Below are positions 1-57,857 of a stretch of DNA of 57,857 bases, piece by piece. The stretch spans positions 1-57,857 of the forward strand of contig NZ_VOUA01000024.1 of assembly GCF_024372725.1 (NCBI RefSeq), read 5' to 3'. Each line of letters starts with the position of its first letter. Position 1 is the stretch's first letter. The translations under genes were made by a program, and so were the position numbers. The notes beneath the pieces are model-generated. The model did not search any database, had not been told where the DNA came from, and saw only the letters and a program-made list of their open reading frames with translations. The stretch is from Methanosarcina sp. KYL-1 (GTDB lineage: Archaea > Halobacteriota > Methanosarcinia > Methanosarcinales > Methanosarcinaceae).

Positions 1-127
1 TAAGGATTTCTGCGAGCCTGTCGATTTCATCGGCACTGAGGTCAGGGATTTCACCGAGGTCGGCAGCGTCAGCCATACCTGCCTGAATCTCCTCGAGAAT
101 CTTTTCTTTGGTCAGGAAGACCCTTTT
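1..127. repeat. 127-bp terminal inverted identity, left copy
   Basis: Bases 1-127 are the exact reverse complement of the last 127 bases of the window, and the two diverge at base 128 (T versus A in the compared orientation). The identity falls inside the 5' part of two mtbB genes. An exact match ending at 127 is what a de Bruijn assembler leaves at contig ends when its k-mer is 127, so this is probably an assembly boundary at a duplicated gene and not a biological terminal repeat. Confidence 0.9.
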
Positions 128-163
128 TCCGTCTCCCATTCTCAATAAATATTCAGTTGCCAT
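1..163 (-). CDS. mtbB: Dimethylamine methyltransferase MtbB, 5' fragment cut by the window edge
   Basis: Only the first 54 codons are present. They begin [14 protein letters not shown] and run off the left edge. The reading matches the N-terminus of the pyrrolysine-dependent dimethylamine:corrinoid methyltransferase MtbB and is almost the same as the gene fragment at the right end of the window, which has Ala instead of Leu at residue 6. MtbB transfers a methyl group from dimethylamine to Co(I) of the corrinoid protein MtbC in the cytoplasm. The amber codon of the family lies further downstream and cannot be seen here. A GAGGGA ribosome-binding site lies just upstream of the ATG. The gene is the last visible member of the minus-strand mtbC-mttB-mttC-mttP cluster, which would couple trimethylamine and dimethylamine demethylation. 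Confidence 0.88.
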
Positions 164-254
164 TTTTTCCCTCGTTTTGTTTTTTCTTGTATTGGTTTTT
201 CTCTTCCTGTTTTTTCTCATCCAGGTGTTTCTCTTTTTGTTTTTCCTCTGTTTT

Positions 255-404
255 TCAGAATTTGGACACGAAAGTCCTGGCCTGCCAGAGGGCGATTACC
301 GCCAGAATCAGGATCAGGACCATCCACATTATGTCTGCTCCGGGCACGAACGAGTTTGCCCAGTAAGCGTTGTAGGCTTCCATTGCAGCTACTGTCTGTA
401 CCAT
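255..404 (-). CDS. Small single-pass membrane protein of the methylamine cluster (49 aa)
   Basis: This small reading frame starts [15 protein letters not shown] and has one hydrophobic segment (about residues 24-41, [14 protein letters not shown]) followed by a basic tail. It is preceded by a strong GGAGG site five bases before the ATG. It lies between the 98-residue protein and mtbB on the same strand, so it is probably co-transcribed with the TMA/DMA genes. Its size, single membrane segment and position next to the mttP permease suggest a permease accessory subunit, but that is inference; no catalytic motif is present. Confidence 0.72.
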
Positions 405-423
405 AATCAGCCTCCGTTAACGG

Positions 424-720
424 TTACACAAATCTCAGGCACGCATCCGAGCTGCGGGCTTTTCCGAAGTCGGTAATCACGTATTTGTGCAGGAGGAAAC
501 CTTTTTTGTAGATCCCGGCTTCATCGACTTTCTGTTCCACGTCTTTTAGCATTCCTCCGGACGCCAGTTCGATGATGTCGAAGTTGATGCTGTCACGGTT
601 GTAGTTTCCCTGCATATCGTACTCTTTCTGGATCCGGGAAACGATCTCATAGTTCCAGTGTTCTTTCCCATCCAGCAGGAGTTCCAGAATCCTGAATTTT
701 ATGGGGCGGTTTCCACTCAC
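424..720 (-). CDS. Small winged-helix-like protein of the methylamine cluster (98 aa)
   Basis: A mixed alpha/beta protein with sequences such as FRILELLLDG and YVITDFGKA that look like a small winged-helix DNA-binding fold (helix pairs, then a wing-like strand pair), without a ligand domain. I chose the GTG at 720 because a GAGGTGAT ribosome-binding site lies just before it; a GTG at 729 in the same frame is possible and would overlap the mttP stop. The gene is tightly packed behind mttP, so it is most likely translationally coupled to it. It may regulate methylamine genes, but the function is inferred only from fold impression and position. Confidence 0.65.
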   Translation of the reverse strand: MSGNRPIKFRILELLLDGKEHWNYEIVSRIQKEYDMQGNYNRDSINFDIIELASGGMLKDVEQKVDEAGIYKKGFLLHKYVITDFGKARSSDACLRFV

Positions 721-721
721 A

Positions 722-1768
722 TCAATCACCTCTCAGGGTTTCAAGTTCGCTTGTGTCTTCGGTAAACATAACGAAACTGCCAATCATGCAAAGTGCCCCA
801 CCAACAAGAATGGTCCAGTCCGGCACGTCTCCGAAGAAGAGGAATATGAAGATAATAGCAAACAGCCCGTAGAGGTTTCCTATACCCTGGCCTCTTCCGA
901 CCCCGATAAGCGGGAAGGACTTGTACCAGCATACATAACAGAAACCAAAGGTAATCCCTGCAAAGATCAGGACCAGCAGGGTCAGAGGCTCAAAGGCCTG
1001 GAGCGCAAAGGAATACATCGGGTAGCCGACGAGTGCAAGTATCGGGACAATAATGATCCACCAGATGATGTTTTCTCCGACGAACCTGAGGGTCAGCCCC
1101 ACATCGGGCTCGGAAATGTCAAGACCTTTTCCTGCGATTGCACCTTCAATGCCCCAGCCTGCAGCAGCCATCAAGCCTCCGAGGTATCCGATCCACTGGA
1201 CGCTTCCTGAGGAAAGCTCGGTCAGAAGCCCGCCCCCAAAGATCGTAATGCCTCCTACAATAATGACTCCGATGCCGATTGCCGCCCTTTTTGATATCTT
1301 TTCCCCGTACCAGTAGTAGGCAAGAATCGAGCCTACTACAGGGTAAAGGAGAGCCGCAACAGCTGCAAATGCCCCGCCGATAAAGCCCATGGCAATGAAT
1401 GAACCGAGAATTGCCATCGGACCTCCGAAAATCGAGGCAAGGAAGAACCACTTGGAACACGGGTGGAATTCCTTCATGGTCCGGACAAGTTCTCCGAATT
1501 TACCGAGCACACCGTTCCAGAGCATTAGCGCCAGCATGACCGTAAGTGCATTAAAGGCCGTAATCAGAACAGCAGTTATAATCAGAGCTGTGCCGTCTCC
1601 GCCAGCTTCGGCAATAGCGCCGTACATCTCATCAAACGGGTTCAGCACCCACACAACGGTTCCCGGAAGGTACCAGATACCCCAGAACACAGCACAGAAA
1701 AGGGCCCACATATACCCTTTACTGATTTTTCTTTTGCTTTCCTGTTTTTTCAAAGCTTTCAAATCCAC
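722..1768 (-). CDS. mttP: Trimethylamine permease MttP-like transporter
   Basis: A polytopic membrane protein of 348 residues with about ten hydrophobic segments, GAIAEAGGDGTALI between early helices and an EDTSELETLRGD tail. It fits the MttP/MtbP methylamine permease family of the drug/metabolite transporter type found in Methanosarcina methylamine clusters, and would bring trimethylamine into the cell. I chose the GTG at 1768 (protein starting VDLKALKKQES), which has a GGAGGGAG site six bases upstream; the frame is open 16 codons further up but without a comparable site. It follows mttC after a 367-bp gap that contains a hairpin, so it may be expressed from a processed or separate transcript. 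The substrate call rests on context more than on motifs. Confidence 0.8.
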   Translation of the reverse strand: MDLKALKKQESKRKISKGYMWALFCAVFWGIWYLPGTVVWVLNPFDEMYGAIAEAGGDGTALIITAVLITAFNALTVMLALMLWNGVLGKFGELVRTMKEFHPCSKWFFLASIFGGPMAILGSFIAMGFIGGAFAAVAALLYPVVGSILAYYWYGEKISKRAAIGIGVIIVGGITIFGGGLLTELSSGSVQWIGYLGGLMAAAGWGIEGAIAGKGLDISEPDVGLTLRFVGENIIWWIIIVPILALVGYPMYSFALQAFEPLTLLVLIFAGITFGFCYVCWYKSFPLIGVGRGQGIGNLYGLFAIIFIFLFFGDVPDWTILVGGALCMIGSFVMFTEDTSELETLRGD

Positions 1769-2135
1769 AAAACTCCCTCCAGTGGAATTTTTTATTTTGG
1801 AGAACGGGATGCTCAAATTTCCGGAAGATGCGTGAAGGCTGAGACCCGGGGTCGGTGAAGACCCTGGGTCAATGAAGACCTGAGGTCAGTGAAGACCTGA
1901 GGTATGCGAAGCATCAATATCAGGCATTTTTGCATCCCTGCTTCTCCCTGGACCCGAAACGTTTATTTTAGCTGCTGGCATTCATGAACTTGCTCAGGGT
2001 TTGCAGGGGCTGTATCTTGCGATACGTCCCTGCGAATGCCTTTTACTGCTTTTTTGGGTTTTTTCGGGTTTGGATTCGTGTTAAGGTAATAATTTCCGGA
2101 TAGTTTTCCGGATAGTTTGAGGAATTCCTGCAATT
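1769..2135. other. mttC-mttP intergenic region with a hairpin and short repeats
   Basis: No gene seen. A stem-loop lies at 2003-2033: GCAGGG pairs with CCCTGC outside and GTATC with GATAC inside. Near 1850-1905 a unit of about 17 bases containing GAAGACCTGAGGTCA is repeated two to three times. On the minus strand the hairpin sits between two genes of one cluster, so it could terminate part of the transcripts, act as a processing site, or stabilise the upstream mRNA. Confidence 0.55.
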
Positions 2136-2786
2136 TCAGGCAAGAATTGCCTTTACCTTGTTTACGGCATCAGTTGCGTTTTCCCCGTAAATGTCGGCTC
2201 CGATCTTGTCAGCCCAGTCCTGGGTTACGGGAGCACCACCTACCATTGTTTTTACCTGGTCCCGGAGGCCTGCTTCCTTCAGCTGCTCTTCGACCTGGAT
2301 CTGGGAAACCATGGTACTGGTCATGAGGGCGGAAGTTGCCACAACGTCGGGTTTGAGTTCCTTTGCCTTTTCAACAAAAGTCGTTATGGACACGTCCCTT
2401 CCGAGGTCCACGACTTCAAGGCCGGCAATCCCCAGCATGGAGGCTACAATGTCCTTCCCGATGGAGTGGATGTCCCCTTCGATGGTTCCTATAATGACTT
2501 TTCCCAGGCTCTTGCTTTTTGCCTGCTGCTTTTCCAGTTCCGGCTTGAGCACTTCCATGCCTGTGTTCATTGCCTCGGAAGCTGCAAGCACGTGGGGGAG
2601 GAAAAGGGTACCCTGTTCGAACTGGTCTCCTACTTCCTGCATCGCGGCTGTAAACCCGTGCTCAATGATTTCAAGGGGGCTGACTCCTGCTGCAAGGGAT
2701 TCCTTTGCAGCTTCTTCGGCAAGTTCAGCGTCAAAGTCCAGGATTGCTGCCCTTGCTTTTCCGATAATTTCTTCTTTTGTTGCCAT
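2136..2786 (-). CDS. mttC: Trimethylamine corrinoid protein MttC
   Basis: A 216-residue methyl carrier. Residues 1-90 form the helical cap domain and residues about 93-216 the cobalamin-binding Rossmann domain, with DIHSIG (His107 as lower axial cobalt ligand), SALMTST and GGAPVTQDW. It accepts the methyl group of trimethylamine from MttB and donates it to the coenzyme M methylase MtbA. ATG at 2786 is preferred over a GTG three codons upstream because AGAGAAGTGA precedes it at normal distance and family members begin MxxKEEI. It lies 20 bases after mttB in the same transcript. It is clearly distinct from the two MtbC copies in the window, which share more with each other. Confidence 0.93.
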   Translation of the reverse strand: MATKEEIIGKARAAILDFDAELAEEAAKESLAAGVSPLEIIEHGFTAAMQEVGDQFEQGTLFLPHVLAASEAMNTGMEVLKPELEKQQAKSKSLGKVIIGTIEGDIHSIGKDIVASMLGIAGLEVVDLGRDVSITTFVEKAKELKPDVVATSALMTSTMVSQIQVEEQLKEAGLRDQVKTMVGGAPVTQDWADKIGADIYGENATDAVNKVKAILA

Positions 2787-2806
2787 GTTTTTCACTTCTC
2801 TGAAAA

Positions 2807-4294
2807 TTACATGCCTCTGAAGGCTTTGTCTGCTTTGTCCACAATTGCCTGCATGTCCCTGAGGATGTCGGAATCGATCTGGGGGACTTCGTGGTTTTTG
2901 AGGACGTCTACAACCTTTTCGTGTGCGGCTGCTGCAAGGTCCTTTGAGCCTGCTGCTGCCCAGTCCCCGAACATGCGCCTGTCGATGAGCATGGGGTCGG
3001 AGGGGTAGTTCACGAGCTGCCTGGTCTGTTTGAGGGCAAGGAAGTTGTTTCCGATCCCTACCTTCTGGATGGAGTCAACAGACAGGGTCTCTTCCGAGAC
3101 GGGGATTCCCTGCATTGCTTTCTTGACCATGCTGAAGATGTCGTTGTCAATAACGAGCTGTTCCATGGAGAAGGTCATCCCGAGCTCAAGCATCCCGGCA
3201 CCGTAGATTGTGTTGGCACCGGCAAGGGCAGGCAGGAGGGTTGTCATGGTTTTTTCGTGCCCTGCCTGGTTGTCCGGGACCTTGGCATCGGCCTAGGAAC
3301 CTGCCACGTAAGACGGGAGGCCGTAGAACTGGGCAAGCTTTGCAACTGCAGCGCTGATCAGCCCGAGTTCGGGAGAACCGACAGGAGCTGTTCCTTTCTT
3401 CAGGTCAAAGGTTGTGGTTGAGCTTCCGTACCAGACTTTGGTTCCGGGCACTGTGAGCTGGGCAAGCACGATTCCTGAGAGGACTTCGGCGTTGTGGGTC
3501 ACAAGGGTCCCTGCGAGGTAGACAGGAGAAGAGCCGCCGGACATTGCCATACTCAGGACGTTTACGGGGATTCCCAGGCGGGCGCCTTTAATGATGACCT
3601 GGCAGGCGTTGACGCTTAACTCAAGCGGGCTTGTCGGGCAGAGGAGCATGGAGAAGATCGGCTTCTTCCTGGCTTCTTCTTCGTCGCCGCCGTAGTAGGC
3701 TTTTACGATGTCCCAGTAGTACTCGACATTTCCGCCCACGGGGTCGATGTGGTGGTAGTGTTTTGCAGTGTTTGAAATCGGGGTCAGGGTCTCGTGGACG
3801 TCCTGGGCTCCCTGGCCTGCAATGTCCCTTGCGGATACCGGCAGGGAGAAGTAGTCGATGTTTTCTGCCCAGTCACAGAGCTTTGCGATGTCTGCGATGT
3901 CCTGTTCCACGGAGTCGACTGTTACGTACCTGCCGTCCTGGTACCTGCAGACCTTCACACCTGTCCCGAAGCATGTCCAGTGAACCTTGCCGCCGCATTC
4001 CTGCACGGTATTGTACTTCTTTTCGCGGCCCCAGAGGACAAACCTGGAGGGGGCGAGCTGGAGGGCTCTTCTAACAAGGTATTCGGGGATTTTTACTACC
4101 TTTGTTTTTTCGTCGACCTCACAGCCGTTTTCCTTGAAGATCTGCCGGGCTTCCGGATCAGATACCTGGACTCCGGGCTCCATCAGGACTTCCATTGTGG
4201 CCTGGTGGATTGCCTTGAGTTCGTCAGTCGTAAAAAGGTTTAACTCCACACCGTTCAGGGCGTTAAAGCCTGCAAATGCATTACATTTTGCCAT
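2807..4294 (-). CDS. mttB: Trimethylamine methyltransferase MttB with pyrrolysine at residue 334 (in-frame TAG)
   Basis: The gene encodes 495 residues when the amber codon at 3293-3295 (minus strand) is read through: 333 codons, TAG, then [14 protein letters not shown] and a further run to TAA at 2807. Residue 334 is the known pyrrolysine position of MttB. Translated as standard code it would look like two separate genes, but both halves match one TIM-barrel methyltransferase with no overlap or frameshift. The enzyme demethylates trimethylamine, using pyrrolysine in the active site to activate the amine, and methylates MttC. No termination structure is obvious after the TAG. The genes for pyrrolysine synthesis and tRNA-Pyl are not in this window and must be elsewhere in the genome. 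Confidence 0.96.
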
Positions 4295-4379
4295 TTTTCA
4301 ACCTCTGAATAAAATGAATTTAAAACAGCAGTTTTTACACGATCTGTTTTTACAATAGCAGTTTTTACAAGAGTGGTCC

Positions 4380-5024
4380 TTACAGGAGCAGTTCTTTTGC
4401 CTTTGCAACAGCCTCACTTGCGTTTTCAGCGTAGCAGTCTGCGCCGATCTTGTCTGCCCAGGCCTGGGTAGCCGGAGCGCCTCCGATCATGACCTTCACC
4501 CTGTCCCTCATGCCTTCTTCCTTGAGGAGTTCGATAACTTCCCTCTGGCCCTGGAGAGTAGTGGTCATAAGAGCGGAAAGCCCGATCATGTTGGCGTTGA
4601 CTTCCTTTGCCTTTTCGATGAAGTTCCGGACCGGAACATCGCGGCCAATGTCGTGCACTTCGAACCCGGAGGACTGGAGCATTGTGGAAACGATGGACTT
4701 GCCGATGTCGTGGACATCTCCTTCAACGGTCCCGTTTACGATGATTCCAGTTTTTGAGTCCGCAGCGCCTTCGGGCATGAGACCCTTTAAGGAGCTTACA
4801 CCGGCAGTCATTGCGTCTGCAGCCATCATAACGTGGGGCAGGAAAAGTTTGCCTCTCTCGAAGAGGACACCTACCTCATTCATGCCTGCCGCGAGTCCTT
4901 TTTCAATTATCTCGGAGGGATCCAGTACTCCTTTTGCCTTCTCCATGGCAGCGAGCACCACATCCTTTTTGCAGGAAATAACTGCAGCTGAAAGTTCTTG
5001 CAGTAATTCTTCTTTTTCAGCCAT
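4380..5024 (-). CDS. mtbC: Dimethylamine corrinoid protein MtbC, first copy
   Basis: A 214-residue corrinoid methyl carrier with a helical cap (1-88) and a cobalamin domain containing DVHDIG (His105), SALMTTT and GGAPATQAW. It is very close to the second copy at the right end of the window, with most differences in residues 80-95 and scattered conservative changes. I chose ATG at 5024, which has AGAGAAGTGA about nine bases upstream, instead of an ATG eleven codons earlier, and it gives the same length as the second copy. As first gene of the mtbC-mttB-mttC-mttP cluster it would accept methyl groups from MtbB. A TATA box and an NrpR-like palindrome lie directly upstream, so transcription probably begins here. 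Confidence 0.92.
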   Translation of the reverse strand: MAEKEELLQELSAAVISCKKDVVLAAMEKAKGVLDPSEIIEKGLAAGMNEVGVLFERGKLFLPHVMMAADAMTAGVSSLKGLMPEGAADSKTGIIVNGTVEGDVHDIGKSIVSTMLQSSGFEVHDIGRDVPVRNFIEKAKEVNANMIGLSALMTTTLQGQREVIELLKEEGMRDRVKVMIGGAPATQAWADKIGADCYAENASEAVAKAKELLL

Positions 5025-5066
5025 CTGGTTGATCACTTCTCTATTTTTTAGTTGCATTCAATCGGC

Positions 5067-5088
5067 AACCGGTATCTTATTACCGGTT
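5067..5088 (-). promoter_or_regulatory. NrpR-like operator (GGTA-N6-TACC) overlapping the mtbC transcription start
   Basis: A perfect inverted repeat, AACCGGTA-N6-TACCGGTT, contains GGTA-N6-TACC, the form of operator recognised by the nitrogen repressor NrpR in Methanosarcina. It lies directly downstream of the TATA element at 5091-5102, where it would overlap the start of transcription and block it. Methylamine breakdown releases ammonium, so nitrogen control of this cluster is sensible. The second mtbC (57014) has no such site upstream. Confidence 0.6.
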
Positions 5089-5090
5089 AA

Positions 5091-5102
5091 TTATTTAAAT
5101 AG
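5091..5102 (-). promoter_or_regulatory. TATA box of the mtbC-mttB-mttC cluster
   Basis: Read on the minus strand the sequence is CTATTTAAATAA, a good archaeal TATA element. It is about 70 bases upstream of the mtbC start, implying transcription from about 5070 and a leader of about 45 bases. The rest of the gap up to 5547 shows no gene. Confidence 0.5.
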
Positions 5103-5547
5103 TTTATGCTCCATCATTTGCAAAAAAGAAAAGTACAATATATATTTTTTGGTTGGCTACCCGATTTCACAAACAGTTTTTCAGAAGCAGAAGAACCCCG
5201 GAATCTTAATACATCCCCATAAACCCGGTCAAAGTTCACAGGTTACCGTACTTTCGCAGTAAAGCTCCCTCCTGTGTCCTGGGGCTCTTCCGGGCGGGTA
5301 AGCCGGGGGAAGCGGAGCCTTTTGCCTTCAAAAAATCTGCCTCAGTCCCGGAGAGGTGATTTCAGGGTGCAGGTCCCAATTATTTCTGAAATTTTTTATC
5401 CTATAAAAGTGAGCAATGTGCCGGAATATCCTTTATCCATAGCAGCTTTTTGAATTTAAGTTCCAATCATGATAAAAAGGGCATCCGGATACATAAAAAA
5501 ACAAGATGAAAAGAGGAAGATAAGTGAAAAAAGGTTCATCTCCCAGG

Positions 5548-6891
5548 TTAATTTTCATGTTTCTTTCTGATTTCTCTGGACGACGTCCCATCATCCTCAT
5601 ATTCGTCCATCGGAACAATCTCACAAAACTCAAGGACCTCAGGGTTGACGGACATTTCAACGGATTTCCTGCGAAACACCATGAACCGCACATTCTTTTC
5701 CTTAAATTGCCTTAAAATGGCGGGTGTATCCACTGTACCGTCATAGTATTTTGCGTCAAATAACCTATTGAAGGTATCTGCCCCGATGATGAAGACACTG
5801 TCCGGGAAAAGGTCGGCTTTTTGCAGGAAGAGCGGCGCACTGGTCAGGCAAACCCCGCCCATGAAGGCTTCGTCCTTGTATTTCCTTAACGAGTCAAGCC
5901 TCTGGCTCAGCGAGATAAAATCTATGGGGGGCTTGTCGACGTTAGTCAGGGAAATTTCAAAGTGGACGGGAGCATTGTATTTCTTCGAAGCACACTCTGC
6001 CATGAAAACATGGTTCTTGTGGCAGGGGTCAAAAGAGCCGGAGAATACGAGCTTTATTTCTTCAGTTTTTCCGGGTTTCTCGGGTTTTTCGGACTTTATT
6101 TCTTCAGGCTTTATCTCTTCGGGAGCTATTGGTTCATTAAGATTGATCCTTGCTAGCCCAGCTGTTTTGCAGGGACTCTCCGAGCTGCAGCTCTGCTGTT
6201 TCAGGAGATCACCGACGGGTCCGGAAACCGAAGCATATTTTTCAATAACTTCTTCTTCTGTCCCCTCTTCTCTCTCTTCTCTTTCCCATTCTCCGGTCCC
6301 GGTACCTGCCCCGATCCCGCCCGGCAAATCGATTTCAGGAACACCGCAGCGACGGGCGAGCACATTGAAAATCAGGAGCGCAGCAATCTTTTCTTCCTCT
6401 TCCCTTGCCCTGTCCGCGGTCAGTTCAAGGGTGCAGACCCCTGTTTCGCAGGCTGCCTGTATGGCAACGTGGACCTCGTGTTTCCTGCCTTCCCGCTCGT
6501 TTGCAGCCCGGAGCTTGCAGGTCGCTCCGATCCCGATTACGTCCGGGTCTGCGGAGTCTTCGGAGCCTTCCGAGCTTTCGGAGCTTTTTGACAGTTCCAG
6601 GGCCCGCTGGTAGGCAACCATCGCCATCAGCCTTGCGGTTTTTTCCGAGCAGTACTTCTCAGGTTTTCTTCCGAGGAAGCGGTCCATCGCCTCCATACCG
6701 TAAGGGACAACTGCATCCAGCACCGTTGCAGAGCCACTGCCGTGGCGGAGAAGTTCCCCGATAATTTCAGCCCCGCCGCCGGTTATTGCAAGAACTACTT
6801 TGCAGGGGGATTTGTGGACCTGGAAAATACGCTCAAGTGGTATACTGTTTTCATCTGCAGCCAATTGTCTACCCTCAATAGGGGGATACAC
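5548..6891 (-). CDS. Fusion of a CinA-like (NMN deamidase family) domain and a NadD-like nucleotidyltransferase
   Basis: A 447-residue protein in two parts. Residues about 28-185 resemble the CinA C-terminal/PncC fold (LAITGGGAEIIGELL, VVPYGMEAMDRFLG, DVIGIGATCKLRA). A low-complexity linker rich in Glu, Gly and Lys with repeated EEIK/KPGK units spans about 190-278. The rest is a nucleotidyltransferase with GSFDPCHKNH (HxxH active-site signature) and SSREIRKK near the C-terminus (the SSxxIR motif). Both parent families act in pyridine nucleotide metabolism, so a role in NAD salvage or NMN handling is plausible, but the CinA domain is divergent and activity is not certain. The frame opens with GTG; a TTG nine codons later has a better ribosome-binding site (GAGGGT). 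Transcribed away from the methylamine cluster promoter. Confidence 0.75.
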   Translation of the reverse strand: MYPPIEGRQLAADENSIPLERIFQVHKSPCKVVLAITGGGAEIIGELLRHGSGSATVLDAVVPYGMEAMDRFLGRKPEKYCSEKTARLMAMVAYQRALELSKSSESSEGSEDSADPDVIGIGATCKLRAANEREGRKHEVHVAIQAACETGVCTLELTADRAREEEEKIAALLIFNVLARRCGVPEIDLPGGIGAGTGTGEWEREEREEGTEEEVIEKYASVSGPVGDLLKQQSCSSESPCKTAGLARINLNEPIAPEEIKPEEIKSEKPEKPGKTEEIKLVFSGSFDPCHKNHVFMAECASKKYNAPVHFEISLTNVDKPPIDFISLSQRLDSLRKYKDEAFMGGVCLTSAPLFLQKADLFPDSVFIIGADTFNRLFDAKYYDGTVDTPAILRQFKEKNVRFMVFRRKSVEMSVNPEVLEFCEIVPMDEYEDDGTSSREIRKKHEN

Positions 6892-7306
6892 TTAATGGGG
6901 TTATAAATATTATTATTCGGGCAAAGTCGCTATTATTTCGGAAACAGTTGAGTTTTATGGAAAAACAGCTCAATGTAATCCATAAAGCCTATTATTTCCA
7001 GTATAACACGAAATCAATAATAAATTGATGTTTATACAGAAGAATCATAAGTTGATATTTACATAGCAGACTCACTTTATTTTGCCATGCTTCTCATTTT
7101 CCATGCTGTCCAGGTTTTGTTTCTCTATATGCAAGTCATTTAGAAAACAGGTGCATTTGAATGAAGTTCATTTCAAGATTGAATATTAACCGGCTAAGGG
7201 GCACGACCAATAAACAAGAAAAGTCAAAAAGAGGTATTAAATGGAGAAATTAGCGGAAAATATTTGAGAAATTCCTGCGAAAAATATCATAGGTAAATCG
7301 AATTCT
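6892..7306. other. AT-rich intergenic region, no gene seen
   Basis: About 415 bases with high AT content and no convincing coding frame or hairpin. It separates two minus-strand genes and presumably holds the promoter of the CinA/nucleotidyltransferase fusion close to 6900 (an AT-rich TATA-like stretch, TTATAAATATTATTATT, lies at about 6900-6916). Confidence 0.4.
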
Positions 7307-8107
7307 CTACCTCAATTTTGCTTCGTCTTCTTCGATCCACTTTTCTATTTGCTCGATAGAATTTTCAATATCCTCAATTCTACGCTCTTCTTCCGAAAGC
7401 CACCCATAAACGCGGTCTCTGTAATCATCGCTCCATGCAGAATTTATCTTATCCCTCAAGTCATCCGCATGTGCACGTGCTTTCTCTAGTGCATTGGATG
7501 CCTTGCGCAAACGTTCTTCGTTTTTTCTTATGTTATCTCTCACTTTTTCCTGAAATTCGCTGCGCTTTTGTGCACGATGTGAATTATAATTATTCCACCA
7601 ACAATCATGATCATGCTGCACTTCTTGGATTAGTTCAAAACACTCTTTTTTATGCTCACCAAGCATTTCATGCTTATGTTCAGATAATAAATGTCTTGAA
7701 CCGCTTAAAACTTTACCAAGGTCCTTCATTTGATTTGCGGTTGTTGGGTCAAGTCCAAACAAATCACAAGGTCTCGCTGTTCTTGCATCTCTCATGATCA
7801 TATCTCTATAATGCAATGACCAGCTGCGGAAATTTTCATTTTCATTATTCTGTTTTCTTTTTAAATCGTCACAAATTTCACTGAATTTCTCCCAGAGTTC
7901 CTGTCTGGTCTCTCCAGGAAGTTTCATTTCTTTAAACATTCCAGATATTGTTTTCGCGTGTTCCCAAAATCCTCTATAATCACGTTTACCAAAGTTGTAG
8001 TGTCCATGTTCCAGATTATACAATTCGCTATTCAACTTGTTGATATTACTATCGTATTCATTCGGACTCACGCGTGGCTTTAACGAATTTTTCCTATTAT
8101 CTTGCAT
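7307..8107 (-). CDS. Highly charged coiled-coil protein of unknown function
   Basis: A 266-residue soluble protein without membrane segments or known catalytic motif. The N-terminal two thirds is rich in His, Trp and Arg (for example RDYRGFWEHAKTI and HDHDCWWNNYNSHRAQK), and residues about 165-266 form a long Glu/Lys/Arg coiled coil (KVRDNIRKNEERLRKA, RRIEDIENSIEQIEKWIEED). Base composition is more AT-rich than the core genes nearby, and long AT-rich gaps flank it on both sides, which suggests an accessory or transferred gene. I do not recognise the family; the coiled coil points to oligomerisation or a structural role. Confidence 0.7.
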   Translation of the reverse strand: MQDNRKNSLKPRVSPNEYDSNINKLNSELYNLEHGHYNFGKRDYRGFWEHAKTISGMFKEMKLPGETRQELWEKFSEICDDLKRKQNNENENFRSWSLHYRDMIMRDARTARPCDLFGLDPTTANQMKDLGKVLSGSRHLLSEHKHEMLGEHKKECFELIQEVQHDHDCWWNNYNSHRAQKRSEFQEKVRDNIRKNEERLRKASNALEKARAHADDLRDKINSAWSDDYRDRVYGWLSEEERRIEDIENSIEQIEKWIEEDEAKLR

Positions 8108-8599
8108 GTTATTCCTACCTTCATCAACAAATTTATGATTGAATATAGTGTCCTAATCGTTCTAATGAAACTTACATCTGTATAAATTAATTGTTTTTGA
8201 TAAGTTCATATTCATATGTTCTAACTTATGTTCTAATTGTTTAATGAGACTTTATTTGTATTCGGTTAAGGTACTAAACGCCCAAAAGTGTTATTTCAGA
8301 CAAATACCTGCAGCTTGCTGCGGGGGTGGGCGCTTACCGAGAACAGTTATTTTCGGATACAGGGGCTCTCACCAGCCACGGAGCGCAGAGATGTGGACGG
8401 CTTTTTCAGGTATGCTCACAGAGCTTAATATTGTAGCAAAAAAGAAGAAATGTGACTTTGTTTTAGCTTTTCCAGTAAAATACGAATAATTTAAACATTT
8501 TCTATTTTGCTGGAAATTACCGATTGAATAATGCAGGAATACTGCAGGAAGCCCCAAAATTTATATTTTCTGGAAAAAATAAACTTAACCTGTAGATAT
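8108..8599. other. Intergenic region with a hairpin element and the DUF4326 promoter
   Basis: No gene seen. It contains a minus-strand member of the GGTGAGAGCC hairpin family (about 8355-8415) and, at 8559-8567, a TATA-like TTTATATTT about 35 bases before the next start codon. Confidence 0.5.
8355..8415 (-). repeat. Dispersed hairpin element, GGTGAGAGCC family (copy 1)
   Basis: Read on the minus strand it has AAAAAGCCG, a variable stem-loop segment and then GGTGAGAGCCCC. The same two conserved blocks recur at 16116, 26839 and 56227, with a diverged copy at 33258. Here the arm between the blocks is longer than in the other copies. Confidence 0.5.
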
Positions 8600-9007
8600 A
8601 TGGCTGATATCAAAGAAACCAAAGAATTCAAAGAAACCATCGTTCGAAGCAAAAGAAAAAACCAGATCAAAGAACTTGAGCGCTGCAAAGCGATCTACGA
8701 GGAAGAAAACACCGTCAAAATCGACCGTACAACGAAGTGGGGAAGCCCTTTTGCAATAGGCAGGGACGGGAGCAGGGAAGAAGTAATGGAAAAGTACCGG
8801 GACTACCTGAGAAAGAGACCGGACCTCTTAAGGGCAATCCCCAAAGAATTGCCAGGCAAAGTTCTCGTCTGCTGGTGCTGGCCTGATCCATGCCATGGGG
8901 ACATACTGGCATACCTGGCTAACAACCCGGACAGGATTGAAGAATTCAGGCAGGGGAAAAATCCTATAAAGGGGAAAGTTCAATCTACTTTGGGGAGTTT
9001 TGAGTGA
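8600..9007 (+). CDS. DUF4326 protein
   Basis: A 135-residue protein with the DUF4326 signature: KIDRTTKWGSPFAIGRDG around residues 38-55, then EVMEKYRDYL and VCWCWPDPCHGDILA. The clustered Cys and His in WCWPDPCHGD could bind a metal. I chose ATG at 8600 (MADIKETKEF); an in-frame ATG 69 bases upstream lies ahead of the TATA-like element, so transcription would start after it. The family is common in phages, archaea and bacteria and has no settled biochemical function. It is a lone gene with its own promoter; the upstream hairpin element may mark its boundary. Confidence 0.8.
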   Translation: MADIKETKEFKETIVRSKRKNQIKELERCKAIYEEENTVKIDRTTKWGSPFAIGRDGSREEVMEKYRDYLRKRPDLLRAIPKELPGKVLVCWCWPDPCHGDILAYLANNPDRIEEFRQGKNPIKGKVQSTLGSFE

Positions 9008-9397
9008 GTGGGGAGAGGCAACCTGATCCTGAAGCTTGTATGTCACATTCGACAGGCGTTTCATATTTGCGGGATAATTTCCCCTGATGCCATTTCTCTG
9101 CTATATTTAAGAAATAACATCAAACATCTGTAATTCCATATGCATATTCTTACTGCATGTTCTTACTATACATGAACCGAGATTTCGAGTATATGTAAAC
9201 ATTATCAAAGGTCTTCAGTTAGATATTATTGTTTCAAAAACGGTATCATGAATAATTATTTGGAATATTCGAGATACCTGACGAAAGTGGGGATGAATGC
9301 TGGTGGAAAATTTCAGATAATAATTAACTTGACTTTTCAGAATAATGTAAATTTTCAGAAAAGCTATCTCAAAGTAGATAATTTCAGGAGATCTGTT

Positions 9398-10693
9398 ATG
9401 CGAGTTCTCAATAGAATTTCTGAGATTAAATTTGCAGGATTATTAGCCGTTATTATTTTAGTTGCTTCGGTTTCGGGGTGTATGAGTTCAGGTTCGGATA
9501 AGAACAATTCAAGCTCCAGTCCGGATGCAGAGGTGACACTGAGTCCGGATTCAGGTAAGAACAATTCAAGTTCCAGTCCGGATGCAGAGGTGACACTGAG
9601 TCCGGATTCAGGTAAGAACAATTCAAGCTCCAGTCCGGATGCAGAGGTGATCTCTTCAGCACCTGATGGAAATATTACGTTTATTACTACCGGTTCGTCA
9701 TTTTCGCCAATTATCACAGTTACAGGCAATCCTGAAATTCAATGGGTATTTGAGGACGGTTCAACATCCGATTCCGCGTCTCCTACTATAGATTTTGGTT
9801 CAAGGGGGACAAGAGTAAACACTCTGGTAGTAACACCATGGAGTGCAGTAACCGGGATCAATATAGGTTATGATGGTTCGGATGGAGGAGTAACTCCAGG
9901 TCCCGATACAATCGAAAATTTAGAACAACAGAATGTAATAGCTGTTACAGGTTTAGAAAATGTTGCACCGTACCTCCAGGTATGGGCTTCGAGTTATAAC
10001 CCGATAACGGCGCTGGATTTCAGTAACTTCACGGCACTGCATACGATTGAATGTTTCCATTGTACATCATTGGCTACCATCAGTCTCCGTAACGTTCCGT
10101 CTCTGACCAGGCTTTGCCTCGAAAGATGCAACATTTCTTATCTTGATCTATCAGAGGCTCCTTCCCTGGCTGATCTTCGCGGAGCAGCCCAGAGAAGTTC
10201 AACATATACAATAAATTGGGGCACTACAGGAGCTCATACATGGCATATATGTGTTGGAGCCAACCCGGATATGACCGGCACATTACCATCCGGTCAGTTT
10301 CCGATTGTGAAAGATTTCTACGTTTGGAACGGTAATCAAAGCGGGACTTTACACCTGAGTTCTACAGATTTAATAAGAGTTCGAGCAAACGATAATCGTT
10401 ATAGTGTTGCTGTTCTTTCCGGTTGTTTTCCTGCTGGTAGAGAAGGTTTTGTGGAAATTTATAATAATAACCTCACAAGTTTGGATATTTCCAATGACCC
10501 CGGTTTACTTCACTTAAATGCCAGCCGTAATTCACTAAGTCAAACAGCAATAGACGGGGTACTCCAAACACTGGATTCTTATGGTACTGATGCCGGGCGT
10601 TTAGATTTAACCGGAAATGCTGCACCATCAATTACAGGAATAGCACATGCAAATAATTTAACTGCCAGGGGATGGAAGGTTCAAACTTCGTGA
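9398..10693 (+). CDS. Lipoprotein with leucine-rich-repeat-like domain and repeat stalk
   Basis: A 431-residue surface protein. Residues 1-27 form a signal peptide ending in the lipobox VSGC (Cys28 as lipid anchor). Residues about 32-88 are a Ser/Asn/Asp stalk made of a 19-residue repeat, SSSSPDAEVTLSPDSGKNN. The rest has a beta-rich region and LRR-like strands such as ITALDFSNFTALHTIE, LATISLRNVPSLTRL and LTSLDISNDPGLLHL, as in bacterial-type leucine-rich surface proteins. I chose ATG at 9398 because TTCAGGAG precedes it; 50 further codons are open upstream but would put a non-signal sequence in front of the signal peptide. It probably sits on the cell surface and binds protein or glycan, which is inference. 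Confidence 0.8.
   Translation: MRVLNRISEIKFAGLLAVIILVASVSGCMSSGSDKNNSSSSPDAEVTLSPDSGKNNSSSSPDAEVTLSPDSGKNNSSSSPDAEVISSAPDGNITFITTGSSFSPIITVTGNPEIQWVFEDGSTSDSASPTIDFGSRGTRVNTLVVTPWSAVTGINIGYDGSDGGVTPGPDTIENLEQQNVIAVTGLENVAPYLQVWASSYNPITALDFSNFTALHTIECFHCTSLATISLRNVPSLTRLCLERCNISYLDLSEAPSLADLRGAAQRSSTYTINWGTTGAHTWHICVGANPDMTGTLPSGQFPIVKDFYVWNGNQSGTLHLSSTDLIRVRANDNRYSVAVLSGCFPAGREGFVEIYNNNLTSLDISNDPGLLHLNASRNSLSQTAIDGVLQTLDSYGTDAGRLDLTGNAAPSITGIAHANNLTARGWKVQTS
9500..9653 (+). repeat. 57-bp tandem repeat inside the lipoprotein gene
   Basis: A 57-bp unit starts at 9500, 9557 and 9614, the third copy being partial. Copies differ by only one or two bases. It encodes the Ser-rich stalk; copy number probably varies between strains by slippage. 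Confidence 0.9.
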
Positions 10694-10816
10694 ACTACCC
10701 CCTTTGTAAATTTTACCGGTTTTATAGGGAACCCACAAAATACGGAAACAATTCTACTCAAAAACAATTCTACTTTTTTCATTGCCATTAGTTTGCCGCA
10801 TGGAATCCATATATCA

Positions 10817-11365
10817 TTAGGAGATACTGAGCCCTTTAACTCGGCATTTGAGTGGTGAGAATATGTTGAGGGGTGACTTGCGAATCAAAGGACGTTTTCT
10901 ACAATAATTGTATTCAGGTAATTGTCTCACCAGTGGTGAGATTTTTTCATCTGCCATGTCAGCGACAAGAGCTCGATTTTTTTGGCAGATAGATTGTGCA
11001 GCAAGCCGCTGCACAATTTAGGGGGGACTTTCTAGCAGATGATCTGCTTAATTTTTCAGGCTCAATTGTCTATGCAGTACGGAGACAATCTGCTCATCGA
11101 ATTGTCGTATCAGTGCAGCGACAATTTTCTGCCCATATTCCCCCTTTTCCCTTCGAGTTTCTTCTGCCAATTTTCATAAGCGGCTAATAAGCAGGAGATT
11201 GTGCAAGAGGCTCTTGCACAATTCTCTCTCAACAAGACCGAAAGTTCCCATAATTTGTGGAGTCCTTTCCTGGCAGATGATCTGCTTAATTTTTCAGGCT
11301 CAATTGTCTACGCAGTGCGGAGACAATCTGCTCATTGAATTGTCGTCTCACTGATACGACATTTC
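10817..11365 (-). pseudogene. Decayed fragments resembling DUF1016 (YhcG-type nuclease family)
   Basis: No intact gene lies here, but three minus-strand stretches read like pieces of the DUF1016 N-terminal region: DEKISPLVRQLP (about 10930-10960), YGQKIVAALIRQF followed by DEQIVSVLHRQLS (about 11055-11135), and QFNEQIVSALRRQLS (about 11295-11340). Intact family members contain motifs like QIVxTLSRQLSWSH and SPLVRQLPWxHN. Two of the fragments share a near-identical segment of about 85 bases (11035-11119 and 11275-11358). The DNA is also full of inverted repeats such as ATTGTGCAAGAG/CTCTTGCACAAT, so an alternative is a structured noncoding element. Confidence 0.4.
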
Positions 11366-11383
11366 CTTTTATCTGGTATATGT

Positions 11384-11581
11384 TCACTGCTGCTGGGAGT
11401 AAGTCAGCGCGAAAATGGTATCTGTTAGGGTTCTGCGGAAAGATTCGTTGTCGCTGAACAGTTTGAAAAGCTGGGTGTCGTCTTTCAAAAGGGCAGTCAT
11501 TACCCGCGCCAGGGCTTTGTCGTGTTCTATCCTGGCATTTTGGGTGGAGTGAGCGTATGCAATTTGATTTTCAGGGTCCAT
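11384..11581 (-). pseudogene. hsdR: Likely remnant of the C-terminus of a type I restriction HsdR subunit
   Basis: The 65-residue frame contains NARIEHDKALARVMTALLKD, then DTQLFKLFSDNESFRRTLTD and FALTYSQQQ. This resembles the very end of many HsdR subunits, where an EHxxAL...LLKDDTELFKxFxDNxSFxRW stretch precedes the stop. The nuclease and helicase parts are missing and there is no hsdS or hsdM nearby, so it is probably a leftover from a lost restriction locus. It could also be expressed as a tiny protein, since the frame is intact. The call comes from memory of the family. Confidence 0.4.
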
Positions 11582-11771
11582 TGTTAAAAATCTATTAAAC
11601 TGATTTTAGTTTCAGAAACCTTCTCTGAAGTTATAATTCGTTAATTATATAATCCGTGGCATATTTGTTGTTTTGTGATTGTTGTTTTAGGATCGTTGCT
11701 TTATTCCTGATTCTACTACTTTATGGGGATTTGTGTTCTGCTTTTTCATAAGAAGTGGGGGTTGCTAATTT

Positions 11772-14700
11772 ATGAAAATAAATGCAGGGATCATTTTTTT
11801 GTTGATGTGTATTGTTTCTCTTACGGTTATTGCACCAAATGTAACGGTAGCCGATGCTATATCTGTTGAAAAGTTAACAGCGGTGACATCTAATACCGCA
11901 GATGAATGGGACCCTGTCTGGTCTCCCGATGGAAATGAAATCCTTTTCAGAAGGAACGGAGAAATATACAGGATGTTTTCCAACGGTTCGGGAGAAATGC
12001 AATTAACCGACACAGGTGGCGGTGCAGGGTACCACTCATGGTCGCCTGACGGAAGCAAAATTTTATACAGCTTTCTTATTGATGACCTGAATTGCAATAT
12101 CTGGGTCATGAATGCGGATGGTTCGGCAGAAACCAGGTTGACAGGTTTTGAAGATTCGCCTCTTCAATTCGGAAGACACGAGTACGGGACCTGGTCTCCT
12201 ACGGGTTCAAAAATAGCTTACGTAGCCAGTCTTGATGACATTGAAGCTTACGTTATAACGATGAATGCTGACGGGTCCGATAAGCAGGTAATTGCAGGCC
12301 CTGTAGAGATGTGTTACATTAATTATCCGGCCTGGTCACCTGATGCCTCGAAAATTGCCTTTGCAACAGATCCACTTGTTACAGAGCGGTACATCGGAAT
12401 TGTAAATTCCGACGGAAGCGGTCTTATCACAATCCCGAATGGGTTTTTGACATCCTGTACCCAATCGTGGCAGTCTCAGGTGTGGTCTCCTGACGGTTCA
12501 AAAATATTGTATTCTTCTGATGAGTCTGGAAATGAAGATATCTACATCATAAATGCCGATGGGACCGGGAAAACCCGATTGACCACAGATGCGGGAGATG
12601 AACATGACCCGCGTTTTTCCCCGGATGGGAGCCGGATTTTATTCGTATCCGGCTGGGGTGGAAACTCTGACATCTGGGTCATGGATGCAGATGGAAGCAA
12701 TAAAGTGCAGTTGACTACAGATACAGCATATGATAGTGATCCCATGTGGAGTCCTGACGGCACGAAGATTGCTTTTAGTTCTGATAGAAATGGGAATTTT
12801 GATATCTGGGTGATGGAGCTTTCTGAAGATTCCGTAGAACCTCCTGCTCCTGAAATCGTAAGCGTAAGCTTTGAGCCCCAGACCGGCGTTTATGCGGGCG
12901 AAACAGCTACCATCTCCGTGACCGTAAAAAATAACGGTGGAAAGTCTGGTGAAGGTTATGTCATCGTTTCGTTTCCTAATGATGAAGAAATAATGAGCCT
13001 TGGAGGAAGCAGTGACAATGTTAAAACCTATCCGGCTGGAAGTGAAATTTGGGGCAGGGACGGAATAATTGATTCATCGGAATATACTCTTGTTGAACTT
13101 TATGAGCCTGAATGGGAAACCGGGCAGGAAGAAACTCTAACAATCGAGGTGAAACCGAATGAAGGTTCGGACGAAATAGTATTCCTGGTGAGAGCAGCGT
13201 TGAAAAATGATGCTACAGGCGATTACGAAAGAGCTCCGGAGTCTTCGGATGACCTTGACCAGCAGGGCTGGTATGCGGATAAGTATTCTATTGATGTATA
13301 TCTTGAAGAAGTAAAATTCAGAGGAAAAATTCTGGAAGATAGACCAGTTATTTCTCTTTACTCCTTTGATGTTCAAATCGATGAAATTTTAGATGATTCG
13401 AAGGGAAACTTGAAGGTAGGGGATGTTATTCCCGTGACCGGTCATCGGGACGGGCCTGCTCAAGTGGATGCCGTAACAGTGGGAGAAGAAGTTGAAGTTT
13501 TTGGTGAATATAGAGGAGACAAGGTATATCTCAGCGATTTTGATGACCTTAGTTCTGAACATTATCTTATCAAAATCGAACCCGATGAACCTCCTTCTCC
13601 GGAGATCACCAGTGTCACAATCGCCCCTCCGGAAGGGGTCCCTGAAGATGGAACAGCCTCCATTAAGGTAACCGTAAAAAACAATGGTGGAAAGTCAAGT
13701 GAAGGTTACATAACTGTTTCGTTCCCCTATGATGAAGAAATCTTGAGTGTTACTGGCACGGGTAATGGACACAATGAACTTTACCCAAAAGGCAGTTCCA
13801 TTTATGGAAAGGATGGTCCAATAGATCCTTCGGATCATCCGCTGGGAGAACTCCAGGAATTTGATTGGGACACCGGGCAAGAGGAGACTCTTACAATTGA
13901 GGTGAAGCCGAATGAAGGTTCGGATGAAATCGTATTTCTGGTGAGAGCAGAATTGAAAAATGATGCTACAGGGGATGATGAAAGAGATCCGATTTCTTCA
14001 GATGAAATTGATCAGCAGGGCTGCTACGCTTATAAGTACTCTTCTAATGTGTACCAAAGGTCCAATTTGATTATAGAGAATGTCTATGTTCAGGGCAGTG
14101 AAATTATATATGAAATTAAAAATGTTGGCAAAGTCACCGCTTCGTCGAGTTATACTTATCTTTACATTAATGATATGAGCAATCATGTTGCTTCTGATCG
14201 TGTTGATGATTTAGAATCGGGAGAAGATGCTACCTTAATTTTCGATTATTCGTATACTTATTCTGGAGGCACCGATGAAATTAAAGTTTGTGCTGATGGA
14301 AATGGGGAAATTAATGAAGAGAGCGATAGTGACAACTGGAAGAATATAACTTATTCGGGAGAAGAATCCAAAAACATCATCGAAACATTAGGAGCTGATG
14401 AAAGCTTTACCACTTTCGTTTCATCTCTTGAAGCCGCTAACCTCGCCGAAACCCTCAGCGGGGAAGGACCCTTCACTGTCTTTGCACCGGTAGATGATGC
14501 CTTTGCAGCCCTTCCTGAAGGAACCCTCGATGCACTAATGAGTGACACCGAAAAGCTGACTGAGATTCTACTGTACCATATAGCTGATGTGAAAATAATG
14601 GCCGCAGATGCCGGCAGCCTGGCTAGTATTTCAACTTTGCAGGGCGGAGACATCACTGTCAGTGTGGCCGGCGATGGCAGAGTGTTTATCGGGGATGCCG

Positions 14701-15956
14701 AAATTATCCTGAAAGATATCGAAGCTAGCAATGGCGTGATTCATGCAATCGATACGGTAATGGTCCCGCCGGAAGAGCCGGGGGAAGATGAAGGAGCTAC
14801 GGTCCTCTATGATGACGAAGTAGCCCTGAAATCCGGAAATTTCACATTCGTACCTGTAAATAACGTTTCTGCAAGCTATAAGGTGGATTACTTTACCGAC
14901 CTCGGAGCGCTTTATTCCTCAGGACTCGAATTTGAAGCAACAGATGAGTGGCACGATTCTACGGGTGAATTTTACCTTGAAAGTATCGGAGGAATAAAAA
15001 ACAATCTTGAAACCGGGGCATGGTTCATTTTCATAAACGATGGCCTGGCTCCCTCCGGTCTGGGTCTGAACGGGGTACAGGACGGGGATAATGTCTCTTT
15101 CTATTTTGCTCCCTACGAGGAACATACCCCTATTCTTGAAAATGCCATCTATGTGGTGAATCTTGAGGTTGCTTCTGAAAGTGATAACAGTTCTTCTGTT
15201 CCCTCTTCCTCCGGTAGCGGCGGAGGTAGTGGTGGTGGTGGCAGCAGCAGTGGCGGCGGTGGCGGTGGAGCCGGCTCTCCCGAACCTTCCAGAAACATTG
15301 AAATCAAAGAACTGTCCCAGGAATTCATAACAAACGGAAACCATGCAAAATTCAAGTTCCCGCGGAATGCTACCTGCATAACGCATGTTGAATTCGACCC
15401 TAAGAGAACCTTTAGCAAGGTCACCACAATGGTTGAGATGCTCAAAGGCAAATCTGCTATTGTCCCGGACTTACCTGCCGGTGAAGTTTACAGGAACGTA
15501 AACATCTGGGTGGGAAATGAAGGGATGGCAACTCCGAAAAATATTGAAAATGCGGTTGTCGGATTTAAGGTTGAAAAGGCATGGATTGAAGCCGGTATCG
15601 ATGAAGGTTCAATAACCCTGTACAGGTACAGCGATAAGGCCTGGAATGAACTAACTACTCGAAAGCTTGGAGAAGACGAAAATTACGTGTACTTCGAGGC
15701 TGAAACTCCTGGCTTCTCACCATTTGTGATCGTTGCCGGGGGAGTGGAGACCGTGGAGGAAGAAAGCAAACCATCAGCCTCTTTCGAGGACTCGGATAGG
15801 GATAAATTGGAGTCTGCCGAAAATGAATCCTTTGAAGTTGAAATGACCGGATCGGAGAGCACTGAAGGCGGGATCAAATCAAAGATATTGATGTCAATTG
15901 TTTTGTTTTCGGTCTTGATTCTGGTCGGATACATAACTTTGAAGAAGCGGGATTAA
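11772..15956 (+). CDS. Giant surface protein: TolB propeller, CARDB-like, FAS1, DUF4430-like and PGF-pre-PGF domains
   Basis: A 1394-residue secreted and anchored protein. Residues 1-29 are a signal peptide. Residues about 35-351 contain TolB-type beta-propeller repeats (WSPDGxxILF, MNADGS, IAFSSDRNGNFDIWVM). Two homologous CARDB-like blocks follow at about 360-500 and 610-753, sharing VKNNGGKSxEGY and ETLTIEVKPNEGSDEIVFLVRA, with a third at about 765-858. A fasciclin FAS1 domain covers about 866-1000 (GPFTVFAPVDDAFAALPEGT), a DUF4430-like domain about 1008-1133, a Gly/Ser linker about 1136-1171 and a PGF-pre-PGF domain about 1174-1322. A transmembrane helix and a KKRD end anchor the C-terminus. 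It is probably a cell-envelope adhesion or matrix protein. The gene stands alone with long AT-rich flanks. Confidence 0.9.
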   Translation: MKINAGIIFLLMCIVSLTVIAPNVTVADAISVEKLTAVTSNTADEWDPVWSPDGNEILFRRNGEIYRMFSNGSGEMQLTDTGGGAGYHSWSPDGSKILYSFLIDDLNCNIWVMNADGSAETRLTGFEDSPLQFGRHEYGTWSPTGSKIAYVASLDDIEAYVITMNADGSDKQVIAGPVEMCYINYPAWSPDASKIAFATDPLVTERYIGIVNSDGSGLITIPNGFLTSCTQSWQSQVWSPDGSKILYSSDESGNEDIYIINADGTGKTRLTTDAGDEHDPRFSPDGSRILFVSGWGGNSDIWVMDADGSNKVQLTTDTAYDSDPMWSPDGTKIAFSSDRNGNFDIWVMELSEDSVEPPAPEIVSVSFEPQTGVYAGETATISVTVKNNGGKSGEGYVIVSFPNDEEIMSLGGSSDNVKTYPAGSEIWGRDGIIDSSEYTLVELYEPEWETGQEETLTIEVKPNEGSDEIVFLVRAALKNDATGDYERAPESSDDLDQQGWYADKYSIDVYLEEVKFRGKILEDRPVISLYSFDVQIDEILDDSKGNLKVGDVIPVTGHRDGPAQVDAVTVGEEVEVFGEYRGDKVYLSDFDDLSSEHYLIKIEPDEPPSPEITSVTIAPPEGVPEDGTASIKVTVKNNGGKSSEGYITVSFPYDEEILSVTGTGNGHNELYPKGSSIYGKDGPIDPSDHPLGELQEFDWDTGQEETLTIEVKPNEGSDEIVFLVRAELKNDATGDDERDPISSDEIDQQGCYAYKYSSNVYQRSNLIIENVYVQGSEIIYEIKNVGKVTASSSYTYLYINDMSNHVASDRVDDLESGEDATLIFDYSYTYSGGTDEIKVCADGNGEINEESDSDNWKNITYSGEESKNIIETLGADESFTTFVSSLEAANLAETLSGEGPFTVFAPVDDAFAALPEGTLDALMSDTEKLTEILLYHIADVKIMAADAGSLASISTLQGGDITVSVAGDGRVFIGDAEIILKDIEASNGVIHAIDTVMVPPEEPGEDEGATVLYDDEVALKSGNFTFVPVNNVSASYKVDYFTDLGALYSSGLEFEATDEWHDSTGEFYLESIGGIKNNLETGAWFIFINDGLAPSGLGLNGVQDGDNVSFYFAPYEEHTPILENAIYVVNLEVASESDNSSSVPSSSGSGGGSGGGGSSSGGGGGGAGSPEPSRNIEIKELSQEFITNGNHAKFKFPRNATCITHVEFDPKRTFSKVTTMVEMLKGKSAIVPDLPAGEVYRNVNIWVGNEGMATPKNIENAVVGFKVEKAWIEAGIDEGSITLYRYSDKAWNELTTRKLGEDENYVYFEAETPGFSPFVIVAGGVETVEEESKPSASFEDSDRDKLESAENESFEVEMTGSESTEGGIKSKILMSIVLFSVLILVGYITLKKRD

Positions 15957-16294
15957 TTTCTGCTTCCTTTTTCTTTTTTCAGGCTTGTTCGCTCCTGGAG
16001 GCTGGATCAGCCTTTGTGTTTTTGGTCGTATATGTTTTTAGATCAATTTCACTCCTTCTAATTCAGGAGAACTATGAAAAGTTCGATCTATGCTTTTTAA
16101 TTATGCCTTTTTATGGAAAGGCTGGCTGCCTTCGGCACCCGGTGAGAGCCCGGGGTTTTGAATGGTGAAAAACAAAAAAGTGTGCCGGAAAATCAGGAAA
16201 TCCAATATAAAAAAAGATTTGGGGGGTGCTTGGATTAAAATGGGGATCTTACCGGTTTCATGTCCGGAAGTTGACAAAGAATACTTGGCTGTGG
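15957..16294. other. Convergent intergenic region with a hairpin element
   Basis: No gene seen between two tail-to-tail genes. It contains the hairpin element at 16116-16165, listed separately, and T-rich stretches after the plus-strand gene (15968-15979, CTTTTTCTTTTT) that may end its transcript. Confidence 0.5.
16116..16165 (+). repeat. Dispersed hairpin element, GGTGAGAGCC family (copy 2)
   Basis: GGAAAGGCTGGC, a TTCG-containing loop, then CCGGTGAGAGCCCGGGGTTT. It shares the conserved 5' GGAAA(A)G and 3' GGTGAGAGCC blocks with copies at 8355, 26839 and 56227. Confidence 0.6.
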
Positions 16295-17863
16295 TCAAGA
16301 CATGAAGTATCCGGATCCTTGGACAACCTCTTTTTTAATTCGTTTCTCTGCTTTATCTATGTACTCTTTAATCTCATCTTCTGAATATCCACACAACTCT
16401 TTGTAAGCATCTTTAGTATCAATTTTCTTACGTTTTGCTAATTCTTCCGCCTCTTTTTTGCAGTCACAGATTTTTTCATGAACTTCTTTCGGATTACAGG
16501 TTGCCAAATCTTTAATTGTTTTTATATTTGCTATATAGTAAAGTTTGAACGCCAGATCCTTGCCCATTTCGAGTTCTGTGACAAAATTCGATTTGTCTAT
16601 GCCCAGATACTCCTGGGCTTTATTTATATATATTTGAATTTGTTGTTCTGAATAACTGCCAAGTCTTTCTCTCTGTTCTTTGACCGGACATCCTATTCCT
16701 TCACCCAGGTTTCGAGTATCAAGGTTTATTTTCTTTCTAATTTCCTCAGCACTGCAGCTTGCCAGATCTTCTATTGTCCTTATCTTTGCACCGTATAACA
16801 TATATGCCAGATCTTCATCTAATCCAAGTTTTTTGACAAATTCTGATTTTTCAACATTGTATTTTTCAGTCCTGGATTCTAACTCCTCCTTGTCATGTTC
16901 GGGAAGGAGTTTTTGAACCCACAAGTAAACCCATTTTTCTATTGTTTTCGTATAGAAACCCGCAAAAAAAGAAAAAGCGAAGATGAAAGTTTTATTCGTC
17001 GGGTCAGCCTCTGTTGGTGTTGAAAAAGGAAGTATATATACGGCTATTAACGCGATAAAGGGTGCAATAAGAATTCTTCTGACATATGACCAGGCAATGC
17101 TAATCTTTTTATATTCGGGAATTAACTGCCCAAAAGTCTCTTCAATACTTAACAGGATGTAAGAAAGAGCTCCAATAGTCGATGCAGCTATTATATAAAT
17201 TGGAAACTCCAGTTTCTCTATTCCATAAAATGTAACACTTTCTATATTGTGCTTATGTAAATAAAAGAGCACCAGGGGCCATATTAAAACTGCAAAAATC
17301 ACAATGAAATTCCTTACTATATCGTGAAGGTTCATTATCGGGTTGCCCTGATCCACATTTCCTTTTATAATGAACTCCTCGTATAAAATGAAACCTACTA
17401 TTGGAAAAATTATCAGGCTAGTAAGAGCATAGAGAAGTTCCCTTGATATAGGGATGAATAAAAAGATCCCAAGAATCAATGCTATAAGCACAAACAACAC
17501 TAAGCAGAAGTTCATTTTATCAAAAAACCGGCACAGCCAGCATAAAAACAGAAGGTAGCCAATCAAAATTGGTAGTATCAAAACCCATTGAAAAGGATCT
17601 ATTTTGCTTATCGTACTGCTTATTGTTCCACTTACGGTGCCATTTACTGTTCCATTTATGGTGCCAATCACTGTTCCATTAATGGGATCATTTATCGTGC
17701 CGTTTATGGTTCCAATTATTGTTCCGTTTAGCGTATCGTTTATTGTGTAATTCAAATTCGTATTTGTTTCATTGCTTTCTTCTGCTGCATAACTCCCCTG
17801 AATTAGCAGGCTGAGAATAAAGATCATTCCCAAAAATTTACAGGCTCCGCTTCCCCTCCCCAT
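16295..17863 (-). CDS. Polytopic membrane protein with sequon-rich N-terminus and two DUF4332-like helical repeats
   Basis: A 522-residue protein. After a signal peptide (about 1-26) comes a segment of about 50 residues made of repeated NGT(I/V)xGT(I/V) units, giving many N-x-T glycosylation sequons outside the cell. Hydrophobic segments follow from about residue 93 to 310. The cytoplasmic tail has two related helical units, at about 341-375 (GLDEDLAYMLYGAKIRTIED) and about 430-464 (MGKDLAFKLYYIANIKTIKD), like the helix-hairpin-helix repeats of DUF4332. Such units often bind nucleic acid or other proteins. The tail ends in a Lys/Glu-rich helix. The gene is AT-rich compared with its neighbours. 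I do not know its function; the layout suggests a surface sensor or scaffold. Confidence 0.78.
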   Translation of the reverse strand: MGRGSGACKFLGMIFILSLLIQGSYAAEESNETNTNLNYTINDTLNGTIIGTINGTINDPINGTVIGTINGTVNGTVSGTISSTISKIDPFQWVLILPILIGYLLFLCWLCRFFDKMNFCLVLFVLIALILGIFLFIPISRELLYALTSLIIFPIVGFILYEEFIIKGNVDQGNPIMNLHDIVRNFIVIFAVLIWPLVLFYLHKHNIESVTFYGIEKLEFPIYIIAASTIGALSYILLSIEETFGQLIPEYKKISIAWSYVRRILIAPFIALIAVYILPFSTPTEADPTNKTFIFAFSFFAGFYTKTIEKWVYLWVQKLLPEHDKEELESRTEKYNVEKSEFVKKLGLDEDLAYMLYGAKIRTIEDLASCSAEEIRKKINLDTRNLGEGIGCPVKEQRERLGSYSEQQIQIYINKAQEYLGIDKSNFVTELEMGKDLAFKLYYIANIKTIKDLATCNPKEVHEKICDCKKEAEELAKRKKIDTKDAYKELCGYSEDEIKEYIDKAEKRIKKEVVQGSGYFMS

Positions 17864-18027
17864 AAATTATTATTTGCGACTATGTTATATATACTTAATT
17901 TTATATATTACACATTAAATATCATTTTAATAAATCTCTTTGCCTTACCTTATCAGCAGCATCCCGGTCCTTTTGCATTTTTGCATTCAATACTCAGACC
18001 AGCATAATATTTAAACCAGCATAATCC

Positions 18028-19116
18028 TTAAATCAGCACGTCCTCAATCCCCGCCCCTCTGACAATATCTATCGCATCCGTCTGCTCTTCCAGGGTCAGG
18101 TGCCTTCCGAGGTCAGGGTACTCCATTGCCCGGTAGCAGGGCCTGTACTGGAACATCAGGTTGAACCTGATTTGCGGGATATTTTTTGCGACCCATTCGG
18201 CAATGGGCTTAGTGCAGCAGTCCAGGTGTCCGGGGAGGACGAGATGGCGGAGGAGGATTTCTGCGGTCTCGTAGGCGAATTCGAAGTTGGGCTGGACGAC
18301 TTCCATGTAGTTTTTGACTTTTGAGTACTTGAGGGCGCAGGCGTTATTGCCGTACTTGAAGTCCCCGAGGTAGACGTCTACCACGCCTTCCAGGATTTCG
18401 GCGATTTCTTTTGAGTGGTACATGTTCGAGTTCCAGACGACCGGGGTGTTTGCCGACATTTCCCGGACGATTTTCAGGACAGTGTGGGGGTGGGGGGTAG
18501 GGGTTACGAAGTTTACGTTCCTGGCCCCGTGGAGCCTCCTGATGTCGATGAGTTTTGCAAGTTTCCGGGGGTCGACTTCGGTCCCGGATTCCGGGCAGGT
18601 GGAGATGTCCCAGTTCTGGCAGTAGACGCAGGCAAAGACGCAGCCGGTAAAAAAGATCGTGTGGGAGGGGACGAGTTCGGGCTCTTCTCCCATGTGCAGG
18701 AACTCCGAGGCGTAGCGGGAAACGTCGGTCAGCCGGCAGAAGCCTTTTTCGCCCTCTTTCCTGTTAATCCCGCAGCGGCGCTCGCAGCAGTGGCAGCTTT
18801 CAAGCATCCTGTCCAAGATTGCGATTTTCAGGTCAAGGAGGGAAGGGGTAGCTTTCGGGAGTTCAAAAAAGGATTCGGTAAACTGTTTCAGCCTGTCCGA
18901 AGCATCCGGGTAAGCAAGGGCTTCCATGGCTTCGGTCTCAAGGGCTGCCCTGAGCTTCCGGTACTCTTTGATCCCCCCGGCATGGACCTCCCGGAGCTCC
19001 TCAAGCTGCATCCCGGGGTTGAATTCTACAGGGATCCGTTCTGTTAACTTGAAAAAGGCAGGCATTTCATTTCGCTGCACCCTCATGTAGCGCGCCAGGT
19101 ACTTCGGGGCTGCCAT
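18028..19116 (-). CDS. Radical SAM protein, PflA-like (COG1313 type)
   Basis: A 362-residue protein with the radical SAM cluster motif TGCVFACVYCQNWD (Cys159, Cys163, Cys166), which binds the [4Fe-4S] cluster that cleaves S-adenosylmethionine. Before it is a Cys-rich segment, CHCCERRCGINRKEGEKGFC (residues 108-127), typical of this PflA-like group and likely to bind a second metal or cluster. The downstream part has VNFVTPTPHPHTVLKIV and VDVYLGDFKYGN, matching the barrel of the family. Family members are annotated as pyruvate formate-lyase activating enzyme-like, but no glycyl radical enzyme is nearby, so the true target is unknown. Transcribed alone on the minus strand. Confidence 0.88.
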   Translation of the reverse strand: MAAPKYLARYMRVQRNEMPAFFKLTERIPVEFNPGMQLEELREVHAGGIKEYRKLRAALETEAMEALAYPDASDRLKQFTESFFELPKATPSLLDLKIAILDRMLESCHCCERRCGINRKEGEKGFCRLTDVSRYASEFLHMGEEPELVPSHTIFFTGCVFACVYCQNWDISTCPESGTEVDPRKLAKLIDIRRLHGARNVNFVTPTPHPHTVLKIVREMSANTPVVWNSNMYHSKEIAEILEGVVDVYLGDFKYGNNACALKYSKVKNYMEVVQPNFEFAYETAEILLRHLVLPGHLDCCTKPIAEWVAKNIPQIRFNLMFQYRPCYRAMEYPDLGRHLTLEEQTDAIDIVRGAGIEDVLI

Positions 19117-19328
19117 AAAGAAATATTCGCGGGCATGGGTTGAAAGGTTTACGGTGCCCTTCCTGATTTTTACAGAACTCTTTTAAGGAGCCCGGAAAGG
19201 AGCTAAAAATTAATAGCTGGCAGGACAATATTAATATGGGATAAAGCCAGCGGGGGAATTAAGCTATATCCGGCTGCTTTCAGCTGCTTCCGGATGCATT
19301 CGGATTTATCTTTTCCAGTTAGCTTTGC

Positions 19329-19372
19329 AAGTACTCTGTAAGTACTCTGTAAGTACTCTGTAAGTACTCTGC
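19329..19372. repeat. 11-bp tandem repeat, four copies
   Basis: AAGTACTCTGT is repeated four times, the last copy ending in C. It lies between the radical SAM gene and the protease gene, 39 bases before the latter's start codon, so it would be in or near that leader. Confidence 0.9.
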
Positions 19373-19410
19373 CAGTACCCGCGGGCAGGTTTCATGGGGG
19401 GATTTTCCTG

Positions 19411-20256
19411 GTGACAGTTGACAGCACGACCATCAGTTTATGGGACATACTTATCCTTTTCTTCATCCTTTTCTTTCTTTACACCGTCATCTACCCGCAG
19501 TCGCAGCTCAAAAAGATCCGGCTGCAGCGCCTTTCCCGGCTCCGGGCAATGGAGAAGCGCTGGGGCAGCCGGGTGCTTACCATGATCCACAGGCGGGAAG
19601 CCATTTCTATGTTCGGGCTGCCCGCTTACCAGTTCATCGACGAGGAGGACGCCGAGCAGATCCTGCGCTGGATCCGGAAGTACAGGGACTATCCCCTTGA
19701 CCTGATCCTGCACACGCCCGGAGGCCAGCTTAATGCAAGCATCCAGATTGCCCGCGCCCTGAAGAACCACCCGAAAAAGACCCGTGTGATCATCCCCCAC
19801 TATTCGATGTCAGGGGGCACCATAATCGGCCTTGCAGCAGACGAAATCGTAATGGACAAAGATGCCGTAATCGGGCCAATCGACCCCCAGATCGGGGATT
19901 TCGTGCGTGGGCTCTATCCTGCAGCTTCCTGGGTCTACGCCGCAGAAAAGAAAAAGGGAGATGCCGGGGACATCACCCTCGTCATGAGTGACATCTCCAG
20001 AAAAGCCCTGAACCTCACCCGGAAGGTTGCAAAAGAGCTTCTTGACGGTAAAATCGAACCCGGACCAGGCGGGGAAAACCGCCTGGACGAAGTGGTCGAA
20101 AGGCTGGTCAGCGGAGAACTGGTCCACATAACCCCTCTCTCGGCTGAGGAAGCGAAGCAGCTCGGGCTCAACGTGAGCACGGATTTCCCGGAAGAGGTGC
20201 ACGAGTTCATGCGGCTCTTCCGACCCGTGAAAGCTAGCGTGGAATACGTGGAATAA
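19411..20256 (+). CDS. Membrane-anchored ClpP-class serine protease (SDH proteinase family)
   Basis: A 281-residue protein with one N-terminal transmembrane helix (residues about 9-29), then a basic linker and a ClpP/crotonase-type fold. LDLILHTPGGQ (97-106) forms the oxyanion region, and IPHYSMSGGTIIGLAADEIVM (128-148) contains the probable nucleophile Ser134. IGPIDPQIGD follows. This matches the serine dehydrogenase proteinase family (PF01972) of archaeal and bacterial membrane proteases thought to act in membrane-protein quality control. The start was taken as GTG at 19411, eight bases after GGGGGA. It is 24 bases upstream of the methyltransferase gene, so the two may share a transcript. 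Confidence 0.88.
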   Translation: MTVDSTTISLWDILILFFILFFLYTVIYPQSQLKKIRLQRLSRLRAMEKRWGSRVLTMIHRREAISMFGLPAYQFIDEEDAEQILRWIRKYRDYPLDLILHTPGGQLNASIQIARALKNHPKKTRVIIPHYSMSGGTIIGLAADEIVMDKDAVIGPIDPQIGDFVRGLYPAASWVYAAEKKKGDAGDITLVMSDISRKALNLTRKVAKELLDGKIEPGPGGENRLDEVVERLVSGELVHITPLSAEEAKQLGLNVSTDFPEEVHEFMRLFRPVKASVEYVE

Positions 20257-20280
20257 ATATCGCAAAATGAATGCCGTAAA

Positions 20281-21003
20281 ATGAATTCCATTGAGATGAA
20301 TATCAGTAAAATGAATGTCAGTAAAATGAATGTCAGTAAAATGAATGTCAGTAGAGTTCCCCGGTCAAAAAGTGCTGCAAGAGCCAGTTATGACAGGATG
20401 GGAAAATGGTATGATTTATTTGCCAGCCCATTTGAAAAGAAGTTCGTAAATACCGGGTTGCAGAAGCTGCATGCTGTGCCCGGGGAAATTATCCTGGAAA
20501 TCGGGTTCGGTACAGGCCAGGGTATCTTTGAACTTGCAGGGTCGGTAGGAAATTCCGGCAGAGTATGTGGAATTGACATCTCTGAAAAAATGTGTGCCAT
20601 TACCCGGTCAAAAGTAGAAAAAGCAGGTTTTTCCGAAAGAGTGCAGCTTGTATGCGGAGATGCTGCAAAGCTCCCTTTCCCCTCTGAGTCTTTTGACGCA
20701 ATTTTCATGAGTTTCACCCTTGAACTTTTTGACACTCCCGAGATCCCCATAGTATTGCAGGAATGCCGGAGGGTGCTTAAAAAAGATGGGAGGCTCTGTG
20801 TAGTAGCCATGAAACAGAAGCATGACCCCACCCTGATGATAAAGCTGTACGAATGGGCTCACGGAAAATTCCCGAATTATGTTGACTGCAGGCCGATTTT
20901 TGTCAGGGAAATGCTGGAAGACGCTGGCTTTTGTATAAGGGATACAACCGAAATTAGTAGCTGGGGGCTGCCGGTTGAAGTCGTCGTTTCCGGAAAAGTT
21001 TGA
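20281..21003 (+). CDS. Class I SAM-dependent methyltransferase with repeated start-codon leader
   Basis: A 240-residue methyltransferase with motif I ILEIGFGTGQG (about 64-74), GIDISEKM and CGDAAKLPFPSESFDAIFMSF, as in ubiquinone/menaquinone-type methyltransferases. The substrate is unknown. The first 26 codons are odd: four copies of a 15-bp unit, ATGAATGTCAGTAAA, give M-N-V-S-K repeats, each with its own in-frame ATG, and no ribosome-binding site is clear before any of them. The functional N-terminus is therefore uncertain; the conserved fold begins near residue 30 (SKSAARASYDRMGKWYD). It follows the protease gene closely and may depend on it for translation. Confidence 0.85.
   Translation: MNSIEMNISKMNVSKMNVSKMNVSRVPRSKSAARASYDRMGKWYDLFASPFEKKFVNTGLQKLHAVPGEIILEIGFGTGQGIFELAGSVGNSGRVCGIDISEKMCAITRSKVEKAGFSERVQLVCGDAAKLPFPSESFDAIFMSFTLELFDTPEIPIVLQECRRVLKKDGRLCVVAMKQKHDPTLMIKLYEWAHGKFPNYVDCRPIFVREMLEDAGFCIRDTTEISSWGLPVEVVVSGKV
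20296..20355 (+). repeat. 15-bp tandem repeat carrying multiple ATG codons
   Basis: Four in-frame copies of ATGAATGTCAGTAAA, with one base difference in the first and last copies, at the 5' end of the methyltransferase gene. Slippage by whole units keeps the frame and changes only the number of start codons. Confidence 0.9.
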
Positions 21004-21579
21004 GGCAAATCTCCCCTTGAAAAGTTAAATTACATGGCATGTCTAATACATGGCATGTATAATGATCTGTTAGTAATGATCTGTTAGTAACGCCGAAATG
21101 TGGTGTTCCGATCTATAACTTTTTCACCTGAAAACAAAAACGTTCGACGCTGTTTTCCCTTTATTCCGTAAACCGTTTTTCAATCCCGGAAATACAGGAA
21201 ACCCCGCCAGCTTGCCTGGCGGCGCCTTCCCAAAAAGAAATGAAAAAGGAATGAAAAAGAGATGTGGCTAAGAATATTTTCAAGCTGTAAGTGAGAGACA
21301 CAATTCAAAATGTTTGCTATCCGGACATTTTTTTCTTTCTAACCTAAATTTGACAGTTTCAACTATTTCTTATTTAATATTGGTAGTTAAATAAAAATAG
21401 ATGCTCTTTGTTTTGTTTTATTCGGTCCAATGAATAAAATCATAAAAATCGGAACATTTCCTACAATACCTAACTTGATTCTCCTTCAGATGAACCGATG
21501 TAACTTGATATAAGGCAAGTTCAATAGTAAAAGTTAGAGAGTAATAACAATTTCTGTAACTTTAAAAATTAAAACAGAT
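21004..21579. other. Intergenic region before tRNA-Leu
   Basis: No protein gene seen. A small duplication, AATGATCTGTTAGT, lies near 21060-21090. The CCGCCAG-type hairpin element is at 21187-21262. The last 300 bases before the tRNA 3' end are AT-rich. Confidence 0.5.
21187..21262 (+). repeat. Dispersed hairpin element, CCGCCAG family (copy 1)
   Basis: CCGCCAGCTTGCCTGGCGG forms a tight stem-loop, preceded by GGAAA and followed by CGCCTTCCCAAAAAGAAATG and an A/G-rich tail with AAAGAG. The same order of blocks occurs at 22589 and 56497. It lies after a plus-strand gene and could terminate or stabilise its mRNA. Confidence 0.6.
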
Positions 21580-21663
21580 GCGAGGGGTGGGATTCGAACC
21601 CACGAAATCCTTCGATATCGGATCTTAAGTCCGACGCCTTTGGCCTGGCTGGGCAACCCTCGC
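21580..21663 (-). tRNA. tRNA-Leu (anticodon UAA)
   Basis: An 84-nt cloverleaf: acceptor GCGAGGG pairs with CCCTCGC, the anticodon stem TCGGA/TCCGA carries loop CTTAAGA with anticodon TAA, the long variable arm TATCGAAGGATTTC is typical of class II Leu tRNAs, and the T arm is GTGGGTTCGAATCCCAC. No CCA is encoded and no intron is visible. It reads UUA codons. It lies upstream of and divergent from the MBL-fold gene. Confidence 0.96.
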
Positions 21664-21760
21664 TCTTTGAAAAAAGCTGGATGTTTTTTAGCCGCAAAAA
21701 ATCCTTAATGCGGACATGCTTTAAATAAAGTTAAATTATTTAAAGCTTATTCTTTAAGCT

Positions 21761-22516
21761 ATGGAAATTACATTTCTTGGCACAGGAGTTGCGATCCCCC
21801 AGAAGGGTCGGGTACAGTCCGGCGTACTTGTGGAGCTTGAGGAAAAGCCCCTGCTGATCGACTGCGGAAGCGGTGTTCTGAACAGGATTCTTGAGACGGG
21901 GGTACCGCATACGAAAATAGATACGGTACTGCTCTCGCACCTCCACCTTGATCACGTGGCAGACCTGCTCTGCCTTATCAAGGCAAACTGGCTTCAGGGA
22001 AAAACCGATATGAGGATATACGGGCCGGAGGGGACCGACGACTGGTTCACGGGCCTGCTGGGGCTTTACGAGTACATTGAAGAGGAGGTTGATGTGAAAG
22101 TCCTTGAATACGCTTCGGGAGACGAATTCGTGCCCGAGGGATTTGACTGCGAAATCAGTTGCGCAGCTGCCGCACACAGCGTGCCCACTCTGGCTTACCG
22201 CGTGACCTCGGGAGAAGGGGATTTCGTCTACTCCGGGGACACCGAGCCCTGCCGGGACGTACTGGACCTGGCAGCCGGGGCCGATCTCCTGATCCACGAA
22301 TGCTCCTTTCCCACAGGCATGAAAGTCACGAACCACACGACCCCGGCTACGCTTGCCGAGATGCTGGAGGAGTACAGGGACGAGATCGGAAGCCTCTGCC
22401 TGACCCACTTCTACCCTGAAATGCGGGGACACGAAAAAGAAACCGTATACCGGCTAAAAGGTTATTCCGATGGGGAAGTAATCCTTGCAGAGGACCTCAT
22501 GGGACTTGAACTGTAA
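21761..22516 (+). CDS. MBL-fold hydrolase of the RNase Z-like group
   Basis: A 251-residue metallo-beta-lactamase-fold protein beginning MEITFLGTGVAIPQKGR. It has the metal motif SHLHLDH (His60, His62, Asp64, His65), then AAAHSVPTLAYRV, SGDTEPCRD and LTHFYPE with further metal ligands, as in RNase Z and related phosphodiesterases. The exosite arm of true RNase Z is not obvious, so it may be a related phosphodiesterase. Its neighbour tRNA-Leu makes a tRNA 3'-processing role attractive, but proximity alone is weak evidence. An AT-rich TATA-like element (TTAAATTATTTAAA) lies about 20-30 bases before the ATG, so the mRNA is probably leaderless or nearly so. Confidence 0.82.
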   Translation: MEITFLGTGVAIPQKGRVQSGVLVELEEKPLLIDCGSGVLNRILETGVPHTKIDTVLLSHLHLDHVADLLCLIKANWLQGKTDMRIYGPEGTDDWFTGLLGLYEYIEEEVDVKVLEYASGDEFVPEGFDCEISCAAAAHSVPTLAYRVTSGEGDFVYSGDTEPCRDVLDLAAGADLLIHECSFPTGMKVTNHTTPATLAEMLEEYRDEIGSLCLTHFYPEMRGHEKETVYRLKGYSDGEVILAEDLMGLEL

Positions 22517-23007
22517 ACGTTAACTGAAAAATTTACTCGAAAAAATAACCAGAAAAAATTTACTTGAAAAATTAGCATGGTTAAATGATATCGGAAATCC
22601 CCCGCCAGTTCGCCTGGCGGCGCCTCCCAATAAGAAATAAAAAAGAGGCTCCTCGTCCTTTTAAGTGGGTAATTTGTAAGTTTTGCTTTATATATCCCCA
22701 AACTCGATTTATAGAGTAACTTCTGAAAACCCGGAGCCGATCTATTCAAATTTGATCATATAATTTCGCTGCTGAGAGGCAGGCAAGTGAGAATATATGA
22801 GTTTTTCCGGCGGTGGTTTTAGTAATTGCTGATTTGATCTTTTCCGAAATGACCGGAATGGCATCTTCCAGCCGTTATTGTTCCGAGCGAAGCGAGGTCT
22901 TTTCCGGTTCAATTAACATGATAAATTGGATTTGAAATGGTTAAGTGACTGGAAAAAATAATGTTGCTTAATTTCTTGGAATCAGTTTATTGAATAGCTA
23001 ATATGCA
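22517..23007. other. Convergent intergenic region with two hairpin elements
   Basis: No gene seen. It carries the CCGCCAG-type hairpin at 22589-22648 and a smaller hairpin with GCGAAGC loop at 22881-22909 (CCGAGCGAAGCGAGG followed by TCTTTTCC). Confidence 0.5.
22589..22648 (+). repeat. Dispersed hairpin element, CCGCCAG family (copy 2)
   Basis: TCGGAAAT, then CCGCCAGTTCGCCTGGCGG as stem-loop, then CGCCTCCCAATAAGAAATAA and AAAGAGG. Nearly the same as copy 1 and in the same orientation, again just after a plus-strand gene. Confidence 0.65.
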
Positions 23008-24867
23008 TCATTTATTGTTTTCTGATATGAACTCATGCATTTTTTTAGAAATCTCTTTTGCTTCTTCTGAAAGATCATCCCATTGCTGGATATGTTCTAA
23101 AGCCTTTTTGCAGAAATTAATTTTATCGTGAATAGTTCCTGAATCAGCTTGGTATTTTCTTTTCCTTTTTCGATTATCACCTAGCTTTTCATCAATAAAC
23201 TTTCCGAGGAGTTCATTTTTGTAGTCATCTTCTTCAAATTCAACTTCCAGAGTCTCTACCTTTTCATAATCTTTGATAACTTTTAAAAGAATGTCTTTTG
23301 CTAGTAAATTTTCAACTTCCCTGCAATTTAGTAAATAATACCTTTCTCCTAGTATTTCGCCGAGCTTCTCATGGCGTGACTCTTTACCTTCATCTCTATC
23401 GGATATTAGAAATAATCTGCCGCACAATCTTTCAACATTTATAGTTTCATCACCGTATTCTTCATCTAAAAAAGACCAGTGAGTTATGTTTCCTCCCCCA
23501 TATTCAACAAAAGAATAATGAAAATCTTCTTTAAACTCTGTGAACTCATTTCCATTTTCCTTTAGATCCATATATCGCTGCAAATAACGTCTAAAGTATA
23601 GCCTATCTGTAATCCCTTCTACCCATATTGTGCAATTGGACAAAAATACCGATGAATTCCTTACTCCAAGAAGTTCTAGAGCACTCACATCGCCTTGTGA
23701 TAAATTTTCAATAGAAAATTTTGGGTCTTTTTCTAGGTTATCCTGATCATCAAGTTCTTTTTTGAGGGTGTATATCGATATCTCCGAAAAATCCAAAGTT
23801 ATGTCCAAGAAGTGATTTGAATGAGTTGTTATGAAATATTGATAGTTTTCAAATCCTTCTTGTTTTAAAAAAGTTCCAATTAGTTTTCTTTGAAATCCCG
23901 GATGCAATAATTTTTCGGGTTCTTCGATGAATATAAGTAAGTTATCTCCTTTATTGAGAAAAAGAGGGAGGGTAAGAATAATTATTGATTGAATTCCATC
24001 ACCCAACTCATGAATTGGTCTTTCCTTTTCATCACCAATTTTTACCGTAACCACACCGCTTGATTCTGAAGGGATTAACGTGACATCTTTACCTTCATAG
24101 AAATTTTTAGATAAATATTCTTCATACTCTGACATTAGTTTTCTTTGATGGAGGTTTCCTAGCAAAAAGCTTCTAATTTTAGCATATGATTCTATCCCTG
24201 TAAAGATTTCAAACTCTTCTGGGATTTTTGAATCCTTAAAGTAATCCTCTTTTATCCTATTTTGATAAATATCATCGTACTGAAACTTATTATCAATCTG
24301 ATTAATAGGTCTTAGACCTCTAAGAATAGGAATATATATTTTTTTAAATTTAGGGAAAGTTAAAGCCTTTTCAAGGTTCTCATCAAAAATTGAGATGTTT
24401 TTTTCAAATATTTCCCTTAAATCTTTCCCAATTCTAGAGTTTTGAACCCCATTTGTTGAAGTGCTTGTATTTTCTTCAAAAGATTCAATTGTTTTATTCA
24501 AATTGAGGACTTTTTCATGTAATTTAAGAGAATCATTGAAATATATCAAAGGCTCTAGATCTGTTATATTGTTATATATATTTTTAAAATGTTGGATATT
24601 AATGTCAATTCTTTTAAAGTATTTTTTGAATTCTTCATCTATACTTTTACAGAATATGTTATAATTACCGAGGATAGATGAGTTTGGTATATATTCTACC
24701 CGGTTTGATAAAATATTTCTTATCAATCTGCTTTTACCAGAGTTATTTTCCCCTACAAAAATATTTATTTTCGATAAAAATTTAATTCTGTCTTCTCGAG
24801 AACCAATTTCATTTAGAAAAAAATAATTTTCATCAAAGAGTTTAATTTCATTTATCAAATGTGACAT
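23008..24867 (-). CDS. OLD-family ATPase/TOPRIM nuclease
   Basis: A 619-residue protein. The N-terminal ATPase domain has Walker A GENNSGKS (39-46), the signature region ELGDGIQSI, Walker B LLIFIEEPEKLLHP (about 312-325) and the H-loop TTHSNHFLD. The C-terminal TOPRIM nuclease domain has the acidic WVEGITDRLYF (about 413) and LISDRDEGK (about 485), plus a REVENLLA segment. This is the layout of OLD (overcoming lysogenization defect) nucleases, many of which act in phage defence either alone or with a UvrD-like helicase GapD/GajB partner. No partner gene is visible, so this would be a stand-alone type. The gene is strikingly AT-rich compared with its flanks, a sign of transfer, and sits near tRNA-Leu. 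Confidence 0.85.
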   Translation of the reverse strand: MSHLINEIKLFDENYFFLNEIGSREDRIKFLSKINIFVGENNSGKSRLIRNILSNRVEYIPNSSILGNYNIFCKSIDEEFKKYFKRIDINIQHFKNIYNNITDLEPLIYFNDSLKLHEKVLNLNKTIESFEENTSTSTNGVQNSRIGKDLREIFEKNISIFDENLEKALTFPKFKKIYIPILRGLRPINQIDNKFQYDDIYQNRIKEDYFKDSKIPEEFEIFTGIESYAKIRSFLLGNLHQRKLMSEYEEYLSKNFYEGKDVTLIPSESSGVVTVKIGDEKERPIHELGDGIQSIIILTLPLFLNKGDNLLIFIEEPEKLLHPGFQRKLIGTFLKQEGFENYQYFITTHSNHFLDITLDFSEISIYTLKKELDDQDNLEKDPKFSIENLSQGDVSALELLGVRNSSVFLSNCTIWVEGITDRLYFRRYLQRYMDLKENGNEFTEFKEDFHYSFVEYGGGNITHWSFLDEEYGDETINVERLCGRLFLISDRDEGKESRHEKLGEILGERYYLLNCREVENLLAKDILLKVIKDYEKVETLEVEFEEDDYKNELLGKFIDEKLGDNRKRKRKYQADSGTIHDKINFCKKALEHIQQWDDLSEEAKEISKKMHEFISENNK

Positions 24868-24923
24868 GAGTTAAAAGTTGTTCTAACAGATATATAAAAA
24901 TTGTTAATAAGTAATGTCCATCC

Positions 24924-25775
24924 TTAAACCAATCCCTTTGGCTGCTTTTCCCCCGGCACAACCGGCAGCTCCATCGTATTGATCAAAATCGGCCTCTCAA
25001 TATCCTTCGCCCTCTCAAGCACAAGCTCCTTCCCTTTCTGAGTGAGAGCGAAAAGCGGGATCGCAACCGCCACCTGGACAAGCGGCTTTGCAAGCTCCCT
25101 TATATGCCTGGAAGCGCAGCTGATTACGATATCCGAATTTTCCAGAAGACACTGAGCTTCTTTCCGGCTAACCCCTGTTACATGGACTGCAATCACGATC
25201 AGGTCAAGCCCGAGTTCGGCTTCTATTTCCCTGCACTTTCTTGCGGTTTTGCCGTCTGCAATGGTTACTGCGATCCTTTTGTAGTCGAGTTCAGCGGCTT
25301 TCCTGACCCCTCCTGCAGGGTCGATGGCTGCTGTAGAGGGATCGAGTACGGTCCCGCCGTTTTCCCGGATCCCTTTGATGGTTTCGGCGATGGGCTCGGT
25401 TTCGATCAAACCTGACATCCTGCCTCCGATTCCCTGGACAAGGGCGGGATTGCTTGAGATCACGGTCCCAGCGCCGTCGCAGGCGGTCACGGTTGTTTCA
25501 AGGAAACCTCTGCGGAGGCCGCTCATCATTACTTCGGAGGCGCCGAAAGCCACGTAGGTATCAAGTCCGAGGAGCCGGCGTTTGCCGGTGAACATCCCTA
25601 AGTCGCTGATCCGGAATTCGATGTTTTTCCTGATCTCTTCGGGGGTCATCTTCCGGACTCCACGCAGCTTGTCAAAGAGGGGGCACCATTCTACTTCGGG
25701 TTCTCCTACTTCCACGACTTTTCCGTCTTTTATGACTACCCTGGCTTTTCCCATTAATTCCATTATGTGAGGCAT
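24924..25775 (-). CDS. Methanogenesis marker protein 8 (DUF2099), paralogue 1
   Basis: A 283-residue soluble protein of the DUF2099 family, called methanogenesis marker 8 because it is found in methanogens. It shares almost its whole length with the gene at 28431-29279 (MPHxMEL, KDGKVVEVGEPEVEWCPLF, RISDxGMFTxKRR, LDPSTAAxDP). Conserved Cys residues in VEWCPLF, TACDGAG and SCAS might bind a metal or cofactor. I chose ATG at 25775 (MPHIMEL), since AGGTGTG precedes it and the paralogue starts there; GTG three codons upstream is possible. The biochemical role of the family was not known to me. This copy appears more divergent in its middle than the second one. Confidence 0.88.
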   Translation of the reverse strand: MPHIMELMGKARVVIKDGKVVEVGEPEVEWCPLFDKLRGVRKMTPEEIRKNIEFRISDLGMFTGKRRLLGLDTYVAFGASEVMMSGLRRGFLETTVTACDGAGTVISSNPALVQGIGGRMSGLIETEPIAETIKGIRENGGTVLDPSTAAIDPAGGVRKAAELDYKRIAVTIADGKTARKCREIEAELGLDLIVIAVHVTGVSRKEAQCLLENSDIVISCASRHIRELAKPLVQVAVAIPLFALTQKGKELVLERAKDIERPILINTMELPVVPGEKQPKGLV

Positions 25776-26015
25776 AATCGACACACCTGTAAGTAATTGA
25801 GTAAGTTCAATTCATTCAAAATTTATATTTACATGGATATATATAGTTTTTATTCAGCATGTTGATCTATATAGATCATTGCAAGACATGTATATATAGT
25901 ATGAGGTCCATATATATTACAAGCAAAGAGTATAAGATTTTTAGTGTTTTCTGGTTTTTTGATTGATTGCAGCTACGACTACTGAAAAATTAATTTATAA
26001 TATTAGGAGTGTTTT

Positions 26016-26201
26016 ATGGAGTTCATGGATTCTTCAATGACTTTCAGGCAAAAAAATTTAGTAATAAAGTCTCTCAGGTATATGGACAGACATAAAAAAA
26101 TAACTCAGTATTGCGATGAATGCGGAAAGAGCTGGACTGATTTATCCTTTGATGAGGCAAATAACTTAACCAAAATACTTGATAAGATGGCATGGAAGTA
26201 A
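26016..26201 (+). CDS. Small protein with a CxxC motif (61 aa)
   Basis: A 61-residue frame with an AGGAG site ahead of its ATG. It contains QYCDECGKSW, a single CxxC knuckle that could bind zinc as a dimer or with a partner, and helical flanks. It stands alone between divergent and convergent marker genes with its own upstream AT-rich region. I do not recognise a family; the good ribosome-binding site and codon use make it a probable gene. Confidence 0.6.
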   Translation: MEFMDSSMTFRQKNLVIKSLRYMDRHKKITQYCDECGKSWTDLSFDEANNLTKILDKMAWK

Positions 26202-26239
26202 CTGTCCTAACCTCTTATTGAGAAGAAAAAAGGCAGGAC

Positions 26240-26479
26240 TTAAAGCCCTGCTCTCCCGACTATTGTGTCTGCCACCTGTTTTGCATCTTTGAACGGGAAA
26301 TCCGCTTCAGTAAGCAATTTGCCAGCTTCTCCCGCAGTAACTTCAAGGTCTCCTGCTTTGCATGTGGTGTCTGCACCCGCAGGGAAGGCAGCGAGCAATT
26401 CTCCGGGGGTGTTTATGGGAAACTTTGCATCTTTAAGACCTGCAACGATCTGTCCGTGGATTTCATCTTTTACAGCCAT
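26240..26479 (-). CDS. MTH865-family small protein
   Basis: A 79-residue protein matching the MTH865 family (PF07747), a small EF-hand-like helical fold common in methanogens: [35 protein letters not shown] and [14 protein letters not shown]. Its function is unknown. GAGGAA lies seven bases before the ATG. It converges on the 61-residue gene, leaving only 38 bases between them. Confidence 0.9.
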
Positions 26480-26952
26480 TTTCTTTTCCTCAGGTTTTGT
26501 CTCTTTTGTCAGTTTGTGGACCTTTTACTTCTTTGCAGTTTGATTTCCTCCGGAGAATTCATCCTACAATCTCCTATTGGTTGGTTATTAATATATACTT
26601 AATCGGCATTGGAATGTACTTACTCTATTCCAGTGCACTACAATAACTATTAAGGTTATCTCACTGCCTTTCCAGGGTTTGCATGATTGGCCGCTTGATG
26701 TCGAAAATAAATTATTGCTGACAAAATGAAGTGGAACAAGAAGAAATGAGAACAAGAAGAAGAATGGATAAAGTGAATGGATAAAAGAAGCTGTTACTTA
26801 TTTTCATTTTTCATGGAGTCTCGTTTTCATTCAAATTTTGGAAAAAGCCGGCCGCTGCGGCGGCCGGTGAGAGCCTGGGGTTTGATAGGCAAAAGTAAAA
26901 CCCCTTCCCTGTTTTCCGGAAAAATTGCATTTTCCTTATTCCTATTCCTTAT
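26480..26952. other. Intergenic region with a hairpin element
   Basis: No gene seen. It contains the GGTGAGAGCC-type hairpin (26839-26890) and A/G-rich stretches. TATA-like AT stretches around 26590-26600 may serve the MTH865 gene. Confidence 0.5.
26839..26890 (+). repeat. Dispersed hairpin element, GGTGAGAGCC family (copy 3)
   Basis: GGAAAAAGCCGGCCGC, a short loop, then CGGCCGGTGAGAGCCTGGGG and TTTGA. The stem is a near-perfect GC-rich inverted repeat (GCCGGCCGC/GCGGCCGGC type). This copy gives the clearest form of the family. Confidence 0.65.
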
Positions 26953-28146
26953 TCATATCACGAACCCTGAGGTATCTTCAACCATGCCAAGCCCACTGCC
27001 GGTTTCCTTCAGGGTTATGACCCGGCCGTCGGTCTCGATCTGGAAATCAACGACATCGACGAGGTTTTCTACATACTTGAAATTGAAGTTTTTCATGAAG
27101 CTGAAGGACTCCTTGCAATAGCTCCTCGTGACCATGAACACCCTACCCTCTTCAGCGGTGAGGACCCACCTTTTATCCCCTTTTTCCGAAGGGTACTCGT
27201 GGACTTTTGCCTTCTTGAAACGGTGCAGATTTCTGGTCTCTGCATCGTAGAATTCTATGGAATTGTGTATATTGTATTCTACTCCGACAATCTCGATATT
27301 CGGGATATAGTAGGTCAGGACCGACCCGTTTTTGAAAATGATTCTTGACCACTTCCAGGGAATTAACGGCCCCACAACAATTACTTTCTGCGCATAGCAC
27401 TTCCCGGAGAATTCCTTATCAAACAGCACACCCTTGAAATCGAAATACAGGTTAGCGAACCTGTACCCGAATAGGCCTCTGAAATATTCAGACAATTCCG
27501 AATTATAATTCTCATCTGCCGGCTCTCCTATATCCAGGCAACAGACCTTCCTGTCACCGTTTGAAATATCGAGCATGTATTTCGGAAAGGACCCGTAGAA
27601 ATCCGCCTTAATGTCTTTGCTGGAGCAGGTCACCCTATCAGCTTTCACTTCGATGACCCCGAGGTCGTCTGTGATGCTTTTCTGCATCTCATCGTATGCC
27701 CAGGAGACACAGTACCCGTCTGTTTTGTCATCTGTTATCCTGCTGTTCTCCACATACCTGCCGTTGACCTCGATATCGCCCGCACTCCTGCCGAACATGA
27801 GGAAAAACTGGCGCCTGGACCCGTCATCGGCTGTGAATTTCATGAACCAGTATTCTTTCCCGAAAAGAGGAAGGTCCTCAAAAGAGAATAGAAGGTCGTC
27901 GATGCCTCTTTTGGTCTCCTTCTTCACCAGCAGCCTTTCAATTTTACCTTTACTTTCCTTTATACTCTGTATTGACGCGATGAATGCTTTCTTTTCAATT
28001 TCAGGCAGGCTTCTGATGTAATCGTTTCTTTCTTTTATGAAACGTAGAAGCCTGTTTTTTTCGGTTATAATTCTCTCTTCAAGCATTCTGTTTTTAGACT
28101 CTTTGTCATTTGATATGGCAATCTTGTCATCTGGTATGGCGGTCAT
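26953..28146 (-). CDS. Conserved-looking hypothetical beta-rich protein
   Basis: A 397-residue soluble protein. The N-terminal 75 residues are charged and helical (EERIITEKNRLLRFIKERND), followed by a long beta-rich part with WFMKFTADDGSRRQFFLMFG, VVGPLIPWKWSRIIFKNGSVL and RWVLTAEEGRVFMVTRSYCK. The alternation of short strands recalls lipocalin-like or CrtC/AttH-like folds, but no diagnostic motif is visible, so this is only an impression. There is no signal peptide or membrane helix. It lies between the two marker-8 paralogues without an obvious operon link. Confidence 0.7.
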   Translation of the reverse strand: MTAIPDDKIAISNDKESKNRMLEERIITEKNRLLRFIKERNDYIRSLPEIEKKAFIASIQSIKESKGKIERLLVKKETKRGIDDLLFSFEDLPLFGKEYWFMKFTADDGSRRQFFLMFGRSAGDIEVNGRYVENSRITDDKTDGYCVSWAYDEMQKSITDDLGVIEVKADRVTCSSKDIKADFYGSFPKYMLDISNGDRKVCCLDIGEPADENYNSELSEYFRGLFGYRFANLYFDFKGVLFDKEFSGKCYAQKVIVVGPLIPWKWSRIIFKNGSVLTYYIPNIEIVGVEYNIHNSIEFYDAETRNLHRFKKAKVHEYPSEKGDKRWVLTAEEGRVFMVTRSYCKESFSFMKNFNFKYVENLVDVVDFQIETDGRVITLKETGSGLGMVEDTSGFVI

Positions 28147-28290
28147 TTCATCGCCCCGGGACCCATAAGTAAACCAGGGTCCTTAAGTAATGCTTTTTCG
28201 GAAACAGGACATCCATAAGTTCCAAAAAATATAATCTTATCGTAGAAAATCCTTCCTATGAATTCATTGCTGAAAAAAAGATGAGGAAAA

Positions 28291-28374
28291 AAGATAAGGA
28301 ACGAAAAGAAAAATGTAAAAGATAAGGAACGAAAAGAAAAATGTAAAAGATAAGGAACGAAAAGAAAAAAGTAA
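28291..28374. repeat. 28-bp tandem repeat, three copies
   Basis: The A/G-rich unit begins AAGATAAGGAACGAAAAG and repeats at 28291, 28319 and 28347. It lies in the gap between the hypothetical gene and marker-8 paralogue 2. Confidence 0.9.
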
Positions 28375-28430
28375 TAAAAAATATAAAAGCGGCTGAAAAG
28401 CCGTCTTTATAACCCGTTACTATAAGCCGT

Positions 28431-29279
28431 TTATTTCAGGTCCCTGGGCTGCTTATGCTCAGGCAGAACAGGCAGGGCCATGGTATTGATCAGGATAGGG
28501 CTTTTGATGTCCTTTGCCCTTTCGATCACAAGTTCCTTTCCTTTCTGGGTGAGGGCAAAAAGCGGCACGGCAGTCCCGACCTGTGCGAGGGGCTTTACGA
28601 GGTCCCTGATGGGCTTTGAAGCGCAGCTGGTCACGATATCCGAGTTTTCAACAAGGGCCTGGGCTTCTTCCCTGTCCAAACCTGTAACATGGACTCCGAT
28701 TACTATCAAATCAAGCCCGAGTTCGGCTTCGAGTTCCCTGCATTTCTTAGCGGTATCGGCAAAGGCAGCTGTTACTGCGATCTTTTTGTAACCGAGTTCG
28801 GCTGCCTTTTTCACTCCGGCAACCGGGTCCATTACGGCAGTTGAGGGGTCGAGCACGATTCCGCCGCGTTCTGTGATTCCGTTTATGATGCCATCGATTG
28901 GCTCGGTTTCGACCAGGCCGGACATCCTGCCCCCCATGCCCTGGACAAGGGTAGGGTTGTTGGAAATGACGGTCCCTGCGCCCTCACAGGCAGTTACGGT
29001 TGTGTCAAGCAAGCCTCTGCTCAGGCCTGTCATCATAACTTCGGAGGCTCCGAACCCTACAAAGTCCTCGAGTTCAAGGCGGCGCTTATCCGTAAACATC
29101 CCGAAATCGCTGATCCGGAATTCCATGTTCTTCTTTGCTTCCTCGCCGGTGATCTTCTGGATCCCGCGAATCTTGGCAAAAAGGGGGCACCATTCGACTT
29201 CAGGCTCTCCGACTTCCACGACTTTCCCATCTTTTACGACGACTCTGGTTTTTCCAAGTAATTCCATTACATGAGGCAT
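28431..29279 (-). CDS. Methanogenesis marker protein 8 (DUF2099), paralogue 2
   Basis: A 282-residue DUF2099 protein that aligns end to end with the gene at 24924-25775. It keeps KDGKVVEVGEPEVEWCPLF, GLVETEPIDGIINGI, LDPSTAVMDPVAGVKKAAEL and the C-terminal RAKDIKSPILINTMALPVLP. The ATG at 29279 has AAGGTG nearby upstream. Two copies three kilobases apart on the same strand point to an old local duplication now split by other genes. Either copy could be the ancestral one; the role in methanogens is unknown. Confidence 0.9.
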   Translation of the reverse strand: MPHVMELLGKTRVVVKDGKVVEVGEPEVEWCPLFAKIRGIQKITGEEAKKNMEFRISDFGMFTDKRRLELEDFVGFGASEVMMTGLSRGLLDTTVTACEGAGTVISNNPTLVQGMGGRMSGLVETEPIDGIINGITERGGIVLDPSTAVMDPVAGVKKAAELGYKKIAVTAAFADTAKKCRELEAELGLDLIVIGVHVTGLDREEAQALVENSDIVTSCASKPIRDLVKPLAQVGTAVPLFALTQKGKELVIERAKDIKSPILINTMALPVLPEHKQPRDLK

Positions 29280-29435
29280 AGTTACACCTTTACGGGCTGA
29301 GCAAAAATATGATTGTTAAGAAATTCAAATCCGGTAAAAATTGCAGGTAAAGTTTAGGGTTGATTGCTTAATAGTTTATTGGTTTTAGGCTTTTGATTCT
29401 ACTTCTGGCTTTTTGCAGAAATTTTTGTTGCTTTC

Positions 29436-29921
29436 TCATCTCAGATCAAACTCAAAGACAGTGGTTCTCCATGAGAAAAAATCCTGTGCTTCGTCAAGGA
29501 TTAAATCGAGTGTTGCGCTGTCTATCCAGATAATTATCGGGTGCCTGATCTTCAGGAATTTATCCCGCATCATATTTAGGAGGAAGAGAGCTTCGGATTT
29601 TCCACGGGTGTTTTTCTTTTTTGCGGCATTGTCGAGCCCGAAAACAAAAAATGCAATTTTTTTATTTTCCTCAAGCTTTGAACTGAATGAATCCGATCCG
29701 GTGCTTTCCTCCAGAATCCGGAAAAGATCGGTAGATTCCTCACTCATTTCCAGACTGTATATGTGAATTCTACTGCGCACCCTCTCAAGAATTTCCCTGT
29801 AGATCGCATCGCATAAGACTGGCTCGTCACAGCGGACAAATGCGATTGTACAGTCATCGGAGAGATCAAGAAGCGTAACTATCTCTTCGATTTTCATTAA
29901 ATGAGACGGGTCCGGTTCCAT
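29436..29921 (-). CDS. Stand-alone N-terminal domain of TPR/STAND-type signalling proteins
   Basis: A 161-residue protein. DDCTIAFVRCDEPVLCDAIY at the start and HPIIIWIDSATLDLILDEAQ with DFFSWRTTVFEF at the end match a domain that in many bacteria and Methanosarcina comes before TPR arrays or NTPase modules, and resembles a degenerate AAA-type core without Walker A. Here the gene stops right after the domain, so it is either a truncated remnant or a solo module. It is only about 400 bases from the STAND-TPR gene on the same strand, and may once have belonged to a similar protein. Confidence 0.55.
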   Translation of the reverse strand: MEPDPSHLMKIEEIVTLLDLSDDCTIAFVRCDEPVLCDAIYREILERVRSRIHIYSLEMSEESTDLFRILEESTGSDSFSSKLEENKKIAFFVFGLDNAAKKKNTRGKSEALFLLNMMRDKFLKIRHPIIIWIDSATLDLILDEAQDFFSWRTTVFEFDLR

Positions 29922-30308
29922 ATTTTTGCCTTTTTTGTTTTATGCCTGTCTTCCCTTTCGGAAATCGCATTTTTAAGATAAATGGCGGTAAGAACATATA
30001 ACCTTCCGAGCGACCCCCCACCCCCACAAGCTTCCGAAAATCCCCCGCTCCGTGAAAAAGAAATCAGCCGAAAGACCTGCAAGTGATGATAGAAGAGTGA
30101 AGAGAAAAAAAGAAGAGGGACGAACTGAAGCAATAATGAACTGAAACCGGAACCCCTTTATTTATTTCCCATCAATACGCCCGTTCAATTGACGCTTTTT
30201 CTGCCTGCTTAACTCATAGCCGGGTTCCCCACCTGCCCTTTCCCCCGTCAGCAGCCCCGTTTGCGAAGCAAACGGTCTTTTCCTTGTTGAAAAACAATAT
30301 GGAATAGA
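29922..30308. other. Intergenic region with a GCGAAGC hairpin
   Basis: No gene seen. At 30257-30284 CCGTTTGCGAAGCAAACGG forms a stem-loop followed by TCTTTTCC, like the element at 22881-22909. Confidence 0.5.
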
Positions 30309-33110
30309 TCAGCCTTCTGCCCCCTCAAGTTCCTTCAATTTCTGCTCGCAAAAGCTAATTATCCTCAGGTCTTCAATCGCCTTTCCTATAGCCAGAGATT
30401 CCTTCAAAAACTCAATTGCTTTACTGGGCTCGCCCAGATCACTGTACAGGTTACCCAGATTTCCAAGGGCATTTCCTTCTCCGCACCTGTCCCCTATATC
30501 TTTAAAAATTTTGAGTGCCTTTTCGTAATATTCAATTGCTTTTCTGGGCTTGCCCAGATCACTGTACAGGTTACCCAGATTTCCAAGGTGATTTCCTTCT
30601 CCGCGCCTGTCGTTCATTTCTCTTGAAATTTTGAGTGCCTTTTCGTAATATTCATTTGCTTTTCTTGGATCGCCCATATGACTGTATGCTGACCCTAGGT
30701 TTCCAAGCCAATTACCTTCATTTCGCCTGTCACCTATTTCTCTTGAAATTTTGAGTGCCTTTTCGTAATATTCAATTGCTTTTCTTGGATCGCCCATATG
30801 ACTGTATGCTGACCCTAGGCTTCCAAGCCAATTACCTTCATTTCGCCTGTCGCCTATTTCTCTTGAAATTTTGAGTGCCTGTTCATGATATTCAATCGCT
30901 TTTCTGTGTTCACTTAGATAACTGTATGCGCTTCCCAAATTTCCAAGGTCTGAACCTTCTGCGCGCTTGTCGCCTATTTCTCTTGAAATTTTGAGTGCCT
31001 GTTCATGATATTCAATTGCTTTTCTTAGATCGCCCATATGACGGTATGCTAACCCCATATTTCCAAGGGTATTTCCTTCAGTTTGCATGTCACCTATTTC
31101 TCTTGAAATTTTGAGTGCCTGTTCGTAATATTCAATCGCTTTTCTGTGTTCACTCAGATTACTGTATGCACTCCCCAGATTTCCAAGCCAATTACCTTCA
31201 TTTCGCCTGTCGCCTATTTCTCTAAAAATTTTCAGTGCCTTTTCGTAATATTCAATTGCTTTTCCCACAAATCCTAATTGCTGGTATGTGAGTCCAAGCT
31301 CACCAAAAACAAAAGACTTCATTTCAATGCTTAAAAGGACTTTTTCTTTGAGAGGATCGGCTGGTAGTAACCGCCTGTACAATGTTATAAGGGTAGTGTA
31401 CTCTCCCCATATCTCAAAATAAACGTGTAGCTTTGAATGAAGAATAATCTGTGAAGCCAGATCATACATTCCCGCTTCGCATGCATGATGGTGGGCTTCA
31501 ATTGCTGACTGGAGTCCTTCTTTCGTTCTGGGGTTTTTGGGGAGGGGGATGTAGAGATAATACTTACAGGCTACTGCATGGGCTTCAGTCTTTTTTTCCA
31601 AGTCATCGTAGGCGAATTCCCGGACAAGGGGATGGAGCCAGTAACTGCTACCGTGGTTGGTTTCGAGGAGGGACTTGTCAGTTAATTTTTTGACAGCGTT
31701 TGCGGGAGTCTTTTCGGTAAACATTATCTTTAGAGCCTTCAATTCTACAGGTTCCCTATAAACGGAGATCCTTTCGAGAAGTTCTTTCTCGTCTCCTGCC
31801 AGTTTATAAAACAACTTTCTTGCTTTTTTTATAGTGTCCTCCGTAGATTTTCGGTACATGCTTAGGTCTTCAAGAATGTCAGTTGCTCCAAATTCCTTTA
31901 CTAGCTCCACAAGCAGCTTCAGGGCAAGGGGGTGGCCGTCCACGCCTGCCGCCAGTTCTTCCAGCTTTCGGGGTTCCACTTTGTCAAGCCCGTTTCTCAC
32001 AAGGTAGTCAACCGCAAAGTCCTTTTCCAAGCCGTTCAGGTGCTGTTTTTCTTCGTCTTCCACAACGTCGATCAGGCTTTCCCCGTTTTCGAGTACGGGC
32101 AGAATCCGGCTTGTTACGATTACTTTTGCGTTATGGGTGCTGTATCGCAGGGAAGAAAAGAGGAGTTCGATTCCCTTATCCTTGAATTGCCTGTCTTCAA
32201 GCATGGTGCTCAGGTCATCGAAGATGAGCCAGACCTGGCTTCTTCTTTGCAGTTCGTCTGTGAGTTTGTCCACGTCGGTTTTTCCGGGCTCCCGCCTTTC
32301 GGCTTTGAAGGCTGCAATTTCAGGGGCGTTCATGTAGGCGGCGAGTTTTTCAAGGATGTCGCCGAGTTTTGCGCTCTGGTTCTGGTTGAAGTTGAAATAG
32401 AAAGGTTCGGGGACGTTTACGGGCCTCAGGTCTACGAGGGCTCTTGCGAGGGTGGACTTTCCCACGCCGCCAACTCCGCTAATAAGTAAAATCCGGTGGT
32501 TTTCAAGGTACATGAGGTCTTTTTTTAGCTCATCGGCCCGGTTCCGGGTAACAAATTGCTTCAGTTTATCAGGGTAATGGGGGAGGGTTGAAGGGTTGTA
32601 GCGGCTCAGGATTTCCTGGTTTGCGGCTTCTTTTCTCTGCTGATTCAGGTATTCGATGATCTTGATGAATTCGTCGCCTGAAGGGCTTTCAAAGTTGAAA
32701 AAATTGTTGTAATTTCCGACTGCAAGTTGACCATAATTTTCAAGATTTTCGATATTGAGATTTATGGTAAATTCTATTTCTCTGGCAAGATCCGGGTTTT
32801 CCACCAGCAGTTTGAGGATTTCCTGCTGCAATTCTTCCTTTGCTTTAGGGTCTTCGGAGTTTTTGGACACCTTTGTGAGTGCTTTTCCAAGGGATTCAGT
32901 CATTTTTGGGCTTATCTTACTTAGGAGAGCCTTTACTCTTCTCCCGCTTTCGGAACCAAGCTTTTCAATAACTTTCTCGTAGGCCATGTCTTCAAGAACT
33001 TCTTTGCCCTTATCTGCTACGGATTTTCCTGCAAGAGTCAGGAAAGGCAGGGCTGGAAGAAGAATATTAGTTGCCTGCTGGGCAATGGTTTCGAGGGTTA
33101 CCGGATCCAT
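30309..33110 (-). CDS. STAND ATPase with eight TPR repeats
   Basis: A 933-residue protein. Residues 1-150 form a helical N-terminal region that may be the effector or signalling domain (ending near NLNIENLENYGQLAVGNYNN). The NB-ARC-like ATPase has Walker A GVGGVGKST (about 210-218), Walker B VWLIFDDLS (about 290) and a TSR sensor (VIVTSRILP), then a winged-helix region (SSYWLHPLVREF). Residues about 610-925 hold eight 40-residue TPRs of the form KAIEYYEKALKISREIGD, nearly identical to each other. STAND proteins of this kind bind a ligand through the repeats and then oligomerise; relatives act in phage defence (Avs-like), programmed death or signalling. ATG at 33110 with GGAGGAG before it is preferred over TTG four codons upstream. 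Confidence 0.88.
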   Translation of the reverse strand: MDPVTLETIAQQATNILLPALPFLTLAGKSVADKGKEVLEDMAYEKVIEKLGSESGRRVKALLSKISPKMTESLGKALTKVSKNSEDPKAKEELQQEILKLLVENPDLAREIEFTINLNIENLENYGQLAVGNYNNFFNFESPSGDEFIKIIEYLNQQRKEAANQEILSRYNPSTLPHYPDKLKQFVTRNRADELKKDLMYLENHRILLISGVGGVGKSTLARALVDLRPVNVPEPFYFNFNQNQSAKLGDILEKLAAYMNAPEIAAFKAERREPGKTDVDKLTDELQRRSQVWLIFDDLSTMLEDRQFKDKGIELLFSSLRYSTHNAKVIVTSRILPVLENGESLIDVVEDEEKQHLNGLEKDFAVDYLVRNGLDKVEPRKLEELAAGVDGHPLALKLLVELVKEFGATDILEDLSMYRKSTEDTIKKARKLFYKLAGDEKELLERISVYREPVELKALKIMFTEKTPANAVKKLTDKSLLETNHGSSYWLHPLVREFAYDDLEKKTEAHAVACKYYLYIPLPKNPRTKEGLQSAIEAHHHACEAGMYDLASQIILHSKLHVYFEIWGEYTTLITLYRRLLPADPLKEKVLLSIEMKSFVFGELGLTYQQLGFVGKAIEYYEKALKIFREIGDRRNEGNWLGNLGSAYSNLSEHRKAIEYYEQALKISREIGDMQTEGNTLGNMGLAYRHMGDLRKAIEYHEQALKISREIGDKRAEGSDLGNLGSAYSYLSEHRKAIEYHEQALKISREIGDRRNEGNWLGSLGSAYSHMGDPRKAIEYYEKALKISREIGDRRNEGNWLGNLGSAYSHMGDPRKANEYYEKALKISREMNDRRGEGNHLGNLGNLYSDLGKPRKAIEYYEKALKIFKDIGDRCGEGNALGNLGNLYSDLGEPSKAIEFLKESLAIGKAIEDLRIISFCEQKLKELEGAEG
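30327..31285 (-). repeat. 120-bp tandem repeat encoding the TPR array
   Basis: Eight in-frame 120-bp units, some differing by only a few bases (for example the units near 30661 and 30781). The high DNA identity points to recent expansion or gene conversion, so the repeat number may vary between strains and may be misassembled. Confidence 0.9.
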
Positions 33111-33653
33111 AAACTCCTCCAATTTCTTTTTTAATATTGGTAGCAGGTAAAATAAGTTTTGTCATTTGGGATGTCAAAAAGTGGGAGATTCGGGTTTTTT
33201 CGCGATAAAGTTCAAAGGCTGGTGGAAATTTCTAAGCTGCTGCTTCTTTTCAGTCTTCAGGGAAAAGCCGTTCGCCTTCGGCGAACGTGAGTGGGCATGG
33301 TGAACGAAATGGACCGCGTACTGCCTAGGCGCAATTCGGCTGGCACGGGCGTTAAAACTGGATGGTTGCCCTGTTTTTGAAAATGAGCAGATTCAATTGG
33401 AGCCTTGTTTAAAGAAAATGAAAATTCGAGGCAGGTTAATTTGTAGATGGGAAGAATTCAAGAAAAGGTAAGGCAAGGAAAAAGTTTCCTGAAATTTTTT
33501 AAGGACTATTGATTACTACGAAATAATTATTCTTTTTGTTTTATATAACTAGTAATTATATTACTCCTTACACTTACTGGTTGGCTAATTTAGATACGTT
33601 ACGTTCAAAACTGATAGATTTGATGCTAAATTAGCTACTGGAGGATATGGTAT
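33111..33653. other. Divergent intergenic region with a diverged hairpin element
   Basis: No gene seen. The hairpin at 33258-33300 (GGAAAAGCCGTTCGCC, then GGCGAACGTGAGTGGG) is a distant copy of the GGTGAGAGCC family. The last 150 bases are AT-rich with a TATA-like TTTTATATAACTAG near 33538-33551, likely the promoter region of the secreted protein gene. Confidence 0.5.
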
Positions 33654-35147
33654 ATGAAAAAGTATGTACAGGTCATATTGCTTGGCGTTTTGTTCACGGT
33701 ATTAACGGGAACTGGCCTTTCACAGAATGAAACAGAGGAAACGAAGGCTTTTCAAGAGGCTCTGGAGCAGGACGGATTCACAGTACAGGAAGGTGAACTG
33801 GCTTACTTTGATCTTCTCAGGTTATTGGAGGAAGGAGCATTACCTTCTGCGTACGGAAACAATCCCACCACAAAGTATCTGATATATTTTGTTCCACCGG
33901 CGCCTGGTTATGAAGTAGAGGAACGAATTAAGCAAATAACCAGTACACTGGGTGTAAGCGAGAATACAACTCCATTCTGGGACCTTGGTCCTGATGAAGC
34001 TGTCGTTTTTGTGGGAAGGACGCCACCGGAATGCAGGTATTTCAGCTACGACCATTACATAATACACAGGACAATTGATGATGAGAGGAGATGGATCTTT
34101 GCCAATGTAGAAGATACGGTGAACAACCTGGTTATCAATACCGAAGGGACTCCAAACGGGTCTTCCGGAGATCCTTTCAACCAGACCACGGTAATAATCA
34201 TCACTGCTGACAAAGGCATTGATCAGCGCATCCGGGCTGCTGCCCAATCTGCAGGATACTCGGATAATATAACCAACACCCAGGTTCTCCCTCCAGCCAT
34301 TTTGAACCTGGGCCTGGAGAATGATTCCGATACATTTGCCGCATTTATCCGCCCGGCCCTGTTCAATGACACGGAGGCTGGAGATGATTACATAAATAAT
34401 ACACCTGCAACGGTTTTCCGGATTACTCCCAACAACACTACTGAACTTGACCCGTATGATTATCCGGAGCTGAGGGTCCGCGGAACCGGGCAAACAGAAT
34501 TCGACCTTATGGATGATCTCGAAGAGCTAAGGATTGCGATTCTTGATAGATATAACCAATCCAATGCCACAGAGCTTCCGACCAGTCAGGGAGTCCCTAT
34601 AGGGAGTGATGCTATCCAGAGAGGAATTAACGCCGTAGGTCCTGATAACGACGCTGCCTATCTCTGGTCAGCAAACCAGACTATCTCTTCGCCTACGCCT
34701 CCTTTCTTTGACACCTCGCAGTACTATCCTTTCCTGCGAGACCCGGCAATTACTCTGGGCAACAATACAGATGAGTTCATAATTGTCTATGGGGTCAACC
34801 ATGTAGCCACAGGAAAGGCAACATACTCGAACTTCTGCATATACGGGGCCGATGTGTGGAATGGTGTTAGAGCAATCACAGACGAAGATTTCAGTGGATC
34901 TGCCGAGGAATACCTCCCTGACAATCCGAATGCGAAATACCTGTACGTCTACAAGCTCGCCAGGAACTGCACTGAAGAATACCCATACTGCTATGAGGTT
35001 CCCTACGGTGTGGGAGTTCATGGCATAGAGCTTGACCAGCCGCTTTTCATTGGCTGGAGAGCCTATTTGGAGAACTCTACAAAAACCGGACCATCCTATT
35101 CAGAGATCGTGTACGACCGGGCTATAAAGTTCGACCCGAAAAATTAA
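33654..35147 (+). CDS. Secreted protein of unknown function
   Basis: A 497-residue protein with a signal peptide (residues 1-24, MKKYVQVILLGVLFTVLTG) and no other membrane segment, so it is probably released or loosely bound to the envelope. It has many N-x-S/T sequons and about eight Cys residues outside the signal peptide, several in a late cluster (TEEYPYCYEVPYGVGVHG), which suggests disulphides. No enzyme signature is recognisable. GGAGG lies about nine bases before the ATG. It stands alone on the plus strand between the STAND gene and the adenylating enzyme. Confidence 0.78.
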   Translation: MKKYVQVILLGVLFTVLTGTGLSQNETEETKAFQEALEQDGFTVQEGELAYFDLLRLLEEGALPSAYGNNPTTKYLIYFVPPAPGYEVEERIKQITSTLGVSENTTPFWDLGPDEAVVFVGRTPPECRYFSYDHYIIHRTIDDERRWIFANVEDTVNNLVINTEGTPNGSSGDPFNQTTVIIITADKGIDQRIRAAAQSAGYSDNITNTQVLPPAILNLGLENDSDTFAAFIRPALFNDTEAGDDYINNTPATVFRITPNNTTELDPYDYPELRVRGTGQTEFDLMDDLEELRIAILDRYNQSNATELPTSQGVPIGSDAIQRGINAVGPDNDAAYLWSANQTISSPTPPFFDTSQYYPFLRDPAITLGNNTDEFIIVYGVNHVATGKATYSNFCIYGADVWNGVRAITDEDFSGSAEEYLPDNPNAKYLYVYKLARNCTEEYPYCYEVPYGVGVHGIELDQPLFIGWRAYLENSTKTGPSYSEIVYDRAIKFDPKN

Positions 35148-35288
35148 GGCAATAGGTAAAAGGAATCGGGGTATTAAGGTAAATTCAGGCTCTGGCTAAT
35201 ATACGCAACCTTACCCCATCCCTTAATTTTTTTCTATGTACAACGCCAGAGCCGTATTTTGTGACCTGTATAAAAATAATTTCAGGTT

Positions 35289-35510
35289 TTAGCTGTTTTC
35301 AGAGTTCCATCTATAAAATTCCGGAACTTTAGCTTCTTCGTATACCTTACGGAAAAGCCTCTCTCCTTCTTCGAGCGTGGAGTTACCCAGGGTTTTAAAA
35401 AGCAACATCTTCAACGTGTCTGCTGTTTGAATATAAGAAATTGAAATCAGGTTTAACGGACGCAAAAAAAGAGTTAAAGGAGAATCAGAGAATAAAAATT
35501 CCCTGATCAT
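35289..35510 (-). CDS. Short hypothetical protein or gene remnant
   Basis: A 73-residue frame with no clear ribosome-binding site. The end, LGNSTLEEGERLFRKVYEEAKVPEFYRWNSENS, looks like real protein, while the first 30 residues (LTLFLRPLNLISISYIQTA) look like translated noncoding DNA. It may be the C-terminal remnant of a larger gene, or a small gene starting at the internal ATG of MLLFKTLG. No family recognised. Confidence 0.25.
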   Translation of the reverse strand: MIREFLFSDSPLTLFLRPLNLISISYIQTADTLKMLLFKTLGNSTLEEGERLFRKVYEEAKVPEFYRWNSENS

Positions 35511-35553
35511 TTAAGTTACTAAACAGTAATTCTACTAAAGATTGCTTGAAGGC

Positions 35554-36855
35554 TCAGATCTCCGGCCGCCTGTCGATGATCCTCTTTGCTTTTCCTGCGG
35601 TCCTCTCTATGCTGCCCTTTTCGAGCAGTTCGACGTTCGTCCGGATGTTCAGGACGGCTTTGAGTTCGTGCTGAACGTGGTTCTGGACGGCTTTGAGGTC
35701 TTTGAGGTCGCCGGTAAAGGCGTTATCTTCGAGTTCGACTTCGACGGTCAGCTCGTCGAGCATGTGTTTGTTGCGGTCGAGGATGAGCTGGAAGTATTCG
35801 CCTACCTGTGGGATCCGGGAGATGACATCCTGGATCTGGGAGGGGAAAACGTTGATTCCTCTTACTATGAGCATGTCGTCGGCTCTGCCAAGGAGGCGTG
35901 AAATCTTGGTTGTGGTCCTGCCGCACTCACATTCGGACTCGAGGAGCTTTGTCATGTCGCCGGTGCGGTACCTGATGTTGCAGAAGCCTTCCTTGTTGAG
36001 GGAGGTCAGGACAAGTTCTCCTTTTTCGCCTTCTGAGACCTGTTCGTCGTTTTCGTCAAGGACTTCTACGAGGAACTGGTCGCTCCAGATGTGCAGGCCA
36101 TTTTGTTCCTGGCATTCGAAGCCGACGCCGGGGCCGATCATTTCGGAGAGGCCGTAACAGTCGTAGGCTTTGAGGTTCAGGCGCTTTTCAAGCTGTTTGC
36201 GGGTGTTTTCGGACCAGGGTTCACCGCCGAAGATGGCTGCTTTTAAGGAGAGTTTGTCTACGAGGTCGAGCTCTTCTGCAGTTTCGGCGAGGTAGAAGGC
36301 GTAGGAGGGGGTGCAGTGGACTGCGGTTACTCCGAAGTCGATCATCATCTCGAGCTGGCGGGCAGTGTTGCCTGTGGCTGCGGGGACGACCATGGCTCCC
36401 ATTCTCTCTACGCCGTAGTGGAAGCCCATGCCTCCGGTAAAGAGCCCGTAGTTCATGGAGTTCTGGATTACGTCGCTTTTCGTAAGCCCGATCATTGTGA
36501 GGCTGCGCGCGATCATGTCCGACCAGGCTTCAATGTCATGTGCAGTGTATCCTACAACAGTGGGTTTCCCGCTGGTCCCGGAAGAGGCGTGGATGCGCAC
36601 GATCTCTTCTTTTTTTGCGGCAAAGAGGCCGAAAGGATAGTTTTCCCGAAGATAGGCTTTGCGCGTGAAAGGCAGTTTCCGGACATCATCAAGGGTCTTG
36701 ATGTCTTCGGGGGTGACTCCTGCTTCCTTGAATTTCTGCCTGTAGAAGGGAACGTTGTCATAGACCAGCTTTGCGCTGTGTTGCAGGCGCTTTAACTGCA
36801 GTCTCTTCATTTCTTCGGGATCCATTGTTTCGTATTTCGGCTGCCAGTAGTTCAT
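35554..36855 (-). CDS. Phenylacetate-CoA ligase-type adenylating enzyme (PaaK / F390 synthetase family)
   Basis: A 433-residue ANL-superfamily enzyme. The phosphate loop HASSGTSGKPTVVGYT lies at about 94-109, TPSYAFYLAETAEEL in the middle, GLSEMIGPGVGFEC as the adenine-binding region and YRTGDMTKLL as the hinge. KAKRIIDRR near the end contains the catalytic Lys region. This is the PaaK/coenzyme F390 synthetase family; methanogens use relatives to adenylate coenzyme F420 or aryl acids, and the sequence alone does not decide. Methanosarcina genomes hold several paralogues. It has its own promoter region, with no partner genes nearby. Confidence 0.88.
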   Translation of the reverse strand: MNYWQPKYETMDPEEMKRLQLKRLQHSAKLVYDNVPFYRQKFKEAGVTPEDIKTLDDVRKLPFTRKAYLRENYPFGLFAAKKEEIVRIHASSGTSGKPTVVGYTAHDIEAWSDMIARSLTMIGLTKSDVIQNSMNYGLFTGGMGFHYGVERMGAMVVPAATGNTARQLEMMIDFGVTAVHCTPSYAFYLAETAEELDLVDKLSLKAAIFGGEPWSENTRKQLEKRLNLKAYDCYGLSEMIGPGVGFECQEQNGLHIWSDQFLVEVLDENDEQVSEGEKGELVLTSLNKEGFCNIRYRTGDMTKLLESECECGRTTTKISRLLGRADDMLIVRGINVFPSQIQDVISRIPQVGEYFQLILDRNKHMLDELTVEVELEDNAFTGDLKDLKAVQNHVQHELKAVLNIRTNVELLEKGSIERTAGKAKRIIDRRPEI

Positions 36856-37215
36856 TAAAAGGACCTTCTTTTAAGTTATGAAACCTTTATTCAGGTTCTG
36901 AATTTTACTCTAGTTTTAAAGTTATTTTTTTCTATTTAAGGTTCTGAATTTTATGCAGATCTATGCCATGCCTCTACATGTCATGATGCATTAAGTGGTT
37001 TCTTTTTAGTAGATAACGATTTGTGAAAAATCAATCTGTAGTGTAATTTCCTTCCCACATATAAATATTATTGAATGGGGACCGGGATAAAACAGGACGG
37101 GGATAAAACAGGACGGGGATAAAACAGAACGGGGATAAAACAGGACGGGGATTGAATTAAAAGGGTTAAAAGGAAAAGGGGTCTGAGTTTCATTTCCCTG
37201 TTTCATTTTCCTTTT
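36856..37215. other. Intergenic region with a 16-bp tandem array
   Basis: No gene seen. AT-rich promoter-like sequence precedes the adenylating enzyme gene (36890-36950), and the 16-bp array lies at 37085-37148. Confidence 0.5.
37085..37148. repeat. 16-bp tandem repeat, four copies
   Basis: GGATAAAACAGGACGG repeated four times, the third copy with one change. It lies between two minus-strand genes. Confidence 0.9.
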
Positions 37216-38286
37216 TCATTTCCTCTGCAAATAAGCCGCAAGTGGGAACCCTATAAAGGTCGGAATCCAGAACGAAAACATCCGGTAGCTGAGGATGGCC
37301 ACAACCGCTATCGGACCCGGTACCCCGAGGCCTGTGTACAGTGCCGCCATCGTACTTTCCACGATCCCCACCCCGCCGGGGAGGAGAAAAGCCAGTCTCC
37401 CGAAGAGCAGGGGAAGGCCGTATCCCACAAGCAGGATGCTCGGGCTTACCGGATTCCCGGCAGCTATGAAGAAAAAGTAAAGGGTCAGCATATCAAAGCT
37501 GGCGGTAAGTGTTGCCCCCAGGGCCGGGCGCTTCCAGCCCCCTTTTTCGAGCAGGTCAAAGGCTGCAAACATACGGGAGACTGCGGTTTCCGTGGAATTG
37601 GGGGTATAAGGCATGTGAAAAGCCCTGTAAAAAAGGGCAGCTTTCCTGACAGCTGCAGATGTGAACACCTCACGGTGGCGTTTTCCCCAGCTTACTGCTG
37701 CAAGGCCCAGACTTAGCCCGATAAGGATCAGGAGAAAGGCAAGGGCCTGTATGGGGGAAAGCTCCTTTTCTGTCAGCAGGTGGAGCATCCCGGCAACTCC
37801 CAGTATTATTAAAATAGTGTTGTTGAAAAGGGTGGGCAGGGTGCCTGCAAGCCCCGAACCTTCGGCACTGACACCCTGTTTCCGCACCCAGCGGTATGTA
37901 GCTGCCCCGTTCCCAAGCGGCCCTCCTGCAAGCAGCCCGACGCTTGCTGCAGCAAGGGTTATCAGTATTCCCCTGGGCACCGAGAGTTTCTGGTTCACGG
38001 TTGCTGCAATCGAATGCAGGAGATAGCCGCTTCCCATGTAACTTATAGTCTGGGCAAGGGCAGCCAGCAGCACGGCCCACAGGGCCATGGCTTTGATGAC
38101 CTGCAGGGACTCTTCAACCGAGGCGAGCTGGGGGAGGACCAGATGAACTGCAAGCCCCAGAAAGATGAGGGTGGGAAGGTAGCGGCCTGCCCGCAGCACA
38201 AGCGGGGGAGGAGATGCCAGGCTCCTGTGATTTTGGTTTTCATCTCCACCGTTTGCTCCCACTAATTGTTGACCCCGGTTAATCAT
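37216..38286 (-). CDS. LPG synthase TM region-like membrane protein (UPF0104)
   Basis: A 356-residue integral membrane protein with eight to nine hydrophobic segments and the UPF0104 / lysylphosphatidylglycerol synthase transmembrane features: GGPLGNGAATYRWVRKQG in a central loop and LLPGGVGIVESTMAALYTGLG near the end. The family includes membrane domains linked to aminoacyl-lipid flipping and, in archaea, to glycosylation (AglD C-terminal domain). The aminoacyl-transferase domain of MprF is absent. The substrate is unknown, probably a lipid-linked sugar or polar lipid. The start is uncertain: the first 30 residues are hydrophilic and could be trimmed. Confidence 0.85.
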   Translation of the reverse strand: MINRGQQLVGANGGDENQNHRSLASPPPLVLRAGRYLPTLIFLGLAVHLVLPQLASVEESLQVIKAMALWAVLLAALAQTISYMGSGYLLHSIAATVNQKLSVPRGILITLAAASVGLLAGGPLGNGAATYRWVRKQGVSAEGSGLAGTLPTLFNNTILIILGVAGMLHLLTEKELSPIQALAFLLILIGLSLGLAAVSWGKRHREVFTSAAVRKAALFYRAFHMPYTPNSTETAVSRMFAAFDLLEKGGWKRPALGATLTASFDMLTLYFFFIAAGNPVSPSILLVGYGLPLLFGRLAFLLPGGVGIVESTMAALYTGLGVPGPIAVVAILSYRMFSFWIPTFIGFPLAAYLQRK

Positions 38287-38639
38287 TAACTCCCCCTGAC
38301 TCCGGTTAATCGTTTATCGGTCAATCGTTTATTTCCGTTAAGCCTGAGCCTTATTCCCACTAAATGTTGACCCCGGTTAATCCTTTATTACCCTTCATTT
38401 TCAGACTCCCCTTCATTTTTATCCCCACTGCCTTCATTTCCAATATTCATTAGTTCCCCTACAGCTTCTTTTTTTGTCTGCTTATATTGGCTTTCGGGTT
38501 ACTTTTCCCTTTCCTTCAAAATATCCCCCGGAGATGCCCGGTTGATACTCAGCCGATTAAAACCCAAACGGCTTCAGAAGCCATGAATTTTCCGGATAAT
38601 ATCACAGCCTTTAATTATTATTAAAATGAATTCTTTTTC
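38287..38639. other. Divergent intergenic region, small repeats only
   Basis: No gene seen. TGTTGACCCCGGTTAATC occurs twice (about 38266 and 38364) along with other GGTTAATC pieces, which may be regulatory or simply decayed duplications. Confidence 0.45.
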
Positions 38640-38912
38640 ATGACAGATAATGTGTACCTTTTATTTCCCATCTTTTATGCTGTCCTGAATGCAGCTTCCT
38701 TTACCCTTTACGGGCTTGACAAGTTCAAGGCAAAAAGGCAAAAGTGGCGGATCTCCGAGCAGACCCTCCTGATAGTATCTTTCTTCGGACCTATGGGAGC
38801 CTGGCTTGGCATGCAGCGCTTCAGGCACAAGACCCAGAAACCCCTCTTTAAGTCCCTGGTACCTCTATTTGTAGGGATTCATATCGTTTTTGTGATCTGG
38901 ATCAACCTCTGA
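38640..38912 (+). CDS. DUF1294 family membrane protein
   Basis: A 90-residue protein with the DUF1294 pattern: an N-terminal membrane helix, NAASFTLYGLDKFKAKRQKWRI compactly placed, a second helix with FFGPMGAWLGMQRFRHKTQK, and a third helix at the end. The Trp/Arg and His-Lys rich loop RFRHKTQKP is characteristic. Function unknown. It stands alone on the plus strand. Confidence 0.9.
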   Translation: MTDNVYLLFPIFYAVLNAASFTLYGLDKFKAKRQKWRISEQTLLIVSFFGPMGAWLGMQRFRHKTQKPLFKSLVPLFVGIHIVFVIWINL

Positions 38913-39259
38913 AAGTCCGGAAAAGGTCCTGAAAAAGCGGAACATTGCCACAGTAATTATATATTATGTAAAATGTTTTTTATAGTATTTTCTGCATAAG
39001 ATAAGGTGAGTCACAGTTTTCATTACTTATCTCTGGTGGGGTTTGGGTTAGTAAAATAATGTTCGGATCCGGGTTACTTAAAACGGCAATGGGCCCGGAT
39101 TAGTTTAAATAGTGATGGACCGGGGTCAGTTATAGCAACGGGTCAGCTATGGCAATAATGGACCCGCTTAGTCCTGATACAGTCCTGATACATTTTAATT
39201 AATTCTACTGGTCTTCGGAACGGGGGAAGTTGGCGCTCAGGGGGCCAGAATAAGGGGGA
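38913..39259. other. Intergenic region upstream of the inositol-phosphate-synthase-like gene
   Basis: No gene seen. It holds short duplications (GTCCTGATACA twice near 39170-39192) and several GGACCGGG-like pieces. AAGGGGGA at 39253-39259 is the only good ribosome-binding site for the next gene, right before an ATA codon. Confidence 0.45.
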
Positions 39260-40372
39260 ATACCAGCGGCTGGGAAAGAAAGGATAAAGATTGCAATTGC
39301 TGGAGTTGGGAACTGCTCAAGTTCGCTTTTGCAGGGGATCGAGTACTACAGGAAAAAAGAGAGTAAAGACGCCATCGGCCTGATGCACTGGGACCTTGGG
39401 GGATACCGTCCTCATGATATTGAGGTTGTGGCAGCTTTTGACATCGACAGGAGGAAGGTGGGAAAAGATGTTTCTGAGGCCATATTTTCGCTTCCCAACT
39501 GCACCACCGTTTTCTGTCCCGAGGTACCGAAATGCGGCGTGGAAGTGAAAATGGGAAGAATCCTGGACGGCTGTTCCGAACACCTTGCGGATTACCCCGA
39601 GGAGTGCAGGTTCATGCTTTCGGAAGCCGTAGAAGCCACAAAAGAAGACGTTGTGCGCACCCTGCAGGAATCGGGGGCTGAAGTCCTCCTGAACTACATG
39701 CCCGTAGGCTCCGAGCTGGCTGCCCGTTTCTATGCCGAATGCGCCCTTGAAGCCGGCTGTGCCTTCGTCAACAACATGCCGGTGTTTATTGCCAGCAACC
39801 CGGAATGGGCAAAACGCTTTGAAGAGAAGGGGCTTCCCATAATAGGAGACGACATCAAGTCCCAGCTGGGAGCCACCATCGTCCACCGGACCCTTGCCGA
39901 CCTTTTCATGAAACGCGGGGTAAAACTGGAGCGGACCTACCAGCTCAACACCGGAGGAAATACCGATTTCCTGAACATGCTGAACCGGAGCCGCCTGAAG
40001 TCCAAGAAGACCTCCAAGACCGAGGCCGTGCAGTCCGTGCTAACCGAAAGGCTGGAAAAAGAAAACATCCATGTGGGCCCGAGCGACTACGTGGCCTGGC
40101 AGAAGGATAACAAGGTCTGCTTCCTGCGGATAGAAGGCAGGCTCTTTGGGGACGTGCCCATGAACCTGGAACTCCGGCTCTCGGTGGAAGATTCCCCCAA
40201 CTCCGCAGGGGTTGTTATCGATGCCGTGCGCTGCTGCAAGCTGGCCCTGGACCGCGGGGTTGGCGGGGTGCTCTATTCCCCTTCGTCTTACTTCATGAAA
40301 CACCCGCCCAGGCAGTATCCGGACGACGAAGCATACCTCCTGACCGAATTGTTTATCGCAGGAGATGAGTAG
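39260..40372 (+). CDS. Myo-inositol-1-phosphate synthase-family protein with no canonical start codon
   Basis: The frame encodes an NAD-binding protein of the inositol-1-phosphate synthase family: [20 protein letters not shown] is the N-terminal Rossmann motif, [10 protein letters not shown] and [13 protein letters not shown] follow in the middle, and [15 protein letters not shown] holds the catalytic lysines. The family makes inositol phosphate for archaeal lipids. The first usable ATG/GTG/TTG in frame (TTG at 39329) comes after the GVGNCSSS motif, so it cannot be the true start. Upstream, after TAA at 39251, only ATA codons (39260, 39284) are available; 39260 has AAGGGGGA right before it and gives a 370-residue protein, so I start there. 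An ATG-to-ATA change, true AUA initiation or a sequence error are all possible. Confidence 0.8.
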
Positions 40373-40541
40373 ATTTCGCAGGAGATGAGTGGAGCTTAAA
40401 AACAGTTCCAGTAAAAAGCAGTTCCAGTAAAAAGCATTCCCGGTAAAAAGCATTCCTGGTAAAAAATAAGAAAGGGGGTTTGAAATAAAGAACTTGACCT
40501 TTAACCAGGTTGCTCCTGGTAATCGAGTCCCTCTCTATGCT

Positions 40542-40826
40542 TTATTTGGAGAGTTCTTCTTCTACTTCTTCGGCTCCGGCCTCCAGTTCCAGCCCCTGCT
40601 GCGGGTCAAAGCGCAGTAACAGTGCCTGGAACTCCCCAACGTGTGTCTTTTCTTCCTTTGCGATGTCCAGAAGAATCGCCCTGATATCAGCGTTTTTGGT
40701 CATGTCAGCCATCTGTTCATAAAGGCTGACAGCATCAAGCTCGGCGATAATTCCTGCTCTGAGGATCTGCTTGTCGATGTCTTCTTCCGGTACGTTCTTA
40801 AGGTTGATAGGAATCTGTGATAACAT
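40542..40826 (-). CDS. Ferritin-like protein related to encapsulin cargo (Flp type)
   Basis: A 94-residue two-helix ferritin-like protein: AELDAVSLYEQMADMT and DIAKEEKTHVGEFQALLLRFDP. The iron ligands expected for the encapsulated-ferritin-like group are present (Glu29, Glu59, His62). It strongly resembles the N-terminal ferritin-like domain fused to encapsulin in Pyrococcus and the cargo protein next to encapsulin elsewhere, but no shell gene is nearby. I chose ATG at 40826 because GGGGTGAT lies six bases upstream; the frame is open 13 codons further. It would dimerise into a diiron site and oxidise or store iron. The acidic tail EAGAEEVEEELSK could be a targeting peptide. Confidence 0.82.
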   Translation of the reverse strand: MLSQIPINLKNVPEEDIDKQILRAGIIAELDAVSLYEQMADMTKNADIRAILLDIAKEEKTHVGEFQALLLRFDPQQGLELEAGAEEVEEELSK

Positions 40827-40914
40827 ACTAATCACCCCTATGCTATAATATGGGTTTTCGATCATAAATAAGTTTATTCCAGTCCTTGAATCCGCTTATC
40901 AGGCGTAAATTGGC

Positions 40915-42105
40915 TTAATTTGCAGCAGACCCGTTTGCAGTGGACCCGTTTAATGCGTAACTTATCCTGTAGATCGCGTTGTTCCTGTCATCCGAGACCA
41001 GCAGTGCCCCGTCCGGCATTACCAGCACGTCCACCGGCCTTCCCCAGGCTGAGAGGCCCTGGAGCCAGCCTTCGGCAAAAACCTCATAGCTTACAGGGGT
41101 CCCGTTTTCCAGCCTGACCAGGGTTACCCTGTACCCGATCGGAATTTTCCTGTTCCAGGACCCGTGCTCGGCGATGAAAGTCTGGTTCCTGTATTCTTCC
41201 GGGAACATCGAACCCGTGTAAAACGTCATCCCCAGAGCTGCTACATGTGGGCCCAGTTTAACTTCGGGAGGCGTGAATTCCGAGCAGTCCCGAAGTTTCC
41301 CGTAATCCGGATCCGGGATGTCTCCCCCGTGGCAGAAGGGAAAGCCGAAATGCAGCCCGGGTTCAGGAGCCCGGTTCAGCTCGTCCGGGGGCAGGTCGTC
41401 TCCCAGCCAGTCCCGCCCGTTGTCCGTAAACCAGAGCTCACCGGTCTCGGGGTGCCAGGCAAAACCCACGGTATTTCTTATGCCGCGGGCAAAGATCTCA
41501 AGCTGGCTCCCATCCGGCTCCATCCGCATGAGGGTGGCGTACCTCTCATCTTTTTCCTCCATGTTGCAGACGTTGCAGGGCGCACCCACAGGCACGTAAA
41601 GTTTTCCGTCAGGCCCGAATTTTATGTATTTCCAGCCGTGGGAACTGTCAGATGGAAAACTATCGTTTACGACCACCGGCTCGGGAGGGTCTTCCAGCCT
41701 GGCTTCGATATCGTCGTAGCGGATTACCCTGGAAACCTCGGCCACGTAAAGGGAGCCGTTCCTGAAGGCTACCCCGTTTGGCATGGTCAGCCCCTCGGCA
41801 AGCACCAGCACCTCGTCGGCCTTATTGTCTTTATCCCGGTCCGGGATCGCATAAACCTTGCCTGCCCCGCGGCTGCCCACAAAAAGCGTGCCGTTCGGGC
41901 TCAAGGTCATTGACCGGGCATTTTCAACATTTTCGGCGTAGTAGTCTATGGAAAAGCCCGGAGGAAGCTCGATACAGCCAATTCCGGTCCCGTTTTCATC
42001 ACAGTTACTCAGGGGCACGGATCTCAGGGCCGCATAAGCTGAAAACACAAGAATTATCAGGGCCATGAAGGTGATCAGGCCGAAAATTATATTTTTGCTC
42101 TTCAT
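40915..42105 (-). CDS. Sorbosone dehydrogenase-like beta-propeller protein, membrane-anchored
   Basis: A 396-residue protein with an N-terminal membrane helix or signal anchor (about 6-27) followed by a six-bladed propeller like that of PQQ-dependent glucose/sorbosone dehydrogenases: GFSIDYYAENVENARSMTLS, GLTMPNGVAFRNGSLYVAEV, HGWKYIKFGPDGKLYVPVGA, RGIRNTVGFAWHPETGELWF and FIAEHGSWNRKIPIGYRV. Four Cys in the propeller (CNVC and CHGG...DC) may form disulphides. Methanogens do not normally make PQQ, so the true substrate and electron acceptor are uncertain. It faces outside the cell. It may share a transcript with the gene upstream at 42213-42824. Confidence 0.85.
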   Translation of the reverse strand: MKSKNIIFGLITFMALIILVFSAYAALRSVPLSNCDENGTGIGCIELPPGFSIDYYAENVENARSMTLSPNGTLFVGSRGAGKVYAIPDRDKDNKADEVLVLAEGLTMPNGVAFRNGSLYVAEVSRVIRYDDIEARLEDPPEPVVVNDSFPSDSSHGWKYIKFGPDGKLYVPVGAPCNVCNMEEKDERYATLMRMEPDGSQLEIFARGIRNTVGFAWHPETGELWFTDNGRDWLGDDLPPDELNRAPEPGLHFGFPFCHGGDIPDPDYGKLRDCSEFTPPEVKLGPHVAALGMTFYTGSMFPEEYRNQTFIAEHGSWNRKIPIGYRVTLVRLENGTPVSYEVFAEGWLQGLSAWGRPVDVLVMPDGALLVSDDRNNAIYRISYALNGSTANGSAAN

Positions 42106-42141
42106 TTCTTCTCCCCCCTCATCCGAATCAGACTTACCTTA

Positions 42142-42216
42142 AATTCCCTTCCTCAGAATTCCCTTCCTCAGAATTCCCTTCCTCAGAATTCCCTTCCTCA
42201 GAATTCCCTTCCTCAG
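42142..42216. repeat. 15-bp tandem repeat, five copies
   Basis: AATTCCCTTCCTCAG is repeated five times between the two genes; the last copy covers the stop codon of the ATP10-like gene. Expansion has therefore occurred right at the gene end. Confidence 0.92.
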
Positions 42217-42824
42217 AATTCTTTTTCTTCCAGAAGAGCTCTTGCGGTTTCGATTAGTTTTTTTCCGGATTCGGGCCCTGCATACCCCTGCCCCTTCCAG
42301 CGGATGACCCCTCCGGGGTCCAGCAAAAAGACATAGGCAAAACTCGTGTCCGGCATCCCGAGGGCTTCCTGGTAGCCCGAGTAGTCCCCGTAAAAGGTAA
42401 CAACGTTTCCGTGCTTTTCTATGGGGATCCCTCCCCGCATCCCGGAGTCGATCATCCAGGAGAGCACCTTCCAGCCCGAACTGATCATGGGGACCTCGTA
42501 GACCGCAACCCTGCTGTCCTTCCCGAACTCCCTCTCAAAAGGCACTGCCCAGGAATCGATCATGCTCTGGGCGCTGCGCACGAAAGCCACACAGACCAGG
42601 GCCACCTTTCCTTTCACCTCTTCCGGCAGGGTCAGGAGCCTGCCTGCAAGGGACTTTGACGTAATCTCAGGAAAAGGCTTCCCGACAACCTTCTTTTCAG
42701 CAGCCTTGTTTTCGGGATTTCCGGCACTCCTGAGATTTGCAGCCAGCCTGTCCACCGAATCGTCAACCGAATAGGCGGCTTCCCGGAAGGCTTCCCTTTT
42801 TGAAATGTCCTGCTCTGCTTTCAT
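42213..42824 (-). CDS. ATP10-like thioredoxin-fold protein
   Basis: A 203-residue soluble protein with VGKPFPEITSKSLAGRLLTL, KVALVCVAFVRSAQSMIDSW and SFAYVFLLDPGGVIRWKGQG, the pattern of the ATP10 family, a thioredoxin-like fold known from yeast as an ATP synthase assembly factor. There is no CxxC, so it is probably not a redox enzyme of the usual kind. I chose ATG at 42824 after GGGGGAA; 28 further codons upstream are open. Its role in an archaeon is unknown. The 3' end is bordered by a 15-bp repeat array. Confidence 0.75.
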   Translation of the reverse strand: MKAEQDISKREAFREAAYSVDDSVDRLAANLRSAGNPENKAAEKKVVGKPFPEITSKSLAGRLLTLPEEVKGKVALVCVAFVRSAQSMIDSWAVPFEREFGKDSRVAVYEVPMISSGWKVLSWMIDSGMRGGIPIEKHGNVVTFYGDYSGYQEALGMPDTSFAYVFLLDPGGVIRWKGQGYAGPESGKKLIETARALLEEKEF

Positions 42825-43019
42825 GAAATTCCCCCCATTTTTGGAATTTGAATCATGAATTATCCTGCCAATTATATATTGTCCGGCTTTGTAGAAAGGT
42901 TTTTTCAAGCCCCGATCACTATTTAAATTTAGGGTAAGTTAATATTTTCACACTGATCTGTTAATACTTTCACACAGCTTTCTCAAGCCTTTTCTACGGG
43001 CAGCGGTTATTTTAAGGTA

Positions 43020-44126
43020 ATGCCTGCCCCCAATCAGAAAACGAGCGACTTTAAAAAGCGGATAACCCTCCATGTGGACATGGACAGCTTCTTTGCCTCA
43101 GTTGAGGTCAGGGAGCGCCCTGAACTGAAAGGGCTGCCTGTGGTGGTGGGCTCCGACCCGAAGGGAGGCTCGGGCAGGGGGGTTGTCAGCACCTGCTCGT
43201 ACGAGGCCCGCAGGTACGGAATCCATTCGGCCCTGCCTATTTCAAAGGCATATAAGCTCTGCCCTGAAGCGGTCTTTTTGCCTGTCAACATGAAGCTTTA
43301 TGCGGGGGTCTCGGTAGGGGTCATGGAAGTTCTCAGGGGGTTTGCGGAAAAGTTCCAGCAGGTCAGCGTGGACGAGGCTTACCTGGTGCCCGGGCCCGAG
43401 GTAGAAAATTTTGAGGAGGCTGCCCTCCTTGCCCTGCGGATCAAGGACGAAATCCAGAAGCAGCAGGGGATCACCTGTTCCGTGGGGGTCGGGCCGAACA
43501 AGCTAATTGCAAAGATTGCTTCGGGTTTCCAGAAACCTGACGGCTTGACCGTTGTCCGACCCGAAGATGTCCGGGAATTCCTTTTTCCCCTGCAGGTCTC
43601 AAAAATCCCCGGGATCGGGGAAAAGACCACGGAATCCCTGAAGGAAATGGGGATCTCCACGGTGGAAGAACTTGCAAACTGCGATATCCAGCTCCTCAAG
43701 TCCAGGTTCGGGAAAATGGGGCTCCAGATGAAGCAGATGGCAAACGGGCTCGATTTCGGGGAGGTCAGGGAAAAGGAAGACGTAAAGTCCATCAGCCGGC
43801 ACGGGACTTTTGAGGAAGACACAAATGACCCTGTAAAGGTCTTCGGCTCCCTGGACACACTCAGCGAAAGCGTTCACGGCTCCCTCCTGAAGCACAATTT
43901 CCTTTTCAAAACAGTGACCCTGGTAGTGCGCTTTGAGGACTTTTCCACATACACGCGCTCAAGAACGGTTCCTATCTGGACCTCGGACCTCTTTGTTATA
44001 AAAAGGACGGTCCGCCAGCTCCTCTCCGAGTTTTTGGGGGGCAGAAAGTTCAGGCTGGTGGGCGTTGGGGTTGCAAAACTCAGGGAACGGGACGAGAGGC
44101 AGGCCCTGATTACGGATTTCCTTTAA
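43020..44126 (+). CDS. dinB: DNA polymerase IV (Y-family)
   Basis: A 368-residue Y-family polymerase. The catalytic acidic motif LHVDMDSFFASVEVRE lies at about 17-32 and VSVDEAYLVPGPE at about 118-130 (second acidic pair), with SCSVGVGPNKLIAKIAS-type sequence in the palm and IPGIGEKTTESLKEMGI in the thumb helix-hairpin-helix. The little finger is complete. The usual C-terminal PCNA-binding peptide is not obvious. It performs lesion bypass. It is followed after 68 bases by the SplB-like gene and then UPF0282, suggesting one transcription unit for lesion tolerance. Confidence 0.95.
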   Translation: MPAPNQKTSDFKKRITLHVDMDSFFASVEVRERPELKGLPVVVGSDPKGGSGRGVVSTCSYEARRYGIHSALPISKAYKLCPEAVFLPVNMKLYAGVSVGVMEVLRGFAEKFQQVSVDEAYLVPGPEVENFEEAALLALRIKDEIQKQQGITCSVGVGPNKLIAKIASGFQKPDGLTVVRPEDVREFLFPLQVSKIPGIGEKTTESLKEMGISTVEELANCDIQLLKSRFGKMGLQMKQMANGLDFGEVREKEDVKSISRHGTFEEDTNDPVKVFGSLDTLSESVHGSLLKHNFLFKTVTLVVRFEDFSTYTRSRTVPIWTSDLFVIKRTVRQLLSEFLGGRKFRLVGVGVAKLRERDERQALITDFL

Positions 44127-44194
44127 GAGGCTGTGGATTAGATAGCCTTTGATTAGATAGCTTGTGTATCAGGGTGCTTTAAGGGGATTTTTTC

Positions 44195-45292
44195 ATGGAA
44201 AGACTGCCTGCAGGAATGGCCTGCAAGGAAATTAAGGTGAATTTTAAGGCAAATTGTATCGAAATCGAGGCCAAAAGCGCCCTTCACCGGCTTTCCCCGC
44301 TTGAAAAGCGCCTGCCCTATTCCTGGGACCTGAACGTCTACAGGGGCTGCGGGCATGGGTGCAGGTACTGTTATGCCGTCTATTCCCATGGGTATATTTG
44401 TCAGAGGGAGGGGCAGAGGAGGGCCGAGAAAAGAGATTTTCCGGGGCCGCAAAAGCAGATAAGTGATTTTTTCCCGCAGTCCTCCCCTGAGATTTCCCCG
44501 CAAGTTTCCAGCAGCCAAAAGTGCGGCCCTGTCCCTGTTTCAGGCAGCTTTTTCCGTGATATCTATGTGAAAAAGAACATTGCAGGGCTCCTGGAAAGGG
44601 AACTTTCCTCCCCTGCATGGAAAAAGGAGCTCATCAACCTGGGGGGCGTTACGGACAGCTATCAGTCGGCTGAGAGGAAGTGCCGCCTGATGCCCGAGGT
44701 GCTGGAAGTCCTGCTGAGGCACAAGAACCCGGTGACCATTTCCACAAAATCCGACCTGGTCCTGCGGGACTTTGATCTTATTGCCGAACTGGCCGAGCGG
44801 ACCCGGGTAAATGTGGCGGTAACCGTTACCACGCTGGACGAGCAGGTCCGGAAAAAGCTCGAGCCCGGGGCTCCGGACAGTGAGAGGAGGTTTTCTGTCC
44901 TCGAAGCTTTTTCAGAAACAAAAGCTACAGTCGGGCTGCACATGATGCCGGTCCTTCCGGGAATTACCGACAGTCCCGAAAACCTTGAAGGAATCCTTGC
45001 CAGGGCAGGGGAAATTGGGGTGGATTATGCCCTTTCGGGGCTGCTCTTCCTAAAAGGAGAAACAAGAACTGAGTTCATGAGCATTATCGGGGAAGAGTTC
45101 CCTGGACTCCTTGCTTCCTATAAAAAAATGTACATGGGTGGGCGGGATGATGAACAGTACAGGGCCAGCCTTTATTCCGAAATCTGCAGGCTTAAAGCAA
45201 AGCATGGGCTGGCTGAACACAGGCTGGCTGAACACAGACTGGTTGAACATAGGCAGGCTGAATACAGGTTGGCTGGAGACGCGGATTTTTAA
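44195..45292 (+). CDS. Radical SAM protein of the spore photoproduct lyase-like family
   Basis: A 365-residue protein with the radical SAM motif YRGCGHGCRYCYAVYSHGY (Cys52, Cys56, Cys59), INLGGVTDSYQSAERKCRLM and VTISTKSDLVLRDFDLI, as in the SplB-like group (COG1533). Spore photoproduct lyase repairs a thymine dimer, but many archaeal relatives have unknown substrates. An insert of about 45 residues follows the cluster motif (about 70-115). The end of the protein has five repeats of a six-residue unit such as AEHRLAEHRLVEHRQAEYRL, encoded by tandem 18-bp units. Position just after dinB supports a DNA repair role, which is inference. Confidence 0.85.
   Translation: MERLPAGMACKEIKVNFKANCIEIEAKSALHRLSPLEKRLPYSWDLNVYRGCGHGCRYCYAVYSHGYICQREGQRRAEKRDFPGPQKQISDFFPQSSPEISPQVSSSQKCGPVPVSGSFFRDIYVKKNIAGLLERELSSPAWKKELINLGGVTDSYQSAERKCRLMPEVLEVLLRHKNPVTISTKSDLVLRDFDLIAELAERTRVNVAVTVTTLDEQVRKKLEPGAPDSERRFSVLEAFSETKATVGLHMMPVLPGITDSPENLEGILARAGEIGVDYALSGLLFLKGETRTEFMSIIGEEFPGLLASYKKMYMGGRDDEQYRASLYSEICRLKAKHGLAEHRLAEHRLVEHRQAEYRLAGDADF
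45217..45275 (+). repeat. 18-bp tandem repeat at the 3' end of the SplB-like gene
   Basis: The units GAACACAGGCTGGCT, GAACACAGACTGGTT, GAACATAGGCAGGCT and GAATACAGGTTGGCT recur every 15-18 bases and encode a run of xEHRLA repeats at the C-terminus. Confidence 0.75.
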
Positions 45293-45340
45293 TTCAAAAC
45301 CCGGAAAAAGGATTTTAGCCGGGAGCCCCAATAGAAACAC

Positions 45341-46249
45341 ATGCAGATTGAGATCCTGGGGAGCGAGTCTTTCGGGGCAAGGTCCCTTGCCTGCGTCGTA
45401 AAAACGGGGGAGCAAAACATCGTGATCGATCCGGGAGTTGCCCTTGCCCGTTTCCGTTCAGGCCTGCTGCCCCACCCCAGGGAGGTTGCAGCGGCTGCCC
45501 GGATCAAGGAAAAAATCCTTTTTGCCCTTGAGGGAGCCACCGACATCGTGCTCAGCCACTACCACGGGGACCACATGCCCATGCGGGCCGAAGACCCCTA
45601 CCAGCTCCCTGTAGAAGCCCTCCCACCCCTGGAAGGTGCCAGTTTCTGGTGCAAGGGCCCGGAGAACATTTCCCAGCTCTCTGCCAGGAGAAGAAAAGAA
45701 CTCTCAGAATTCTTGGGCTTTCCCCTCCCGAATTCCGAAGGCGGGAATTCCGGAGGCATGTGTTTTTCCTCCCCTGTCCCCCACGGGGCCCGGGGTTCGG
45801 GGTTTGGCTCGGTGATGATGACCTGCGTCAGGGAGGGACACGAGGTCTTTGTCCACTGTTCCGACATCCAGCTCCTTGACAGGGAAGCGGTCCTTGCCGT
45901 GCTGGCCTGGAAACCCACAACGGTTTTTTCCTCCGGCCCTCCCGTTTACCTCTCTCACAGGGTCCCGGCAGCCGGAAAAGAAGCTTTTGAAAATGCTCTC
46001 CTCCTGGCCGAAAGCGTGGACACGCTGGTCCTGGACCACCACCTGCTGAGGTCTTTCGGAGGCTACCGCTGGTTAAAAGAGCTTGCCGGGAAGACAGAAA
46101 ACAGAGTGCTCTGTGCGGCGGAATTCATGGGAAGGGAGCCGGAACTGCTTGAAGCACAGCGAGCCGCCCTTTATGAAAAGGTACCTGTTCCCCCGGGCTG
46201 GCACGAAGCCTATGCAAGGGGAGAGACAGGGTTTGGAGGGTACCTTTGA
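45341..46249 (+). CDS. UPF0282 MBL-fold protein
   Basis: A 302-residue metallo-beta-lactamase-fold protein of the UPF0282 family (COG2248): MQIEILGSESFGARSLACVV at the start, IVIDPGVALARFRSGLLPHP, the metal motif DIVLSHYHGDHMPM and later VFVHCSDIQLLDREAV and VDTLVLDHHLLRSFGG. The family is conserved in archaea and has no known substrate. It follows the SplB-like gene by 48 bases with a weak ribosome-binding site, so co-transcription is likely. Confidence 0.88.
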   Translation: MQIEILGSESFGARSLACVVKTGEQNIVIDPGVALARFRSGLLPHPREVAAAARIKEKILFALEGATDIVLSHYHGDHMPMRAEDPYQLPVEALPPLEGASFWCKGPENISQLSARRRKELSEFLGFPLPNSEGGNSGGMCFSSPVPHGARGSGFGSVMMTCVREGHEVFVHCSDIQLLDREAVLAVLAWKPTTVFSSGPPVYLSHRVPAAGKEAFENALLLAESVDTLVLDHHLLRSFGGYRWLKELAGKTENRVLCAAEFMGREPELLEAQRAALYEKVPVPPGWHEAYARGETGFGGYL

Positions 46250-46462
46250 CAGGAATTAACGGGATTTTTCCAAAGCAAAAGGAAATACGGGCCCTGCCCG
46301 GGAATGGTCAGAAAAATGCCTTTAAGTCGGAAATATAACCTTTAATTTTTTATGCTTTAGTCATAATAATTCGGGTATGCCCATCCAAACAGGAAAAACA
46401 ATTAATTCTCTTTTACCGGGTTTTTGCCCTTCTAATTCAGACAAGGAAGCGGGGGAAAAACC

Positions 46463-48856
46463 GTGATCCAGGTCGCCCTCTACGGGAAGGGAGGTATAGG
46501 CAAGTCCACGGTTTCTGCCAACCTCTCGGCTGCCCTTGCCAGTTCGAAAAAGCGGGTCCTGCAGGTAGGCTGCGACCCGAAACACGATTCCACTCGTCTG
46601 CTCCTTGGAGGAGCGGGCATCCCCACAGTGCTGGACTATGTGCGCGAAACTCCCCGGGAAGCGCAGCAGCTTGAAGCCCTGGTCTTTGAAGGCTACGGGG
46701 GCACTGCCTGCGTGGAAGCCGGGGGGCCGAAACCCGGGGTTGGCTGTGCGGGCCGTGGGATCCTGAGCAGTTTTGAGGTCTTAAAACGCCTGGGGCTCAG
46801 GGCTTCTTCCTTTGACGTCGTCCTTTATGATGTGCTCGGGGATGTGGTCTGCGGCGGGTTTGCAGTCCCTCTCAGGAAAGAATATGCAGATGCGGTTTTT
46901 CTGGTGACTTCCGGGGAATACATGGCCCTGTACGCAGCCAACAACATCCTCCGGGGTATCCGGAATTTCGAGGACGCAGCCCCAAGGGTTGCAGGCATCA
47001 TCTTCAACGGGCGGGGAATTTTTGCCGAGGAGGAAAGGGTCTTTGCCTTTGCCCGGGCAGTGGGGCTGCCTGTGCTGGCGTCCATCCCAAGGGACGAAGT
47101 CTTTTCCCGGGCTGAAAAAGCCGGAAAGACCCTGATAGAAGCTTTCCCTGCCTCTGCTCCTGCAGGTCTTTTCAGGGAGCTGGCAGGGTATGTGGAAACC
47201 CTGGAAAAGGACCGGAACCTGCTCCATCCCGCCAACCCCCTCGGTGACCTTGAGCTTGAAGCCCTGGTGCTGGGAAGGCGGGAACGGCCCTTTATAAAGC
47301 CTTTCGGCACAGGTCCTGCACCCGGAAAAAAACCTGGTGCTAAGCCTGGTTCCCTCAGCCTGGAAAACAGGTATTCCGCAGAAATCTGCACTGAGATACC
47401 TGAAGTTCAGTCTGCAGAACTATCTTCAGGAATTTCCGAAAAGAAGTCCGTAGAAATCCCCTCCGGAATTCCCGAAGCGCAGTCTGTAGAAATCCCCTCC
47501 GGAATTCCCGAAGCGCAGTCTGTAGAAATCCCCTCCGTAACTCCCGAAGAAGTGTCCGCATCATCCCCGGCGTCACCTCCCACCAGGCCCCCCCTTTACG
47601 GCTGTGCCTTTTCAGGGGCTGTGACTGCGACTTTTCAGGTTGACGATGCCGCCACGGTCCTGCACGGGCCGGGGAGCTGCACCCATATCACGGCCGATGC
47701 CCTTGCCTGCTCTTATTTAAGGGGCAGGGGAAGAGCTGTCCCCACAGGTGCGGAAAAGCAGACCCCTGGCCTCCTGCCGACAGATATGGAGGAAGAGGAC
47801 GTCATCTTCGGAGGGCTCGAAAAGCTTGAGAGGAGAATCGAAGAAGCCCTTTTGACCGGCTGGCAAACGGTCTTTGTGGTGAACACCTGCCCCGGAGGGA
47901 TCATAGGAGACGACATAAGAGAGGCAGCCTCAAGAGCCGAAGTCCGTTTTCCAGGAGCCAGGGTCATCCCCGTCCCTGTGGAAGGGGTCCTTACGGGAGA
48001 CTTTTCGACCGGGCTGCTTGAGGGCTGCAAACGGGTTGCCGACCTGATTGACCCTTCCGTCAGGCCCGAAAAAGGCCTGGTCAACGTGATCGGGGAAAGG
48101 AGCTTTTTCCTGCGGGGGGAGGAAGACTTCCGTACGGTCGAGAGGCTGCTCAAAAGGCTGGGGTACGGGGTCAACTGCAGGTTTTTAAAAGGGACAGATA
48201 CCCTTTCCCTTCGCTCCTTAAAAAAAGCGGAAATCAACCTGCTTGCCTGCGACGACCCCGAGACCCGGGCCCTGCAGGCATACCTTTCCGGGCGTTTCGG
48301 GCTTGAGTTTTTTGAGCTTCCTTTTCCTGTGGGTTTCCGGGAAAGTTCCCTCTGGGTAAAAGCCCTGGCAGCACGCCTGCTTCCCGGAAAGGACCCCTCC
48401 CCCCTGCTGCAGGAGCAGGAAAATGCGTACAAAGCAGGAATAGGGAAATATGCCCCCCATCTCTCGGGAAAGAGCGTGCTCCTGGTGAGCTACAGCGAGG
48501 ACATTGGCTGGGTCCTGGACACGATCCGGGACCTGGGAATGGAAATCCTCAAGGTCGGGATTCCGGTCTCGTGTTTCGGGAGGGAAAGTCCGGGCCTCCT
48601 GTCCCGTGAAGGCTTTCCGGTAGAGAGAAACTATACGGATGCAAAGAGGGCAAAGGATGTCAGGGGCCTCAGGCCGGACCTGGTCCTTTCGAGTTATGTC
48701 CCTTCGGCCCCTGAGGAAGGAGTGCACTACGATACTATCCCCTTCTCCCCTCAGGTGGGGTTCCTGAGCGGGCTTGAACTTGCAAAACGCTGGAGTACGC
48801 TTCTGCGGCTGCCGGTTACGGAGGGATGGAAGTATGACGGAGGTGATGAAAGTTGA
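46463..48856 (+). CDS. Nitrogenase-like fusion: NifH-type ATPase joined to a NifD-type subunit
   Basis: A 797-residue protein. Residues 1-265 are a NifH/BchL-type iron protein: P-loop GKGGIGKST (8-16), CDPKHDSTRLLLGG, and both [4Fe-4S] cysteines in GVGCAGRGI and GDVVCGGF. A Pro/Ser/Glu-rich linker with a 12-residue repeat (SVEIPSGIPEAQ) spans about 280-375. The C-terminal part is NifD-like, with P-cluster-type cysteines at Cys381 (YGCAFSGA), Cys406 (HGPGSC) and Cys476 (NTCPGGIIGDD), spaced as in NifD Cys62/88/154. Cys596 (NLLAC) falls at the spacing of cofactor ligand Cys275. The cofactor His (NifD 442) appears to be Val765. The start is GTG at 46463 after GGGGGA. CfbC/CfbD and nitrogenase use separate H and D proteins, so this is a distinct group of unknown substrate. 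Confidence 0.9.
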   Translation: MIQVALYGKGGIGKSTVSANLSAALASSKKRVLQVGCDPKHDSTRLLLGGAGIPTVLDYVRETPREAQQLEALVFEGYGGTACVEAGGPKPGVGCAGRGILSSFEVLKRLGLRASSFDVVLYDVLGDVVCGGFAVPLRKEYADAVFLVTSGEYMALYAANNILRGIRNFEDAAPRVAGIIFNGRGIFAEEERVFAFARAVGLPVLASIPRDEVFSRAEKAGKTLIEAFPASAPAGLFRELAGYVETLEKDRNLLHPANPLGDLELEALVLGRRERPFIKPFGTGPAPGKKPGAKPGSLSLENRYSAEICTEIPEVQSAELSSGISEKKSVEIPSGIPEAQSVEIPSGIPEAQSVEIPSVTPEEVSASSPASPPTRPPLYGCAFSGAVTATFQVDDAATVLHGPGSCTHITADALACSYLRGRGRAVPTGAEKQTPGLLPTDMEEEDVIFGGLEKLERRIEEALLTGWQTVFVVNTCPGGIIGDDIREAASRAEVRFPGARVIPVPVEGVLTGDFSTGLLEGCKRVADLIDPSVRPEKGLVNVIGERSFFLRGEEDFRTVERLLKRLGYGVNCRFLKGTDTLSLRSLKKAEINLLACDDPETRALQAYLSGRFGLEFFELPFPVGFRESSLWVKALAARLLPGKDPSPLLQEQENAYKAGIGKYAPHLSGKSVLLVSYSEDIGWVLDTIRDLGMEILKVGIPVSCFGRESPGLLSREGFPVERNYTDAKRAKDVRGLRPDLVLSSYVPSAPEEGVHYDTIPFSPQVGFLSGLELAKRWSTLLRLPVTEGWKYDGGDES
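47450..47540 (+). repeat. 36-bp tandem repeat encoding the H-D linker
   Basis: A 36-bp unit starts at 47450, 47486 and 47522 (third copy partial) and encodes SVEIPSGIPEAQ. Diverged versions occur just before it (SAELSSGISEKK). This is a flexible spacer between the two enzyme domains that can change length in whole-frame steps. Confidence 0.92.
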
Positions 48857-50154
48857 TTTTTTCCCCGGACGCTTTTACGGGTTCTATCCTGGCGGTGGAA
48901 GGCATCAGGGATGCGGCTGTGATCCTGAACGGGCCTACAGGGTGCAAGTTATACCACAGTTTTTTCTCGGACAGGCAGTTTCCCCGGGAAAGTTCACATG
49001 ACCCCATGGCATTCCAGGACGAGTTCTATTTCGGGCAGCCCAGGGTCCCCTGCACCTGCCTGGAAGGGGAGGACTTCATCCTGGGCTCCCTTGAAAAGTT
49101 TGAAAGGGCACTTGCAGCAGTGGCAGCAAAAGAAACAGGCTTGCTTGTGGTGATTAACTCTCCGGGAGCAAGCCTTGTGGGCGACGACCTGGAGAGTGTA
49201 ATTAAAAAGGCAGGGCTGCAGGACCGCTGTTTTGTGATGGAAAAACCGGGTTTTTCCCTTCCCGCAGCCCGGGGCTTTGAAAATACCGCCCTTGCCCTGC
49301 TCGAACACATGAAACTCCGGCCCCTCCCCCACCCCCAGCCTCTCCATCACTTTGCCTCCCCTAAAAAGGTGAACCTGATAGGGCTTTCCCTGCTCCACAA
49401 ACACTGGGAAGGCTCGGTTGCAGAAATGAAGCGGCTCCTGGCTTTCCTGGGCCTGGAAGTGGGAGCTGTTTTCCTTGCCGGAACTTCCCTCGACGAAATC
49501 CGGGAATCGAGTGATGCAGCCTGCAATATCGTCCTTTTCCCCGAATACGGCAGAAGGGTTGCGGAGTGGTACCGGGAACGTTTCGGGACCCCTGCCGTGT
49601 TTTCGCCCCTGGGGGCTCCCCTGGGGTTTGATGCGAGTGAATGCCTGCTGAGGGAAGTTGCAGCTGTCCTGAATATCGACCCTGCCCCTGCCCTTGCGGA
49701 AGTCAGGAAAGCCAGGCAGGCCAGTTACCGGCAGATTTCACGTTTCCATTCGTTCTCAGGGCTCCCCAAAGGAGCCAGCTTTTCAATCAGGGCCGAAAGC
49801 TCCCTTGCCTTCCCCCTTACACACTGGCTTTACTCCTACCTGGGCATGGCCCCCCTTGCAGTAAGACTGCTTCCCGGAAGCGACCCTGAAGCATCATCAT
49901 CTCTCAAGGCGTTTCTGGAGGAAAAGGGCTTTTGCGAAGCCTGGGAAAGGGACCCTGCCCTGGAATCGGCTGATATTGCCTTTGCTGACGCCCATACCCT
50001 GCAGCTTTTAAAAGCAAAGGGGTGCTGCAAAGCCGGAATCGAAATCGCCCTTCCGGATGGAGGGTACATCCACTTTATCCCAAAAACGTATCTGGGTGTT
50101 TCGGGAGCCCTCCTCCTCCTCGAAGAAATCATAAACGGGCTGCGCTCCACCTGA
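48853..50154 (+). CDS. Nitrogenase-like NifK/NifE-type partner subunit
   Basis: A 433-residue protein of the nitrogenase component 1 family, the likely heterodimer partner of the fused D domain. Features in order: SPDAFTGSILAVEGIRDAAV, NGPTGCKLYHSFF with Cys31 at the NifK Cys95 position, VPCTCLEGEDFILGSLEKF (Cys67, Cys69), and INSPGASLVGDDLE, where the third P-cluster cysteine (NifK Cys153) is replaced. NifK Cys70 also appears to be missing, with Asp5 nearby, which recalls the Asp ligand of BchB. The start is TTG at 48853, after a perfect GGAGGTGAT, and overlaps the TGA of the fusion gene as TTGA, so translation is coupled one to one. The cluster at the interface is therefore likely a [4Fe-4S]-type or altered cluster. 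Confidence 0.86.
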   Translation: MIFSPDAFTGSILAVEGIRDAAVILNGPTGCKLYHSFFSDRQFPRESSHDPMAFQDEFYFGQPRVPCTCLEGEDFILGSLEKFERALAAVAAKETGLLVVINSPGASLVGDDLESVIKKAGLQDRCFVMEKPGFSLPAARGFENTALALLEHMKLRPLPHPQPLHHFASPKKVNLIGLSLLHKHWEGSVAEMKRLLAFLGLEVGAVFLAGTSLDEIRESSDAACNIVLFPEYGRRVAEWYRERFGTPAVFSPLGAPLGFDASECLLREVAAVLNIDPAPALAEVRKARQASYRQISRFHSFSGLPKGASFSIRAESSLAFPLTHWLYSYLGMAPLAVRLLPGSDPEASSSLKAFLEEKGFCEAWERDPALESADIAFADAHTLQLLKAKGCCKAGIEIALPDGGYIHFIPKTYLGVSGALLLLEEIINGLRST

Positions 50155-50170
50155 ATAGCTGCCGGTTGAA

Positions 50171-50240
50171 GAGAAGAGAGGAAAGAGAAGAGAGGAAAGA
50201 GAAGAGAGGAAAGAGAAGAGAGGAAAGAGAAGAGGAAAAA
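50171..50240. repeat. 14-bp purine-only tandem repeat
   Basis: GAGAAGAGAGGAAA is repeated four and a half times just after the nitrogenase-like gene. The strand is all purine over about 70 bases, between two convergent genes. Confidence 0.92.
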
Positions 50241-50290
50241 TACCTGCAGTAGCCTTTTCAGCTGTCTGGAATCAGGAGTTTTCCCCGGGG

Positions 50291-51130
50291 TTATTTGGGA
50301 GTTTCACATACACCTGTTCCGACAGCGTTTTCGAGGTTGTTAATTTCAGTGACCTGTTCGGAAAGGTTTTTGTAATACTCGAAGAGTTCTTCGCCCCAGG
50401 CCAGGGCTCTGGGGTCAAAGCTTCTTACGTATTTCCGGTCAAAGACCGCTTTTTTCGGGAAGAGGGCTATACCCATGAAAATATCCGTAACCGTAAGGTT
50501 TGGGGTCCTTTCGCAGTCCCTGCATACAAGGAGTTCGGTATTTTCCAGATTTATGAACTGCTCGGTTATTTCCCTGTAGTCTTCAATCCACCTTTTCAGA
50601 ATTGATTCAGGGAGGATGATGGAAACCTGGGCCCCATTTCTGGCAACCTCAATGTAAAAGGAAGGGAAAAGTGGATGAAAATATGAAATTATTGCCTTTA
50701 TTTTCTTTGCTTTTCTCATATTTTTGGCAAATTCGGGGATCAGTTCGAACATGTGGTCTATTTCAGGTTCGACTGTGGTGCAGTGCCCTAACTCACTGAG
50801 TCTTCGCATGAGGGAAGGAGGAATCGATCCCATATCCCTGTCTGCCCAGTAGTCCGCGTTTTCCTCAAGCACGGCAAGGGTTTCCACCAGAGGCTGCATC
50901 TTTTCGACCACTATTTTCCCGATATCCGTAAGTTTGTAGAGGTCTTTATCCTGAGCCACAAGGTGCTGTTCCTTGAGCTTTTTTATCTGGGGCTGAACCG
51001 CTGTTGGACTGGCTTTAAGCCGCTCTCTCAGTGTTTCAAGGTTTTTTGGGCCTTCCATCAGGAGGAGGAGCACATTCTTTCTTTTATCAGATAAAAATAT
51101 CAGGTCCAGTAAAGGGGTTTCCATATCCAT
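50291..51130 (-). CDS. FilR1/Msr-type transcriptional regulator
   Basis: A 279-residue regulator. Residues about 10-70 form an ArsR-like winged helix (RKNVLLLLMEGPKNLETLRE, PTAVQPQIKKLKEQHLVA). The rest is a ligand-type domain of the FilR1 (DUF1724) family, with the conserved KIKAIISYFHPLFPSFYIEV and VCRDCERTPNLTVTDIFMGI. Methanosarcina Msr proteins of this family activate methanol and methyl-sulphide methyltransferase genes. Here the gene runs tail to tail with the nitrogenase-like pair, so it may or may not control it. A TATA-like TATATAAC element lies about 65 bases upstream (51193 region). Confidence 0.88.
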   Translation of the reverse strand: MDMETPLLDLIFLSDKRKNVLLLLMEGPKNLETLRERLKASPTAVQPQIKKLKEQHLVAQDKDLYKLTDIGKIVVEKMQPLVETLAVLEENADYWADRDMGSIPPSLMRRLSELGHCTTVEPEIDHMFELIPEFAKNMRKAKKIKAIISYFHPLFPSFYIEVARNGAQVSIILPESILKRWIEDYREITEQFINLENTELLVCRDCERTPNLTVTDIFMGIALFPKKAVFDRKYVRSFDPRALAWGEELFEYYKNLSEQVTEINNLENAVGTGVCETPK

Positions 51131-51979
51131 GCACCGGGCTTTGGCTTATCCTGCATTTTTCCATCTGCACGTAGATATTTAATGATCAATAGGTATATAA
51201 CATTATAACAAACGGGAATTATAAAGTCTTATAGAGTATTATAAAGTCTTGCAGATGGAATTAGATTATATTTTTTCCTATATTATAAAAATATGTGTGT
51301 TTATGTTCCGTTCTTTCTTTTCTGCCTGATACTCCCGGGAAAAAACCGGGTTGATACAAAAAAGCTGCATCCGGGATTTTGATTTCACCCGGATTTGGAT
51401 AGGACACATGGGGAGATTGCTGGCTTGATCCGTTTGTTAGTTCAATCAAATTGCGTGCCAGCATAGTGAACTACCCCTCCATGCCATTTCCGGCAAAGCC
51501 GGAAATGGCGAGGAAAGGGGTCCTCTCGCCTTAAGAGATAAATTCGCCTTGTCAATCTTCTCGCGCGTTTACAGGCTTTAAGGAAAAAGTGTGAATCTGT
51601 TAGCTGCCCTATCTCCCTCCTTTTTGTTAACCTATAGATTAATTACCTGGAACATGAGCTATAGTATAAAGTTTGTAAATATAATAATGGTAATATAATG
51701 ATGTAATAACGGACTTGTGCGGTTGAACCGCCAGATCTCCCTGTATGCCTGATATACTCTGAATCTTTCCGTAAAGAGTCCATGAAAGGATGGGCTCTAT
51801 TCGAAGTAACGGAGCCGGAGTCGAATAATTGAATCGGATTCATTGGCAGGACTGTTCAATGACAGGGCTGATTCGAAATCATAGAACCGGATTCGAATGA
51901 CCTGGTTCAAAATAACGGACCGGAATATCAGGTTTCATCAGGGGAGATTTCTACTTTAAAAAAAGAGTGAGGGGAATAC
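51131..51979. other. Long intergenic region upstream of thiC
   Basis: About 850 bases with no convincing gene. Contents: a palindrome CCATTTCCGGCAAAGCCGGA with AATGG (51484-51508), the TATA-like element of the regulator, and just upstream of thiC a stretch (51790-51935) with repeated GATTCGAA-like pieces. No thiamine pyrophosphate riboswitch consensus (CUGAGA with a partner ACCUGAU block) was seen. Confidence 0.45.
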
Positions 51980-53227
51980 ATGAAATCCACGCAAGTTGAC
52001 CATGCCCGTGCCGGAAAGCTCACCCCTGAGATGCAGAGGGTAATTGAAAATGAAAATATTGATGAAGAAACACTGCTCTCGCGTGTGGCTGAAGGAAGCC
52101 TCGTTATAATGACAAGGGAGGGCTGCCCTCCGGTAGCCATAGGCAGGGGTGCCAGCACCAAGGTGAATGTCAACCTGGGCACTTCGGCTGTCAGGATCGA
52201 TCCGGATGCCGAGCTAGAAAAGGTGAGGATCGCAGAAAAATACGGGGCTGATACCATTACCGACCTTTCCATGGGCGGGGACATCCGCGCCATACGTGCA
52301 GGCGTGTTTGAGAACAGCAGGCTTCCCATCACCACGGTCCCCATCTACCAGACGGTTGTGGAGTGCGGGATGAAGGACCTTACGGAGGGCGACATCCTCT
52401 CATACCTCAAAGCCCATGTGGACGAGGGTGTGAGCTCCGTGGTGCTGCACTGTGTGGAAAAGGCAACCCTTGAGAAGCTGAAGGGCGTGGGGAGGGTGAT
52501 GGGGATGGTCTCCAAGGGAGGTTCCCTGACCAGTGTCTATATGCTTACAAATAGCTGCGAAAACCCCTTCATAGAGCACTTTGACGAGGTCATCGAGGCC
52601 CTCAGGAAAAAAGATGTCGTCCTTTCCCTGGGAAACACCATGCGAAGCGGCTGCATCCATGACCTCAGGGACGGAGCCCAGCTGATGGAGATAGAAGCCA
52701 ATGTCCGCCTTGCGAAAAGGGCAAACGAGGAAGGTGTGCAGGTAATAATAGAGGGCATGGGCGGGCATATCCAGGCAGCCGAGATCCCGGAACACGTGAA
52801 TTTATACAAATCAAGGTCAGCTTTCCCCCTCTTCGTTGCAGGTCCCCTGCCCACGGACGTAGCCCTTGGCTATGACCATATCGCAGGTGCGGTAGGGGCA
52901 AGCATGGCAAGCGGGGCAGGGGCGGACTACCTGTGCTACATAACCCCTGCAGAACACCTCTCCCTCCCGAACCCGGAGCAGGTAAGGGAAGGGCTGGTCG
53001 CTTTCAGGATAGCTGCCCACATAGGGGATTCCATGAAATACGGGATTAGCAAAAAGGACCTGCTGCTTGCGCAGAAGCGTGCCCATTTTGACTGGGAAGG
53101 GCAGATCAAGCTTGCCCTTGACCCCGACAGGCCGGGGGACATGTGCCCCAGGACAGGCCCCTGTTCCATGTGCGGCGAATACTGCGCCATAAAAATAATG
53201 GGAGATTACCTCGCAGGCGGCAAATGA
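51980..53227 (+). CDS. thiC: Phosphomethylpyrimidine synthase ThiC
   Basis: A 415-residue radical SAM enzyme that makes the pyrimidine part of thiamine from aminoimidazole ribotide. The whole barrel is recognisable: GADTITDLSMGGDIRAIRAG, LPITTVPIYQTVVECG, VSLGNTMRSGCIHDL, VQVIIEGMGGHIQ and GAVGASMASGAGADYLCYITP. The C-terminal cluster motif is CSMCGEYC (Cys395, Cys398, Cys402), that is CX2CX3C, one residue shorter than the CX2CX4C of bacterial ThiC; this may be normal for the archaeal branch. GAGGGGA precedes the ATG. It is a single gene, and the upstream region has no visible riboswitch. Confidence 0.93.
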   Translation: MKSTQVDHARAGKLTPEMQRVIENENIDEETLLSRVAEGSLVIMTREGCPPVAIGRGASTKVNVNLGTSAVRIDPDAELEKVRIAEKYGADTITDLSMGGDIRAIRAGVFENSRLPITTVPIYQTVVECGMKDLTEGDILSYLKAHVDEGVSSVVLHCVEKATLEKLKGVGRVMGMVSKGGSLTSVYMLTNSCENPFIEHFDEVIEALRKKDVVLSLGNTMRSGCIHDLRDGAQLMEIEANVRLAKRANEEGVQVIIEGMGGHIQAAEIPEHVNLYKSRSAFPLFVAGPLPTDVALGYDHIAGAVGASMASGAGADYLCYITPAEHLSLPNPEQVREGLVAFRIAAHIGDSMKYGISKKDLLLAQKRAHFDWEGQIKLALDPDRPGDMCPRTGPCSMCGEYCAIKIMGDYLAGGK

Positions 53228-53282
53228 AACCTGATAATTTCTCGAATAAATGATCCTGAATAAGGACTCTGAATAAGTGATG

Positions 53283-53408
53283 CCTGATAACGGATACCTG
53301 ATAACGGATACCTGATAACGGATACCTGATAACGGATACCTGATAACGGATACCTGATAACGGATACCTGATAACGGATACCTGATAACGGATACCTGAT
53401 AACGGATA
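53283..53408. repeat. 14-bp tandem repeat, nine copies
   Basis: CCTGATAACGGATA is repeated nine times without change, followed by a decayed copy. It lies directly after thiC. Exact identity over nine units points to recent expansion; several TAA/TGA triplets make it noncoding. Confidence 0.95.
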
Positions 53409-53474
53409 CCTTATAAAGGTTACATTTATTTTCTTTATTTTTTATACAGAACCGGGAATATTTATTCAGAGCAT

Positions 53475-54023
53475 TTACTCATCCCCAAAGCGGTGGCGAA
53501 TCGAATCGATTGATTCGATTTCAAATTTCTCCGCACCAACAAGACAGGATCCTTCAAAATCACATGTCCAGATAGGGTATGCTGAATGTTTCTCCACAGT
53601 TTCTTTGTGGAACTCCCTTACTGGAAGTGATCGAAGGTTAACATATTTGTCCAGTTTTAGGTCCAGGGTATCATAAAGAATTTCAGTTAATTCGTTCAGT
53701 AAATTTAACAGTACTATGGTTCGCTGGAATTCTGGATTCCACAACCCGATTCTTTCTACAATTTCTTTTACCTTGATATACTGCTCATACTCCCACACAT
53801 CAAGTATATCATTATTGAAATGCCTGGATACTATCTCATAAACGCCTGGAATATTAACTATTGATTGAGGAGGTTCCTCGTTAAGAAGTGTATCTTTATT
53901 GAAATTTTTGGATACTATTTCGGAAACGCCCGGAATATTAACTATTGATTGAAGAGTTTCCTCATTAAGACGTGTGTAAAGAATTCTGTCAAAATCGTCC
54001 TTTGTCATTTTGCTATAGTTCAT
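53475..54023 (-). CDS. Hypothetical protein with an internal duplication
   Basis: A 182-residue soluble protein with no known family. Residues about 19-46 and 47-75 are a direct repeat: LNEETLQSIVNIPGVSEIVS and LNEEPPQSIVNIPGVYEIVS, each followed by FN(K/N)D. The rest is helical, and it ends in a short Cys-containing stretch (WTCDFEGSCLVGAEKF). The gene is AT-rich and isolated between repeat-rich gaps, which suggests an accessory gene. Confidence 0.65.
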   Translation of the reverse strand: MNYSKMTKDDFDRILYTRLNEETLQSIVNIPGVSEIVSKNFNKDTLLNEEPPQSIVNIPGVYEIVSRHFNNDILDVWEYEQYIKVKEIVERIGLWNPEFQRTIVLLNLLNELTEILYDTLDLKLDKYVNLRSLPVREFHKETVEKHSAYPIWTCDFEGSCLVGAEKFEIESIDSIRHRFGDE

Positions 54024-54581
54024 GTATATCGCCAGTATTGCGTAAAAATCCTGAAGGAGAGAAGAATGTTGATCTCTAATGAAGTTTCCTTTTTTGAACG
54101 GTCACAACATAATATAACAGCTTAGCCTTATGACCTTCAGGAGCCTTTCAGGTTTCCTGTTGATCTGGAAGTTATTATTTTCCTTAATTTTTCCAACCGC
54201 ATACGTCCGGATCAAACCATTTAAGGGACTTATATCTCTCGTATATGAAGAAATTCTTCCGAAACTTTGTTTCCCAATGCATATGAACTCAGGCAGACAG
54301 AAATAAAAGCATAGTTACAGGATCAAAAACAGAGTATCAGGATCAGATTTCGGAAAAGGGCCGTTGAAAAACCAGGAATGGTTACGGAAGACGGCGGCAG
54401 TTTTTCTGGAAAAAGTGGACTCAGGAGCTCCCGGATGAAAGGGCCGTACCGGTAAAATGTACCAGGAGCCCTCCGGGCTTTTCAGAGTATTTCAGAGTAT
54501 TTCAGAGTATTTCAGAGTATTTCAGAGTAATTCCAGGTTATTAGTGGCTTTCAAGGACTTTAAATAACTTTTAACGGCTAT
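54024..54581. other. Intergenic region, no gene seen
   Basis: About 560 bases with no convincing frame. A 10-bp array (TTCAGAGTAT five times, 54481-54529) lies near the end of the PAS gene. Confidence 0.5.
54481..54529. repeat. 10-bp tandem repeat, five copies
   Basis: TTCAGAGTAT repeated five times, the last copy ending in A, close downstream of the PAS-PAS gene. Confidence 0.93.
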
Positions 54582-55457
54582 TCATGGCTTTTTTACCCTT
54601 TCGGTTATGTCCTGGATGATGCCCTGGAAATGGGTCACTTCCCCGTCCTCGTTGCGCTGGATAAAGGTCTTTTCTTCTACCCAGCGGACTTCTCCGGACT
54701 TTGTGAGGATCCGGTATTCGCGGGAAAACTCTTTTCCGCCTTCTTCGCAGTTCTCCTCAAGTTCGAGTTCGACAAGGAGGAGGTCTTCGGGGTGGACGAT
54801 CTTTCCGTAGAGGACCCTGCCGGAGATGAAATCTTCCGGGGTGTACCCGAACTGCCGGACGTTTTCGGACACGTAAAGCGTGGGCCAGTACTTCTCGGCT
54901 TTCCAGAGGAAAACGACCATGGGGCTGTTGTTGATCACGGTCTCAAGCGCTTTCTGCCGCTCAAGCAGGGCTTTTTGCTTTTCCATGAGGGCTTTCTGGC
55001 TCTCAAGGGCATCTCTCAGAGCTCTTTCGTTCCTGATCTCGGACGTGACGTCCCGGACTATCCCCTGGAAATGGGTCACTGACCCCATTTCATCGCGCTG
55101 GATAAAGGTCTTTTCTTCCACCCAGCGCACCTCTCCTTCGCCCGTAAGGACCCTGTAGCGCTGGACGAAATCGTCCTTTCCGAGCTGGCAGCACCTGGTA
55201 AGTTCGGTCCGGACCCGGTCAATGTCTTCGGAATGTACGATCCCGGCGTAGTTGATCCTGCCAGTCAGGAAATCTTCCGCACTGTACCCCAGCAGGCTCA
55301 CATTTTCAGAAACGTATTCAGCAGGCCAGTCCTCTTCCGTCGTCCACAGGAAGACCATGACCGGGCTGTTGTTGATCACGGTTTCCAGGATCTTCTGCTT
55401 TTCCAGTGCCCTCTCCAGTACCTGTTCGTCACTTTCAGCTAAATGATTGAAACCCAT
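54582..55457 (-). CDS. Protein with two PAS/PAC domains and no output domain
   Basis: A 291-residue protein of two PAS-PAC modules (about 18-140 and 165-287) joined by a short coiled coil (ALESQKALMEKQKALLERQK). The modules are near copies: both start VINNSP(V/M)(M/V)VFLW and end VRWVEEKTFIQR with THFQGI. No histidine kinase, GGDEF or DNA-binding part follows, so it would have to sense a ligand or redox state and signal through a partner. GGGAA precedes the ATG. The internal duplication is also seen in the DNA. Methanosarcina genomes hold many PAS proteins. Confidence 0.88.
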   Translation of the reverse strand: MGFNHLAESDEQVLERALEKQKILETVINNSPVMVFLWTTEEDWPAEYVSENVSLLGYSAEDFLTGRINYAGIVHSEDIDRVRTELTRCCQLGKDDFVQRYRVLTGEGEVRWVEEKTFIQRDEMGSVTHFQGIVRDVTSEIRNERALRDALESQKALMEKQKALLERQKALETVINNSPMVVFLWKAEKYWPTLYVSENVRQFGYTPEDFISGRVLYGKIVHPEDLLLVELELEENCEEGGKEFSREYRILTKSGEVRWVEEKTFIQRNEDGEVTHFQGIIQDITERVKKP

Positions 55458-55683
55458 CGTATTCCCTCATTCTCCAGATCCCTTTTGGATTCAAAAAACC
55501 CTTAATTGCCTCAGGCAAAAATGTACTTTTAAAACCTTCAACCTATATGTAATATATTTTGACCTCTTATAAAATGATGTCCTTTCGCACACATCGCACA
55601 CAGGAAATCTGGAAAAACCTGGAAAAATCTGGAGGAATATTCTGGACTCTGAAAGCACAGCCGGAAAAAAAGAGAATTCCGTA

Positions 55684-56055
55684 ATGACAGAAACAAAGGA
55701 ATTCCCGGGGGAGACACCCGATATTATCCGGGAAGCCAGGGAAAGGTATGGAAGGTATTTCGGGATCTGTAGCTCGTACCACCACCTGAAAGCCTGCCTC
55801 TGCAAAAGTTGCCCATCTTATCCCGGGGGCGCAGGGATGTTCTGTGCCAGGGATAAAATCCCGGGACAGGGAAAAAAAGTGGGATGCCTCTGTGAAACTT
55901 GCGAGCTTTTAAAAAAATTCCGGCTTGAAGGCGACTATTTTTGCCGGAAGGAAGAAAAAGCAGGATTTTCCGAAGAAGGACAATGGACTTCCCTGAACCG
56001 CTGCATAGAGTCTCAAGAATGTAATGGAGAAACCAGGATGTGTGTATTGAAATAA
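55684..56055 (+). CDS. DUF2769 cysteine-rich protein
   Basis: A 123-residue protein matching DUF2769: CLCKSCPSYPGGAGMFCARDK and GCLCETCELLKKFRLEGDYFC-type blocks each have a CxxC plus a further Cys, so up to two metal or Fe-S sites could be bound. Additional Cys occur at the C-terminus (RCIESQEC, MCVLK). The family is common in methanogens and its function is not known to me. It may share a divergent promoter region with the PAS gene. Confidence 0.82.
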   Translation: MTETKEFPGETPDIIREARERYGRYFGICSSYHHLKACLCKSCPSYPGGAGMFCARDKIPGQGKKVGCLCETCELLKKFRLEGDYFCRKEEKAGFSEEGQWTSLNRCIESQECNGETRMCVLK

Positions 56056-56226
56056 CTTAAATGGTCATCCGAATAACTTAAATGGTCATCCGAATAACTA
56101 AAGTGTTTAGTCTTTTTGGCATGTAAGTAAATTTTTCAGTTACTTTTCAGTCATCTGGATGACTTTTTTAGTTAGTCCAATGTACTTCCCGGTCATCTGG
56201 CTGCTCGTTTTGCCGTCCGTAAACAT

Positions 56227-56275
56227 TTGGAAAAGCCGGCCAACTTCGCGGCCGGTGAGAGCTTCGGTACCTGAA
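56227..56275 (+). repeat. Dispersed hairpin element, GGTGAGAGCC family (copy 4)
   Basis: TTTGGAAAAGCCGGCC, loop AACTTCGC, then GGCCGGTGAGAGC. The final GGGG of the family is replaced by TTCGG here. Confidence 0.62.
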
Positions 56276-56496
56276 AAGCAAATCGAAAATGGTTTTTAGG
56301 GCACTGAAATATAGATTTTTTTGCCGCACTGCAAGCGGTTGTAGCCAGCTTGCAAGCCTACCTGCCTGCCTTCCAGGAAAGAAAAAAACCGGTTGCTACC
56401 TGAATATGTGGAAAGGGCCTGAAAACTATGGAAAGATACCCGTGCCTGGTTGAGAAATACTTATCTTGACCCCGAAAACCATTTTTGGTCCCGGCG

Positions 56497-56570
56497 GTGC
56501 AGGATACCTCCGCCAGCTTGCTTGGAGGCGTCTCCCCTGAAGAAATAAAAAAGAGATATGAAAAAAGAGC
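56497..56570 (+). repeat. Dispersed hairpin element, CCGCCAG family (copy 3)
   Basis: CTCCGCCAGCTTGCTTGGAGG, then CGTCTCCCCTGAAGAAATAA and AAAAGAG. The loop and tail match the copies at 21187 and 22589; the stem has compensating changes (CCTCC/GGAGG), which argues for selection or at least maintenance of the hairpin. Confidence 0.62.
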
Positions 56571-56913
56571 AATTAAAAAAGAGATATGAAAAAAGAGCAA
56601 TTTTCAGGCTGTAGAGTTAATATCTATATAAAATATTTTCCAAACTAGATTCTCTCTTTTTTGTTTACGTCCTTACCAATTTCCCCGGCAGTTTTTACTT
56701 TTTACCCTCTCTTCTTTTTGCTTCTTCAGGACTTCGAGTTTTTACTTTTTACCCCAGCCGGGGTATCAATTAATGTGACTGAAAATTTCAACGCCTTTAA
56801 AAAAACTCATGTCTTGAGCCCTGCGCATTTGTCCTGCCTTCTCTAGCTGGTCTTTCAGATACTCCTGGTGCGTTCAAATTCCAGGCTTTTTTGAAGAAAC
56901 AATATGGGCTGGG

Positions 56914-56926
56914 CTATATAATTAAA
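56914..56926 (+). promoter_or_regulatory. TATA box of the second mtbC-mtbB unit
   Basis: CTATATAATTAAA about 88-100 bases upstream of the mtbC start, flanked by GGG and CCC that form a small inverted repeat (GGGCTATATAATTAAACCC). A second AT element (CATATAATA) follows. No GGTA-N6-TACC site is present, unlike the first mtbC promoter. Confidence 0.5.
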
Positions 56927-57013
56927 CCCATATAATATGTATAATCAGAAATTGGATTCAGCGTTGATTTCCCAGATGCCGAATCGGTTTTCTGAAGTAA
57001 TGGAGGTTTAAAA

Positions 57014-57658
57014 ATGGCAACTAAGGAAGAACTTATTCAGGAACTTTCTAATGCGATTATTTCCTGTAAAAAGGACACAGTGCTTGCTGCTGTAGAGAAA
57101 GCAAAGCAGGTTATGGAACCCGCTGAAATCATTGACAAAGGGCTTGCTGCCGGTATGAACCAGGTAGGAATTCTTTTTGAGAGAGGGAAACTTTTCCTGC
57201 CCCATGTGATGATGGCAGCCGATGCAATGACTGCAGGTGTCAAGGCCCTTGAAGCCGATATGCCGGCAGGCAGCGGGAGCAAAAAGCTTGGGGTCATCGT
57301 GAACGGGACTGTTGAAGGAGATGTCCACGACATCGGCAAGTCCATTGTTTCCACCATGCTCCAGTCTGCTGGTTTTGAAGTCCACGACGTTGGAAGGGAC
57401 GTGCCTCTTAGGGATTTTATCGAGAAGGCAAAAGAGGTTGGTGCAAACATGATAGGCTTATCAGCTCTCATGACAACAACCCTTCCCGGGCAGAGGGGAG
57501 TTATCGAACTCCTCAAGGAAGAGGGGCTCAGGGACAAAGTGAAGGTCATGGTCGGAGGCGCACCTGCAACCCAGGCCTGGGCCGACAAGATCGGGGCAGA
57601 CTGCTATGCCGAAAACGCTAGTGAAGCCGTAGCAAAGGCAAAGGAACTGCTCCTTTAA
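57014..57658 (+). CDS. mtbC: Dimethylamine corrinoid protein MtbC, second copy
   Basis: A 214-residue corrinoid protein beginning MATKEELIQELSNAIIS, with DVHDIG (His105), SALMTTT and GGAPATQAWADKIGADCYAE. It is very close to the copy at 4380-5024, diverging most in the linker between cap and cobalamin domain (EADMPAGSGSKK against GLMPEGAADSKT). GGAGGT lies six bases before the ATG. It is followed after 36 bases by mtbB, the standard dimethylamine pair, and is transcribed in the opposite direction to the left cluster. The different upstream region suggests separate regulation. Confidence 0.93.
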   Translation: MATKEELIQELSNAIISCKKDTVLAAVEKAKQVMEPAEIIDKGLAAGMNQVGILFERGKLFLPHVMMAADAMTAGVKALEADMPAGSGSKKLGVIVNGTVEGDVHDIGKSIVSTMLQSAGFEVHDVGRDVPLRDFIEKAKEVGANMIGLSALMTTTLPGQRGVIELLKEEGLRDKVKVMVGGAPATQAWADKIGADCYAENASEAVAKAKELLL

Positions 57659-57694
57659 ACCTTCTTTTTCTAATACGCTAATGGAGGATACAAA

Positions 57695-57857
57695 ATGGCA
57701 ACCGAATACGCTTTGAGGATGGGAGACGGTAAAAGGGTCTTCCTGACCAAAGAAAAGATTCTCGAGGAGATTCAGGCAGGTATGGCTGACGCTGCCGACC
57801 TCGGTGAAATCCCTGACCTCAGTGCCGATGAAATCGACAGGCTCGCAGAAATCCTTA
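57695..57857 (+). CDS. mtbB: Dimethylamine methyltransferase MtbB, second copy, cut by the window edge
   Basis: The first 54 codons of mtbB, starting [14 protein letters not shown], with GGAGGA upstream of the ATG. The last 127 bases are identical to the fragment at the left edge in inverted orientation; before that the copies differ, including Ala against Leu at residue 6 and several silent changes. The pyrrolysine codon lies beyond the edge. It forms the mtbC-mtbB pair that moves methyl groups from dimethylamine to the corrinoid protein. Confidence 0.9.

Follow-up and report, generated by a model that had tools for sequence, protein, structure and literature searches.

A NifH-NifD-type fusion gene and its coupled partner in Methanosarcina sp. 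KYL-1 probably encode an enzyme of B12-type cofactor salvage

In a computational analysis of Methanosarcina sp. KYL-1, we found a gene in which a nitrogenase-type iron protein (H) is fused to an alpha-type subunit (D) and is followed by a beta-type subunit gene (K); this fused enzyme (HDK) probably acts in the salvage of B12-type cofactors and not in N2 fixation. With a probability of roughly 0.6, HDK works as a self-contained nitrogenase-like enzyme that uses ATP to reduce a corrinoid or a closely related tetrapyrrole, and takes part in salvaging or remodelling corrinoids that the cell has imported. The genes lie in a stretch of 57,857 nucleotides (contig NZ_VOUA01000024.1, positions 1 to 57,857; the window), and the first-pass annotation had placed them correctly at 46463-50154. 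Their features are as follows.

46463..48856, plus strand: HD fusion gene, 797 aa, GTG start, no internal stop (ORF and Pfam; orthologues also fused)
46463..47269, plus strand: H domain, NifH-type iron protein, residues 1-269 (Fer4_NifH at residues 3-269, E 5e-89, Pfam)
46745-46747 and 46850-46852, plus strand: C95 and C130, [4Fe-4S] ligands of H (alignment of 27 homologues)
47273..47593, plus strand: low-complexity H-D linker, about residues 271-377, predicted to be disordered (AlphaFold)
47408..47549, plus strand: tandem repeat coding for part of the H-D linker, 36 bp, 3.9 copies (TRF)
47594..48853, plus strand: D domain, NifD/E-type, residues 378-797 (Oxidored_nitro at 381-781, E 3e-71, Pfam)
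47603-47605, 47678-47680, and 47888-47890, plus strand: C381, C406, and C476, cluster cysteines of D (aligned with the NifD P-cluster and BchN/BchY cysteines)
48176-48178, plus strand: C572 of D, a family-specific invariant Cys (alignment of 27 homologues)
48853..50154, plus strand: K gene, 433 aa, TTG start (Oxidored_nitro, E 9e-43, Pfam)
48868-48870, plus strand: D6 of K, in place of NifK Cys70 (invariant in the homologue alignment)
48943-48945, plus strand: C31, the single cluster cysteine of K (invariant in the homologue alignment)

The H-D fusion with two complete domains, as first annotated, is real: a single ORF of 797 aa carries both Fer4_NifH and Oxidored_nitro. The start of K overlaps the stop of HD by 4 nt (TTGA), and K is translationally coupled to the fusion gene, as had also been noted; among relatives, the K gene is likewise coupled at every locus whose region was available. 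In the 27 aligned homologues, the P-loop GKGGIGKS, C95, and C130 of H and C381, C406, C476, and C572 of D were invariant. Linker residues 274-378 had a pLDDT below 50 in the AlphaFold model, and the linker was 36-115 residues long in homologues. The H model matched NifH structures with a Z of 35 over 267 residues, the match list of the HD model (VIA-align) being filled by the H domain, and the K model gave a fold match over the full length of the protein. Having an Fe-protein domain with the P-loop and [4Fe-4S] cysteines as well as alpha- and beta-type component-1 subunits, HDK belongs to the nitrogenase superfamily.

In 18 other Methanosarcinaceae genomes, HD is likewise a single ORF with K behind it, and 17 further HDK loci were found in Methanomicrobiales, Chloroflexi, Firmicutes, and Coriobacteriales; this recurrence rules out an assembly artefact. 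The hosts of the homologues were methanogens, Chloroflexi, Firmicutes, and one actinobacterium. All homologues examined but one were fused with K behind, the exception being split by one TAA, and the fusion and its partner, whose co-occurrence had been proposed as a check, were always together in the loci examined.

The architecture itself, first taken to be new, had already been mentioned without data: fused nifH/nifE with nifN-like genes appear in Dos Santos et al. 2012 (PMC3464626), and a fused nifH/nifE gene also in Borrel et al. 2014 (PMC4153887). In the relevant passages of both papers, the iron protein and the alpha-type subunit share one ORF with the beta-type gene behind, as in HDK, and the lists of hosts include Archaea and Firmicutes, as does our set. 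These fusions are likely the same sequences as HDK. However, the passages consist of one sentence or table entry, with neither sequences nor function, whereas HDK is described here by its clade, ligands, distribution, and corrinoid context. As the first-pass annotation had supposed, no published function for the fused family was found in the literature. Likewise, literature searches yielded no report of a link between nitrogenase-like enzymes and corrinoids (B12), and the novelty appears to be the corrinoid/B12 genomic setting of the fused family.

In phylogenetic trees, H, D, and K each formed a clade of their own outside NifHDKEN, CfbCD (Ni-sirohydrochlorin a,c-diamide reductase, F430), DPOR (BchLNB), COR (BchXYZ), and group-IV enzymes, so that neither the H tree nor the D/K tree puts the domains inside CfbCD or NifDK, as the first-pass reading required. 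Support was SH-aLRT 100 for D and K in a quick tree and 85/96 for H in a tree with one CfbC reference; the Bch references were few and on long branches.

HDK keeps four of the six P-cluster cysteines. K has C31 at the NifK Cys95 column (the BchZ Cys and BchB Asp36), D6 at Cys70, and Ser or Pro at Cys153, and thus lacks equivalents of Cys70 and Cys153. The FeMo-co Cys275 column holds Cys in the KYL-1 copy and His, Tyr, Phe, Lys, or Gly in relatives; every aligned Nif reference has Cys there, as do the group-IV references with one exception, whereas BchN/BchY do not. In the alignment, the pattern of three D Cys and one K Cys fits COR. Since these four are conserved and the FeMo-co Cys is not, the D/K component is predicted from the ligand columns to hold a single [4Fe-4S] cluster like that of the tetrapyrrole reductases; chemistry on N2 would not be expected. 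Standard nitrogenase, NifEN, and MAR identities were rejected because of these columns and the trees.

That HDK is nevertheless a nitrogenase or a cofactor-maturation scaffold like NifDK/NifEN is barely conceivable. NifE and NifD profiles match D, and the genome has a nif cluster of its own; however, the FeMo-co ligand and two of the three K P-cluster cysteines are missing, neither D nor K groups within NifDKEN in the tree, and relatives occur in B12 operons; as far as sequence goes this reading is refuted. The nif cluster lies elsewhere in the genome (C1:384961-392700), as does cfbCD (C25), and genes for both a nitrogenase and an F430 reductase are thus present apart from HDK. Near HDK itself no nifE, nifN, nifB, or bch was present in KYL-1, as originally reported. 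CfbC was the top-scoring model of the H domain with 319 bits, under the 402-bit cut-off; CfbCD identity was rejected on this score, the position of H outside CfbC in the tree, the presence of a K gene, and the genome's own cfbCD.

By sequence, the best PDB match of K was MarK (E 2.7e-20; 123 bits with the MarK profile), a part of a C-S reductase with an [8Fe-9S-C] cluster, and MarK also ranked first by E-value in the Foldseek search with the K model. D gave its top scores with NifD/NifE/MarD profiles. Therefore, sequence similarity alone gives no pointer to tetrapyrrole reductases. By structure, the K model had its nearest match in BchB of DPOR (Z 37.6, 2.5 A, aligned over 391 residues), ahead of MarK (33.6) and NifK (32.6). 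The MarK matches would suit a reductase of small molecules that carries large clusters of the nitrogenase type, like methylthio-alkane reductase (MAR, MarHDK) or isethionate reductase, but we consider this very improbable: Cys at the Cys275 position is not conserved, K retains just one of the three cluster cysteines, HDK stands apart from group-IV references in the trees, and neither a NifB-like gene nor sulfur-metabolism genes adjoin it.

The gene context of relatives points to corrinoids. In Methanomicrobiales and Methanolobus, HDK lies within a cbiZ-btuFCD-chlI-chlD-cbiK-cobN cluster, and the adjoining Pfam families were CbiZ, ChlI, ChlD, BtuF, FecCD, ABC ATPase, CbiK, and CobN. The CbiZ/Btu/Chl/CbiK/CobN set was mostly or wholly present in four Methanomicrobiales genomes and partly present by HDK in Chloroflexi and Methanococcoides; btuFCD operons hold HDK at five loci (L049, L051, L053, L146, and L147). 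Of 150 genomes of the order, 6 have a CbiK orthologue, and each of these also carries HDK (P about 2e-6); in one genome (G113), it is on another contig than HDK. Any CobN gene was present in 98 of the 150 genomes, and general co-occurrence of HDK and CobN is therefore uninformative.

In Firmicutes, HDK lies within transcobalamin-like/ECF uptake operons with cobalamin riboswitches at the operon head, next to DUF4430, SLH/toroid, CbiQ, EcfA, and ECF-S genes; CbiK and CobN were absent near the Firmicutes copies examined. Of 12 bacterial HDK loci, 5 had a cobalamin riboswitch, where 0.46 would be expected (P about 4e-5), and about half had none. At L068 the riboswitch is 269 nt upstream of HD, and at L077 and L083 it heads the HDK operon. 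Because of this context and these riboswitches, the substrate, which the first-pass annotation had not named, can be narrowed to the corrinoid/tetrapyrrole class.

Chelatase genes in the archaeal cluster could also mean that HDK, with CobN/ChlI/ChlD and CbiK, reduces an imported metallo-tetrapyrrole for metal removal or exchange. CobN, ChlI, ChlD, and CbiK adjoin HDK in archaea, and the same genes except CbiK in Chloroflexi; removal of metal by a CobN relative is shown by HmuS, which removes iron from haem (PMC12583661). However, HmuS needs no ATP-driven reductase, Firmicutes HDK has no adjoining chelatase genes, and CbiZ and the riboswitches indicate supply of corrinoid rather than haem, which makes a helper of demetallation improbable.

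Methanosarcina copies, including that of KYL-1, have no corrinoid-cluster neighbours, CbiK orthologue, or close CobN; conserved neighbours of these copies were sought and none were found, synteny not being kept. At one Methanosarcina locus (L042), HDK is ca. 3 kb from genes of a B12-binding protein and a dimethylamine methyltransferase. The KYL-1 copy, its corrinoid neighbours lost, may retain the corrinoid role, judged by homology only.

A further possibility, unlikely but better placed than demetallation, is that HDK takes Co(III)/Co(II) of imported corrinoids to Co(I) for an adenosyltransferase or for upper-ligand removal, leaving the macrocycle untouched. Adenosylation requires cobalt(I) (PMC7242693), a CobO/BtuR adenosyltransferase gene is divergent from HDK at L151, the corrinoid uptake operons are headed by riboswitches, and the neighbours at L042 would let this role fit Methanosarcina too. 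On the other hand, simpler flavin or ferredoxin systems already reduce cobalt, the characterised [4Fe-4S]-only relatives (DPOR, COR, and CfbCD) target macrocycle bonds, and the chelatases CobN/ChlID and CbiK of the archaeal cluster would be left unexplained.

For the preferred reading, reduction of a corrinoid or related tetrapyrrole, we infer the cluster type, substrate, and reaction as follows. H, joined in one chain to D, the catalytic alpha subunit, would dimerise and hold a [4Fe-4S] cluster between two subunits via C95/C130, and ATP binding would dock it on a D/K half. Low-potential electrons would pass one by one from H to the single [4Fe-4S] cluster of three D Cys and one K Cys, and then to a tetrapyrrole in the pocket occupied by FeMo-co in nitrogenase. 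The reduced group would most likely be the macrocycle, as in DPOR, COR, and CfbCD, or else the corrinoid cobalt. If the complex is (HD)2K2, as the first-pass annotation supposed, there would be one H2 dimer per D2K2 core, and this dimer could dock on only one half at a time.

We tentatively suggest, as a bolder proposal that we hold with less than even confidence, that HDK is a third lineage of nitrogenase-like tetrapyrrole reductases after DPOR/COR and CfbCD: corrinoid-dedicated, with the Fe protein attached, and carrying out an ATP-driven reduction of a corrin or corrin-derived ring as a new anaerobic B12-salvage step common to methanogens, Firmicutes, and Chloroflexi. If true, the corrinoid link would provide a new biological role in the nitrogenase superfamily, a missing redox step of B12 salvage, and a natural fused reductase-catalyst for DPOR/COR-type chemistry. 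The orphan fusion of 2012 would gain a predicted regulator (the cobalamin riboswitch), substrate class, and cluster, all directly testable.

Among known systems, the corrinoid-salvage operon-2 of Dehalobacter restrictus (PMC4285132), which has a cobalamin riboswitch and is induced 346-fold on corrinoid starvation, contains CbiZ, a BtuFCD-type transporter, CobN, and Mg-chelatase subunits, nearly the same partners as the archaeal HDK cluster; unlike HDK clusters, no nitrogenase-like gene is mentioned in it. MarHDK resembles HDK in its heterotetramer-type D and K, but has P-clusters, an [8Fe-9S-C] cluster, and a separate Fe protein; K of HDK is nearest MarK by sequence, yet HDK lacks those ligands. 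CfbCD reduces a tetrapyrrole with Fe-S clusters, as proposed for HDK, and a small chelatase adjoins both (CfbA by CfbCD, CbiK by HDK relatives). However, CfbD is a homodimer without K, whereas HDK has a K gene, and the clades differ. DPOR and COR (chlorophyllide a oxidoreductase) share with HDK the H plus D/K components and the lack of the FeMo-co Cys, and hold a single [4Fe-4S] cluster from three alpha Cys and one beta ligand, the same ligand pattern as that of the cluster predicted in HDK. In contrast to HDK, they have a separate Fe protein, separate clades, and a bacteriochlorophyll context, whereas HDK is found in corrinoid-uptake operons of non-phototrophs.

The H and D domains of the window, which the first-pass annotation had read as one fused gene, lie in a single ORF that was open throughout:

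46463-48856, + strand: HD fusion ORF, 797 aa, no internal stop
HD residues 3-269: Pfam domain match to Fer4_NifH
HD residues 381-781: Pfam domain match to Oxidored_nitro
TTG start at 48853: K ORF, 433 aa, second Oxidored_nitro protein

The K start codon sits within the final HD codons (TTGA overlap). The H-D linker contains a 36-bp tandem repeat and is predicted to be disordered in the structure model. A nif cluster and a cfbCD cluster also occur in this genome, each at a site of its own.

HDK (HD with K) was found in 19 of 150 Methanosarcinales genomes, including the window's genome, all belonging to Methanosarcinaceae. We also searched with the D domain alone, which introduces no bias to fusions, and obtained family members from Methanomicrobiales, Chloroflexi, Firmicutes, and Coriobacteriales. 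The proposed pairing of fusion and partner held in both sets: HD was fused and followed by K in the 18 other carriers of the order and in all 28 clear family loci (L056-L083; one K broken), while L084-L088 of the same list were remoter, unfused nitrogenase-type genes. When K alone was used, a sharp gap separated the family (at least 470 bits, one broken copy lower) from the next proteins (ca. 125 bits). The HD fusion is a conserved family, uncommon in Halobacteriota (22/393 genomes) and in genomes sampled around Formimonas (5/398). In L151 (G957, a Tissierellales-like genome; 9517-11772), a single TAA parts the H and D ORFs, by natural split, decay, or sequencing error. The K of Methanolobus profundi (L054/L079) appears frameshifted, with two partial matches that overlap and an ORF of only 362 aa; its HD is intact.

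In trees with NifHDKEN, group-IV, BchLNB/XYZ, and CfbCD references, H of HDK formed a single clade (ultrafast bootstrap 85, SH-aLRT 96), as did D and K (SH-aLRT 100 each, in a quick tree whose few Bch/Cfb references are long-branched). Since each part forms one clade, the fusion would most simply have arisen once.

Cys-381, Cys-406, and Cys-476 of D, which occupy the NifD P-cluster and BchN/BchY columns, were kept in 27 homologues, together with the family-specific Cys-572 of D and Cys-31 and Asp-6 of K. In the alignment, K has no equivalents of NifK Cys70 and Cys153. The FeMo-co cysteine column holds C in the window HD and H, Y, F, K, or G in relatives; it is C in all aligned Nif references and, with a single exception, in the group-IV references. 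On the simplest prediction, D and K together hold one [4Fe-4S] cluster through 3 + 1 cysteines. For COR, a 3 + 1 ligand assignment was reportedly made by Kiesel et al. in 2015 and is also read from our alignment. A [4Fe-4S] cluster has been reported for BchY/BchZ (PMC7242693). The K model (pLDDT 87) aligned best with BchB of DPOR (Z 37.6, 391 residues, 2.5 Å), above MarK (Z 33.6) and NifK (Z 32.6); MarK ranked first by sequence methods and Foldseek E-value. A fold shared with BchB is no demonstration of function.

Beyond the observed parts, ligands, and conservation of HDK, ATP-gated electrons would flow from H through the DK cluster to a tetrapyrrole, presumably bound in the cavity vacated by the absent large cofactor. 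Because, to our knowledge, every characterised relative with this ligand logic reduces tetrapyrrole macrocycles, reduction of the tetrapyrrole ring is favoured by analogy; reduction of cobalt ranks second and assistance in metal removal third. Fusion sets H:D at 1:1, and H must dimerise to bind its cluster; therefore, (HD)2K2 would have one H2 per two catalytic halves. Such a putative complex would have to alternate, work half-of-sites, or bridge complexes. With the shortest linkers in homologues at 36 residues, bridging or half-of-sites working of the predicted (HD)2K2 is plausible.

The neighbourhood of archaeal relatives is exemplified by a Methanolobus-like locus, in which every gene was named by Pfam:

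L049: cbiZ-chlI-chlD-btuF-fecCD-ABC-HD-K-cbiK-cobN

L051 and L053 show a 4-nt overlap between the ABC ATPase gene and HD. Nearly the same gene set, in varying order, occurs in Methanomicrobiales (L145-L148), and parts of it in L071, L074, L078, and Chloroflexi L067. Of the 150 genomes of the order, 6 have a CbiK orthologue, and every one of these carries HDK, with the orthologue on a different contig in one of them (hypergeometric P ~2e-6, phylogeny ignored). A xylose-isomerase-like TIM-barrel protein also belongs to the archaeal cluster (L145-L147, L050, L048). HDK adjoins ORFs resembling hemA, hemB, hemL, and hemC by eye in L052 (a Methanolobus), and a DUF1638 gene lies immediately 5′ of HD in L039 and L040.

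Firmicutes HDK genes neighbour an SLH/toroid protein, DUF4430, CbiQ/EcfT, EcfA, and an ECF S component, a transporter unrelated to the archaeal uptake system; we take the DUF4430 and toroid proteins to be transcobalamin-like. A cobalamin riboswitch lies 269 nt 5′ of HD in L068. In L077 and L083 one stands at the head of the transcription unit that contains HDK, and in L073 and L076 one occurs in an adjacent unit. Cobalamin riboswitches at 5 of the 12 bacterial loci compare with an expectation of 0.46 (P ~4e-5 by a rough Poisson estimate, which takes no account of B12-gene clustering). L066 has an AdoCbl-II element 3′ of K, L150 several riboswitches without clear link to HDK, and L151 an adjoining CobO/BtuR adenosyltransferase gene. 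The main argument for a corrinoid link of HDK is that uptake systems of two unrelated kinds, and an RNA sensor too, converge on corrinoids.

No such context was found around 46463-50154 in the window, where an MBL-fold protein and a radical-SAM gene lie 5′ of HD and the following gene lies downstream:

50291-51130, - strand: FilR1-type transcription regulator, convergent with K

In L042, K is also followed by a gene of similar appearance; the FilR1-type protein is a possible regulator of HDK in Methanosarcina. A gene further downstream reads as thiC by eye. Elsewhere, the window encodes a 1394-aa PD40/CARDB/fasciclin protein (11772-15956) and a STAND-type NTPase of 937 aa that contains TPR repeats (30312-33122). 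In the orthologue search across the order, Methanosarcina HDK copies had neither CbiK nor a close CobN, and they shared no synteny except with one relative, L042, at whose locus a B12-binding protein and a dimethylamine methyltransferase are encoded about 3 kb from HDK. As the context is missing in Methanosarcina, we infer a corrinoid function there from the clade.

The fused architecture was mentioned in words in 2012 (PMC3464626) and 2014 (PMC4153887). We found no paper linking it to corrinoids, a weak absence given that the literature searched left out most subscription journals and all preprints outside PMC. Nearly the same partner module as in the archaeal HDK loci is known, without a nitrogenase-like gene, from operon-2 of Dehalobacter restrictus (PMC4285132).
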